Shown: positions 1 through 64,000 of the stretch, piece after piece | Position numbering within the stretch: the first letter of the stretch is position 1 | Layout: the number at the start of each line of letters is the position of its first letter | From: Bolinopsis microptera | Taxonomy: Eukaryota; Ctenophora; Tentaculata; Lobata; Bolinopsidae | Assembly (NCBI RefSeq): GCF_026151205.1 | Contig: NC_087073.1 | Span: 5,293,001 to 5,357,000, forward strand | Length of the DNA stretch: 64,000 bases | Reading direction: 5' to 3' | Translations under genes and position numbers: made by a program | The notes under the pieces: generated by a model | The model's input: only the letters and a program-made list of their open reading frames with translations | Told to the model about the DNA's origin: nothing | The model's database searches: none

Positions 1-1244
1 GGCCCGTAAAATTGTGGTGGCCATAACTTTTTTCCAAATTGTCAGTTTGCAGATGTCTCGATGAAAAGATAGCTTAAAATAATACTTATACTCATACCAG
101 TAGTCTTAATGGCATGTGTTGGACAGATTTTTGTCATGACAATTTTTCGCCATATTTACCCCTCTAGAAAATGACAACATCGTTTAAATCTTTCGCTGTC
201 ATGACCAAATATACCAAAATACCTCATGTAGGTCCAAAATTTTTATCCAGAAACATTAGTTACATGTTTTACTCCAACATAGCAGTAACAGATCCCATTA
301 GTATCGCTTATCTTGGTTAGAACTGTATCCACTAACATGACCTATATTTTGGGGGCCACCTATATTCTGGGGGCCATATACCCGTATGGACACAATCTAA
401 AAATCGATTGAATGTATGATGTAGTAGAAGACATTTTACTAGCTGGCCCTTGGCGCCTCTAGTCCTATCTGAGTGCGCACGTGCGGTTTGACACTGAGCG
501 TGTACCGGCCTTTAGTTGTACACTCATTTATAATTTACCGTTTTAGTTTGCTGTGACTTGAGTGTAAAGCGTAACGAATGTGGATGTGTTCGTCTGCTAT
601 GCTTGGTATAATATTGTTTGGTGTAATAGTTGCAAATCTTGCTTACGTTATAAGTAGTGTCACATAGTGAGTTAGAACTTAAAAGCTTGGTGCTTGTCCA
701 ACTGGAATGAAGACATGCATTTCATACCTACCCGATCCATTTTTATTAGGACCGTGTTGTGTTGATATGAGATGTTGATATATCAACTGTGATACAATAC
801 AGGGAGTTGCTAGGTGTTACGTCGGGAGCTATAAATATACATAATTTACATGCCTTTCTGTGTGACTTCAATCTTATTTCAGGTGTATCTCGGCTCATGG
901 TTATCGTAGGGTAATAATTCTTTTTTCAACCGGTCATAAAAAGTCTCCTCTCCATTGGTTATAGGCTCATTAGTATCGTAAATTGTTAATGTATTCTTAA
1001 TTAGTAATTTAGTCGGCCCGCACGCTCATTTTACCTGTATTTCTATATGCGCGGATCAGAGCAACTCACATAATTGACGTCACAGGTTCAAATTGTTTTG
1101 GCTGGATATCTCGGCGCGCGAATGAAATACAACTTTGCGGATTTCACTAAAGTGGTTTTTACGATTAATGTAATAAAAGGATTTGCACGAGAAAAAAACT
1201 TTTTCTAAGGTCCCCTCATCCTTTAAACAAGACGTTTATGGCAC
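1..1244. other. Intergenic, no gene seen
   Basis: I see no convincing coding exon on either strand. The sequence is AT-rich. A short phrase, gggggccacctatatt, is partly repeated near 350-380. It lies downstream of the minus-strand zinc-finger gene and probably includes its 3' untranslated region. Confidence 0.5.
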
Positions 1245-4200
1245 TTACAGAAAGTACCTGTATTGCTCTAATCTTACCCTATGCGTTGGAGGACGTCTGG
1301 AACCTCTTAATGGAGGTGGTCCTGGAAGAGGTCGCGTTCCTCTGAAGGGTGGAGGTCGCGTTCCTCTGAAGTGTGGAGGTCCTGATCCACTCCCTCGACC
1401 TCTCGGCGGAGGAAAGCCAACCCCTCGACCTCTTCCACGACCTCTATATCCTTGATGATCAGGCTGCTCTTCATAGTACTCTTCGTGGCTCCACTGAAAT
1501 TTAACAAATAGTTACTCTGCGCGGCGTGTATAGGTTGAAACTTCGCTACTACATCGATTTTTGGTAGTTTAAAATGTTATTAAAGTTAATCAAACCTGTG
1601 CCTCATGAGGTCTATGTCTTTTATTATGATGAATCGCTTCGTGACCATAGTCATAACCGTAGTCATAGCCCTCTTCATGACCGAATCCGTAGTCTTCAGT
1701 GTAGTAGGGGTCAATTGTACCATGATCATATCCGTAACCATGCACTTCAGTTTTGATGGGAGCATGATGGGCAGGTTCATATTCTTCATGTCCCTCATAT
1801 CCCTCATATCCTTCATATCCTTCATAGCCACTTTCTGCGGCATAGAGTCCCTCTCCAGGATTGTAGAATACCTCTTCATAATATTTCTCTTCCTGATAGC
1901 CACTTTGGTATACAGTTTCCCAATGATATGCAGCAAAATGAGGTCCTTCTAGGGGAGAATCATGGGTAAGGTGAAGTCCCCTACCAGAACCTCCTAAACC
2001 ACCCCATTGGCTTTCTCTTGGACCACCCCTTGGACCACCCTTAGGATCACCTCTGGGACCACCTCTAGGATCACCTCTGGAACTAACCCTTGGACCACCC
2101 CTAGGATCACCTCTGGGACCACCTCTAGGATCAACTCTGGAACTACCCCTTGGTCCACCACTAAGACCACCTCTGGGACCGCCTCTGGGATCACCTCTGG
2201 GACCACCTCGGGTACCACTTCTTGGATCACCTCTGGAACCACCCCTTGGTCCACCGCCTAGGATCACCATTTTTCCTATCACGGCCTTCCGAAATCAATG
2301 AGTGCATTAAATTGACACACGGCCGTTTTTTGGAATCTACATCAGTCTTGTTGCTAGTTTTAGGTTTCTCCTTTGAAATAGTTTGATCCGCTTTTTTTGC
2401 TGACTTTTCACCCGTTGTTTCGGAAACGCTGGCCTGAGAAAAATTATCTTTTGAATCAGATTTTCCTTCACAGTCTATTGATTGATTCTCTGAGTTTCTC
2501 ATCCTGACAAACTGAAACTGTTCTTGGTCGCGTTGCTGTTGCCATGCATTACCGTTATCGCCACTTTTAACACCAATCATCCCTGACCCCAGAACGTATT
2601 TAGGAATGTCTTTTTCACCTTCTTTAACGAAAAAAACTTCGCCATAATTCGGTCTTGGGTAGTTACCTCTATCGTTACGGTCCCTTCCAATACTGAAATT
2701 ATTGATGTTAAATATCAAATTCAAATATTATTATAATTATATGGAACTGGAAGCTAGATAACAGATTAACCCCAGCAATTAATAATAGTTAATAGTTAAT
2801 AGTGCCCCTCCTCATTTAACCCTCAATTAAGTTTCCTATCATTTGGTTGAGTCGACCGGGTATCAGTCTTAGAAGCGAAGGAGAATCTTACTTGTGAGCC
2901 TTTCTTTGGGTGGCCTGAATGCAAAATCTTTCCCTAAGAGCTTTTGCAGTCGGGGACTCAGTCTCTTTTTCTATTACTTCAATCTTGTGAGCAAAGTATA
3001 TGAGTTTGAACTTGGTCTGGATGACAAACTCTGGAGGGATTTTCAACACCATGCTATACCAACCAGGGTAATTATTTCTCTGAGAAAAGATCTTAGTCAA
3101 TATGAGTAGTGTCGCAATCTATTAAAATCGGCAACAAATATAGTTCTTTGCCTGGTTTCAAAAAAAGGAAGTTTATTTCATATTTTAACACTAACCAAAT
3201 AATTGATCCAGTGTTCATTACTACCAAGATGATTGCCTCTGAGCTCGAAAGTGAAAGTATCCATGCACGTGCGGCAAGTGAATTTCTCTACGAGGTTCAC
3301 ATGTGTAGGAGCTTTTCCTTTTACCAGGGGGGTTATGCTGTCAAGTCCGATTATTGGTATTCCAGCTCCCATCTTGCCTCCGTGACCATAGCCATACGAA
3401 GTTGCTAGCCGAATGTTTATTTCAGAGGGTGGAATGGGGAGGCCAACTTGTCCTGAAGGGGTGCTGTTATGGGAAAAATACAAGATTATGGGACAAATAC
3501 AAGGCTATGGGACAAATACAGGGTTTTTATTATATTCAAATATCAACTCATTATTGAACGGTTGTTGAAGTTCAATGCTAAATGCTATCAGATAAGTACG
3601 TTTAACGTAGTCACAGTATATAATTAGTATTATCTCAGTAAAGGGATAATTGTAAAAAGGTTACTCCTGATCTTATACCTCACATTGCGCACTCTTGAGA
3701 GACCGGTGAGATTGTGCGCTATTACCTGGGCTAATGCAACCGAGAGGTTCATCATACTCCCCCTCAATACCACACCCATTTAGTGATTGTTTTACACGCT
3801 GATGTTTGTCTGTAAGCACGTGACTGTCCCATCCGTATTGAGTTTGAACTAGACACGTACATGCCTGAAATTATGCAAATTAAAACTCCATTACTATAAT
3901 ATTATATATATTTGATATCTAACTTTGAATATGGGAAAGTTGACAGACATCTTAGCTTTGATCACTGAAGATTGGGGGGCCGAAAAGACTATAAGAATGT
4001 AAGGTCGGAGGAATTGGATGAGAATAAAACTGACCGCACAAATGGCAAGTCCAGGAACCAAAGTGCCAATTTTCCTTGTGATATGATAATTGTGTTCTTC
4101 TGTTTCGTTGTGTAGTTCGTACTCCTAAACAAATGAAATGTTTTGGAACAATTTTTTTATCCTATCTTAATTTATTTGACAAAATCTATGAAGTTCTGTC

Positions 4201-4477
4201 TTTTTTTCCAAATGATAATGCTAAAACTGGGAAATTAAGAGAATTTATTACCGTCGGGGATTTTATTACGAATATAATATACCCTCTAATAAAACTTAAT
4301 CTATAGCTATTGTGTTTAGATAGGAAACCTAGCTCAAAACTGGCCACTAACCTGCTGGTTGTCGAATCCAATATGGCATGTTCCACATAAAAACATCTTA
4401 GTCATTTGTATTTCCAACTCACGGATCTCAGCCCGCTTTCTCTCCGCAGTTTTACCATGATTCTTATTCTGGGGCAT
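1245..4477 (-). CDS. Triple U1/matrin-like zinc finger, RG-rich protein, paralogue B
   Basis: Seven exons fit by splice signals and phase: 4477-4352, 4124-4035, 3864-3726, 3452-3196, 3079-2892, 2692-1596 and 1493-1245, giving about 714 aa. Three fingers have spacing C-x2-C-x11/12-H-x5-H. Finger 1 (LCGTC...) spans exons 1-2, finger 2 (CAAC...) exons 2-3, finger 3 (TCRTC...) exon 4. This spacing is typical of U1/matrin and dsRNA-binding fingers. Exon 4 has a GYGHGGK block shared with paralogue A. The tail has GGPRGDPRGG-type repeats, then tyrosine/glutamate-rich EGYEGYEGY and GYDYGYD stretches, then an RGRGRG end. An RNA-binding nuclear role is inferred. Summed exon length is one base over a multiple of three. 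The reading frame breaks near 2260 in the repeats, consistent with one extra base. The start ATG matches the paralogue's start in position and context. Family not recognised by name. Confidence 0.72.
1990..2275 (-). repeat. In-gene tandem repeat encoding GGPRGDPRG units
   Basis: On the minus strand, units of roughly 15-30 bases encode variations of GGPRGDPRGGPRG. This low-complexity block is prone to slippage and holds the one-base frame break of the gene at about 2255-2265. Confidence 0.7.
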
Positions 4478-6022
4478 GTCTAACGGGGGTTGGAGTGAGT
4501 TGGTAAAATTGTTTCCATGACAGGTTTACCAAGATATGTCAGAAATTAAACTCTTAAATTGAAACCGTAACCTTATAATGAGCTATAATCTACTTATATC
4601 AGAGCTTCAGAGGTATGATATTCTTTTGACGTCATAAGATTTCTTGGTTTTAAAGGATAAAGTAAAAAAAGGCCGAAATTGAAATTTTGGTGTTTTAGTT
4701 TGACTTGGAGCTAATCAAAATTCAGTTAGTGGTTGATCAGTAAACCAATCATTATAGAAATTCAGATCTATTATATTTATATGTCAAACAAATAAAGTAG
4801 CTTAAATAGTCCATTGGCGTCCCCTTTTTAAATATTGACGTAGTAATTACGTCAATTTGTTCTAAGAATCGATTCTGAAGAGGGGAGAACACGTCATGTA
4901 AATTTACATATTTCTGATATATTGATAATTTTTTCGATCATAGCAACTTGATATGATGTGCCCCAAATAGAAAAACCGTGAACATTTTTAACATTATTCA
5001 ATTTTCCATAATATTCTAACATTTAACCTAAGAAGAACTTGAGAGTTCGATTGTCACTATTATAGTGCACCGATTTAGAAGTGGCGGTTTCTTACTTTTA
5101 GTCAATAAGTCCAGCCAATTAAAACACACGTCATAATAATCAATCAAACCATTGCCGGACCATCTTTAATCGATTCTACGGTTTAAAATACTTTTTAATT
5201 TAAAGTTTGTTCCTAGCGTTTCGAGTGGAAATACCGTGAGGCCCTCTATTTTCATTATCAGAGATCTGAACCGCTAATTCTAGATCGTTCCACTATAGGG
5301 TAGTTTACCGACTGAATATTTTAAAACATATTTTAAAAGAATAAAGTGTACTTTAAAAATGAAATTAAATACTAATAACAGTTTATGTACTCCAGGGGTA
5401 ACAAAAGACCCCTTAAATTCATACAGATGATCTGAAGTATGAAGGTTTGGATCCAAATGTTGGTTCGATCTCTCCAAGGGATTTGTGGACCCCTCATGGG
5501 ACCCCTCATTTGTGGACCCCTCATTTGAGACTGTGCCGAGTATCCTTGGACTAGGGATATAGAACCCCATTGTAGAAGGTGTATCCACCGTTCTGCTTGT
5601 TTCGTTTCAGGGTGGATACCCTGAATGGCTGAAAACCTGAGATATTTTGGGTGTAGCTTTGGGACACCTGTCATGCTGTACAGCTTAAATTGATATTATA
5701 TCTGGTTGGTCAGCTCGCAGGCTAGAACCGGTAGCAGCAATTTATAGAGTTCATTATTTCAATCAGGATTATAAGTTTGATGTAACATTTTGCCTGGCAA
5801 GGCATTTTAGAGTAAAGTTTATAAAAATGCAGGTAGTACAACCCCTATTTACACTTAACCCTTGAGTTGGATCATTTCTCGATACGAGACTAGTGTCTAG
5901 GGAGGGCTATTATAAACAAACAAACATAAGAAATGCTGAATTTAAAAGGTCTTCAGTACATGCCTACATTACACGCAAACAAATGACTTTGTTATGTTGG
6001 AATACCTTGAAAAGATGAAACT
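4478..6022. other. Spacer between the two zinc-finger paralogues
   Basis: No gene is supported. The stretch 5160-5260 resembles 48930-49022 (shared ttaatcgatt, then tacggt, then ctagcgt and tcgag), so it looks like an old dispersed repeat copy. Around 5485-5530 a short ggacccctcat phrase recurs three times and makes a weak MRGPQ-like reading on the minus strand. I do not accept that as an exon. Confidence 0.45.
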
Positions 6023-8844
6023 TTAGTAATTCATTGGAGGACGCATTGGAGGACGCATACCACGACCGCGACTTCGCATACCCTGGCAACACAAGTTTAA
6101 ATATCAAAGTAATATTAAAGATTAAAGTGCAGCAATTAAAGTGCTGAAATCAAAATGTAGCAATTAAATTAATTAGATTAAACTATTAGAGGTAGAGGTA
6201 CGTACTACGTAATTTCAGTACAACAGTAACAATGAGCTTACCCGCACTGGTAAAGTATGACGAGGACCAAATGCACCCATTGGCGGTCTCATACGATGTC
6301 CCATGCCTCTTGCAGGCGGTCCACGGGAACCGAACATGTGACTTGATGGCCTAGGACCTTGTGGGCGACCCATTATAGGTCTAGGCGGGAACGAGCCAAG
6401 TCCCCTGGAACCTCTCGAACGAATCACTCGGCCTCGACTGCCTCTTAATGATTCCAGCGTGACGCCAGATTCAACTAGAACTGCATTTTTCATAGAGTCT
6501 ATCTTAGATTTAATACTCTCTTTTGCTTGACTCATAGCAAAATTCTCAAGAACTTCTATCGCTTCCAGAGCTTTAGAGTAATCCTTTGATTCTGACTCCT
6601 GAGATAGTTGAGCATAATTTGGGATAATTTTGCGGATGAAAAACGAAGTTTAAGACCCACGGCCAACATGCGTAACGCGTATTGCTGTATTGACAATATT
6701 GATGCATAGCATAACTTTTACATTTCATGTGGCAAACCGTAAAAGAGGAGACACTACCAAAGTCCCCTAGTACTAACCTCATAAGGATCATAAGATTTGT
6801 CCCAGTGGTCATCAGTACCCACATCCAACTGATTTGTAGTCCCAGCTGCTGCATACGGGTCCTCTTTGTACTTCTTTGAACTAACATGGATACTATTGAC
6901 AGGACGTTTCCCTCCTAGACTAGCACTCTGTTCCAGATCTCCGCAATATCCTCCACTAAACTCACTGTGCTCCTCCATGAAGGGGGCACTGTGAGACAAC
7001 AGTGCTCTCCGGGGACCTGTCCCACGACCTCTGTACAGTAGAGTGGACCTGGGAAGGGTCGACATGGGGAGGTTGTGTCTTGGTCGTCCTCTAATGCCAG
7101 AAGAAGGTCCTCTCATCATCATGCCAGGAGGTCGACATCTAACCGGGCCACCTCTCATCATTACCCTGTGGCTACCTCTAGCTCTCATAGCTGGTCGGCC
7201 TCGCATTTCTCCCATCATTCCTCCTCTGTTCCCTTCTCTTATCCCTCGGCCTTCTCTGGGTCCGCCTCGGGTATATTGAGGACCACCACGGTAAGATTCA
7301 GGACCACCACGGTAAGATTCAGGACCACCACGGTAAGATTCAGGATTTTTAGACTGCAAAGCTACCTTTCGCTTGCTGAGAAAGGTTCATAAATTAATTG
7401 CATATTACATATATCATTATCTGATGCATGATGCGAATCAATTTCTCGATAACAAACTTGGATCTTTCACCAAATTCCGCATTTAAATTAGGTATTCAGA
7501 TGATGAAACATTTAATTCAGTTTGAGTTTACTTACTTGCTCTCCTTTTTCTGCGTTACCTCGTTCACAAACTTGTGTCTCAACGTCTTAGCCGTTTCGGT
7601 TTCATCTTCTGATTCTAATCGTTCCACTTGGTATGCATACCACATGAGACGAAACAGTTTTCTGGTCTTCATATGACTGTCCATACTGTTGAAATCTTCA
7701 AACCACCTCTCATAATACTGTTCCTAAATTTACATGTTTAAACGTTTAAAACTGAGAGAAAAAGGGTATTAACTGAGCACATCAACTAAAAATCTTTCTG
7801 TACGTCTCAGGAGGTGACAACTGTTCAGGGGACAGAACCCCGCACAAACGCTATATATCTGACTTTTTAAAACTGATATACAAATAATGAATGTTCTAAT
7901 TTATCATCATTTTATTTAGACGAACCAGATACTGAGCACGATGATCCATGCCAGTAAGATGTTTACTTCTGTGCTCGAAGGTGAAGTTCATATCACAAAC
8001 ACCACAATGGTATTTGGGCATTTCATCCTTGTCCAACACTCCCAGCTGGGTTACGTGATTCAGACCAATTAGTGGCACGTTTTTACCAAGTTTTCCACCG
8101 TGACCATACCCATGAGCAGCCGATATTTTCTGGTCTATTTCGATGGATTCAATAGGAAGTCCAAGTTGACCTGCGAGAGCCAATATTATAACGTACAACG
8201 ATAAATATTTGAAAAGCTTACAAACTAACTATGCACTATGCAGCTAATCGATGGAATAAAATTTGCTATGACTCAAATCACAAAGAAACAGCAGTAATGC
8301 CGTTTCAAGACGATATAAAATTTGAAAAATAACTTTAAAATTCCGTACCTATTTCACCACAACCAAGAGGCCTGCCATACTCTCCATGAATGCCAATAGC
8401 ATTGAGTGATTCAATGCACTTGGAATGTTTAAGGGACTGAGCGTGACTCTCCCAGCCTTTACCAGTTTGTATAAGACAAGAACATGCAGGGCAGAACCCG
8501 AGACCGGGCACCAGGGCCTCTATTCTCCGCGTTATGTGGTAGTTGTGTTCATCTTCGTTACAGTGCTCTTTGTATTCCTGGAAGATAATATTACTGTTGT
8601 AGCTGTGATGAAGGAGAAATATTTCACACCTGGATTCAGTAAATCCAGATTTATATTGTAGATGGATTGAAATTTCTAGGTTGAGAGAGCATTACTAGTG
8701 GTACTACAGTTTTGATTCTCAAACCTCTATGCTGTAAAACCCAAAGTTGCAACTCCCACAGTAAAAGCCCTTTGAAAGTTGGACCTCCAGCTCTTGTATT
8801 TCGATAGCTTTGTGTTCTGCTCTTTTTTCTGTGTTTCGTACCAT
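6023..8844 (-). CDS. Triple U1/matrin-like zinc finger, RG-rich protein, paralogue A
   Basis: Seven exons join in phase: 8844-8725, 8577-8349, 8170-7926, 7723-7536, 7375-6778, 6598-6242 and 6082-6023, giving 598 aa with no break. Finger ligands: C29, C32, H45, H51; C69, C72, H85, H91; C172, C175, H187, H193. A conserved block at residues 137-159 (GYGHGGKLG...PLIGLNHVTQL) precedes finger 3. Exon 4 has exactly the same length (188 nt) as exon 5 of paralogue B. The C-terminal 400 residues are rich in arginine and glycine, with three SYRGGPE repeats, MRGRP and MRGG runs, and a GMRSRGRGMRPP end. Finger 2 is unsplit here but split by an intron in paralogue B. Likely a nuclear RNA-binding protein by finger type and RGG content; this is inference. 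I cannot name the family. Confidence 0.8.
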
Positions 8845-9283
8845 TCTTCACTACTATAGGTAGTTACTTGTAACTATATGATAGAACATAGTACATTGTT
8901 CACAAACACATTCTTTTTTTCAAGGAAACCAGCACGGAAAATGTTCACTTTTTTACTTCAATTGACAAAGATTCAAACTGATGAGGCCATCACTCAAAGT
9001 TGAATGATTAAAGAAAGACGAATAATAGCATTAACATTGATTCCAATTTCCAAACTGCAAATAAAACTATAATTAGATAATGGATATCAAAATAGAAAAA
9101 GATATGGGACAAAATAACATTTAACAAATTAATTGTTGAAATAAATATCATTGATGTAAATTTAAGCAAACAAAAATACAAACATTGTCAAACATAATCG
9201 AGTACAAAATGACTGTAAAAGGTGTCTTCACACAAATAAATTAATAAACAAAACATATTTAAACCATTCATATTTAATAAGTA

Positions 9284-10384
9284 TTAAAATCCTCTGCTCG
9301 ACTTTTGGACCTCATCACAAGCTCTCAAGACTTCCTCACTGATGACATCGTCATCAAACATATCTTCTTCATCAGGGGTACTAGAGGGCACAGGAGGCCC
9401 GGTAACCACCATACGTTCAGACACTACCACAGAGGGTTTGGGAACTACCTTACTTGGCTGGTATGTACTCTTGAAGTTGTAAGGTGACTGACTGGTTCTA
9501 GATTGTCCTGGTTGATTAAAATGAGAGCTTTGTCTTTGTATGTAATTTGTATTGTTATGGATGACGGAATTTTTGAAGTTCTTGATGTACTGTCTTTTGT
9601 TGTTTATTTCGGAAACCATGGATGATATTTCGGCTTCATAGTTGGAAATACTCGATTTCATCTTGCTGAGCCGACTTGTTTGACCTAAAGACATTTCAAC
9701 ATTGTCCATTTCTTCTCTAAAACTCTCCATGTTACTTCTTGTGATGGAGACTGTGTTTCTCATTAACATAACTTTGGAACTTATGTCTTCTAGATGAAGA
9801 TTTATACCATTCAGTTGGATGTTCAATCCTTTGATTAGGTTTTCAAGACCTTCAAGTTCCAATTTATTTTCACAGAATTCTTCATACTTTTGGGGATCCA
9901 TTTGCTTTAAATTTGCATTATCTGCCACAATTCTCTTGGAGTGTCTAGACAACATATTTGTTAGATCTTCTCTCGACTTTTGATAATTCAGTAACAAGGC
10001 ATTGTGCTCCAATTTAACGGCGTCTATTTTAATTTTCATCTCACCAATCTGTTTCTTAACTATTTCTGCTTTTTGTAGAAGAAAGTCCCTGTCAGCAGTT
10101 TGATCCTCAATCCTTGCACGAAGGTCAACATTGCTGCAATTAACAGTCTTAGTATGAGATTTCAGTTTCTCAATCTGCTTTTTAAAATTGATTATCTGTT
10201 CTTGCTTTTCGCTAATTTCACTACTCTTTGTTTTGAACACATTCTCTGAATCCAATATCTGCTGGAAAATGGTACCCATAGCTAATCTGAAGAGAATTGT
10301 ATGATCCGGATAAAATATGATCATAAATTGTCTCACAATTAATTTACCTTATTGAGGAGATAACACGTCGATTGCCCCGAGATA
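9284..10384 (-). CDS. Coiled-coil protein, C-terminal part; N-terminus unresolved
   Basis: The main exon runs from an acceptor at 10286 to the stop at 9284 and encodes about 330 residues. The first 230 are heptad-rich (KQEQIINFKKQIEKLK, then LEGLENLIKGLNIQLNG), clearly coiled coil. Then comes a serine/proline-rich linker and an acidic end (DEEDMFDDDVISEEVL). A small upstream exon at about 10348-10384 fits the phase and adds SRGNRRVISSIR. In the same bases another frame reads GAIDVLSPQ and then a stop, so the 5' structure is unsettled. A kinetochore NUF2-type arrangement (a short helical end followed by coiled coil) crossed my mind, but the matching stretch is too short to claim. Family unknown. 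Confidence 0.6.
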
Positions 10385-10817
10385 CTGTTTGCCAAGATTA
10401 ATGGTTTGCATAGGATCGAATAAAATCAAATTGGCCAGAATGCAGAGTGCTGCATAGCTAATCCAAGACAAATTAAGTACACGATTAGTTAACTGAATTA
10501 TAATTTACAGAATTGTCATAATATCAACTTATCATAACATAAATGTTTTTCTCTATTTTAAAAACAAGTCTGTTAGTGTAGACTTCATGTTGAGTTTGAT
10601 AGTTATGAACAGTATTGTTATAAAATACATCGAATCTCTGTGTAAAAACATTGAGTTAAACAATTACAATGGAAATACACAACCCTTCATAAAATTTATA
10701 TTCCTTAAATAACCAAGCTGCACAAAATTTATCTACGGAAAATCTGTCATAAGTTAACTTCGAATTCCCCGAATTTGGAAACATTATAATAATTACGATT
10801 AACCTAATATTAATAAG

Positions 10818-13445
10818 TTAAAAATTCCTTCTACCTCTAGACCCACTACCCCTTCCACGACCTCTTCCCCTCCCTCTTGATTTTCCTCTCCATGACTTCG
10901 ACTTTTTTTTTCGAGGACTCGTCGTTTTAGTTTTTCGTTTTGATGGTGTAGACGACTCCTAAACAATTTCGCATTATCATGATATGCAAGTTATGAATGT
11001 AATGTATAATCTGACTTCTGAGGCTGTGCTAAAGGCTGTAATTTAAAGTAAGAAACGGCCCAGAAGTCCTAAAGATGCCAACCATTTACTCATCAAACAG
11101 ACAAAAATGAATAGTTACCTTGCCATGCATTAGAATTACCTTGAATTGATTTTTAAAGTCGATAAAGCCATTCGATTGAAGAGGAGGAAGAGAAAAGGAG
11201 TCCTCATCACTGGCATCATCAAGCACATCGTCATTAATAATGAATCCTCCATCACCATCTGGCACTACACCCCCTTGCACACCCCCAGACTCATAAGCAG
11301 ACGAGGAAGAAGACGCCTGTAAAAAAGGAAGAGTTGGAAAAGTATCAAGACTATACTTCACATTAAATACAAGGTGAGGGTGTAATATGCTATATATGAA
11401 CACTGCTTAACAGTCATGATGGTCGTAATTCGTATGTGCAAAATTGTTTTAAAATAAAATTTAATAAGTAGTAACTCATATTGAAAATAGGTTTCCAAAA
11501 GGAAATTGGTTTAATATTAACCAATAAAGTCAAAGATACAAAAACTTACCTTAGCCAGGAATGGGTGCACCTTGAACCCGAGACCATTATTTACAGAAGC
11601 TTTTGCTTTTCCTTTAGAACTTTGACCCACAAAATTGTTAGGCGGTGAAGAAACTTTATTCTTCAGAAGGTTCTGGATTGATGAACCAGGATTGTTGCCA
11701 GTATTTTTAAGGCAACCACGGACCTTGCTTTCTCTAAATTCTGGGTATGGAGCTAGATCAAATCCTTTTTTCTCCACATTTGAACTGATGGGTTTAATGT
11801 CCCGTTGTGTTGTAACTGTTGTTTTCTTTCTCTTAGAAGGATGGTTGGATGAATTTGAGGATTTTTCAAAGGAACTTTCTAGATCCCACATGGATCGTTT
11901 AGCTGAGAGCGAATTTGAAGCAGTAAAATTTGCATCAAAATTACAGTCAAATATTTCTGGATCGTACAGATTTTCCCTGGAATTTTGTCTTTGAATTATT
12001 TTGTGACATATTTGTCATATATTTTGATAAAATTATTTCAATTTAAAATCATACATCATCAAGTTAATCTAATAAGGTATATTATCTAATAGGGTCAAAT
12101 TAACACAATATTATATTGTGTAGTATGGTACAATAAAATTGGTAGGTATGTGGTATCATTGTGATCTTTAAAAAAGAAAAAATAAATGAACATGTTGACA
12201 AGCCCCTTCTCCAGGAATGTTGAGATTAAATTGTTCTTACATAGCTAAATACCTTTTTGTTTCTTCTTGTGAGCTCATTATATCCAAAACTTCAGCAGAT
12301 GTACTGTCCGCACATGAATCAGCATGTTGCTCTATTGTTCCTTTGGGCACAGACTTAAAACAGATGGGGCATTGGACAAGTTCTTGAGAGCTATTACCCT
12401 GAAAGGATATGCTGATAACAAGCAATTGTAACTTGCAACTTAATGGGCAGAATTGAAAAATAAAACAAACACTCCAGAGGAAATTTGTTAGATGTACAAA
12501 TAATGTGTACGATGTACAATTATTAAATTGTTAAATTATTAAATTTGTTTCACTAAAAAATTTGTTTCACTTATTGTGACATACAATTGATTAGAAATGA
12601 TGTGTGGGGAGGTCTAGAAGTATGGGGAGGTCTAGAACAAACAACATTTGAGAAAGCAGCTCTGCAGAGCATGAGAACTTACTGTCCTCTGAAGATATAG
12701 CTGATTTCTCACATGTTGTTAAGTTTTGGCATCCTTGTATAAATGAAACGCAATATTTCACTCTGTTGAAGAATAAAATGTAATTCCTTGAATGAAAACT
12801 AGAGCTTTTATGATAAGCTTCTTACCATATGTTGTGGAGATCTGGTAGGAGAATTTGAAGGACTTTTCTGAGTGAAAGAAAGTAAACTCAGTTGGTTTCT
12901 TTTCTTAACAGTCTTTAAGGGGATTTTGGCAGCTACATTCACCATTTTGCAATCTTCTGAAAGGTAAAAACAATCTTAAATATTTGATGGTGCTGATACC
13001 AGCATTTTCAACAATTTCAAGGGTTCCATAATACCTACTCTCCTCTCACTTCAATTAAAAAGGATTGATGTACAAAGTAGAGGTATTAGCTGAGTTAAAG
13101 TTATCGCAGTCAGACCCAAATACCATAAGGATCAGCATTATCAGTCCCCCAAATTACCTTCATCAGAAAGTATTATTGACTTGTTCTTTGAACACTGAAA
13201 TAAGATTACAGCATTTTAATGAAAGTGATGGCGAAGAAAAAGCTATTTCAAATGATGGAAATTTGCTTAAATTGACTCTGAACATGACACTATTGAATTG
13301 TTCATCACAGTTTCACAAGCTGATAAGTATAACAGCAATTTAAGAATGAAAATAAGTTGGCTTGATGTGCTAGTAAACCTTTTTAGCATTGAAACCAGCA
13401 TCAAAATCACTCTCTTCTGACGATGACAAAACTTGAGCACACATT
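10818..13445 (-). CDS. UBZ4 zinc-finger protein with PIP-like motif and RG-rich tail
   Basis: Seven coding exons join in phase: 13444-13379, 13194-13158, 12956-12826, 12398-12253, 11988-11550, 11316-11140 and 10958-10818, giving 378 aa. Acidic serine patches (SSSEESDFD, ILSDEED) come first. Then NQLSLLSFTQ at residues 55-64 resembles a PCNA-interacting box (Q-x-x-L-x-x-F), though the second aromatic is missing. A RAD18-type UBZ4 finger follows, with C88, C91, H103, C107 (C-x2-C-x11-H-x3-C), a ubiquitin-binding fold. The middle is disordered and serine-rich. The end is a basic KRKTK and (RG)n tail with a likely nuclear signal. UBZ4 plus a PIP-like box is the usual kit of replication-stress and DNA-damage factors, so a nuclear repair role is inferred. 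No catalytic domain is visible. The start is chosen as the first ATG after an acceptor; an upstream non-coding exon is implied. Confidence 0.72.
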
Positions 13446-14508
13446 CTAAAAGTTAAGTTATGAAATATATAGACATTCGCATTATGTTATGCATCTTTAT
13501 TAACAAATTTCATCTTTATTTTTCACTGAATTTAGAACGAGCAATTTCAGATGGGGTTATCTTGTTGAAGCGTCTGAACACTGAGAAAAGTGGAATATAC
13601 AGAAATTCATCGCATTTAATTAATACAATCAATTCATTTATGATAGTATTGCGATATATTAACAATATAATAATAATAATAATAATAAATTAATGTTATT
13701 TTTATACAGCACCAAAAGGTTAAATAATTTAAATTTAACCCTTATGCACAGCTGTAAATGATACTTAAATTAACGAGAGTGTGCATCTTTGCCTTAGACG
13801 GAGGTGGAACAAGAAACTGTTCAGAAAACAGGCGATAAAAACTGTAAAATATAACGTGACTAAATAAGGCAGATGCACCTAACAAGCAGATATCCAAGAA
13901 GGGTTAGCAGGTTTTCTAGCAGAAATCGCAGTATGAAACTCAACAGCCTAACAAATTTAAAAATCAGGTTTATAAAAATGAAATTCCCTGATATATTAAA
14001 AATTCTATAAAAACTCAATAAAAATTCCTTAAAAAATCCATAGAAATTCTATAGACTCCAAATATACAAACAATCTGAAGTTTCCAATATATACAATAAA
14101 AATTGATTGAAGAAGTTTACTGCAGAACAGTAACTGATGATAAAGATTATATCTGAAAATCCAATACAGTCATACCAAACAATCTGGGCAACATAAAAGT
14201 AGAGACAGTAAAAAAGAGAAGAAAAAGATGCTCTAGTACTTGAGACAAAATACAAAGAATAAGGTAGCTTTCTCCCGGGTGCCAACCCAAAAAATGTTGG
14301 TGTCCCAGGATAGAGCCTCCTTTTCCGACCTACACTACAATTTTGTTGGCAGACACAGTGAAACGCAAAAAAAAAGATTATTATCTACAATATAAACAAC
14401 AGATTTTTTGAAAACTGGCCACGGGCCTAAATATTACATATCAATCAATTACAATTCATTAACATTACCAATATTAAAAACTATCGAAAATATTCAAGAA
14501 AGTATTCT
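13446..14508. other. AT-rich intergenic region
   Basis: No gene is supported. A short ATA/AAT microsatellite lies at about 13666-13692. The motif aatataaacaacagatt at about 14389 recurs at about 14809, tying this stretch to the retroelement fragment that follows. Confidence 0.45.
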
Positions 14509-15072
14509 CTAGCCAAAGGGCTCAATATTTAAATCTAAATCTTCAATATTGTCTGGTTTATATCGCAACTTGGGCCCTCTGTCCCCCCTTATCGAAATAA
14601 CCGTTGTCTTTAATACCTCAAAGCGCAAGCGCTTTCTAAGATATGTAACTGAGTCTGAATAACGCTGACCCGTTGGAGATTCCATCTTTTGTGCAAGCTT
14701 TTTAATCAAGCGTTGCGCTTCGACTCCCATGCCTCCTGTTGTGGAGAAAACTAAAGGTGTAAAGGTAGCTTTTTCCACTTCTAGGACCCTTGCATTATAT
14801 GCTCTTTTCAATATAAACAACAGATTGAATAACAGCAATTTCTGTATACCGCTTGCACCGCTTTGTTGGCCAGTATCAACCCCATTTTTGGGACTTTGGT
14901 CGCATATACGGCCTAAGCGGTATACAAATAAAGCGTTATTATTATTATTATTATTATACTGAAAGGCACTTTTACAACGATGGTACCTAGTAAACAGTAT
15001 TCTGAGAAGGGCCAGTCCCCATTTGACTACATGGTTGCCTTTCATTCGTGATTCATAGAACGCCATATTCAT
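14509..15072 (-). mobile_element. Retroelement reverse-transcriptase C-terminal fragment
   Basis: On the minus strand, the reading FTPLVFSTTGGMGVEA, then RYSDSVTYLRKRLRF and ISIRGDRG, is a familiar C-terminal tail of reverse transcriptases from invertebrate non-LTR elements. Only the tail is present; no RT core or endonuclease is nearby. The frame is interrupted by another insertion (about 14815-14956, opposite strand) whose tail makes the run of asparagines in the translation. This is a dead fragment. Confidence 0.7.
14815..14956 (+). mobile_element. 3' end of a second retroelement with (ATT)n tail
   Basis: The plus strand reads ggcctaagcggtatacaaata and then a run of TTA/ATT units ending near 14956, the usual simple-repeat tail of a non-LTR element or its SINE. 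The phrase gcggtatacaa is also present just inside the 3' end of the LINE at about 20240 on the minus strand, which suggests a shared 3' recognition sequence. It is inserted into the older RT fragment. Confidence 0.55.
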
Positions 15073-15279
15073 TGAACACTCAATGCTAAGTCACCTAACA
15101 GATTTCACCGATTATTCGACTGAGTTTGGAGTTGATCACAGGATATTGTAAAAAATCCTTAACCTATCCTCTGAGACTTTATCGACAGTCATGGTTATGC
15201 TTTTCTAATAGTAATGGTAGAAAGAGGTTAACTTTAGTCGAAGTCTCATGTCCCATCGTCTTTACGACTTTCAGTTCTG

Positions 15280-16940
15280 GGGCAGCAAATCTGGAGGCGC
15301 GAGATCCGGCGCGGTGCGCCTAAACCAAGACTTGAGACTTTGACTAAAGTTTTTTTGACCTGTTAAAAATTGACGAATTCGATTATTTATAGCTTCGGTT
15401 GTAGCGCGATGCACTACTGGGCCACGTCGCTCATCAAATAATTTTTCTCGCGTCGCAACCACAACCTTCGGTAGATCGGCGAAATGCACCACTGGGCCTC
15501 GCCGAGCTGCGAAGGATTGATATCGTGAATCAAGGGTTCACCTAACCATGTGCTTTTGTGCCACTGCGGGCGCGCTTGTTTCACAAGGTTCACTGCACAA
15601 GTTTCACCGCCGTGAGGCGGGCGCGCGCTACTGCAAGCGCAAGGGCTCTGGCTAGAGCAAAATCAAGGGCTCTGGATAGAGCAAAATCAATGGCTCTGGT
15701 TAGATTTATGATTAGGTTATCACCTAACCATGTGCTTTTTGATCTCGCCACGGCGGGTGCGTGGGGGTTTAGTTAAAGCAACTGATTTGGGTTGCTTTGG
15801 TATCACGTCGTGACCCCCATTTGCCATTGTCGTTTCACTAAGTGAAACGTTTATACGTTTTTGCGATACAGGGGGAGCCGCGCACTCGTGCGCCGGCGGG
15901 TCATACAACGTATGACAAGTTCACCTAACCGTGTACTTTCGCGCCACTGCGGGCGCGCTTGTTTCACACTGCAAGCGCAAGCGCTGTGGATAGAGCAATA
16001 TGACACGGTTGCTTTAACATTTAACAAAAAACCAAAGTCACGTGATAATTTTTGGGCAAGCGGTATAAATTGATTCATTAACGGCTAATACTCGTAAATA
16101 TTTTTTCAAAATATCAAAATATGTTTGACCGTTGACGAATCCAACCCCAAATTTAAAATTTGTTAACGGGTGATACTCGTAAAATGTTTGTTTCAAATAT
16201 CAATACCGTCGACGATCAGTCCAACTCGGTGCGCATCTTAGTAGGTTATAATGTATAAACCTACAACAAATTTGGCGTGTAGTGCCTGCGCGTTTTGTAA
16301 CACGATGCATGATCGAGCCGCGCATAAAATAATCTTTCTCGCAACTACAACCTTCGTTAGATCGTGCGATGTGATGCATTGTACATTGTACTTGTAGGTT
16401 AATAACCTACCAAAACGTGCGCAGAATTGGACTATAGTTGACGGTCAAACCTGAAACCGTCAATTGCAATATATTTAGAACAAATATTTTTCGAGTATCC
16501 TGTATCTCACCCGTTAATAATAATAATGCCAATGATTAACACAATGCACCGCTGGGCTGCGAACGGTTGACATCGCGATCGTCAAATAATTTGAAATTTC
16601 GGTTTATTTAGAAGAAAGAAATTTAGATGAGCGTGTCAGCGTGCTAATATTAAAATCAGTCATCTACAGTCAACTAGAATCTATGTATTTTCGGACGCTG
16701 ATTCCGAATCACCCCCCATGACATGGACTTAAAATTATCTCCTTGTGAGATATTGGCGAAAAACTGTCTCGATCACGTGATATGACCGTATTACTATGAG
16801 GAAGTTGGTCTAATTTCTCGTTGTATCACGTCGTGACCCCCACCACCCACGGTCGTTTCACTACCGAGTACTGTAGAGTTTCTACGATACAGGGGAGCCG
16901 CGCACTCGTGCGCGGCGGGTCATACAACGTATGAAAAATT
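15280..16940. repeat. Cluster of GC-rich, hairpin-forming dispersed repeats
   Basis: This block stands out in GC and CpG content from the AT-rich surroundings and has no gene. Two copies of a roughly 110-base unit are at 15801-15916 and 16824-16934: tatcacgtcgtgaccccc, then gtttcact, then gccgcgcactcgtgcg, then gggtcatacaacgtatga. A partial inverted copy is at about 49066-49135. Other phrases (caccactgggcctcgccgagctgcga near 15490) recur inverted near 47775. Several segments are short palindromes (gcgcactcgtgcgc, catacaacgtatg). Confidence 0.7.
15634..15710 (+). repeat. Three-copy tandem repeat, about 24 bp
   Basis: The phrase agggctctggatagagcaaa is repeated three times with small changes (ggctctggctagagc, ggctctggatagagc, ggctctggttaga). 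A related single copy is at about 47886-47908, and a variant (gcgctgtggatagagcaa) near 15980. Confidence 0.7.
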
Positions 16941-17336
16941 TCTCGTTAGGGTTAGGGTTTCAGCGTATGTTTTTGTTAAAGATTGGGTTAGGGTTAGGAT
17001 CAGACTAGATCGAGGGCTAGGATTTCGAATAATCATTCAGGGTCAGCCGTGTTTAAAAAGTCACGTGACAGTCGAGTGTGGAGTGATTAATCATCATCCA
17101 AATTTAGAAGAGTATCATCCGTTAAATTTTCATTCATTCTAGGTTGTTCCCGAACCGATATTCTATATGAATATCTGACATATTCACCTTAATCATTAAT
17201 GCTTAACACTTAAACAACTAAATATTGAAGACAATTTTTTGAAATGTCAATAATATTTTCAAAAATGTATAATACACACAGAGGCAGAGAGCAGGCAGTT
17301 GACCAAAAATTTAACAATAATTCTAGTTAGAATAGA
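16941..17336. other. Intergenic stretch with two short TTAGGG runs
   Basis: No gene is seen. Short gttagggttaggg runs occur near 16947 and 16985. The region ends at the AATAGA site bordering the next element. Confidence 0.4.
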
Positions 17337-17885
17337 GGGGGGGGGGGGGATAACGTATTTTTTGTTTTTTTTGTTTTTTGTTTTTTTGAAAAAATCAATT
17401 CCACCTAAACAAAAAAAACAAAAAATTGTTTTTGGCTATTTCACATGAGATAAGGGTTAGATAAGGTTGACAGCACTGTAACACAAATAGATGATAGTAA
17501 TAAAACTTGAAGCGACAGTAAAATTAACAATTAAAGAATACGGTCTGTTGTTTTCACGAATTCCGAAATACAAATTCAGTAATATGAGGATTCTTCAGTT
17601 TTTGAAATTTTAGATAAGAAGGCGGAACATAATTTCAATTACTGCATCCACAGAACAGTCAATTCAACTATAATAAGGTCACATTAATGCCTCAAAACAA
17701 ACACCGTACATATTGCTTGGTTTTAAGATCGAAGATCCACACTGTGACACCTTCACTGTTGTTAATGTTAATGTTATCAATCGGAATTTTAATTTAACAT
17801 GGTCCAAACAGCAATAACGAATGAAGTTAGACTTAGAGGTAACAACGACTGAACACGTTCCCATAATTAAGCTACATGTACAATA

Positions 17886-18469
17886 CGGTACCGCGACAAT
17901 TGACCCCCCGACAATTGACCCCCCGACAATTGACCCCCCGACAATTGACCCCTATGTAATTACACTGGGGTCAATTGTCGCGAAATCTAGGGTTTAGTAC
18001 GACAATTGACCCCCCGACAATTGACCCCCCATGTAATTACACTCGGGTCAATTGATCGGGTTAGGGTCTGGGTCCTGGGTCAGGATCCTGGGTCAGGGTT
18101 TTGGGTCAGGGTTAGAGTTAAGGTTAGGGTTAGGGTCCTGGGTCAGGGTCAGGGTTAGGGTTAGGGTCAGGGTTAGGGTTAGGGTTAGGGTTAGGGTTAG
18201 GGTTAGGGTTAGGGTTAGGGTTAGGGTCCTGGGTCAGGGTTAGGGTTAGGGTCCTTGGTCAGGGTCAGGGTTAGGGTCAGGGTCAGGGTCAGGGTCAGGG
18301 TCAGGGTCAGGGTCAGGGTCAGGGTCCTAGGTCCTGGGTCAGGGTCAGGGTCAAGGTCAGGGTTAATTGTATTAAATTATATTGTCGGGGGGTCAATTGT
18401 CGGGGGGTCAATTGTCGGGGGGTCAATTGTCGGGGGGTCAATTGTCGGGGGGTCAATTGTCGCCCACCC
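17886..18469. mobile_element. Element with GACAATTGACCCC arrays, telomere-like core and 8-bp duplication
   Basis: The octamer GTACAATA flanks both sides (17878-17885 and 18470-18477), a perfect 8-bp target duplication. The ends are inverted: left cggtaccgcgacaattgacc, right ggtcaattgtcgcccaccc. The left arm has the 15-base unit cgacaattgaccccc repeated four times and again twice, with two inverted copies between. The right arm has six copies in opposite orientation. Between the arms lies a GGGTTA/GGGTCA array. It is non-coding, so non-autonomous. The terminal core matches the element at 36663-38050. Confidence 0.75.
18056..18364 (+). repeat. Interstitial telomere-like TTAGGG/TCAGGG array
   Basis: About 300 bases of hexamers: a pure TTAGGG stretch (about 18170-18228), a TCAGGG stretch (about 18258-18325) and GGGTCCTGGGTCA variants. 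It is sandwiched between inverted GACAATTGACCCC arrays, so it sits inside a mobile element and does not look like a bare chromosomal scar. Confidence 0.85.
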
Positions 18470-18885
18470 GTACAATACATGTACAAAACTATGTATTACA
18501 TACAAGACAACAAGAAGCAAACAATAGTATGTAGTAGACACTTTGGCATACATAACTGTTTTTTATCTTAATTTTATTTCTGTTTTTGTTTTTTTGTTTT
18601 TTTTGTTTTTGTTTTTTTTTGGAAAAACAAAAAAAAAACAAAAAACAAAAAAAACAAAAAAACATTGTTTTTGTTTTTGTTTTTTTGTTTTTTTTGTTTT
18701 TTTTGTTTTTGGTTTTTTTTGGAAAAAACAAAAAAAAACAAAAAACAAAAAAACATTGTTTTTGTTTTTGTTTTTTGTTTTTTTGTTTTTTGTTTTTTTT
18801 GTTTTTTCCAAAAAATTAATTCCACCTAAACAAAAAAAACAAAAAATACGTTATCTCCCCCCCAATAGACAATAAATCTAATTTT

Positions 18886-21800
18886 CTATGGTATTGATGA
18901 TGATTCAGAGTTCTCTATGAAAAAAGGAGAATCAATGGCTGAAATACCAACAGCTACTCCACCTTCGTTCTCCGTAGCACCCTTAGTTCGAATAAGTGGT
19001 CCGACAACTTTATTCTCTACCACTTTGCTGGAATCGTTAGTACAGTACACTGAGTAATATCCAAACTGAAATAATACCAAATCATTATTTAACCGTTTAT
19101 ACAAAGCTCGCTACCGCAGAAGCTTAGAGGCCCAAATATATATACCATCCTAATTGTTCTATAAGTATAAACATGTGCTCCTAAAAACTGGTGATAATAT
19201 GGACTTGTTTTAATTCTGAATGAAAAGCTTGAATTCGGGATCAAAAGCGGAATAATGACTAAAAATAACAAAACCAACCTCGGAAACAGTATCCAGCTCC
19301 TCGGACATGACTCCTCGTCGCACAAACTTATTCTTTAATACTGGCGGCGTTATCTTTCTCATCAGGATGAACTGTGCTCTAGCAGGATCCTCTGCGAGGG
19401 ATATTAGCTTCTCCTTCATTTCCTGGTCCCAGAGATTATTTCCTCCTCCTTCTCGTTGTGGTTTTAATACATATTGGTCCAAGTGATCTATACCTGTAAA
19501 ACAAGTGCTCGTAATTTCAGCGGTGAAATAAGCTGTTACCAAATCTGTAGATAGATAACCTGCGTTCCAGAAAGTAGTGCAGCCCGCGCTGAACAAATAA
19601 ATAATACATTTTTCGTAAAATCAAATATCAATGAGATAGGTAAGTCACTAAGTGAAAATATACCTAATTGAGCATTTTTATCTCCCTCCTCGTCCAAGTT
19701 CAGGGGGAGAGTGTCACAGAACAAACGAAGAATATCCTCAGTGGCCTCGGGAGAAGAAGTGTACTTTTGTAGAATATTCCTTTGAGATAACAACATCTGG
19801 AACAGCTTCATGTTCACTACCTGATGTCTGACACAGGGTACCTGGGTGTATACGGTTCTGTCAAATGAAAGTTATCCCCCCTAAATCCTATAACTTTAAA
19901 TTTGATCAGCTGAAGAGTCTAGAAAGTAGTGAGCTCACGGTTACAGCAGTGCTGAACTCCATGTCCCGTCTCGCTCTCCAGAAGTCAGGAGTCTTGAAGT
20001 GAGCTGGATCGTACATTGTCCGAAAGTACAGAACAGCTACCTCCATCTCATCTACAAAGTACCGACCATCTACCACGGTACCGTTATCTACTAGGTACTG
20101 TGCAGTGAACCGTATTGTAGGGACTCCTGATGTTTCTAAAGCGTTAAGTATCAGCTGAAAGGAGGACGGAATTTAGTCTGATACTTTCAATATAATACAG
20201 AACAGTTTAACCTTCGATGAAATGAAATGAAATAATGTGCTTGTATACCGCCCATATGGTTAGCAACTGACACAGGTGCCAGGTACTAACCATGTCAGAG
20301 CGGTTCTAAAGGGTGAGGTGAAAATATCCAGCAACAAACAACTAAATCATCTCAAAAACAAATCTATTTAGGAAAAATTAAAACTTTAATTATATCATAT
20401 AGTAATCATAGGAAGATTTATTGATATATACCACACTATCGATTAACAATAAACCACCAGAAAACTCTTCAAAAGTAACATAATATACTTAAAGGAATCA
20501 AAAGAAGGATTATTAATATGTTAATACACATTGCACTAATAAATAAAGATACACCCTACAACAAATCATAAGAACAAAGAAAAAACAGCACTAATCACAT
20601 ACGGTCATATAAATAATGTTTAAGGGTACCTTTGAAACTGTCTACGTTGCGTAGTGATCGTATCTCCCAGGGAAGTGAGTTCCAAGCAGTTGGTGCGTAG
20701 TTGGTGAATCGACGTTGATCAATCTTACTATTTGTAGTTTTAGGAGTCTTTAGTCTGTAACAATCTCCTTCTACTTTTGATCTTGTACTAGCTATTGTCA
20801 ATGGGTTTTCAATCACTACAAGATTCTGTATGTAGGCCGGTGCAATCCCATGCACAGCTTTATAAGTTAACAGGCAGACTTTAAAGAAAATCCTTTGGTC
20901 AAGAGGAAGGATATGTGCTCTCTTGTAGTAGGGAAGTAGGTCTTCTGATCGGTCTTTGATATTGTAGATGAACCGTATGGCACCATTGAGGGTTGATCTT
21001 AGCTTGTTTAGTCGTGTCTTTGGTAAATTCATGTAAAGAGAATTACAGTAGTCGAGCTTTGATATTACAAGCTGTGTTACCATCATGAGTTTCACTCCTT
21101 CATCCAGATAGCGCCCAATCGTCCTTAGATTCATCATTGTCCAGCTGCATTTCTGTTTGACACTATTAATTTGTCTTTCCATGGTAAGAGACTTATCAAA
21201 CTTTACCCCAAGACTCTTCCAGCTGTCACCTTTACATTCAGTTGGAGTGATAGTTGTGTTTCCGAACTGAATCGTCACCTCCATTTTGCAGTCTTTAAGA
21301 ACTTTTGATTTGCCTAGGACAAGTAGTTCTGTCTTCGACTCATTGAGTTTCATAAAGTTTCCAACCATCCAATGCTTGATTTCCGAGAGACATCTATTTA
21401 TCCGATCTTTGACATCTGCAAGTTCGCTTGGGAAGCTTGGATGAAAAGATATGTATAACTGAGAGTCATCCGCATATAGCTGGATGTCTAGTCCAAATTT
21501 GGCAGCAATATTCTGAAGGTCTTTAATGTAGAGTATAAACAAGATGGGCCCTAGTAGGGATCCTTGAGGGACTCCAAAGAGGAGTTCAAGAAGAGACGAG
21601 ATAGTATCGCCAATCTTTACACAGAAATATCTGCTCTCAAGGTATGATCTCATCCATTGAAGGGCTTTCCCAGTTACACCATAATGCTTGAAAAGTTTCT
21701 CAAGGAGGATTTCGTGATCAATGGTGTCGAAAGCTGCACTGAGATCCAGGAGTACCACAGCCACGATGTTACCTGCTTGAATCTCCTTGTTTATGTCGTC

Positions 21801-24800
21801 AGTCATCCTGACAAGAAGGGTCTCACAGCTGTGCTGTGGGCGGTATCCAGACTGGACAGGGCAGTGAAGGTTGTTTGTGTCCAGATGGTCATTCAACTGG
21901 TTCAGTACAATTCTTTCCAGGAGCTTGGATATAGCAGAAAGGTTCGATACTGGTCTATAGTTACTTAAACTGTCAACATCAGCGTTCTCTTTCTTAAGGG
22001 TTGGCTTAATAACCGCTTTCTTCATTTGAGAAGGAAATGATCCTGTCTCAGTAGACGTGTTTAGGATGTGCAGGAGTACAGGTGTTAGCTCATCCACACA
22101 GCTCTTCAGTAGGAATGAAGGAATGGGATCCAGACAGCAGAACTTGTTACTCATCATTTTAACCAGTTTTCTGAGGTCTTCAGCACTGATAGGGGAAAAC
22201 GTGTGAAGAGTTGAAACATAATCAGGTTCACTTGAAAGAGCAAGTGTTTCCTCCGGGACATTTTTGGATGCATCCAATTCAATGTCTTTCCGTATTTTGT
22301 TAACTTTCTCAGCAAAGAAGTCTTTGAAATCCTCTGACAGTTTTACAGGGTCTTGATGTTTTGGGAGATCCTGTGTCTCGTTACCAAGAAGTCTGTTAAG
22401 CTTCTTGTAAAGGGCCTTTGAGTCTCCTGATGATGCTCGAAGCGACTCTTTGTTATAAGAACATCTCTTCACAAACTCTAAACTAACAAATCTATCTCTG
22501 AGATCTATGTAGTCTTTCCTGGTACCCTTTCCTTTGCGCCATGCACGTTCGGCTGCTCTCCTCTTTTGACGTAGCAAACTAAGGTCTAAGTCAAGCCACG
22601 GCATGGGTTTCTTCCGAAATTTCTTCTTTATAACAGGACAGTGCTTATCCATGAGTTGAGTAAGGACGGAGTTATACAGTGAAGTCGCTTCTTCAACAGT
22701 TAAAATTGGATCAATAGTTGACAGGTTGGAATTCCTTAGATCATCCTTAAAAATTTCAATGTCTATGGATTTGAAATTTCTGTAGCTCAGAAATTTGCCA
22801 TTATCATTCTTACTAAGTCGAGTGTCAACATCGAAGAGTACTAGAAAATGGTCTGAGGAAGTTCTTGACTGAACAATGTTAAAATTGCTGATCTTGCTCT
22901 CAAGAGACTGGGTAGAGATCACTAGGTCCAGGGTACCGCCCTGATTATGAGTTGGGACTATTGGAACATGTTGTCGGAGGTTGTACTGAGCTAGCAAGTC
23001 CAGAAACTTCTTTGGATAGTGTTCATCGGGTCTTTCAACATGAAAATTGAAATCCCCAGTCAAGAGAGGGTTTCCTGGCTTTGCACACAGTATTTTAAGG
23101 TATTCTTCAAACTCCTTTAGGAAGTCACATTCTGTGTACCTTGCTTTCTTTGTGTAGGGGGGTCGGTAGATGTTTACTAGTCTCAGCAACTCTGATTCAG
23201 CACTCAGAAGTGATTCCATCACTTGAAATGACTTAAACTTGGTCACTTTGGTATTAGGCTTCAGTTCAATCGAACTTCTGTAAACCATTGCTATACCACC
23301 TCCACTGCGGTGTTTTCTAGGATCAGAAAGTATGCTCCAGCCACTATCTTTTATCTCAGTGAGTTTTGCTTTGTCGCCATCTCGAAGAAATGTTTCTTGC
23401 ATAAAACAAATGTCACAGTCTGTTTCCCACAAATGTTCTAAAACACCAACAGTCTTGTTTAAAAGAGATCGGACATTGAAAGTTCCACATCTCAACTTCT
23501 TCCTAGTCTCATCTTTTGGTCCTTGACCCTCTGGCGATAGGCGTTTTTTATCTGCTCCGTGCATCCTGCAGTTCTAGACATGACTCGTTCTTTTTCTCTT
23601 ATAAAGAATGGACAAAGATTATCAGCAGCTTTATGCGTCTTTGCAGCATTTTTCTCTGTGGCACTTTTACTATTAAAGCAGTTAGAACACTTTATCCGAT
23701 CAGTCCTATTTTTTATCCTGTTTTCACAGTCTTTAGAAGTATGTGCTCCAGCACAGTAGAAACATGTGGGAGAGGCATCTTTTAGCTTGCAGTACTGTGA
23801 CTTTGCCATATGGCCAAATTGCTGGCAGTGGTAACATTGTACTACATGGAGTCGGTCATATACACGATGTCTTTGTAGGCCCAGGTATATATAGTCACCA
23901 CATTTTCTGATGACTTCTCTAGCCTCTATGGGCAGTTGAATGACAGCAAATTTTTCTTTGATATCATAGTAGACTACTTTGACATTAGCATCCTTCATAC
24001 CTGTGTTCTTTTCCAATAGTTCATCAAGGATCTTTTCTTTGCTGTCAGAATCAAGGTGAATGTCGATATTGTTAGTTTGGGATCTAACTTCTTTGGTTCT
24101 ACTGACTTTGAATTGACTTTAACTGACTTACACTTTTGTGTCAGCGCTCTTTCCGCTTCTTTCATGTCATCTTCAGTAGTAAAACTCAGCACTGTTGTAC
24201 CATTACTTACCCGTTCATCTTTAACTCGGACACCTTTAAGAGAGTTCTTCACGTCCTTACGATAAACTTCGGTCCATTCATGGTTAGTGATAGTAGTCTC
24301 TGTATCATCCTCGTTCACTGGTGACTTGGCTATAGTAATCGTGTGCCTTGCTGGCAGGGGCTTCTCTATTGGAAGGTTAGCTTGCAGGGATTCCGCAGGG
24401 GAAATGGCAGCCACTGAAATAGCTTCTTTCAGAAGATTAGGTAGGACTTCACTCAATTGTCTCTTGATTATGTTTTCTAGAGTTTGGCTGTCCTGTTCCG
24501 GAAGGGGGACAAGTGAGGTCTTTGCTAGATCAATAGCTCTGGTTGCAATGATGTATAGTTCTTTACAAACCTTGAAAATATGTTCTTTGTTGTTGCTGGT
24601 GGGTATATCTGTTAAAATCTTTGCTTCGTGGATTGTTTTCTTACCTTGAAAGGACTTTTCGTTGATTAGGTCGAGCTCTTCTTCCAGTTTCTTCAAGTCA
24701 TCCATATCTGCTAATGAAATCAAGGTCCTATACCCAAGATAAGCTGTAAGTTTTTAGAAAAACTTAAACAGCTACAGTAACGTAGATCTGGGTGTGTATG

Positions 24801-27800
24801 ATAACAACTTAACAATAGAAACCTCAAATTATTTGTTATATAGTAGTGTTGAAAGTATTAAAACGATTGAAACTTATTTCAAGAACTGCGTATGTGTCTA
24901 GAAATCAATAAAAAATCAATTTGCATTTTAACAGTCTGTGGTAAAGTTCATTGATGAATGTCTGAATTTAGACGACACCTACTTGTTGGTCGAAGTAGTT
25001 GAATTGTGGACCATCATCATCTACCATTACAAGGACACACCTCCCTCCACACTTATATTTAGTGTTGTATAGTTGGTAACCTGTCCGCAAACCTTCACTG
25101 TATCCTAATCACGTGATGCATTAATAAATCAGTCATGTTGGACTCAATTTTAAAAGTAAGAAATTCCTTAAAGCGACCTACACAAATGTTTCTGTTTTTT
25201 TAACTCAAGGAGATGAACTTGAAGTCAAATTTGATTATTACGAGTACTCGTTACACGAACCTCTTATAGTGTTGACTTTGTTGTTGAAATGTGATGTGTC
25301 AACGTTAAGTTTATTTAACAAACTCCTGTGATAGTGATAAACCCCTTCGGTTAAAGGACCAAGACTGGATGCTATTAAGTTATATTCAACCTGAAAAAAG
25401 GTTCGTTTCATCTTTAAAAACAACCGTGATAAAAAATCTTCGCTATAAGTTAGGATTTCTACGAAGAAAAAATATTGCAGTGCAAATGTAGCGTATGATA
25501 ATCGATTTTGTATATAGAGGATTCTATATATAGACCTAAACAAACGAATCCCTTTCCACAGATTCTGTCTGAAGAAATCGTAATTAGAAGCAGTCGGATT
25601 AATTGGAAACGCACCAACTTGAATTGTCCGTTAAGATAAGCTTCCTCTGATGTAGGATCTGGAGTTGCGTACATAAAGTCATGTCTGTTGAGGGATAGGA
25701 TAATCTTGTCTTGGTGTGATTCTGGTAATTCTTTGTAAATTTCCAGCAATCCTGAGGGATGGAAATGGTTTTACTTGTTTGTAATTGAAAAGAGTTGACC
25801 GTATTGACGGTGTTGACGATGGGAGTATTTTATGCATAAAATATATACGCATCTATATTATTTTGTCGACCGAAAACGAAATGAAACTGCTGTACTTTTG
25901 GAAACAGAGTAAACAAAGAAAATTTACACAAAATAGTGCAAAATTGGATAAAATAGCTATTTCTGTTTCCTTTTTGCCAATTACTCAAAAAGTAAGCGTT
26001 TAAATATATAAGTTTTGTATATCATAATCATAATCGTTCATCAAAATCATTTTAAAAATAAAGAACCCCGATGGGCACTTCTGAAAACATAACTTCTAGA
26101 AAAAAAATCAAGATTAAAAATGAAGTAAACTGTGATAAATCACAACAAATGAAATCGATGGTATATCAATTTTGAAAGTTGCACAGTAAATTATAAGGAA
26201 AGTTTTATAAGGAAAGGTTTTTCACATCACACTTTTAATTAGTTTTTTACACTGTGTGAATAATTAAAATTATAAACACAGCTTTGTTTTGGTTAGATTA
26301 GAGTGAAATAAAAACTAAATTGTAGACATAAGATAAACTGACAAATAAATAATATATTGTATTCTTTAGATGTCCAGATTCCAGAAACTTACCAGTTAAA
26401 TGTTCCCTACTAGCCCTAACACCCCTGTTCCATGCCCAATGAACGATGAACGAGGATGTGCACGAGGATACGATTTCCATAAATTCGTCGAATACCTTAG
26501 TGCAAGAAATATAGGCGGCAAGAAATTAAGGCGATTCTGACAAAATCGCCTTAATTTCTTGCCGCCTTAATATCTGACCACCGTAATTTCTAACCGCCTT
26601 AATTTTTTTTCTTGCGATTTTTTCATAAGAAATTTTCGTGTGATTTTATTATTTTAAATTTACATGTCGATTTCGTTATTTGCTAGAATTCAATGAAATA
26701 CATATTTAAAATAAATTAACTTGAGTCTAAATACATTAATATATCAATTAATATTCTCGTCTTCTCCTTCTTCATCAGAGTCATATATCTCCAGCAGCTG
26801 CAATCCATAACCAAGATAGTCGTCGTCATCTTGCTCCGTCGTGTCTGGAAATAGCTTCTTGATAATATCAGCTGATTCATCCTCCAAACGTTTGTCGAAG
26901 CTGTACTTTTCGTCGACTAACTTCTTGAGGAGCGTTATTCCCTTCTCATTGGTCCATGAAGCAGTTACAGAGCACTTCACTTCTAAGCCGCCCTGTGTAA
27001 GAGGAGAACGTGCAGGTTTCTCCTCCAGGACTTTTACTTTGTAGGAGCAGCCATGACCAATCGAAAAGTAGACAATTCGTGATATTTCAATTGGCACATG
27101 TCCTACAGTTATCGGTACTAGCTTGTGCGGAAATTTCGCTTTCACTGCGACTGCAAAAGAATCGTAGGGATTATTATCTTCCTTCTCGAATGATAAAGTA
27201 TCGTCTTTAGATGGTTTTGTCCAATCCTTTTGATAAAAGTGATACCCTCTCACCCCCATGACAAATGATGTCTCTGGTATGTCAATTGTCACTGTAGTAG
27301 TACACATTGTTATACCTTTATACAACAGCGAGGTGGGAGTGTGTGTGTAGAAGAGAGCGTGGAACTGGACCGAAATAGAAAGCTGAGTGACCTCTTGACT
27401 TGAAGTTACGATTTGATTAACTTTTTAAACTACCTCTTGTGGTCTTGTGGGATGTGGGTGCAAGTGAGCAATGCGCGTGAAATTTATCATACACACGGTA
27501 ACTGATCGCATTCTTACATCTGAGCAAATCTATGAGCCGGCCGTGACAACTGCAGCCTGGCGCTCCTGCAGTCCTGACTCCTGCGAGTGACGTCACTTCA
27601 CTCTGCCTCCTGCCAGTGCAGCAGTGCCGACCCACTTTCGCACAGTTTCAGTGTTTCATGATTACATTCGAGTGATGAATTGTGCCATTTGCTTGCATTT
27701 GCTTAAGTACTCAATTTGCTTAAGTACTCATTTGCTTAAGTACTCAATTTAGCTTAATTTATGCTTAATTAGGTACTATAATATTTGCCTTTCGTCTTTG

Positions 27801-30800
27801 AGCATTTACTCGATGCAAAACATACATTGTTTTAGGAATTTCCGCACAAGCTTATACCGATTGTCAATTATAGAGTGTAGACTTGTAGAGTTGTAGGTCA
27901 TGCACAATCGAAATATTGCAAATTGTGTGGTCATGGCTGCTCATAATAAGTACATAGGTATTAAGTAGGGGGGGGGGGGGGGGCTACAACAAGCGGTGTT
28001 AGCTGGTACCGCTTAACTTGGCACTTTTTTTTTTCGTTAGCGATCCGCTAAACCGCTAGAAAATACCGCTAAACTGCTTAAAATAATGTTTTGTTTGGGA
28101 GATTTTTTGTTAGTGGTCCGCTAAACCGCTAAAATTGACCACTACACCGCTTGTTGCAGTCCCTCCAGTATTTTGGTGCCCTTTTCTGTTCGATATATTG
28201 CTTCGCATCATTAATTACAATTGTCCTTCTGCTGTCTAAATTATGGTGAAATATATAATAGTGGCTCCCTATCTCCCTGTTGTGTAATGTGTATCTACTT
28301 TCTGGACTATTACATGCGCTGTATGAGCTTTATAGTTTGTGATTGTGCCAATGGTCGTAGTTATAACAAGTTTGGGGAGTTACACGGATATCATAATTAG
28401 TCACACGGATATCATTAGGTAGAGTACCAACTGATAAATGATACCTAAGTCATCAAGACAAATTCACAATAAGAGAATAAGACTTGTGATTCCTTAATGC
28501 TCATCAACTGTGAACTTTTCGCCACTAGTTTTACTTTTAACATTTCACTTGAACAGGTATGTCGGTCAGGAATCTCTTAGGTTACTACATGCGGGATAAG
28601 GATGTGGGTGCCGAATCACTAACCGTCGCAAATATCCCAGTTCACAGTTTGCCAACTCCTAGCACGTCGGGCTTGAGTCAGAGCCAGCTGGATAGCGTAG
28701 CTGATTGTCTTAGCATTTCCAAAGCCAAAACCAAAAAACGTGCAACATACACACCGAAGGAGAAGGCGACCATCGCCCGCTATGCTACTTCTAACAGGAT
28801 CGTGGATACAGTTACTCATTTCAAGCCCCAATTTGCTCATCTTACCGAAAATTCAGTGAGGAGGTGGAAACGAGAGTACAGCAAAATCTCGGGAGCAGAT
28901 GGATCAGCTCCTGAAGCATTGCTTGTGGGGAAACGCGGGAGGCCTACATCGTTGCCGGCTGAATTGGATGCTGATTTGAGAAGACTCTTGGTAACCATGA
29001 GAGAGGCTGGAGGTGTGGTCAATTCGACAACAATACGTGGATGTCTCATGGGATTGGTGAACGCTAACCTAACAAAGTACGGCACTTTCTTGAAGTTCGA
29101 GGTAACACACTCCTGGCTGACATCATTGTACACCCGGATGAAGTTCTCTCAGAGAAAAGCTACGACGTCTAGGCCACCTGTTAGCAGCGGAGCATATGAA
29201 GAAACCAAGTAACGGTATCATTTCGCTCTTCAGAAGGTTGTTGACGAGTACGACATTCCCGAGGAGCTGATTATCACCCTGGACCAAACTCCAACAAAGT
29301 TTTTTAACCTGAGCAACTCCACCATGAGTAAGAGGGGAGAAAGCCGTACTGCTGTGGCTCACTGTGGCGACAAGAGAACAATCACAGCTACTCTCGCGGT
29401 CACACTGTCAGGAGACATCTTACCCTACCAACTAATTTACAAAGGAACAACTAAAAGGTGCTTACCTTCTGCAGATCTACTTCCCGCAGGTTTCCTTCTC
29501 TCTTACAACAAAACGCACTGGTCGAACACTGAAGAAACTTTGAATATCCTAAATAATGTTATCAAGCCTTACGTTGATCAGAAGAAGAAATCCCTCGGAA
29601 AACCTGACAGTCAGAAAGTGGTAGTTATTTGGGACGATTTTAGTGCTCATAATGCACCACGAGTTTTGAGTCTGCTTTCAATGCTTGGAATCTGTACCGT
29701 CGACATACCGAAAAATTTGACTCATCTCTTGTCACCACTAGATCTCACAGTGAATAAAAAGCTAAAAGATTTTGAGCGGGAGGCATGTGCATCCTACGTA
29801 AGTCGTAGTCTAGCAGATCACATCCAGCATAATCCTGAAGTAGGAGATTTCAAGTTGGATATCCGCTTGTCAGTGCTGAAACCTCTCCATGCCAAAACTT
29901 TGACAGCTTCCTACGAGTTCTTCAAAACTGTGGAAGGAAAGAAGTTGATCGCTTCTGGATGGCGTGCGTCTGGTCTCACTGAAGCGGTGAGGAGGTGCAA
30001 GGAGGACGGTATTGACTCAAGAATGCTGATTGATCCATTTGCAGCGCTCAGGATCTAACTTCATGTTTTTTATCTCGGCTTCTCGGACTATATTCTATTG
30101 AGATTTAAACTGCAGTACATGTGTTATTAATGTCAGTTCAAATTCGAATGTTCGTACAATTTTACATTTCATTTTTAAGCTTTAAATCGAGTTTTAATTT
30201 TAAAAAGAAATAATTTTTAATTTTAATGATGATATGTAGTATACATACATAAAAATTCCTTGCCGCGTACAGAATGTGCACTATCATTTTGTCAAATGCA
30301 ATGAATATACCAATTGACTTGCAGTTTGCTGATGTAGTGGATGTCTACCTAATTTAAAATTATAAACTTAGACGACAGAACAGCAATCACTATAAATATA
30401 ATGTGCATGCACCATTTAGTTTTTATGTGACCAATGTCCAATATATCGTATTTTTAAACAGATTTCTATGCTTTATAGACTGATAAAAGAATAAAATTGA
30501 CACTATTTCGACCAAAACTATAACCAAATTTGCGATCAAAAATCGTATTTTTTCCGAAAAAAATATCGCCTTAATTTCTTGCCGCCTTAATTTCTAGCGC
30601 CTTATATTCTTGCCGCCTATATTTCTTGCACTAAGGTATTGCCTCCAAATCCTCGCGCAAATACCCATCCTCGCGAGGGTAAATCATCATCGTGCACAAT
30701 TTCCCACGAGGATGATTTCCTCGCGATGAAATTTTTGGACATTTCCATCCTCTCGAGGGTATCGGGAGGGTTTTCTCCTCATCGCACGATGATGAAATTC

Positions 30801-33761
30801 GAATAAATCACTGATCTTTCCAAAAAGGTATGACAAATTTGGTATTGTGAAAATTCTCACAGTCTCTAGAAAACAGTGACCAGTAGAACAGTACAAAAAT
30901 TTTTTAAATCCAAGCAAGTTTATTTTTATCGTGCACCCCCTAGTATCATCGCGAGGATCCCACGAGGATCGCACGAGGATCACCGCGAGGATACCTATAT
31001 GAAATTTCGACGAAATTATGGAAATCATATCCTCGTGTGCATCCTCGTTCATCGTTCATTGGGCATGGAACAGGGGTGTAAGGCAGGGGTGTGCGCCGCC
31101 GCCGCCGAGTTTTTAGCCCACGCCGCTGCGCCGAACAATTTATCGGCGGCGCAAACGGCGTGAACGTGGTATTTTTAAAATTTGAATTTTCAAAAAATTA
31201 CTCAAAAAAATTTAACGAAATTAAATTTGTGCTGATGATCGAGGCATAATTGCTGAATATAATTATAAAATCCCTCTAGCATGTCTGACGTCAAGTAGTT
31301 CGATGTAGCATATGCAATGTTTCATGAAATTGTGAATTCCTGTCATACGATCAACGATGAATTGAAGTGAAATTTGCAACTGTCTAAACCTTATTAATAC
31401 TAAGTCAATCCTTTACCTAAGCAATGAATTTCCATTTTGTCGAGTCACAACTGAAACTGCCAATTGTCCACAGGCCACGCCGCCGATGCTAATTTTGGCC
31501 ACGCCGCCGCCGATTTTAGTAGAACACGGCGGCGCACACCACTGGTGTAGTAAGGATGTTATTACGGTAAATTTTGATTTGATCATTTGATTTTTGGGAA
31601 AACAATAAAAAATTTGTAGACCATCTACCAATGTTGAATTTTGTACGTGTGGTTCAGATAGAAATCTAGAGATGAATCAGGATTCAGGTGGACCTTAAAG
31701 TAGAGCTTCTTCTGTAAAGGGTGCGCGTCAATGCGTGATGACCATCCTTCTTTAATAATCTTGTCTATTATAAAATCTTTGTTCTTGTCAGATCTTCTTT
31801 CATATAAGACGTTGTATTCTCGTGATTCGTTGTAAACTAGCAAGCGCCCTGGCTCAAACATTTTCAACATTACGCCAGATGCGTCCAACATTATTTGGAC
31901 TTTCACTATCATATCCATTCCCATGCCCATATACTTTTCTGAGACATTTTCCTCGGAAACTGTGACTGAGCCTCATAGGTAATTTTCTTTCCTGACTATT
32001 GTTATGCTGTTCATGCCTATTTCTTCGGGTTCATCTACACGTGTATCGTCCGGATAAAGCTTGACAACGCTGCAGTCTTTAATATGGTTTTCCCAATCTG
32101 TTTTCTGACAAACACTACCGCAATATCTCACTGATTGACAAGCTCCACATTTAAACAACTTTGTTCCAGTTTTTTCACAAAAGCCACAAGCTCTACCGGA
32201 ACTTTCTCCCGCCTCCTTTTTTACAGATCTCTCCTTACCATTGCTGCACTGTGCAGTGCACACGGATTTGTGCATTTTCCAGTCCTTCTTCTGGCATTTA
32301 ACGTTGCAATACCAAACTGACTTACATCCTGCACATTTTTGTAGATCCGATCCTTTTTGTCCACAGGAGCTGCACACTTTCTCAGCGTCCATAATCTACA
32401 GATTCTTGCTGCTCAAAAACATTTCACCTGTTATTTGTTTTAATAAGGAAGAATCCTCAGTTAAATAAGTTTTGAGAAATATATTCTACTACCATCTGCA
32501 TCGCATCAAATTGACATAATATTGCAATCCTACAATAAGTAACAGTCCGCGGACTTTAAAACACGTTGCGAGGTGATCAAAAATAGTGTCGCGTACCAAC
32601 GTCTTTTCAAATAATATGGTTGTCAGGCAATAGACTCAGATCAAACTCGAACAAATGAGAAGTGAGTACACATTGTGTATTTACTTGAACTCTAAGGTAT
32701 AATATTTCTAGAGCAGCTTCGTTTGGCTGACAGAGAAGCTGTCATTCTTGCACAATGGCTGATTTGATTATGATAAAAAACCAAGCTCGTGACAGAATAC
32801 CTAATTCTAAAATATTACTACGAGTCTGACGAGAGTATTAATATCTGCAGTACAGCGCCGCTTGGTTTGCAAAGAACGGCATTAATTTATGTAGAATAGC
32901 AGGATGGCTAATGGCTATGACTTGAGCTAATATAATGTGCAATAAATCCTCAAATATAAGGGTTGACCCCTTTCTCTCAGTTACTGTCTAAAGCTGAAAG
33001 TAAGCACAAGTGGGAGTGGAATTAAATGTTGCGTTAAAATTTAGTTTTACAGCTCAATATTTAGTTTTACACGTGCCGTAAATGTACAGATGTTTGCAGC
33101 AACAGATACAAACAAATTCAGATATAGATGAATGTTCAGACTTCCGCTCGACTACCTCGGTAAGAAATTATAAATACTATTCCGCTAAATATTTAAGTTT
33201 GCGAAATGTGAAATTGTACCAAATTCACCACTTGTTGAATGAGATTAATAATAATGGGTTAGCACTATAAGTTTGTTAAACTATAGTGCATTTAAAGATC
33301 ACAATTTTACCTTTGGCAAGCGGGTCATGCGTGGCGATGTGGGAAAGATGCTCTATTATAACATCTGTGTCTTTGGAGAGATTGTCTAGAACAACGTTTA
33401 GATCAGGTTGTATCCTTTCAACAGCTTCATAATCATTCAGGTTCACTGGGGTTGGGGCGGCGGTAACTGTCGTACAAAATGTATTGCCCTGAGGTGAGTT
33501 TAGTTGTGCGTTGTTACAACCCTTATCTTGGTATGGAGTATTTTCAATGTTAAAAACTGCCAATGAATCACTCCATTATTAATCATAATGGGGGTGATCG
33601 CTAGAAAAAAGGACATGTAGAAATAAGTGTTCCTGTTGTAAACTAACATTTGAGTCCAGATGTTGCAGTGCTCGTGATTTCAATTGTAGTTCAATGTCAC
33701 GTACACTCTCCTGGTTCTGACTTGATAGGATCTTTCTGATAATCTCTAGATTTGATGACAT
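18886..33761 (-). CDS. GSS: Glutathione synthetase, complete, 9 exons
   Basis: GSS makes glutathione from gamma-glutamylcysteine and glycine with ATP in the cytosol. Exons: 33761-33648, 33488-33311, 25751-25615, 25390-25261, 25104-24983, 20154-19939, 19841-19664, 19493-19279 and 19065-18886. All phases agree and sum to 1470 nt, 489 aa; the human enzyme is 474. Diagnostic parts: LSLNRHDFMY, the VEYN motif matching the metal/ATP-binding E and N of IEIN in human GSS, FVDEMEVAVLYFR, the ATP-binding glycine loop KPQREGGGNN at residues 369-378, and the C-terminal GPLIRTKGA...GGVAVGISAIDSPF. No key residue is missing. Introns 2 (7.5 kb) and 5 (4.8 kb) are swollen by transposons; intron 2 also holds a MYND gene on the same strand. 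The exon 1/2 join is the least certain: it was chosen because phase 0 on both sides fits and the join falls where human GSS aligns. Confidence 0.92.
20595..23564 (-). CDS. LINE ORF2: apurinic endonuclease plus reverse transcriptase
   Basis: A single uninterrupted 989-residue frame. The N-terminal 240 residues form an exonuclease/endonuclease/phosphatase domain (RCGTFNVRSLLNK, CFMQETFL, SGGGIAMVYRSS, LLTGDFNFH, RTSSDHFLV). The RT domain follows from about residue 480, with NYRPVSNLSAISKLLERI, LDLSAAFDTIDH, GVPQGSLLGPILF and the catalytic YADDSQLY near residue 695. The C-terminal motif WNSLPWEIRSL is standard in this clade. ORF2 makes the DNA copy by target-primed reverse transcription. It overlaps ORF1 by about 73 bases in another frame. 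The lack of stops suggests a young insertion. Confidence 0.93.
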   Translation of the reverse strand: MHGADKKRLSPEGQGPKDETRKKLRCGTFNVRSLLNKTVGVLEHLWETDCDICFMQETFLRDGDKAKLTEIKDSGWSILSDPRKHRSGGGIAMVYRSSIELKPNTKVTKFKSFQVMESLLSAESELLRLVNIYRPPYTKKARYTECDFLKEFEEYLKILCAKPGNPLLTGDFNFHVERPDEHYPKKFLDLLAQYNLRQHVPIVPTHNQGGTLDLVISTQSLESKISNFNIVQSRTSSDHFLVLFDVDTRLSKNDNGKFLSYRNFKSIDIEIFKDDLRNSNLSTIDPILTVEEATSLYNSVLTQLMDKHCPVIKKKFRKKPMPWLDLDLSLLRQKRRAAERAWRKGKGTRKDYIDLRDRFVSLEFVKRCSYNKESLRASSGDSKALYKKLNRLLGNETQDLPKHQDPVKLSEDFKDFFAEKVNKIRKDIELDASKNVPEETLALSSEPDYVSTLHTFSPISAEDLRKLVKMMSNKFCCLDPIPSFLLKSCVDELTPVLLHILNTSTETGSFPSQMKKAVIKPTLKKENADVDSLSNYRPVSNLSAISKLLERIVLNQLNDHLDTNNLHCPVQSGYRPQHSCETLLVRMTDDINKEIQAGNIVAVVLLDLSAAFDTIDHEILLEKLFKHYGVTGKALQWMRSYLESRYFCVKIGDTISSLLELLFGVPQGSLLGPILFILYIKDLQNIAAKFGLDIQLYADDSQLYISFHPSFPSELADVKDRINRCLSEIKHWMVGNFMKLNESKTELLVLGKSKVLKDCKMEVTIQFGNTTITPTECKGDSWKSLGVKFDKSLTMERQINSVKQKCSWTMMNLRTIGRYLDEGVKLMMVTQLVISKLDYCNSLYMNLPKTRLNKLRSTLNGAIRFIYNIKDRSEDLLPYYKRAHILPLDQRIFFKVCLLTYKAVHGIAPAYIQNLVVIENPLTIASTRSKVEGDCYRLKTPKTTNSKIDQRRFTNYAPTAWNSLPWEIRSLRNVDSFKGTLKHYLYDRM
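23492..24723 (-). CDS. LINE ORF1, gag-like with zinc knuckles, one frameshift
   Basis: The first segment (24723-23995) has a helical N-terminus (MDDLKKLEEELDLINEK) and an RRM-like part. The second (from about 24090 to 23492) continues in a shifted frame, with TNNIDIHLDSDSKEKILDELL before NTGMKDANVK, so one base is gained or lost between about 24079 and 24110. The second segment has zinc knuckles (CYHCQQFGHMAKSQYC, CFYCAGAHTSKDC, and a third cysteine-rich CSNC...C). This is the layout of jockey/CR1 ORF1 nucleic-acid-binding proteins. Coordinates span both pieces. Confidence 0.8.
26515..26565. repeat. Subterminal hairpin of the pogo element
   Basis: Arms ggcggcaagaaattaaggcg (from 26515) and its exact complement (to 26565) are separated by about 7 bases. 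The units match the repeats just inside the right end (30566-30630). Probably transposase-binding repeats. Confidence 0.75.
26744..27325 (-). CDS. HIRAN-domain protein encoded by the pogo-like transposon
   Basis: A 193-residue intact ORF. Residues about 18-125 read as a HIRAN domain: FVMGVRGYHFY, then LSFEKEDNNPYDSFAVAV, then VGHVPIEISRIVYF and a C-terminal strand VKCSVTASW. HIRAN domains bind DNA ends or damaged DNA in HLTF/Rad5-like helicases. Here it stands alone with an acidic C-terminus (DSDEEGEDEN). It lies between the left inverted repeat and the transposase, divergent from it, so the 1.2 kb between them may act as a shared promoter. A role in transposition or host repair is inference. 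Two start codons are possible (residues 1 and 7). Confidence 0.82.
   Translation of the reverse strand: MYKGITMCTTTVTIDIPETSFVMGVRGYHFYQKDWTKPSKDDTLSFEKEDNNPYDSFAVAVKAKFPHKLVPITVGHVPIEISRIVYFSIGHGCSYKVKVLEEKPARSPLTQGGLEVKCSVTASWTNEKGITLLKKLVDEKYSFDKRLEDESADIIKKLFPDTTEQDDDDYLGYGLQLLEIYDSDEEGEDENIN
27688..27762 (+). repeat. Three-copy tandem repeat, atttgcttaagtactca
   Basis: The phrase atttgcttaagtactca is repeated three times in tandem between the HIRAN and transposase ORFs of the pogo-like element, in the presumed shared promoter region. Confidence 0.7.
27984..28159. mobile_element. Small MITE inside the pogo-like element
   Basis: The ends ctacaacaagcggtgt and acaccgcttgttgcag are inverted with one mismatch. 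The inside has repeated ccgctaaaccgcta phrases. A run of G precedes the left end. About 176 bases, non-coding. It lies between the HIRAN and transposase ORFs, so it came after them or is an internal pogo sequence. Superfamily undetermined. Confidence 0.6.
28559..30058 (+). pseudogene. Pogo/Tigger-like transposase with one in-frame stop
   Basis: One continuous frame of 500 codons is broken only by a TAA at 29210-29212 (after EETK). Residues about 60-160 form the helix-turn-helix DNA-binding part (YTPKEKATIARYA, then VRRWKREY and GKRGRPTSLP). The catalytic acidic residues are D in ITLDQTP, D in VVIWDDFSAH and D in LLSPLDLTVNK, with 117 residues between the first two and 36 from the second to the third, i.e. 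DD35D. This matches pogo-type DDD transposases. The single stop suggests recent inactivation, or an assembly or sequencing error. The protein would cut and paste the element at TA sites. Confidence 0.85.
31084..31544. mobile_element. hAT-like MITE, GC-rich ends
   Basis: It begins caggggtgtgcgccgccg and ends cggcggcgcacaccactg, inverted. The flanking octamers are gtgtaagg and gtgtagta, a degraded 8-bp duplication. CAGxGGTG-type termini with 8-bp duplications are typical of hAT elements. It is 461 bases and non-coding. It abuts the inverted-repeat element on one side and lies about 80 bases from the MYND gene stop. Confidence 0.72.
31625..32392 (-). CDS. Double-MYND zinc-finger protein with in-frame TGA, nested in GSS intron 2
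   Basis: From the ATG at 32392, residues 7-45 and about 70-108 form two MYND fingers (CSSCGQKGSDLQKCAGC...YCNVKCQKKDWKMHKSVC; CGFCEKTGTKLFKCGAC...YCGSVCQKTDWENHIKDC), which bind proline-rich partner peptides. A TGA at codon 140 (31973-31975) ends this ORF. The same frame then stays open for 116 codons to 31625, with coding-like text (LYFKVHLNPDSSLDFYLNH). Either the protein is the short 139-residue form, or TGA is read through, or the gene is decaying. No SET or other domain is recognised. It is intronless and on the same strand as its host gene, so it may be a retrocopy. Confidence 0.7.
32470..33310. other. Rest of GSS intron 2
   Basis: AT-rich, with no repeat or gene I can support. It lies between the MYND gene's 5' side and GSS exon 2. 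Confidence 0.4.
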
Positions 33762-34551
33762 CACCTGAGACTTTAGTAGTGAAGGACGATATTTATCATG
33801 ATGTTTATATGATTACCTCATTACCAGTATTTCAATAAAGCAACGCATAAATTTTTTGTTAATTTCATTGTTGGTCTGACATTAAAAACAACATCTGTGG
33901 TTGAACGACAGGAAGGAAGTATGGAAGTTAATCTTACAAAATATCAATGCAGCACAGTATCTGTCTTTTGGACTAGCTATATAATAAGTTTTACCTTATC
34001 AGCATTTTAATCGTGTCATAAATTAACCTGAAGAAATTAACCTAAAGTATGGAAGATAATCAACGTTAAGAACGAAAAATTTAGTCTACCATAAATTTAG
34101 TCAAACTTTTGACTAAAATTGTTGTAAACTAAATTTCATGAGACTAAATTTTTCGGCGACTAATTTTAAAGGATACAAGAATTTCAGTAGAGCATATATG
34201 ATATGAATATTATTGAGCTTACATTGTTTATAATTAATATAATGACATCACCGTTTTTTAGTTGAAAACTAAGAAAGCCTGTTGTGAAACTACGAAGCAC
34301 AAAACTGTACAAAAGTACTTTAAAGGTTAGAGCTCCTCTTCGACAAAACATGTTTAATCGATCCATCCCAACAAGCTCGAAATCTTTGTAGACTATAAAT
34401 TTGTGAATTATGACAGCATTTTAATCATGTCATACTCTAATTAACCTAAACCCGAATGTTCTTTAGGTGTGGCAAAGCTATAACATAGTATGATGAATAA
34501 ATATCAAATAAATAAATAAATATCAAATAACACAATTAGAAAAGATAAGTC

Positions 34552-35073
34552 CTACAATCGTCGCAGTCGCCTCTTCTTCTCAGCAGTTGAAAGTGGTGTC
34601 ATACATTTAGGAACTTCCACAACCACAGTACTCGATAATGGTGATGTAAGGGAACAGCTGTTTCTGCGTCTGATAGCGTTTCGTTCTCCCGCAGAGAGTC
34701 GAGTAGGAACAGGGGTTCTAAAGCAGTATTTTGGGGAAGGAGACTCGCTGTTCGAGGAGGAGTTAACTTCACGTAGGGGTCCAACAGATATACGATCAGG
34801 TGAAGGGGTTGAGCTGAGGTTCTCCTGGTCCTCCCGTCTGCCTCTCAGATAAGATGATATCTGGTTAGATATGAGGGTGGTCCGTAGTGAGCGGAGAGAA
34901 GAAGAGGAGTTGGTAAAGTTGATAAGATCAACAGTAGACAGGTAAGTAAGAAGCATTGTTATCAGCTCTACAGGTAAAGATAACAAATTGGAACTGTAGT
35001 TAACTTCAGAAGATCCAAATCTGTTGAGTCTTTTTGAAGAGTAGATCCTCAGGTTAGGTGAAATTCTAGTCAT
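34552..35073 (-). CDS. Small F-box protein
   Basis: A single-exon ORF of 173 residues. Residues about 28-70 (LLSLPVELITMLLTYLSTVDLINF) are an F-box, the SKP1-binding helix bundle of SCF ubiquitin ligases. No substrate-binding WD40 or LRR domain follows. The rest is serine-rich and disordered, with RRRNSCSLTSP (a basophilic kinase or 14-3-3-type site) and a C-terminal KKRRLRRL that resembles a cyclin-docking RxL motif. The layout recalls small cell-cycle F-box regulators, but I cannot name it. A donor near the end could link further exons; none is evident. Confidence 0.65.
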   Translation of the reverse strand: MTRISPNLRIYSSKRLNRFGSSEVNYSSNLLSLPVELITMLLTYLSTVDLINFTNSSSSLRSLRTTLISNQISSYLRGRREDQENLSSTPSPDRISVGPLREVNSSSNSESPSPKYCFRTPVPTRLSAGERNAIRRRNSCSLTSPLSSTVVVEVPKCMTPLSTAEKKRRLRRL

Positions 35074-36654
35074 GGCAGTGAATTAAGCAGTTGATCGAAT
35101 AAACAAGATTGTAAGAAATGTGATAACATGTTAATTGATATTAGCTATTTATATGTAAGCTGTTCTGATTAACAAGCACAAGGGTGTCAGGATGGACGGA
35201 TCGTGTATCAGTTAATACAGGCGTTATGGGGTGGCAGATCACGTGACCACCTCGGCTAATCGATCTTGACACCATCTGATCGCAGGAACGACTTGCCCAA
35301 CTTGCTTGTAGATCGCATGTTCAATAGCTCGTCATGTGATCAATAGGCTAGCTCGTCAACAAACTCATTGATTGACTGACCGGTCAAAAGGACGATGTTT
35401 TCTTATATAGCAGATACATCTATTCATTGATTGAATATGAGTGCACTAGAATAACCAATTGCCAAATACATAAAATTAGTAAAATATAAAAATGAATAAA
35501 TAGCATTAACTAGTTTCAAATAGGAAACGAAGAGGAAGACGTCAGAATAACAATACTATATTAAGAAACGTGTGTTTTTAAATTTGGAGTGTAGAGATGT
35601 CAGTGAGGATCTGTCAACCACGTTCAACGTTGAATAACGATACTGCTATTAAATTGAGGAAGCATAAAATGAAAATTAATTCCGCTTGTTAAACTAATAA
35701 GAAACCTAAATAAGTGCTGATCACTTAGCAAACTCACTAACTAGCTTCACCTTGTGACGAAATCTTTAATTTTGAAAAGTTCCTCGACGTTTCTAGAATA
35801 AACGTAAGATATTAATATGTTGAGTCAATTACTGTATTAATTATGAAAATGTTTTTACTATCATGAATGGTGCGTTTGAAATAAGCGGCATCGCTTTCAA
35901 TATGACGTCTTGAACGAGTGGTATCCCTTTGAATTCGGCAATAAATTCAGAAACATTACGGTTTTAAATGTCCCAAGCAGTTACAGGTCGTAACTATTAT
36001 AATGTTTGAAATGTAATCGATATAAATTGTGTAGACGATTAGCAATTACAGCATGTCAACACTAGGTAATTAGTTAATGTGACACATTTCCTCATAAAAC
36101 GATGGGCAGATAGTAGATACATGGTAAAGTAACAAGTTTGAGATTGTCAGCGACTGCTTGCTAGGACATACATAATCCCATGGTTTACATGATGTTATTT
36201 ATATCAAGTATTGAATACGCAATAGCAAGTCAGTTACAAGTAAATGTTCAACGATAAAAATATTATTGGGAGTAAAATATAATTATCTGTATATATATTG
36301 TACGATATCGATTCTACGAAACATGTATTCGGTGTAAAGATGAACCTAATAACATGACGATTCATGAACTTCCACGGAAGGAACTAGTTTATCTATTACA
36401 ACGATCACATACCTCTTTTTGGATTACAGGAATGTAGAAGAATCAGTTCCTAGAATTGAAACTGCCAATTTCAGGTCGCTCAATCAGAGATCATGCATTG
36501 CATTATCGCTCTTCGTGTCTTTGGGCTGACTTTATCCGACACCTAATAAGCTTACTCACATTAATTGTTATTATTCGTGTCATTCAAAATTATCGTGATC
36601 TCACAGAAATCACATCACTATTTCACTATAGTCTAAAATGATTCATAATGACTT
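35074..36654. other. Intergenic, no gene seen
   Basis: AT-rich sequence without a supported exon. Contains a CG-poor segment and an octamer GCCGTGAA at its end (36655-36662) that is the target duplication of the next element. Confidence 0.45.
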
Positions 36655-36662
36655 GCCGTGAA

Positions 36663-38050
36663 GGGTGGCAGACAACTGAACCCAATTGAACCTAGTTCCC
36701 TCGCAGTTAACAGGCACCCAATCAGCTTAATTGGGTGACCAATCAGCTTAAATACCAAAACGACAACTGAACCCAGGTCATATCACAACTGCACCCAAAT
36801 TGAAAATACGACAACTGAACCCAAGGAAATACGACAACTTTTTTAAAAATCTAGACACTTATTTTACTTCGGAGTATTCCAACAGCCATATTGTTACACA
36901 AGTGCAACCAGCCAATTACAGGAAACCGAAGGATTTGTTTTTAGCCAGTGACGGTTAAGGTAGTGTGTACCATACTTTCTTCGCCCGAGACTTTGCTGCA
37001 ATGTGCAGCTCCTCATTTTAACCCTCTGGCATTCTGACAACGTGTCCGTCTAGCTTTGACAGTTAGCATTGTAGATACGGATCTTGATGGGCGTTCTTAT
37101 AGTTCCACTGTTTCATGTCTTCCAAAGCTGATGGAACGCACCATTAGCACGGTGGATACTTGGCTCAGGTTACTTGACTCAGATCTCGTGACTCCTGATG
37201 CTTAGGGAGGGCCTGTCATGGTTCAGATCTCGTGGATCGGATCCTTTTCGGCACGCTTCGTGAACACGTAAGCTTGTAAGATCAGATCTCGCGATCGAAA
37301 GGCACCTGAGACCTTGTCATCTATTAGTACGCTTGTTATACAGATCGGATCATTACATAAGGAAGAGAGATGGTGGTCTGTGAACACAGTATCGGATCAT
37401 GGTTGTCTTCAGCAAGTACATCAGCTGACAAAGAAGAGCTCAACTACTTCTGGACACAGACGGTTTCCTCTACACCCGGAGAAAGGATCGAGATACCCCT
37501 ACTACCTCTACTTAGAGATGCCAGAATTACAGAATCAAGAAATGTCCTGCTCATGTATTCCTTGACCATGGAGATCAGTCCTTGGCCAGCGGTGCCAAAC
37601 CTCATTCCCACGACCCTGACAACTTAGTAGCTGAGAAAGCAGAGTTCAGAGCAGAATTAAAGCGGAAAGCTGCCGACCAACACCTCTCTTGCAACACAAA
37701 ACCTCCTCACCGAAGCCTAATCTACATACCCATCCGAAATCAACGTGGTACTACCTAAAATAGAATCCCTCGCCAGAATTGTCCAACGATCACGAGCAGA
37801 TAAGTCCGGATCTGCCAGCCACTCCGAAGCACCAACCTCAACAGACCGAAATTTAAATAGCACTAGAAACCAGGCAGCAGCTAAACTAGAACGGTATTTG
37901 GAAACCTGTTAAACTGTTAGTGATTTCTAGTGACTATTGGGTTCAGTTGTCGTTTCAAAGTTAATTAGGTAGTCTGATTGGGTTTATAATTATTTTCCCA
38001 AGCTACCCTGTCTAGGAAAAGTCCAAATTGGGTTCAGTTGTCCGGTAGCC
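36663..38050. mobile_element. Element with GACAACTGAACCC termini and perfect 8-bp duplication
   Basis: GCCGTGAA flanks both sides (36655-36662 and 38051-38058). The left end reads gggtggcagacaactgaacc; the right end, reverse complemented, reads ggctaccggacaactgaacc. The unit gacaactgaaccca recurs three to four times inside the left arm and at least twice inverted in the right arm. The 1388-base interior has no ORF over 85 residues and no transposase motif, so it is non-autonomous. Its terminal core (GACAACTGAACCC) parallels that of the element at 17886 (GACAATTGACCCC). Superfamily not assigned; hAT, P and Zisupton all make 8-bp duplications. Confidence 0.78.
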
Positions 38051-38058
38051 GCCGTGAA

Positions 38059-39456
38059 TAATACAATTTATTAATTATACAAAACGTATTTTTAAATTAT
38101 TGACTTGATGCTGGAGAACTGAGAAGTGCCGTTCATACGCCTTGTCGATTGTCACCAAATTTTCAGGTTAGAACCTACTGTGGTATCACGGATTCAGGTA
38201 GGGCCAAAGAGGAGTGAATTGAAACTCACTGGGGAATATTAGACTGCTGGTTATAGAGGAGGGTTGTAGATCATTGAAACTGGAAATTCCCAAGTGGTTA
38301 ACGAACATTTAAAGAGTTAAGAGCCCAAAAAACATAGTCACTTATCATTTCGGTTTAGAGGTCTTATAATTTAGAAAAATATAATGCAAGCTGGCAGTGT
38401 CGTTAATAGGTATGTAATGCATGTTGTGACTAAATGAAGGCAGAAATATTTTTGATTACGTCTACAACTTCAGAATGTCGATATTTGAAGATGTTGCGCG
38501 CGTCCGGAACGCGCAGCATCAATTCGACAAAGGACACTTTCTATACTGCAGATCGATGAAAACTAGTAATACGGATCGCAAACGTTTGCTACGTTTCATT
38601 CTCGCTTTTCTGACCAAGATCTATATTGTACGTGTACAACCCAATTATAGACAAAGCATCGACAGCTACGTTTCGAAAATAAACAAAATCATTCATATCA
38701 AATCAAGATTCACAAATTTCACAAATTAAGAATAGAGAAAATTTAGTCACAAAGTCTGTTCAGTAAACATAGCCTTATGAGGTGACAAAACATCGATATC
38801 AACATTTACAGCATCATCTGATTCAAGCGTGTTTTATCACGGTAATTAGTAAGATTCAAGGGAAATTAGTTATCACTGGTAAAACCGATCCGACAATAGA
38901 CTCGGCGACTAAATACCTACAGAAAAATGTAAAAACGTAAACGAGCCCTCATCGTACAAGACAGTTAAATATTCTACTTTTATTGTGCAGATATTTTCAT
39001 GCTTTGCGATTTTTATGCAACTCTATGCATCTCACTACTAGATTTTAATATATAAGGCGAGAATTTGGATAACAATTTTCGATCAAGCTTGAAAATAATT
39101 ATTAAGAAATCAGTACCCAACATATCTGAAACAATCACAACATCGTAAAACTAATCTCAAAACTGAAAACGTAAACACGGAATGGTTTTAAGGGCTCAAG
39201 ATAAACTTTCCCATTGCGATATTCTGTGTAAAACTTTAGCAGATATATCCTTATTTCCACAGATTATCCACAGATTTATTTGGTCAATTGTAAATATTTA
39301 TCCGTCCAATTATAATAGACTTATACACATGATGATGAAACTCGAGTTCATTAAACAAGCGCGCTAATGGTAGCAAACAGGACACAATTACACTTTAACT
39401 GGGTAAATTACACCTATATTATTCTCAACCTAAAGATTAAAATCTAATCACCGATA
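38059..39456. other. Intergenic, no gene seen
   Basis: An 84-codon plus-strand ORF at 38475-38729 has no recognisable domain and an AT-rich, basic composition; I treat it as chance. The rest is AT-rich and downstream of TRAPPC11. Confidence 0.45.
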
Positions 39457-42400
39457 TCACTTAGCGACGAAAACCTTTGGTTTAACATATATTGATTTAG
39501 TTAGTTTGTTAGTAAGTGCAGAGGTTTCAATATCAGGATGCCGCAACAGCTTTATAACCGGTTGAGGCATTGATAAAAGTCCAGATTTCAGGGGCACAAG
39601 TTGATACTGTAAATAAACCTTGTCATTGGGTAGTATCTTACATCTCAAATGCTTGTGTCCAGCAAACATAAACAAATCCCCAGGCTCAGCCACAATGTCA
39701 ATCTCCTGCACATAGTTACTGATATTAACAACACACAGCCTGATTGAGATGGGATCGAACAGAGTTCCAAAAGAGGGCAGTGTATTAGTTAGAAATACAG
39801 GTAAACTGTTCACGGAGACGATGGGAAGTGGCCAGCTTGTTGTTGTGAAGGTTTGAACTGAGTCGTTCCGCCGCCATGTTACACTAACCGACCCTATATT
39901 CGTGTTTTTGCTGGGAGACTTAGGCTGTATTGTAATACAGTCCGTCAGGACATTGTGTTTTGTCAACGAAAACTGCTTTTCGTTTGGTGCTTCGTCGAAA
40001 ATAAATTCTGGGTTTATATCATATTTGATGTCCTTGATTTCGATACAGCTATCATGAGAAGCGCTGAGCTCGTTAAAGATAAGACACCGATCACAGGTTA
40101 GTAGAGTCTCCATTGGGTCACACCTGGATGACATCAGAGAAATAGAACTGTGAAATGGGGCAACACTTGAAAGTACTAGATCATTCCTTGACTCGCACAA
40201 ATACGTCTTGTTGTTGAGAGCTATAGAGTATGATAACACGTACGACAGGTCGAATTTAGCTTCACTGTTACAGCGAATAATAAAGGAAGTGTCAGAAGAT
40301 TCTTGAGGATCTAGGCAGTCTAGACGAAAATCGAGCTTATTCTCAAAAGAGTTGTTGTTAGGCTTGCAAATCTCAGCCGCATAAGTAGCAGACTTTACTT
40401 GAACACAAAACATAACATTGGAGATCCTGCAATCTTCATTATTTGACAAGTTAACTGTAAGCTGTTGAAATTCTCCCACCAGAACGGGAGATTTAAAGGC
40501 AAGTGAGGTGGTAGCACGTGCCACACGTGGCACTATCTTGCACTTAGCAACTGGGAATACATCCCCAAACTGCAACACTATCGAGTTTTCTCCCGCAATG
40601 TAAAGTTTTATAGAGAATATTTTCAACACGCAGGCAGCATCGTTACTGAAGGGCTCCATCTCAAAAGAAAGAGTAACGGGAGCATCAGCTGACAACTCGA
40701 TCACCTCCTCTCGGATTGCTAACTCATCGTACTTCTTATTGTCAAAACACACAACCACTTTGCTGAAACTCATCGGCAGCACGGCAGTACTGATAAACTG
40801 AACCTTAAAATGGATCATCTCGTCAACTTGGAAGCTGTTAGTGGCGAAGGAGGCTGAGCAGGAGAGGAAGGAGGAGAGTTTGGTCATTTCCACCACATAC
40901 TCCTGTCTTCCTGCTAGCGTCTTGCTCCAAAGTTGTCGAGTACTCTCATCTCCCTCCCTCATGTCCGGTACTTTACCCTCTAATATACCCAGCAGATTAT
41001 TCTGCAGGTCAGCCTTGTCGTCAACATGTTTCAACATGTTGATACCTATCAACTCACAGCAGATAGCGACGTAATCCAGCACATTTCCCACTAAGTAAGC
41101 ACACTTTAAACACAAATCCAGGACTGAAGTAAGCAGACTCCACCACCTTTCTCTCCGATACTCGCCCAGAACGCACATTGCAATCGAGAAAGCCTTCTCG
41201 TAATCTCCTGCTAGGTAATACTCATTTCCCATCTCCAACATGAGATGGCGCTTCATTCTTGTTGGTTTGTACTGTTTGAACTGTCCCACGGCTTTGTTGA
41301 GAAGCGGGATGATTATTCGGGAATAGTCAATGTCGAGTTCCAGTTGCTGGATGGTAAAGAGACAATCGTCAGCATCTAGATTACCATTGGTCATGGCACC
41401 ATTGTAATGTTCCAACTCCCAAGGAAACTGCCCAAAGTATTTGGTAACTGGGAGTTGAATAACCTGTTTACCCTCGGCTACAAGAGCTGCTACCTCACTC
41501 TTGAAGAGGTCGGATAATTGTCGCCGTTGTATGGTGTACTGAGCAGCTTGAAGGTAGTAGAACCCCGGGTGTTTGGTCTGCAGAGCAGTCAGACCAGCAG
41601 AGATGGCATCGTTGAAGAGATCTCCAAAGAACTGAAACTGATGACTCAGCCACTGTCTGTGTTGAAACTGAAGCTCGGGGGGCTCGGTGTGCTCTTTGAA
41701 CTGTTTGATGTGCCGATCAAACTGTGCTATAGCATCCAGCGGGGCACCTGTTCTAAAACTCAGCTGGCATATCTTAAAGTTGATAAAACCACAGAGAATC
41801 TTTATTTGGTGCTTGTTAGAAACCTTGGTCTCAAGAAGTTGAGAATAAGTCATGTTGTAGTGCTTGAGAGCGGTTGGTATATCTTTCCTTATCTCGTGAA
41901 AGAAGCTCACTTTGATGAGATGACGAGCTTGAAGCAGCTGATAGTTAGGACGGTTTAACGTATCTTTGTTGTTCTTTATTCTCTTAGTTTCGTTAAGGTA
42001 GTACATGACTGCCTGGTCAATAAACACGTTCTGTAGCCGTATCACATAACCAACGAGATGATCAGCATGAAGTACGGGCAGAACAAAAAGAGAATTACTC
42101 ATCAGCTCGCAAGCATTACACAGACTAGTCGCACGTTCCACCGCAAGGGCATCCTCACCAGCGGGCAGCGAATTCTTCTGGATAAGCACAACAGCTAACT
42201 TAGTAGCTCTGTTACCCAGACCTGATCTCAGATAGTTGAGCTGGAGTCCACAGTCCAGCTGCTTCTCTGCCCAGTGCGAGTCGTTCCAGTCCAGCTCGTA
42301 AAACAGGATCACAGCAGCAGGAATGAGGTTGAGATGTTTGTTAAACCATCCTCTCTGTAGAATACCTGCTGGTGGTGGCTTGTTGGTCCCCTCGTTCCGT

Positions 42401-42585
42401 TTGGGGAACATGTTGTAGTCCTTTACAAGCATGTACCGGCCAGGACCGTTGTCCGAGTGCATGTTGGTGGAGAAAGCATCCCATATTGAGGAATGTAGAG
42501 GATTCTTGAGGTTCAGTCCAGCTAGACCAATATTAGGGTACAGAGGACTGAGGAGCTCATCAGGCAACCCTACGTCAACTTTCAT
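39457..42585 (-). CDS. TRAPPC11: TRAPPC11 (foie gras homologue), TRAPP III subunit
   Basis: TRAPPC11 is a large subunit of the metazoan TRAPP III tethering complex, acting at the ER-Golgi interface, in autophagy and in N-glycosylation. The 1042-residue ORF has the family layout (human 1133). N-terminal markers are GWFNKHLNLIPAAVILFYELDW, TKLAVVLIQKN, ERATSLCNACELM and LFVLPVLHADHLVGYVIRL. The foie gras domain at about 210-520 includes LDAIAQFDRHI, HPGFYYLQAAQY, and RWWSLLTSVLDLCLKCAYL. The C-terminal half is beta-rich (Gryzun-like). The ORF is intronless, unlike the intron-rich genes around it. The start is supported by human homology beginning just after it. Complete, no breaks. Confidence 0.95.
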   Translation of the reverse strand: MKVDVGLPDELLSPLYPNIGLAGLNLKNPLHSSIWDAFSTNMHSDNGPGRYMLVKDYNMFPKRNEGTNKPPPAGILQRGWFNKHLNLIPAAVILFYELDWNDSHWAEKQLDCGLQLNYLRSGLGNRATKLAVVLIQKNSLPAGEDALAVERATSLCNACELMSNSLFVLPVLHADHLVGYVIRLQNVFIDQAVMYYLNETKRIKNNKDTLNRPNYQLLQARHLIKVSFFHEIRKDIPTALKHYNMTYSQLLETKVSNKHQIKILCGFINFKICQLSFRTGAPLDAIAQFDRHIKQFKEHTEPPELQFQHRQWLSHQFQFFGDLFNDAISAGLTALQTKHPGFYYLQAAQYTIQRRQLSDLFKSEVAALVAEGKQVIQLPVTKYFGQFPWELEHYNGAMTNGNLDADDCLFTIQQLELDIDYSRIIIPLLNKAVGQFKQYKPTRMKRHLMLEMGNEYYLAGDYEKAFSIAMCVLGEYRRERWWSLLTSVLDLCLKCAYLVGNVLDYVAICCELIGINMLKHVDDKADLQNNLLGILEGKVPDMREGDESTRQLWSKTLAGRQEYVVEMTKLSSFLSCSASFATNSFQVDEMIHFKVQFISTAVLPMSFSKVVVCFDNKKYDELAIREEVIELSADAPVTLSFEMEPFSNDAACVLKIFSIKLYIAGENSIVLQFGDVFPVAKCKIVPRVARATTSLAFKSPVLVGEFQQLTVNLSNNEDCRISNVMFCVQVKSATYAAEICKPNNNSFENKLDFRLDCLDPQESSDTSFIIRCNSEAKFDLSYVLSYSIALNNKTYLCESRNDLVLSSVAPFHSSISLMSSRCDPMETLLTCDRCLIFNELSASHDSCIEIKDIKYDINPEFIFDEAPNEKQFSLTKHNVLTDCITIQPKSPSKNTNIGSVSVTWRRNDSVQTFTTTSWPLPIVSVNSLPVFLTNTLPSFGTLFDPISIRLCVVNISNYVQEIDIVAEPGDLFMFAGHKHLRCKILPNDKVYLQYQLVPLKSGLLSMPQPVIKLLRHPDIETSALTNKLTKSIYVKPKVFVAK

Positions 42586-43933
42586 ATCTCATCTCACTGC
42601 AAATATTGGTTATCGTTAGACCTATCAACTATTTCTTTGGCATGACCACTAGTGGGCCTGTGGGATTTAAATGTATTTTGTTTTGGCACATGGTATGGAT
42701 ATGATTAACAGCAGCAAACATTGACACGTGCCAAAACAAAATTATATCTCATCCCCACCATTAGTCGAGTATGCGAGCAATTATATCACAAATTATATCA
42801 GATCATTGAATTTCTTAATTGTGTATCTAGATCACGTCTCTCTGTAATTTTAAGAGTTAATTTGCTCAATTTTAACTCATTAGTAAAATCTACATGAGTT
42901 TGTATCACAATAGAAATTAAAAAGCGAAATTAGGGTCGATCTCACATTTTAATCTACATTTATATTCAAGACTTTATTCTTATACAATTAAATAAATCAA
43001 AACGTAATTAAATGGAACCTATTCAGGGCTTTTAAAAATCAGATGCTGACGCATTCCGGTGCAGTGGCCCCAATAATTTAAAGATAACAAAAAGGAATAA
43101 GGTTCAGTTGTTACATGTTCATAATGGTGTTATTGAAATTCAATATCGTTTGCCTAAACATATTTTTCCTCTTAACACAGCTAGCCAAATCATATTGATA
43201 AGGCTTTTGAGTACATTCTCAAGCGATTTTCATGAAGAAAAGTATAATGTGACAAAGCAATGCCTTACAAAGCCTTGCCTTTACCTCGGCTGCGAAAGCT
43301 TGACACGAAGAGCTCGAAATAGCGATAAATAACAAATTCGATATTTACAGGCTGTAACGTAATCATCTACAGCTTCATGAATAGTGCACTACCTGTGGCC
43401 AAACTGGCCATTCTTAAGAAATTGAAATGAATGAACTATGTTTCGAACTTTAAAATATTGATGATCTAAAACAACCTGAAAACTCTTTGTATCAATGATC
43501 AGAAGTTTACAGCACATGCACAAATAACGGCAGCAAAATATTAATACTGGTTAATGTTTAGTGTCTGTTCAAAATTAGCAAGAATTTTTACAAGGCAAAA
43601 CACTATTAATAATATAAAATTTCCCATCATTTACCCTTTCAATCTGAATTCGATTCAATCAAAAAGTGATCAGGAAAATTAAGCTCAGCTGTTAGCAAAA
43701 CACATTCTTCGTCAAATATCTTATTTCAAATTATATTATTACTTCAATCGAATAAATTTGAATTTCCACAACTTACACACGATTCTTTTTAAACATGATA
43801 TACTTGTCAGAATATTCTACTCTCATGCATTCCGTATCATAGCAAATAACTAACATTACTTCGACTTAAAAAATTATTTTCTAACATCCCAAAAACAGGT
43901 TTAGTGTTATAATCTGAAATTTCGCTCTGGCTT
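42586..43933. other. Intergenic between TRAPPC11 and BET1
   Basis: No gene supported. Near 42670-42750 the phrase ttttgttttggcaca at 42677 recurs inverted (tgccaaaacaaaa at 42728-42740), forming a small hairpin in the TRAPPC11 upstream region. Confidence 0.45.
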
Positions 43934-44308
43934 TCAATCTGATTTGCCAAACCAAGATCTCCATTTAACAATATAGTAAATCAAAAGGAAAACTCCAAAT
44001 GAAAACAACACTAGGTAAAGTGTAAAGCGTTTGTTACTTTTAGCTGCCATTACTTGCAGCCTCTTCATTGTGCTACCCAGAATACCTTCTCCAAAATCGA
44101 AGTCGTTGTCCATCCCATTGAGATACTTGTTTTGCTCCTTAACCTCATTGCCAATGTCGATTGTAAGTGATTTTAGCGCATGTACTTTTCCCTGTAAGTT
44201 GCTCAGTAGCTGATCGTTTTCTTCTTCGATAATTTCTGAGTTTCTGATATCGTTCATATCATTGTAGCTTCCACCTGGAGTGCGCCTCATACCTCTATTG
44301 AAAGTCAT
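43934..44308 (-). CDS. BET1: BET1, ER-Golgi Qc-SNARE
   Basis: BET1 is a tail-anchored SNARE that fuses ER-derived vesicles with the cis-Golgi in a complex with syntaxin 5, membrin and SEC22B. The 124-residue ORF matches in length (human 118) and order: a short N-terminus (MRRTPGGSYNDM), a SNARE helix at about 30-88 (EEENDQLLSNLQGKVHALKS, with IGNEVKEQNKYLNGMD and LGSTMKRLQVM) and a single C-terminal membrane span at about 96-115 (LYLVLFSFGVFLLIYYIV) with a short basic tail. The zero-layer glutamine lies in EQNKYL. The coding region is in one exon. It functions with TRAPP-mediated traffic, but adjacency to TRAPPC11 is probably chance in an animal genome. Confidence 0.93.
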   Translation of the reverse strand: MTFNRGMRRTPGGSYNDMNDIRNSEIIEEENDQLLSNLQGKVHALKSLTIDIGNEVKEQNKYLNGMDNDFDFGEGILGSTMKRLQVMAAKSNKRFTLYLVLFSFGVFLLIYYIVKWRSWFGKSD

Positions 44309-44773
44309 CTGTTAATGCCTAAAAAGTAGATCAGTTTTTTTTTCAGACAAAAACACTTATTTACTTCTTAAATCAAAATTATACTCTAAATTATAAGTAT
44401 GTTCTAAAGTGATTTGATGTATGAATATAAATTTGTTGTCATGAGCTCAAAATAAAGAGTATAGAACTAATTTCACATAGCTGTAGATCTTGTACATTTT
44501 ATACTCGACCTTTTCGAAGCACAAACAATTAGAAACAAACACAATTTGTAAATCAGGACTTTGTCACCACATGTTCTAAAGTCAAAATATCTCTAGTTTT
44601 ACATAATCATGTACATAATGTGCAATGTAATTATATACAATGTGTTAACTCATTTGCAATTTGTAATTGTATCACAACACTATTATATCGAAATGAAAGC
44701 CAAATAAATGACATAAATAGAGTAAAAAATAGAGGGATTCACAATGAAATGTTGTCTAAAACAATAATATCAA

Positions 44774-46180
44774 TTATGTTGCAGATTGAATGATATTTTT
44801 CTTCTGAAGCACTCTTATCTCTTCATCTGAATATCCCAAATCTTGTAATATGCTTATAGTATGTTGACCTAAAACCGGCGGTGCAGTATAATTATTGGGA
44901 TCCTTGCCATTAAATTTTACAGGATGGCCAACAACCTTTATGTCTACATCATCAACTTCGTTATGAACAGTTTTAACTATGTCTGAGTGAATGGCTTGAG
45001 GGTGTTCAAAAGCTTCCTGGATGTTGTTGATGGGGGCTGCAGTGAAAGAAAATGAGCTTGCAATATCAACCCAATATTCAGTTGTTTCTTCTGCAAATCT
45101 TTCAGTCAGGTGCTTCAATAGTTCCTCGCTATTCTCAACCCTCAGTTCATTAGTTGAAAACATTGGATTGCTAGGCAACCAGGGCCACCCAACTGCTTCA
45201 GACAAGTCATAAAATTGAGAATCATTGTTTGCTGCTATGACTACATAAGCATCAGATGTTTTGAAAGCCTGATAAGGAACAATACTCAGGTGGGATGAAC
45301 CCAGTGGTTTTGCAATAATACCAGAGTTAAGGTAGTTAGAAGCAACATTCACTAGCATGCTGAGTTGTGTTGAAAACATTGAAACATCGATTTGCTGTCC
45401 CAAGCCTGTTTTAGTACGGTGATAAAGAGCAGCTACAATTGAAGAGTAGAGATAAAGACCTGAGCATATATCAGTTAAAGCCACCCCTACTTTTACAGGT
45501 TCACCATCAACTGGACCTGTAATTCCCATCAAACCACCCTCTGCTGATAAAGGGACATCGTATGCTCCTTGTTTAGAATATGGGCCATCCTGTCCATAAC
45601 CAGAAAGTGAGGCAAAGATCAACTCTTCATTTGATGATTTGATATTTTCATAGTCCAACTTATATTTTTTAAGGGTTCCGGGTTTAAGATTTTCGACAAA
45701 AACATCAGATTGAGCCATCAATTTCTTGATGATAACTTGCCCATCATGGGTTGTATAATCAACAACGATACTTCTTTTGTTTCTGTTGCAGCATGCGAAA
45801 TAATTACTCAAAGTAGGTGACAAGAATGGAGGTCCCCATTTTCTAGTTTCATCTCCAATACCGGGGCGTTCAACTTTGATAACATCTGCTCCAAGATCTG
45901 ACAAATTCATAGTGGCATAAGGTGCTGCTAACACTCGAGTCATGTCAACAACTTTAACTCCTTCCAATGGTAATGATGACAGTGTCTTTGACTGTATATG
46001 TAAAGTATTGGAGGTGACTGACCTCAACATTGGTTGAAGTAAACTTGGCCTCATTACTTTCATGTTGCCTGACTTTAATGAGTTATTACAGATGTGTGGA
46101 TTAGTGAACCAAGGTAGTATACACATATGAGCAACACGTGAAAGCTGTCTCAATTGAAATACCTTATGCACAAATTTCAT
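44774..46180 (-). CDS. SUGCT: Succinate-hydroxymethylglutarate CoA-transferase (CoA-transferase family III)
   Basis: SUGCT moves CoA between dicarboxylic acids, such as succinyl-CoA to glutarate, in mitochondrial lysine and tryptophan breakdown. The 468-residue ORF begins with about 75 residues rich in basic and hydrophobic residues (MKFVHKVFQLRQLSRVAH), consistent with a mitochondrial presequence. The family III fold follows: LPLEGVKVVDMTRVLAAPYA, LGADVIKVERPGIGDETRKWGPPF, then RNKRSIVVDY, FVENLKPGTLKKYKLDYE, and SLSGYGQDGPYSKQGAYDVPLSAEGGLMG. The Asp in GAYD is likely the nucleophile by comparison with formyl-CoA transferase. Next comes QQIDVSMFSTQLSML and a C-terminal PVLGQHT. Intronless coding region, intact. 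Another family III enzyme is possible, but the sequence order fits SUGCT best. Confidence 0.9.
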   Translation of the reverse strand: MKFVHKVFQLRQLSRVAHMCILPWFTNPHICNNSLKSGNMKVMRPSLLQPMLRSVTSNTLHIQSKTLSSLPLEGVKVVDMTRVLAAPYATMNLSDLGADVIKVERPGIGDETRKWGPPFLSPTLSNYFACCNRNKRSIVVDYTTHDGQVIIKKLMAQSDVFVENLKPGTLKKYKLDYENIKSSNEELIFASLSGYGQDGPYSKQGAYDVPLSAEGGLMGITGPVDGEPVKVGVALTDICSGLYLYSSIVAALYHRTKTGLGQQIDVSMFSTQLSMLVNVASNYLNSGIIAKPLGSSHLSIVPYQAFKTSDAYVVIAANNDSQFYDLSEAVGWPWLPSNPMFSTNELRVENSEELLKHLTERFAEETTEYWVDIASSFSFTAAPINNIQEAFEHPQAIHSDIVKTVHNEVDDVDIKVVGHPVKFNGKDPNNYTAPPVLGQHTISILQDLGYSDEEIRVLQKKNIIQSAT

Positions 46181-46636
46181 AATTCCACAGCTTCATGTAA
46201 TAGTTGACCAAAACTTGCTGCTGTACATTGTACACGACCAATTGTAAAATAATAAATAAGTAATAAATTAGAAACGGATGAGTAATAAAGAATAGAGAAC
46301 AGAGTCTCGCTCAACACTAAAGTAAACATTTAAATGAAAGATAAATAAACGGTGGCGTGGTACAACGGAAGAAGAATTAGGAAGTCCAAAAGACAGTTAA
46401 TCATGCCACCCAATGTACATTGAACATGCAACCTAAATGAGTGGGTGGGAAGGAAGCAAGTGAATTTATTCAAGTAGTATTTCTCACATCTTAATGTCTG
46501 CAAAGTATATAAGCAGTTTGTCAACAGACTAGCCGACCTCATAGCTAGAAAGAGGAAGGAGAGATATTGTGATGTAGTAAGATATGTGAGAACGAGGATA
46601 AGATTTGCAATGTTGAGAACAACTTTTATTGCTTAA

Positions 46637-47164
46637 CGTGGGTACAGAGGAAAGAAGATAGACAACAAACACGAGACCCCTCAATATCAGAAGTCTCATA
46701 CAACCTCATCCCTGTCCCTAATGCCTTACCAATTGCATCAATTGACTTAATTGAATGAATAATTCAATAATGTGGAAATCGTAAGATAGCGAATTAAAGG
46801 TCATTCAAACAATATATACATTTAATTTTTTAAAGAAAAAAGGGGGGACCCCCAACCCATCTAGCTGAGACACCTCACAGCAAGTATACCAAAGTGGCTC
46901 TTGCTTGTTAAAGGTGTATCAACATGCAATTAAATCAAGTGATGCAATTAGCAGAGCACAATCAATTCAAGTGTTGCAATTAGCAGAACACAATACATAG
47001 GAACCGGAAATACCAATATTTATGAACTTTAAACAGTCAAATACGTACACACAATTTTCAAAACACCTCGTCTACTCCATCGTCGGGGCATGGATGAGGT
47101 TGTACGAGACTGCTGATAGAGGGGTCTCATGTTCGATGTCAATATTCTTTCCTCTGTACCCACG
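46637..47164. mobile_element. Inverted-repeat element (MITE-like), about 530 bp
   Basis: Arms of about 75 bases: left cgtgggtacagaggaaaga, gagacccctc, then tcatacaacctcat; right is their complement (atgaggttgtacgaga, gaggggtctcat, tctttcctctgtacccacg). The middle has a doubled phrase, cacaatcaattcaagtg/cagaacacaata. No ORF. No clear target duplication. Confidence 0.72.
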
Positions 47165-47467
47165 AATAGATCAGGTAGTTTAATGAAATCTGAGAAAATG
47201 TCTATTCCAAATTATATTAAGCTCAAGCGTAAAGTTTTCTGTAATAAAATTGTATGACTTTACTGCGAAGAGAGAAGCTAAAACAAGTACCTGACTGACA
47301 AGTCATATCAGGTATTTGTATATGGTATTCGTTGTGATACAGTTCCATTCAGGCATCTTTTCATGGAGACATAGCATACAGCATACAGCATACACTAGTT
47401 ATTTGAAATTGTTTGAGCAGTTAAAAAAAGCTTATTACATATAATGCGAGACAATATATGTTTATCC

Positions 47468-47735
47468 GTACCATTTTACTGCCACCACGGCATCAAATTT
47501 AACGCAACTTTCCGCAAAAACCGTAAAAGATATACAACTGAACCTTTCTCCGGTAAACTGCTTTAATGGCCTCCAAATCAGTATGAAAAATTTAAAAATT
47601 GGTCAAGGAATAGGAAAGTTAGAGCCCAAAATTTGGATCCCAAGTGGTGTCAAAAACGCGAATTAAATATGTAATAATTATTTTTTGAGTCTTGAGTCTT
47701 GACACCATTTTAGGGTTATACGGGTTCCTGCAAAT
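47468..47735 (-). repeat. Dispersed repeat, inverted copy of 62142-62410
   Basis: The block from ccattttactgccacc through gtttttgcgg, ttaatggcc, tttttaaatt and ttttgacacca to aaccctaaaatgg is present here and, reverse-complemented, near 62142-62410. About 265 bases, perhaps 80 percent alike by eye. No coding capacity. Confidence 0.7.
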
Positions 47736-48167
47736 AATATTGGCGCTACAACTTCATTGACGATGTCAATTCATCGCAGCTCGGCGAGGCCCAGTAGCGC
47801 ATTTCGCCGATCTAGGGAGAAGTAACGCATCGCGCTACAACACTACAACATAATATTTAAGTTTTTAAATGATGCGCACCACTGCAAGGGCTCTGGATAG
47901 AGCAATCCATACGAATAATTATTAACCATTAACAATTATTATCAGATTTTTACTTATATTTATTATTATGATATTATGTTCATTGTTATAGCAATAAAAT
48001 TTAAATGTTGTTTTCCTTATATTTTTGATTTTGTTTTCCTCAAATTTTGTTTTCCTTAATTGATAACCTGCCCGATTTCTTAAGCGCGGGCATTAAGCTA
48101 TGCTATAATTTTCCACTGTTGATTTGTGATTGTAAATGAACTAACTTGGCGCGCTACTTTTAGTAGA
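47736..48167. other. Repeat fragments
   Basis: A piece near 47765-47850 (cgcagctcggcgaggcccag...) is an inverted fragment of the GC-rich cluster at 15.4 kb, and ctctggatagagcaa at 47893 matches the tandem repeat at 15.65 kb. No gene. Confidence 0.55.
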
Positions 48168-49022
48168 GGCTCTTACGGGCAAAAAGACGTGTTTTCTGCT
48201 ACGAGTTTAGAGACCTAACCGCTAATTGGACACAATAGTATGATGTCTAAGGATCGATAATATGTTAAGAAGTATAAATTTGGCCTTATTAGTCACGTGA
48301 TATACCAATGCGCGTTTTAAACTTTGACAGTCTATTACTCTAAGGCAAATAGAGTAATTATATTCATATTTTGTCAGCAATAAGATCACATTATTTTCTA
48401 TTTAGTGTGAAAATATGAGCTAGAACGGACATAATCTCGCTGAGTTATAGCTGTTTGAAATTTATGATGAACGCGCGGCTGCCAATTGATAACAACTAAA
48501 TGCTTTTGCGCGTAGTGCGCGTCGAAAATTTGGCAAAAACGCTTGCGGAGTGACAATATTCAAACTTCGATAAAGTATATGAAGTGGGTACTTCTCGGAA
48601 AGGAAAAATTTAGGCAAACACGATGTGACTATTTTTGGGTTGATTTAATACAACTGCAAAAAATTATTCAAACTTCAAGCAAAAAGTCAAATTTTTACCA
48701 CTTTTTTGGATTTTTACCCCCAAAAAAATAGAGGGATTTTTCAAATTTTTATATCATCTTGTGCGGCTGTGTTTTAGCTATCTCCATGCAAGTTTTGCCG
48801 ACATGCCAACAAAATTAACTTGTTCAAAATATCAAAAAAAATGGTTTTTTGGCCTATTTTTGGCCCAAAAATCGGTTTTTTTGCAATTTTACCCCCAAAA
48901 AGTCAGTCCAATCATCTTAAAACCACTTTTAATCGATTTTACGGTCAAAAATACGTCTATTAAGGTGTATCTGGGGTCCCTAGCGTATCGAGCAGACAAT
49001 GCCCGTAAGAGCCTCGACTATT
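48168..49022. repeat. Foldback-type repeat with inverted ends
   Basis: The ends tagtagaggctcttacgggca and tgcccgtaagagcctcgacta are inverted with one mismatch. The inside is AT-rich with T-runs and no real ORF. Its right part resembles 5160-5260, so this is a dispersed family. Confidence 0.6.
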
Positions 49023-51178
49023 TGCAACACTTCTCCCGGCGTCAATAATATGCCGAGAAAAAAGCGGCGCACAAGTGCGCGGCTGCCGGCTTCCCATGTA
49101 TAGTGAAATGACCGTGGGGGTCACGACGTGATACAAAGTTTTACCAGGCGCCCTTATTTGATCCTATGCACGGTGCTTTTTCCGCATTTTATAAAAAGTT
49201 CAACTGAGTTGTAGACTGTAGAGGTCAAATGCAAATTCTTCAGTACATGTAAATGTGTGAACACATGTAAATGTGTGAACACCACTTAAAACTTAATTAG
49301 CCACCCGATACAGAGAATATCGCAATTTCGATCAATACAAGTAAATCATTATCAGAGACCAATCTGGAAAAAAAGTATTGTATGTGTGTGTTATTATTAT
49401 TTAAGTAATTGAGTTGTAGGTTTATAATCTACGAGGACGCGCGCCGAGTTGGACTCGTCGACGGTCCTATTTAATATTTGATACAAATATTTTACGAGTA
49501 TTATATAACCCGTTAATAATTGAGGTGATTCATAATCCAATATTGGTGATTGTCTAGCTATAAGCTAGGTTGAAACCCTCACAAATGAATAAACCATTAA
49601 CCAATACATTAGATTGAATTTAATAAAAAACGGTAGAAAATTATTTTAAAACTAGGGTAGAAAATAAAATCCTTTGTAATATATAAAACGGTCAACTAAA
49701 AATGACATTTCATTTGTGATTCACAATTCATAAATTTACACGTCCAATTGAAATTCTGTAACCTCCAATTGAAATTCTGTAGCCGCTTCGGCGGGGCGCG
49801 CTTCGCGCGCGAAAAGTGGCATGCAACGTATGTCAATTGATTACCATTACAAGATTTTAATCTATTCAGCAAGGTTTTTTTCCAATTTAAAGATCCGTCA
49901 CAGATTTAATTTATCCATTATTCGGTCGACTAGACCGCAGGAGATTGCAAAGTACTTGGCACACCCTTTGAGATTGATGGTACAGGGCGGTCAAGAAAAG
50001 GCCCTTGAGTGACTTTAGTTAATAACTATCCTCAAATTTGACTTCATAACTCGAAACCTCTCAAATCATTTACTATGATTCTACAGAATCTGTGTTTAAA
50101 ATCCAAGGCTTAACTCTACCCAGAATACGTTCATTTGGCCCATTCACTTTTTGCCAAAATTGGTTCTTATTGGATTTATGAAAAAGGTTATGAAACTGCT
50201 GCTGATCTGAGCCCATTTCATTCGTAAATTTGAGTACATTGTGAAGAATCTGAAACCAAAGCGATTCCCACAATTTCAAGGCTCTAACTCAGGACCTACG
50301 ATGATCACCCTATCAGCAGCTACAGCATCTCAGCTGCATGGCAACCAGTTAGTAACTCTGTTAGAGCCCACAATAAAATGCTTATTACACGAATCTTGTG
50401 ACGTTTTTAACCAAACGAGATGGTGATCCAAGCTCAGCATCACACGATCTTCACTTTGGTATCAGAACAATAAAGCATAAAAAATGATTGAAATGTCAGA
50501 AAAGTTGTGAAAAAGCGTCTCGAGCCTGCCACACCTACTCAAATGAAATTATTTCACCGAGTCCCTGTACTAATTAAAATTAAATTCCATTCTAAAACTG
50601 TCCTTGAGTTAGATTGAACACTTAACTTTGGGGCCTTAAATGCCTTTGTTGCCCGACACCCTGTTCAGTGGTGCAACATTGCATGTTGACGCCCCCCTCC
50701 CTCGAAAAAGCACCCCTTTTAAAGTAGATACGTAAAATTGGACAAATTAGGACTGGACGCACAGTTTTGCTAATGTTCTAGTTAAGTTTTTCAAATTTTT
50801 CCCACATTCAAATGACTATTTGTCACCCCCTAAGGTGCCCCCCCCCCCCCCCCGTGAAGCAGAGTCAGTGAGGTCCTTTGTTACGCCACTGACCCTGTTC
50901 AAGCAGGTGAGGGTGATAATTTTCTGAGGGTGATCAACTGAGTAAATATTTTACAAAGGGTAATGGTTTGAATTGTATAATGTTTGTAACTGTACCTGCA
51001 ATATAAAGTCGATAGAAAAGTGTTCATTTAAGTAAAAATGTGTTTGGATTTCGTAATTTGTATGGTTATTTCTATTATTATTGTTAATAACTGTTAACTT
51101 TATAATTCAACATCAATAAAAATTGAGGCCACTTATTAGGCCATAAATTAGATGAAAATGTTTTAGAAAAAATTAATA
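49023..51178. other. Repeat-rich intergenic region before the JAK copies
   Basis: It contains an inverted partial copy of the GC-rich hairpin unit (about 49066-49135). At about 49407-49475 a piece resembles 16240-16460 (gtaggttta, ctacgagga, gttggactcgtcgac). A strong hairpin-rich GC island is at 49787-49835 (ggggcgcgcttcgcgcgcg), and a C-run near 50840. No exon is supported. Confidence 0.5.
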
Positions 51179-53223
51179 TTGATTCATTCACAGAGCATGG
51201 TCAACTGTCATGCAGTTTCTGTGAAGTTACATGGTGGAAAGACTCTGACATTTCCAGATGACAAACCAGTGCTTGAAATTTTAAAAGCCTGCGCCTCATC
51301 TTTGGATATATCAGCTCATTACATTACCCGCTTTACGATCCAAACAGAAAATGGTCTTCTCCTGCCTTACAGAAAGGGCATACCGAATAATGCTGACACA
51401 TTGACCTTATTCGCTTTTGATGATTTACCTCTTGATGAAATGCTGCATAACAATGTGCCATGTTTTATGTACTACTTCAATCAATGTAAAAATCAGTTCT
51501 TGAATGGAGATCATGTTACATGTGATGTGAATAATGAAACAAGCATGTTGCTGCACAGGGAACTATTTCTTGTGTTCCTCAGAATAAATGGGCTGTCTTT
51601 GAAGCGTCCTGAAGTTGGGAAGACCTTAAGAAAGTACATTTCTATTTTCAAAATAAATCTTGCTGACGAGAAAAGTTTCCTTGTGAATGTCACAAATGCT
51701 ATCACTGAACTGGAAAAATGTTCTGTAAAGCAACACATGCTGAACTTTATTGAAAACTACAGATTGCACGCTCTTCTTGGAATGAAAAGATACACCAAAT
51801 TTGTTGGCATTGAAGTTGCTTTTGAAATGCAGCCTATATTTCTTAGTGAAGTGCTTATCAGTGAAAAATCAGTTCAGATTTTATCACCTTCCAAAACATT
51901 AAAACTTCAAGATATCTCTGCAGTTTCCTCTCATCACTCGTTGAAGGTTGACCTTTCTATGGCTGATGGGAGTCACTGCATTCTTCATTTGCCATCTTTT
52001 GTTTCGTTTGAAACATTTCTCACTGTTCTTGATCATTATGTTCGACTTCAAAATCGGGACACATCATGTCCATTGTCCTCAATAGTTGAAATTCCTACAG
52101 AATTTTGTGTGAATGATACTGAGAATCAGTTTGAATGGCTAAAAGAGCCCATTGTTCCATTTGAAGATATATCATCCAAAGAAGTTAAATTGGCCCTTGA
52201 AATTTATGGCAAGTCTTCTGGCTTATATGGTTTGATTAAAAATGACCATCTGTTCAAATCAAGTAAAGGTACAATATACATTCTCATATACTGTGTAGAA
52301 AATACTGTTTGCGAAAAGATAATATGCTGCAAAGAGGAAATGTATCATTTTGAAAACTCTCCACATTTGCGGTACACATCCATACCTGCTCTTATTCGTC
52401 TCTGCAGATTGGGTCTTGCATCATCTCCTTGTAAGACATATTTGCTGACCAAGCAAATTAATGACTCACTATTGTCAGACATTCAATATCCAGAGGTTAG
52501 AGACATTATTATTTCTCAATCAGACCTGTCAGCTCTCTACCTAGCACAGGAGACTTGGTTGGCTACCATTTACAGGGGCAAGCTTACTACTAAGCAACGC
52601 ATGATCACACATTTTGCTTACAATAGCATGCTCATTTCTGACGAAGCCAGAAAGCTATTTTTTCTGAAGCTAGTGTCCTAGCTAAAGTGGAGAGTGAAAA
52701 TGTTCTACAAATTCTACATCTTTGTGTGTCTCTTGATGCTACAGCAACTAAATACATTACAGAAGACATACCCTTTTATACACTCCATGAACATTTGAAG
52801 ACAGAGTACATTCCCACATATGCACGTCTTGACATGAATATCAGAATAAGTGAAGACTGCACGGAAGGTCCAATGGCATTTACATTGCTCTTTAAATATG
52901 TCAGGGACATAGTTGCAGGATTAAAATTTCTTCACAACCACAATATTGTCCACACTCTTCCTGCACCCCAGCATATACTGTTGGACCAAGTCAGCAACAA
53001 ACTGAAGCTTTTTGATGCAGGGTTTTTTGGAAAACTCTTCACATCATCATCACATCCAAGGCATATCATTCAGCAGTCCGAGAGCTTTGAAGTATCAGTT
53101 TTACGATGGATGTCAGAGACTAGCATATTTAAGTCTGAAGCTCTTAACTCGACTTATCAAGACAGGTACCCATATGCCATTTTCTCAAAAATAACTGTTG
53201 ATATAATATATAGAGAACAGTAA
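51179..53223 (+). pseudogene. Truncated, frameshifted JAK copy (FERM-SH2-pseudokinase)
   Basis: A first frame of 500 codons (51179-52681) covers a FERM-like region, a degenerate SH2 and the start of a pseudokinase. At about 52648-52660 one base appears lost: the first frame runs into a stop, while the next frame carries on in kinase text (IFSEASVLAKVESENVLQILHLCVSL, HNIVHTLPAPQHILL, LKLFDAGFFGKL) until 53223. It has no HRD (HTLPAPQ) and DAG replaces DFG, as in JAK JH2 domains. It ends close to where exon 1 of the downstream JAK ends (YAIFSKITVDI versus PAFSVSID), and the splice donor there is not conserved. No tyrosine kinase exons follow before the next copy. Best read as a tandem duplicate of JAK exon 1 that has decayed. 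A sequencing error at the frameshift is the alternative. Confidence 0.8.
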
Positions 53224-53625
53224 TGTAAAAATACAGAGAAATCATAGCCGGTAGAATTTTCTTTCATCAATAATTGTGGGCACGATAAATTGGCCAGTTG
53301 CCTCTAAATGTCATAAGTCAGGTATTTTGAACCTTAAAATACTGTTAGCAGGAGGAAGGGAAGCTGGAAAGGGGGAGGGCAGCAGCGGGGGCTAGGCATG
53401 ATCACACAATTATGATATTATACTAATGATAAATGAAAACGTTAAGGCAAAGACTAGGGCAATAGTGATATTGAAATATTAGTGGATTATATTGTAATTC
53501 AGGCTTTGATAATGAACTACGGTTCACAACATTCTTCTAATAATAATCATTCTGTAGCAGTATGATATGGAAAGGATGACATTGCTGGAAGACATAACCT
53601 GGACGCCTCATGATATGAATCACAT

Positions 53626-56600
53626 ATGACTTCGTTGCAGCAGTGTAAATTCATCAAACTATTTCCTGATGAGAAAATCAAGATTACCGAAGGATCTTCT
53701 GTTTACAGTCTCATGCAAGCATGTGCAAAGCAGATAGAAATTTTACCAGAGTCCTTCAATCTTTTTAGGATTGTTCAGAAGAGATCAATTTTGCTCCCTT
53801 ATAGAAAAAAGCTTCCAAACTGCAGTAAAAGTAACTGTCCTTTAACATTCAGAGTTATCGATTTCAATTTTGATCTAGAAGGATCATGTTTCAAAGATGT
53901 TTCCCTTTTGAACTACCTTTATCATCAAATTGTGTTCGATCTATTCTGCGATCCCAGTGCAGTTGATTGCAATTCATCCATCTTGGAAGTGCTCGCTGCA
54001 GATATTTCAAAAATTTTCCATCAATTAAGCTGTCAGAACTTAAAAGAAGCATATGATCTTTACTTTGAACTTTACGAGTCAAGATTGCCTCTGAAAAACC
54101 GTTTTTCTTTTGAGAAGTTTCAGAATAGTTGCAGCAAAATAAACACTTCCTCAGAATTTTCATGCTTAGTTCACATTGTAACTGTTTATGTCAAGGAGAT
54201 TTACTCCGATCTGGATGTTATGAAAAGGACCTACAACGCCAAAATGTCTAATAAACCTTCTGGTGTGAAGGGAAAATCATTAGAAAAGAAGTTTATTTTA
54301 GAAGTTTCTTCAAAATATGTTAAAGCTAAGTCAGATGATAAACAACATGAAGATATCTTCTTCTTAAAGCAGGATAAACAATCCTCTGAAAACAGTGCCC
54401 ACAACAAGATACTACAACGTATCAGTTTTCAAGAAAAAACTTCAGTCTCTCTTGTCTACAAAATGGGCACTCAGTGTGACCACGCACCTGTTGTCGTGTC
54501 TTTCAAAAGCACCAAAGAACTGGAAGCGTTTGTGTCCCTTGTTGATTACTACTTCTATTCAGTGTATCCTTATAAATTCTTGATATATAAGTTTCATGAC
54601 ATCAAAATTGATGAAAACTCCGTTCAGCATATACCAGACACAAGTTTTAATCTTATCAACCGTGATCCTCATGTGTCACATTTCATGGATCTGGAGGATG
54701 CTAAAAATGGTCTACAGAAGGTCCTTAAACATACCGGCTCATATACCATTGTCAAACCATCAAAAAACAATTCTTTCCTTCTTCTCTACACTATCCAAGA
54801 CAAAATTACTCCAAAACAAATATTTCGCCGTGATGGGTTGTATCGAATTGTTGGCAATGAAGCATGCCATTCAAGAACTATCAAAGCATTTGTGGCAATT
54901 CTTAAACCTACAGTCGACGGCCGGAGGGTGAACTTGGACAAGCATATGTCAGACTCTGTACTGATTGATGTTCTCACGTTTGGTCACTTTCGTGCAAATA
55001 TTCCACCAATGCTTGTCAGCATCAAACACCCATACATTCACTGCTCTTACACCCACAAAACTTACGAGGGAAGCTTTGAAGACCTCAGTGGACATGAAAC
55101 AAAATGCAAAGTGATAGAATTCTCAGAACTCGTAGACAGAAGGTGGTTTACTGAGCTCTACACTTCCCTTCTCCAAGTCACCAAAGATAGCATCGTCAAA
55201 TACATTGGATTCTGCAAACTTGGCAAAACACCAAGAGTATATGCTTTTGTCAATTATGATGCCATGATTTACCTGGACAAGTTTCTTGAAGAGTCGCCTC
55301 CCGCCCCCTATATCTCTCTCTCTATCATCCAGCAGATTGCGTCTGCTCTTGAGAAACTTCACAGCTTCAAAATAGAGCACAGCTGTCCGGCACCTCATCA
55401 CATTCTAATTGATACCTTATCCTGTCAGTCAGCTTACGAAACCCCTCAATTCGGCATCAACATTAAACTCACTGATGTTGGATTGTCTAAAATGATGTTT
55501 CTGAAGGAACCGTCGAAGAACCCTTTTTGTATCAAAAACCCTTTCTGCACAAAAGATGGACAGTTTGAGCTGAGATGGCTACCTGAAAGCTTCTTGATGC
55601 ACCCCTCGCCAGCTTTTAGTGTCTCTATTGATAGGTAAATAATCAGATCCGCCCAGTTGAGATGTGAAACTTGTATTCTCACCCTATTAGTGTAAGGAGT
55701 AATAGTTGTAACACCTTGTCATGTTCCGTCATATAATCAACAGATCTCACGTTTTTAGTGCACTTAGCGATCTAATTAAAATGTAAATGCACAAAAGGTC
55801 TTATCTTGTGGGTGGACAAATCTGACAATTCGAGCCAGTGGGTGGGTGTCTGCAATAACTTGGAAAAAGTATGAAGAAAGTAAGATATTAGAAATCTTAG
55901 TAATTGCCAGGTGGGGTGAGAATACAATTTATCTCACTCACAAGGGTGTGGTACCACACTCACAAGGGTGTGGTACCACACTCATAAGGGTGTGGTAATA
56001 TGATCCTTAATGTTCATATTAATTTTGTTGGCTACGATTTCTCTGTATTCTTAACAAGAATACCTGCACTGATTTGTTGTGTTGTATACAACTTAACATA
56101 TATCTATTAGTACCGTAATACGGTGTTGTATTACTTCTCTCTGCCTGTGTCCATATATAATACTCATATAATATTAACTATATAATAGTCTACCTATAAT
56201 AATTACTGTTTGAATCTATCAAATCAAGTTACATTATGAGAAAAACATAGATATTAAATATCTTTGTATCATGCAAATAAGAGAAAAGGTTTTACTAGTA
56301 ATAATAAATAAAATAAATTTAATAAATAATAGTTTTGTCGAATAAACACGTGACTATATTTTCCAGGTGGGTGTTTGGAATTACGGTGTGGCAAATATTC
56401 AACAACGGTAGCATTCCACTGGGAAAGCATTCCAACGAGGAATTGCTCAACAGATATCTGAAGATCAAAGAACAGCAAAACTGTGGTAACATGGCATCTA
56501 ACATACCGTTCCAAGGATGGTTTCCTCTCAAATTGGACATTCCTAAGCAAGACGATCTGACCGTTAATAAGAAAATACAAAAGCTTGTCAACTACACCAT

Positions 56601-59600
56601 CACCGATCATCTTAATGACCAGGTTACTTACATGATTTTCTAAATCACTAATTGTAAATCACTTAATTTTATAGTAGAGGGCTGAACTCTTTTCGGGGAC
56701 TCTCCAAGGTAGAACAAAAAATATTCCGAGCCCAAACATTCAGACTGGGAAATCATCCTTTTGGCCACGCCCGTACTTACTTTGGAGAGATTCGTAGATT
56801 CCTAGATACTGGGTCATCGAATAGTTCGACCGCCCTTGCAGCATCGCTAAAGAAATCGTAAAGAAATTTGGATATGCTCAAATTAATTGCAGTGGCCATA
56901 TTTATGTACAACTTACGAAGCAACATATACCAAAAAAATCCTAATTTTGGAATTATTGTCAGTCCTTATTTGGAAGTCTCTAGGCCCTCCTAGCCCAAAA
57001 TCCTGCATACGCGTTTTCTGATTACCGGAAATCGGGAAATTAGTCTTTCGCCAATAACTCGAAAAATGAGTTAGTTTAAACCTAGTTTTTTCTAGTCTGA
57101 ATTGTTGGTCTATAGACCTAGGAGAAAACCCAAACAAATAAAATGTTCGGTGCTCTTCTCATTTCCTGCATAACTGACCAGACTAATAATAACATTCAGT
57201 GTAAATGTAAAAAGATTTTAAATCTCGATGATAATTGCGGTAATTATATTTATAACACCTGTCACAAGTTGAGACGATAACTTCCATGAGACTAGTACTT
57301 TAAATATGAAATAGCTCAATAATGATTGCGGTCATTTAATGTGGGTTTTGATATATAAAGTCGAGACGAAAGATTTCATTTTCATTACTCGAATAGATTA
57401 ATATATTAATAAGTAATCAACTTCAAGCCATCTGCATCAATTATAACACCTGTCACAAGTTGAGACGAGAACTTCCATAAGACTAGTACTTTTAATATGA
57501 AATAGCTCAATAATGATTGCGGTCTTTTAATGTGGGTTATGATATCTAAAGTCGAGACGAAGATTTCATTTTTATTACTCGAATAGATTAATATCTTAAT
57601 AAGTAACCAACTTCAAGAAATCTGCATCATTCGTGGTAAGTACGATTAGGCTTATGGCCTCCTTAGGCTTATGATCTCCTTAAATGAACTGCAAAGACTT
57701 GCTCTAGAAAATTATGCCCATCAATCTGCGTTCTCAAACCACAATAGAACAAACACTCCTTCAGAAACGATCTCTTTAATGCTTCACAGATGGTTCCAGA
57801 TAAATCTTATAAACCCCCATGATAACAACTAGTAACTGGCAGTGGTGTTAAATTTCAAATCTTTCAGGAAGATGCGTTTGAGGAAATAGCAGACTTGTTT
57901 AACAACGACGTCTTCCCTCTTGATAGAAGCGTCAACATCTACGAGAAACTTGAGAGGAACACTGAGATGAAGATTGAGAAGAAAGACGGAAGATTGTACT
58001 TCAGGAGGCAGCAGATCACTGCTCCCTCTCAGCCCAGTGTGTACTCACAGAGCCTGGATCCGGTCTATGATTATGGGGATAGCAATGTGTTCGATGTTCA
58101 CACTGACTGCTCGGACGGAAGTGACTATGTACGTTTGTTATTTTTTCACCTCAGATTTTACTTGGGAAATTAAAAATTTCTTAAAATTTAACTGTTTTGA
58201 AGGTCCATGTTCAGTAAAAGTTAAGAGAAACCATGTCTTTAGAACTACCTGGTTGATTAAACACAACAAATTTTCAAACAATTTATTGTGCTCCAGCTTT
58301 ATCTCTCTCTTTTTCAGAGCTCATCTATCGATTGTGAGAACGTGGATCCAGAAACAGACTTTTCAAACTCGGGACCCGTTCCAGATTGGTATCATCAAGC
58401 TACAACAAGTGATGCTTTCAATTACTTTTCTGACAACTGTGACAACAGTGATCCATTCTACAACGACGAACTTTCTTTCACTCTTCTGCAGGAATGCGAA
58501 CTCCAAAATCAGGTGGGTTCAACTTTAGCCTAGAGGACTGTTAGGTCCATATATATTAGTATCTATAATAAAATTATCATATTGTTGTAATGATGGTTTC
58601 TCCTTTTTCTAACCTTCCAAATTACTAAATAGTCCACCATTTTCTGATCACCATTACTAATAACCCCTAACTAAATCCTACTTGTTTCACAGTTGCACAA
58701 GTTTAATAATAAGAAGTGGGAATCCTCCTTCTACAAGCTAGGTGAGACAGTGGGAGCAGGTAACTTTGGGGAGGTCTGTAAAGCTATAGTCCAGGATAAC
58801 GAGAGGATACCTCCTGAGCTACGCCGACGTGAAGTTAGTCTTGTTAAACTCTGACTTTTAATCTATTAACAAAATTAAATGTACTCTTGAATTTATTCAG
58901 TTAAACAACGTTTAAAACTTCCTTGCTAAGTAAGAGCTGTTTTGGCACTGATTTATATTGTTATATCACCACTACACTACCCTATACGTCATCTTACCTT
59001 CCAGATCGCTGTGAAAATATTTTCCCTGCCCGCCGCCCACGACAACGCTATCGAGACAATAGTTCAAGAAGCCGAGAACATGTTGAGATTGGAACACAAT
59101 CGGATTGTGCCGCTCTATGGGATCAGTTCTTCTCTGGAGAACAAGGAGATACACATCATCATGCCGTTCTATCAGATGGGCAGCTTGAAGAGCTACATTA
59201 GGCAGTTCCATAATGAGCTCAAGGTAATGTGTGGGTATAAATACTAATATACTATATAATAAATACTACTATAATAATACTACTATAATATAGTAGTGGG
59301 AACTTATAACTGGTTAGATAATGTCGGAGAGATGGTTTTGAAACACCTTTGAAGTTTTATTCGTTGTGTGTCTACATTAATATTCATACAAGAGGACAAG
59401 GTGGACTAGTTTCGCATTGATCTGATATAATTAAATCTGATTTAATATAGTTATACAGAATTTAACCGACACTGGTCTAGGAGAAGGATCTGTGTCTGTT
59501 TGGTCTACAGATAGCTGAAGGAATGGAGTATCTGAACAGCAAGGGGTTTGTTCACAGAGATCTGGCGTTGCGGAACATTCTTGTCGTTAGTCACAAGAAC

Positions 59601-60965
59601 GTCAGGATCGCAGACCTGGGACTAACTCGGGTGAGTTACGGTTGGGTAATCACATAAAAGCACGTACAAGATTTTAAGGTCGTCACTCCTTCACGCTACT
59701 GATCCCCCGTACGTAAATATAAAATCTGGTTCTTTAATTTTTAGTTCTTCTATTGACAGACTCGATTTAATTTTAGTTGATAGAAAAGTTATCACTTTTA
59801 ATGAAAGTCTAATTCAGAAATGTAATGCACAAAATTCTGCTGCAAACTATTATTATACAAGGACGTTTGTTGAGTTTGAATATTTTGAACGGCTGTGCAA
59901 AACCCGATAAAATTGTGTAAAGGTTACTGATTTCTAAGTATGAAAATAGTATCAGCAATAAAATGTATTACGATTTTGGGATAAAGTATGCGAACTATTT
60001 TACGGAAATCTGACTAGCTAAAAACGCGAGTTTTTAACTTTGTAATATGGCATATGCTGTGTTAATTTCTAGACTGTTCTATTTTAACCTTAGTTCTGCA
60101 TTTATCGATGTAGGTTCTTATTGTACGTGTTCCGTCCATATTTCAAGCGATTGCTCTCGGAAATTTAGTTGAGATCTAAAAATTACGCCCAAATATTTAA
60201 ATGATAATATTATGTCAGTACCTGTTTTTTTAATCATAATATTAATTCAATATCAAAAAAAATCCTGGAGTAAAAATCTAATTGAATGCGGTCTCTGAAA
60301 TAATCTGATTGAATCAGTATCCAGCAAATGATTAGATGGTGGTGCGCTGAAATTCAAAGAAAATGTCGCCTGGAATTAGCACTAGCTCACCGCACAATTA
60401 TAAACTGATAAATTTGTTCACGTCATCCTGCCTGTTATATAATCATCATATTCAGAACGGGGTAAAATACCAGAACTACTCTTATTTGTGGATAGTATCA
60501 ATGTGATAATAAATTATTTCATTAGTTAATTAAGCATTTATGGTAATTAATTAAAATATGATTGTGAACTGTAAGGTTCAAAATACAGGTATAAAGTATG
60601 TGTGCTATATAATAACAGTCAGAAACTCGGGCATGGTTAGCAACCTACCTTGTGTTGGTTTGTGCATCATGTGAGCAGGACAAAAACACATTATACTTCA
60701 TAATATGTATATTCACAATATCATACAGGGTGGAATTAAATATCAGAACTTCTATTATTTTGTGAACAAAATTATAATATATACCCTCGTTTTTCAGGGC
60801 GTGGTAAAAGACCAGGACTACTACTATTTTGTGAACAAGTCAATGAAAGCGGGCCTCCCAACCCTCTGGTATCCCCCTGAATTCTTCAACAAATCAAAGT
60901 ACGACAAGTACTGCGACGTGTGGAGTTACGGTGTTACCATGTTCGAAATGTGGTCCAATGGAGAA
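53626..60965 (+). CDS. Janus kinase (FERM-SH2-pseudokinase-tyrosine kinase), 3' end not found
   Basis: Exons: 53626-55634, 56367-56622, 57868-58128, 58318-58512, 58693-58833, 59005-59223, 59511-59630 and 60798-60965, in phase for 1123 residues. Residues 1 to about 330 are FERM-like; about 345-440 a degenerate SH2 whose FLVR arginine is absent (GSYTIVKPS); about 450-755 a pseudokinase ([11 protein letters not shown] in place of HRD, DVG for DFG). After an acidic linker comes an active kinase: GAGNFGEV at 928-935, AVK lysine 958, HRDLALRN with D1044, DLG with D1062, and an activation loop DQDYYY at 1074-1077 like the paired tyrosines of JAKs, then WYPPEFF and [13 protein letters not shown]. The C-lobe end (some 60-80 residues) needs at least one further exon, not seen by 64000. 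JAKs sit on cytokine-type receptors and phosphorylate STATs. Which JAK, I cannot say. Confidence 0.9.
55920..55996 (+). repeat. Three-copy tandem repeat in JAK intron 1
   Basis: The unit cactcacaagggtgtggtacca is present three times in a row (22 bases each; the last has cactcataagg). Each unit ends in a small palindrome, ggtacc. Intronic, non-coding. Confidence 0.75.
57251..57632 (+). repeat. 191-bp direct tandem duplication in JAK intron 2
   Basis: Two copies, 57251-57441 and 57442-57632, both running tataacacctgtcacaagt to catctgcatca-type ends, with about a dozen differences. No coding content. A recent local duplication. Confidence 0.85.
59631..60797. other. JAK intron 7
   Basis: AT-rich intron between the HRD/DLG exon and the activation-loop exon. 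Near 60446-60490 and 60730-60790 fragments such as ggggtaaaataccagaactactcttattt and ggtggaattaaatatcagaacttctattatttt resemble the start of exon 8 (gtggtaaaagaccaggactactactatttt). They look like decayed copies of that exon. Confidence 0.6.
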
Positions 60966-62590
60966 GTAAGTCCCATCTCTTAAAGTCATAATTTGCATTG
61001 TTATAAAAATATCGAGATTTTAAGTGTTTAATTTTAGCGACCGTCTGTGCTAAACATTATCATTTGTACACAGTTTTTGAATTTATCTGGGACTTCTAAA
61101 CTTTTAAAACACCCTCAAACTCTTCATAAATCACATCTGTAGAAACGTGAGATCTGTAGAAACTACCGTGGCTCGGTTATTGAGTCAGCCTCAATGGTAG
61201 ACAGCCTCAAGGGTTGCCCCCTACTAGGCCAGGTTATTGGTCACGTACATTTAGTCACGCATCTCCAGTCTCGACTCAGTATAATAGAATGCAGTGTTCA
61301 GCAAGGAACATTGCATTGATATCAACCCGTTTATATCAAAATTCAATGTTTAAATACTGCATAAAATTGGCCGATGTCAATTGGCTTAACCAATGAGCTT
61401 ATACCTTATGTGTACGTTTTATCATTGTGTCGAATTTAAATTTGCTTCTCTACCGAAACCAAGAAGATACTGATAACCTACCGACCCTAGGCATTATAAA
61501 GCTGCTTCAAATGTTATGTGCCTTCGAAGTAAATTTGGTAATTGGTTCTGTGTAGGACGCTGTGGTTGGCAAAGAATTTATTTAAGGTATGATTTGACGA
61601 TTGAATTGAGCGCGAACTAGGTAAGATGTTCCTTGAAGTACCAAGGTGTACACTAGGTAATGTGTTCTTATAGTTTTCTGAGTTCCCTGAACTTTTATAT
61701 CTACCGGCCTGTGTTCTAAAGTAGCAGACTGAAATGTTAAGTCCGAAGTTCAAGTGTAATACTGTAACATATCACATAGACTTTGGAATGTTGACCTGAG
61801 GGGATCATTACAAACCAACTGTTAATAAATAACACATTGCCTGGTAAACCGGCACTTCATTATTGAGTATAATTGCAGGCAGCCTCGAGGGTTGGTCCTC
61901 TTGTGACTCTTGACAGAGGTGCAGTGGTCACGCACCGCGGTGGTCACGCACCAATATTACAATACAACAACAATATCGAGCATACCCTAGATCCTAATTT
62001 ATCTCAAATATGAGCAACATTGATTGGATCGAATTAAAAACTCCCTCTTCACTGAAACTTCAAGTCGAAATGATGTGTCCCTAATAAACATTAACATATT
62101 GTAGAGCCAGCCGCAGATTTAGTATATAATACTAGCAGGAACCCGTCTAACCCTAAAATGGTGTCAAGACTAAAGAGACTAAAATAATTATTACCTATTT
62201 AATTCGCGTTTTTGACACCACCAGGACTCCAAATTTTGGGCACTAAAATTCTTATTCCTTGGCCAATTTTTAAATTTTTCATGCTATTTTGAAGGCCATT
62301 AAAGCATTTGACCCAGTCAACAAAGGTTCAGCTTTATATCTTTTACGGTTTTTGCGGAACGTCGTGTTAAAGTTGATGCCGTGATGTCAGTAAAATGGTA
62401 AGGATATATTATATTATATGTAGTAGTAAGATAGTAGTATCTAGTACAGAGTACATAGTACATATGTACAAAGTATATTAGTATATAGTAAATGGTATGT
62501 AGACCGGTCTGCGAAGCAAATTACGACTAATTGTAGAGATAAGAACAGGATAGAACCAATAATTATTTTGCAGAACATCCAAGATATCCT
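60966..62590. other. Downstream of the last JAK exon found; repeats only
   Basis: No kinase C-lobe exon is visible. Near 61180-61215 and 61880-61900 a phrase gcagcctcaagggttg / gcagcctcgagggttg recurs, followed by ggtcacg phrases. A dispersed repeat is at 62142-62410. No gene supported. Confidence 0.5.
62142..62410 (+). repeat. Dispersed repeat, inverted copy of 47468-47735
   Basis: It runs from gcaggaacccgtctaaccctaaaatgg through ttaattcgcgtttttgacacca and tttttgcgga to gtcagtaaaatggta. It matches the block at 47468-47735 in reverse complement. Confidence 0.7.
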
Positions 62591-63409
62591 TTGGATAGGC
62601 AGAGGTATTGTACAGACCACAAGAAATGTGATAAATTACACAAATGTTCCCAATGCTTTACTGTCCGGAGACCTACTAAAAGTAAAGATCGTTATACATC
62701 AAGTGTATACATGTATACAAGTCTGATGTTCTTACGCAAGCTATTTAGCATGTTCAGGAAAGAAAAAATAGCAGATGCGACCAAAATCATAGAACTACAA
62801 GAGAAGTTACTCACTAAGCAAGAAGAAGATATGGCAAAAATCAATGATTTGCAGGAGAAGTTAGCTTTGAAGAAGGATGACGAGATTGGAACTGTGAAAA
62901 TTGCAGCTCAGAAAGAGATCAAAACCTTTTCGTCTCTGTTGAAAAACGCGTGCAAAAACGCCTTTGCACCGAAGAAAATCCAAGCTGCAGTGAAAACGGT
63001 TGCCCTAGAAGATGATCGAAGTAAAAGTCTGATTATCTTTGGGCTTCCAGAGACGGAGGAAAACCTGGATGCTAAGGTATCTGGTATTTTGTTGGACCAT
63101 CTCAACGAAAAACCGAAAATTTTGAGATGTAAACGAGTTGGAAAGGACACAAGTGAACGAGTCAGGCCAGTGAAATTCATTTTGTCAAGCTCAGATCAAG
63201 CTCGTACCATCTTGAGCAAGACTAAGCTACTAAGACATGTAGACGGGTTTAGTTCAGTTTACATCACTCCTGATAGATCAGCTGCAGACAGGATGGCCTA
63301 CAAGAAAGTTGTCAACCAGCTACTCAATAAAAGGACAGCAGAGCCTGACAAAGTTCATGTTATCAGGAACTTTAGAGTCATTAGCTCGAAGAAGGAGCCT
63401 TTAGAGTGA
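62591..63409 (+). CDS. Solitary LINE ORF1-like protein
   Basis: The 272-residue frame starts at an upstream codon near 62591; the first ATG may be internal. An N-terminal cysteine/histidine cluster (CTDHKKCDKLHKCSQC) is followed by a coiled coil (about 60-115; LQEKLLTKQEEDMAKINDLQEKL). An RRM-like segment comes next (SLIIFGLPETEENLDAKVSGILLDHL, then RPVKFILSSS), and a C-terminal YITPDRSAADRMAYKKVVNQLL. This matches ORF1 of L1/L2-like invertebrate retroelements, an RNA chaperone. No endonuclease/RT ORF follows in the remaining 590 bases, so it is a truncated insertion, a lone ORF1 or a captured gene. If JAK continues beyond the window, this lies in its intron. Confidence 0.7.
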   Translation: MDRQRYCTDHKKCDKLHKCSQCFTVRRPTKSKDRYTSSVYMYTSLMFLRKLFSMFRKEKIADATKIIELQEKLLTKQEEDMAKINDLQEKLALKKDDEIGTVKIAAQKEIKTFSSLLKNACKNAFAPKKIQAAVKTVALEDDRSKSLIIFGLPETEENLDAKVSGILLDHLNEKPKILRCKRVGKDTSERVRPVKFILSSSDQARTILSKTKLLRHVDGFSSVYITPDRSAADRMAYKKVVNQLLNKRTAEPDKVHVIRNFRVISSKKEPLE

Positions 63410-64000
63410 TATATTTTCTATAAGTACCATATTATATGTTTTAATTCATTGATTAATTAATTTTTTGCTAGGGCCCAATGTTATTGCGGGTGTGGTATTT
63501 CTTACTGCACACTACTGTGTTTTGGTTACCCCTCTTTCAATACATAATTTGGGTTTCATACTGGGATAATGGAATTTAGGACTATATCGGTTTTCTCCTT
63601 GTATAACTGGGTTTATTTAGAAGCATTCAATTCTGTATAATTATGTATTGTTTGAAAAGTTTAAGATTTAAAAAAATTTACAGCAGTCAGCACCGAGTTA
63701 GTTTTTTCATGAGAGCTATATTTAGGTTAATTCACGAATACGAACCTTTTAAAAAGTAAATACACTGTTCTTTAAAACCCTTCAACTCTTCAAGTCACAG
63801 CAGCTGTAGATAACCGTCACATATGTCATGGAGTATAATCATTAGCAGCATCGGGTGTTGTACACAACACTGTTAAACGATCACTAGTCACGTTTTAATT
63901 TGGTCACACTCATCAGTCATCTGGTCACGTGGTCACGACTCACGTTCATCTGGTTACGTGGTCACGTTCATCTGGTCACGCACAATGTCAGCTCATATGC
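63410..64000. other. Intergenic, with short TGGTCACG repeats at the end
   Basis: No gene is seen. From about 63888 to 63990 phrases such as tcatctggtcacg and tggtcacgtggtcacg recur five or six times, a small degenerate tandem array. Confidence 0.55.

Follow-up and report, generated by a model that had tools for sequence, protein, structure and literature searches.

The common view is that Tc1/mariner and pogo elements require just a transposase and host repair. The pogo superfamily within the IS630-Tc1-mariner transposons comprises Tigger, Passer, Fot, pogoR, Lemi and Mover, which share a TA target-site duplication, terminal inverted repeats (TIRs) of 40 bp or less, a length of 1.2-5.2 kb and a DDE_1 transposase (PMC7386202). 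Its DNA-binding motifs are CENP-B_N, HTH_Tnp_Tc5, HTH_psq, BrkDBD and HTH_ABP1_N, and Mover is reported without an N-terminal motif of this kind; the word HIRAN is absent from the main text of that paper (PMC7386202). The HIRAN domain of HLTF binds 3'-OH ends of single-stranded DNA; supplied on its own, this domain antagonises HLTF and inhibits the resection of ends in vitro (PMC11237066). HLTF residues N90, N91, Y72 and Y93 are named for end binding (PMC4666394, PMC11237066). We found no earlier report of a HIRAN-transposase pairing in the open-access papers searched. Here we describe such a pairing in the window, that is, the whole stretch of 64,000 nucleotides of Bolinopsis microptera DNA that was analysed.

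The element in the window and its copies

A single transposon of 4,142 bp occupies positions 26495-30636. It begins at 26495 with CCTTAGTGCAAG..., the inverse of which finishes at 30636. The TIRs (left 26495-26533, plus strand; right 30598-30636) are 39 bp long and 94.9% identical, and the outer flanks are both TA (26493-26494 and 30637-30638), the target-site duplication. Subterminal repeats lie at both ends. The left array (26504-26608) consists of AAGAAATTAAGGCG-like sites spaced by about 16 bp, two on the plus strand and four on the minus strand, with a 55-bp palindrome at 26513-26567; the right array (30567-30636) has four sites at 15-16 bp spacing and continues into the right TIR. Within these ends, two genes are divergently oriented: an intact stand-alone HIRAN gene (26744-27307, minus strand; 187 aa, with an acidic C-terminal tail) and a DDE_1 transposase gene with a DD35D triad (28559-30058, plus strand). 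The transposase has 499 aa in sister copies and is broken here by an in-frame TAA (29210-29212, plus strand). Positions 27837-27952 on the plus strand hold a degraded, incomplete duplicate of HIRAN coding sequence, inverted relative to the HIRAN gene (25 bp at 92% identity plus 73 aligned columns at 68%). The TA-flanked inverted ends, the divergent HIRAN frame and the interrupted DD35D transposase had all been named in the original prediction, and all are confirmed.

As that prediction had proposed, we searched the genome with the terminus (25 bases, up to 2 mismatches). There were 48 matches versus 0 for the reversed pattern used as control, hence the inverted-end pattern is not due to chance. 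We found 23 copies with paired termini, four of them full-length (the window and three other loci) and 19 internal-deletion derivatives. Both genes and TA flanks are present in all four full copies, which are at least 99.5% identical across their aligned parts. This family, A, is young and has recently spread. The transposase frame is open in 3 of the 4 full copies; the TAA of the window copy is a private single-base change.

Recurrence of the pairing across families

Four further families (B-E) in the same genome carry HIRAN and a transposase inside TA-flanked CCTTA ends. Identity among the families is 28-51% for transposases and 26-52% for HIRANs. The genes are divergent in A-D and tandem in E; family G, known from derivatives, retains remnants of both (locus L079). 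The original prediction had asked whether the two genes always occur together: of the copies found, all ten whose transposase is complete or nearly so have an open HIRAN frame, and HIRAN was seen to be missing only from derivatives that also miss all or part of the transposase. The transposase search scored 86 of 442 candidates, so intact elements lacking HIRAN could have been missed. HIRAN and transposase trees (FastTree) have the same topology, ((A,B),C,(D,E)), with HIRAN/transposase bootstrap values of 0.90/1.00 for AB and 0.995/0.86 for DE. Since the pairing recurs across distantly related families, HIRAN looks like a long-kept working part rather than a chance passenger. A single chance capture, which the original prediction had named as a refutation, is not what this recurrence, the concordant trees and purifying selection (see below) point to, and was rejected.

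HIRAN-related sequences are numerous in the genome (at least 149 matches; 150 of the 289 candidates were scored). The majority of the HIRAN loci read individually, a minority of the 149, show TA-flanked CCTTA ends, and no free host copy was recognised among those read; host genes may be present among the others. No relatives were confirmed in viral contigs or in the prokaryote genome set.

Identity of the HIRAN proteins

The window HIRAN (family A) scores 26.2 bits against Pfam PF08797, for which the gathering cut-off is 24.7 bits. Families B (27.0) and E (26.4) also exceed the cut-off, while C (20.9, E-value 3e-4) and D (23.1, E-value 7e-5) fall below it; the match has an E-value below 0.001 in all five families. 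A profile search of the PDB returned seven matches, the best five of which are HLTF HIRAN at weak E-values (0.048-0.07). With the window HIRAN alone, HLTF was not found in the PDB, the sole match up to an E-value of 10 being avidin (0.0073).

The motifs RG.H and VGH are invariant across the family HIRANs. Aligned to HLTF, family A retains all of the NN-P-Y-D stretch and B almost all of it, and the equivalents of N90-N91 and Y93 (NN and Tyr) are kept in both. In this region C reads N-D with an insertion, D and E read D-N, and the Tyr is absent from all three, so that 3'-OH binding is not necessarily conserved; Y72 falls outside the aligned part. A SUMO-interacting motif occurs in the HIRAN tails of three of the five families at shuffle frequencies of 0.35-0.53, and was dropped as a candidate.

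The transposase and its pogo-like assignment

For the second part of the window transposase the DDE_1 score is 35.5 bits. The positions of the Asp codons of this gene (29282, 29633 and 29741) give a DD35D triad. PF03184 (DDE_1) is above the cut-off in the transposases of A, D and E. At E-values up to 0.5, Pfam detected none of the five pogo DNA-binding motifs in these three or in the first exon of C. The long transposase N-terminus gives a weak match to HTH_Tnp_1 (E-value 0.31, below the cut-off) and may hide a helix-turn-helix (HTH) missed by Pfam. A hydrophobic-x-x-aromatic-aromatic motif stands at its extreme end in all five families; no strict PIP box was found in the transposase pieces of the five.

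The TA flanks of all full copies of A, the TA next to CCTTA at both ends in B-E, and the type 1 TIRs (39 bp) and length of A fall within the described pogo range. The elements of C, D and E measure 3.5, 3.3 and 4.1 kb, and that of B 6.8 kb including an inserted LINE. By TA target, TIR and DDE_1 we call the clade pogo-like.

Selection on HIRAN

Between families, HIRAN is under purifying selection: in the A-B comparison synonymous divergence is saturated (pS 0.81) and nonsynonymous divergence much lower (pN 0.32). Amplified HIRAN-only derivatives show no such selection. Singletons number 48 nonsynonymous to 16 synonymous in group F (neutral ratio 3.36) and 13 to 3 in group C' (neutral ratio 3.58), so selection was rejected there and these derivatives evolve neutrally. 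Most derivatives have lost HIRAN, which is dispensable in cis.

An intact HIRAN beside a stopped transposase had been taken as a hint of separate selection. The stop, being private to the window copy, says nothing in favour of this. Over the ten full copies, four transposases and no HIRAN are broken, an imbalance expected from gene length alone at about 0.73^4 = 0.28 (hand calculation), which is not significant. The hint is therefore not supported. Another part of the earlier interpretation, a private HIRAN in a pogo-like transposon, is supported, with the association now seen to be old and selected.

Discussion

Overall, we suggest, with a probability of roughly 0.5, that the element is a young two-gene cut-and-paste transposon with an ancient, selected, trans-acting HIRAN factor that most likely binds ends or forks. 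That the clade is an ancient, selected two-gene lineage is in itself very probable; the end- or fork-binding mechanism is drawn by analogy from HLTF and is offered tentatively. The transposase would excise and insert the element, and HIRAN would act in trans as an accessory factor of the pogo-like clade (TA target, CCTTA ends, DD35D); judged from sequence, such a putative accessory role in transposition is the most likely one. HIRAN may bind 3'-OH strand ends exposed on excision, or forks where the element inserts, and could thereby steer how host repair treats those ends; we infer the interaction with host repair. A stronger version appears rather unlikely to us: a dedicated two-protein system across this whole clade of animal transposons, in which the private HIRAN would cap or guide transposase-made 3' ends in competition with host HLTF/Rad5-type HIRAN, keeping excised ends or donor ends away from resection, or directing insertions to replication forks.

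HIRAN could instead bind the subterminal repeats of the element, serving as an additional DNA-binding subunit or regulating transcription of the element as a repressor or activator. The arrays of repeats of about 16 bp at both ends are consistent with this. Pfam also gave no DNA-binding domain for the A, D and E transposases or for exon 1 of C, which leaves room for a different protein to recognise the ends. However, HIRAN is described as binding single-stranded 3' ends rather than a sequence (PMC4666394, PMC11237066), and the long transposase N-terminus may hold an HTH of its own; we regard this as a serious though unlikely alternative. It is improbable that HIRAN is selected as cargo that benefits the host or works against rival elements, for instance through silencing of competitors or a general change in host repair. 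The large number of HIRAN-related sequences speaks for this reading, but the loci read mostly lie between TA-flanked CCTTA ends, with no free host copy recognised among them.

A functionless passenger, acquired a single time in the clade's ancestor, would fit the neutral evolution of the HIRAN-only derivatives and the absence of HIRAN from most derivatives. Yet loss from transposase-less derivatives is also expected of a trans-acting factor, and open frames in ten of ten copies with a (near-)complete transposase, between families as divergent as these and with synonymous change saturated, make a passenger very improbable. Scarcely credible is an ordinary element whose second ORF matches HIRAN spuriously. 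The bit scores against Pfam range only from 20.9 to 27.0, with C and D under the cut-off, and a single-sequence search misses HLTF, but all five families match, HLTF comes first in the profile search, and RG.H and VGH do not vary.

If a transposon clade has long kept a repair-type protein of its own, the transition from transposase to host repair becomes open to direct test. Natural stand-alone HIRANs would then be tools for work on how forks reverse and how ends are resected, and orphan genomic HIRAN genes may in some cases be transposon proteins.

The proteins described here resemble HLTF/Rad5 HIRAN in the profile match and, in family A, in the NNPYD and VGH motifs; they differ in standing alone with an acidic tail, with no helicase or RING, and in the partly kept NN-P-Y stretch of C-E (PMC4666394, PMC11237066). 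The DD35D triad is that of Passer and most Fot, whereas HIRAN as second gene, the undetected DNA-binding motifs and the end CCTTA, common to all families here, set the clade apart from the pogo superfamily as described (PMC7386202). The ciliate Tec and TBE elements, multi-ORF members of Tc1/mariner, likewise carry accessory ORFs, one of them on the complement in Tec, but instead of HIRAN the accessory protein named is a site-specific recombinase in Tec and a zinc finger in TBE (PMC7325037). While the transposases here have no strict PIP box, the interaction of the Drosophila pogo transposase with PCNA is a precedent for a pogo-type element engaging a replication factor (PMC5371812).

Structure and copies of the HIRAN-bearing element

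The original prediction of a pogo-like transposon with TA-flanked inverted ends, a DD35D transposase and a divergent, intact HIRAN ORF is borne out at 26495–30636 (4,142 bp; family A), where all of these parts are present and TA lies outside both ends. The inverted ends are 39 bp each (94.9% identity). Sites like AAGAAATTAAGGCG are spaced ~16 bp apart at both ends, and those at the left end, in both orientations, form a 55-bp palindrome. The HIRAN gene (26744–27307, minus strand) encodes a 187-aa protein with an acidic tail, and its HIRAN domain scores above the cut-off (26.2 versus 24.7 bits). The transposase gene (28559–30058, plus strand) has a DDE_1 domain, with the Asp codons of DD35D at 29282, 29633 and 29741. 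By these features the element appears pogo-like. The space between the two genes holds an inverted, decayed piece of HIRAN coding sequence (27837–27952), which may be a relic of rearrangement or may base-pair with the HIRAN transcript.

Several other features occur in the window. A non-LTR retrotransposon (20595–24753, minus strand) carries a 992-aa RT/endonuclease ORF (RVT_1 and Exo_endo_phos), preceded by ORFs with zinc-knuckle-like motifs recognised by eye. A single-frame 1,043-aa TRAPPC11-like gene (Foie-gras_1 and Gryzun) lies at 39457–42588 on the minus strand. Two large single-frame ORFs in tandem, of 504 and 674 aa (51167–55638, plus strand), resemble JAK-type genes on visual inspection only; the 674-aa ORF, which is the second, matches a kinase weakly, and the 504-aa ORF matches nothing in Pfam. 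Introns are absent from several long genes of the window.

We searched the 264.65-Mb assembly of this one genome (232 contigs; the window is C2:5293001–5357000) with the 25-base terminus of family A, allowing up to two mismatches. There were 48 matches versus 0 for the reversed control pattern, comprising 23 paired copies and 2 lone ends. Four pairs are full-length (4,128–4,671 bp, the longest with an internal insertion). They are at least 99.5% identical over aligned parts, occupy different sites, each TA-flanked, and carry HIRAN and transposase together in every case (4/4). One full copy, L007 on contig C9, has a ~530-bp internal insertion near its left end, at the equivalent of window position 26605. 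The remaining 19 pairs are internal-deletion derivatives of 557–1,501 bp. We read 14 of these; the other five (557–811 bp) are too short for a whole HIRAN or transposase. Breakpoints all differ among the 14, and the junctions, with 0–6 bp of overlap or 1–14 bp inserted, would match the expectation for interrupted gap repair. HIRAN persists over its whole length in 3 of the 19, one of these having lost a small in-frame segment; none of the 19 retains a complete transposase. Since derivatives lack a whole transposase and mostly a whole HIRAN, HIRAN, if it acts at all, works in trans.

Further families with both genes

The HIRAN protein of family A has at least 149 genome matches (150 of 289 candidates scored), that of family E at least 120 (150 of 283), and the family A transposase at least 87 (86 of 442). 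Regions fetched from the matches revealed four additional families, B–E, in which TA|CCTTA ends enclose both genes. Family B is represented by a single full copy, into which a LINE has inserted; D has three copies with both genes, and E has one (L040:1850–5953). In the single copy of C, a GTAAGT...CAG stretch (L048:2375–2593) interrupts the transposase and reads as a predicted spliceosomal intron. The two genes diverge in A–D; in E they are in tandem with HIRAN upstream. Another family, G, is known from derivatives: the ends at L079 enclose HIRAN and a C-terminal transposase remnant, and a comparable pair at L078 has no recognised ends.

We found 10 copies whose transposase is complete or nearly so, and the HIRAN frame is open in every one (A four, B, C and E one each, D three). 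These 10 may not be every such copy, because only part of the transposase candidates was scored. The transposase is open in six of the 10 (three of A, C after the predicted intron, one of D and one of E). An intact HIRAN beside a stopped transposase had been taken as a hint of separate selection. This hint finds no support: among the four full A copies, the TAA at 29210–29212 is unique to the one in the window, the remaining three have an open 499-aa transposase frame, and the 10 versus 6 imbalance is not significant (~0.28, calculated by hand from gene lengths).

It had been foreseen that copies lacking HIRAN would speak against a private HIRAN gene. Such copies exist, but all recognised ones are derivatives also missing transposase sequence. 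All three E derivatives fetched (L042–L044) retain part of the transposase, up to ~70%, and none has a HIRAN match. Among 11 paired copies of B, 10 are not full; eight of these overlap a transposase piece and two a HIRAN piece. One of the latter two (L019) contains the whole HIRAN frame, and one of the eight, on contig C12 (3,954 bp), matched a C-terminal transposase piece only, as judged from match coordinates. Family D has six pairs, three of them full; in two others HIRAN is interrupted and the transposase is nearly gone, and in one neither gene is whole. The E terminus has 443 genome matches, and the ~100 places listed include just one pair seen to be full-length, and a 12-kb pair on C2. 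Most HIRAN loci with surroundings read, covering a minority of the 149 matches and leaving L041 out of the end scan, have one or both TA|CCTTA ends; none were seen around L053 and L078. Because only a minority of the HIRAN matches was read individually, free host HIRAN genes may be among them.

Matching trees and selection on HIRAN

For the five families, trees built from HIRAN (143 columns) and from a shared transposase stretch (189 columns) group the families identically when unrooted, as ((A,B),C,(D,E)), a match with probability 1/15 were all topologies equally likely. Bootstrap values for the HIRAN and transposase trees are 0.90 and 1.00 for AB, and 0.995 and 0.86 for DE. HIRAN pS and pN are 0.81 and 0.32 between A and B, and 0.93 and 0.46 between D and E. 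Because synonymous differences are saturated between families and nonsynonymous ones are not, HIRAN is, by this sequence comparison, under purifying selection between families.

Amplified HIRAN-only derivatives look neutral. Family F (L038, L051–L070) consists of ~1-kb non-autonomous elements that arose by amplification of a single deletion form; many copies still have an open, though truncated, HIRAN frame. The singletons of family F are 48 nonsynonymous and 16 synonymous (neutral ratio 3.36; 20 of 21 fetched copies, without L051, three untrimmed). The four C' derivatives have 13 and 3 (neutral ratio 3.58). HIRAN is thus retained where the transposase is retained and drifts where it is gone.

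Possible function and known relatives

Cut-and-paste excision in the ITm group exposes 3'-OH ends, which makes an end-binding role plausible by analogy: HIRAN would be the end-binding partner at the 3'-OH ends left by excision. Searched against PDB with an E limit of 10, a profile of the five HIRANs matched 7 sequences, the best five being the HIRAN of the repair helicase HLTF, weakly (E 0.048–0.07). The window HIRAN alone did not find HLTF in PDB, its sole match being avidin (E 0.0073). According to excerpts of PMC11237066, the HIRAN of HLTF binds ssDNA at 3'-OH ends; as a free domain it counteracts HLTF and, at Cas9 breaks, inhibits end resection in vitro, an effect weakened by mutation of N90–N91. 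A dinucleotide is held between Y72 and Y93 (PMC4666394, in excerpt). Relative to HLTF HIRAN, NNPYD is exact in family A and nearly so in B, whereas C–E retain the Asp and the VGH motif without the Tyr.

An N-terminal hydrophobic-x-x-aromatic-aromatic motif opens the transposases of all five families, none of which has a strict PIP box. We take this motif to resemble N-terminal PIP boxes, a likeness that is a lead only. Drosophila pogo transposase was recovered as a PCNA interactor (PMC5371812, in excerpt).

Titles and abstract openings in the open-access literature yielded no report of HIRAN in a eukaryotic transposon, and HIRAN is absent from the main text of a pogo survey (PMC7386202). Multi-ORF relatives are already known, namely Tec and TBE (PMC7325037, in excerpt).
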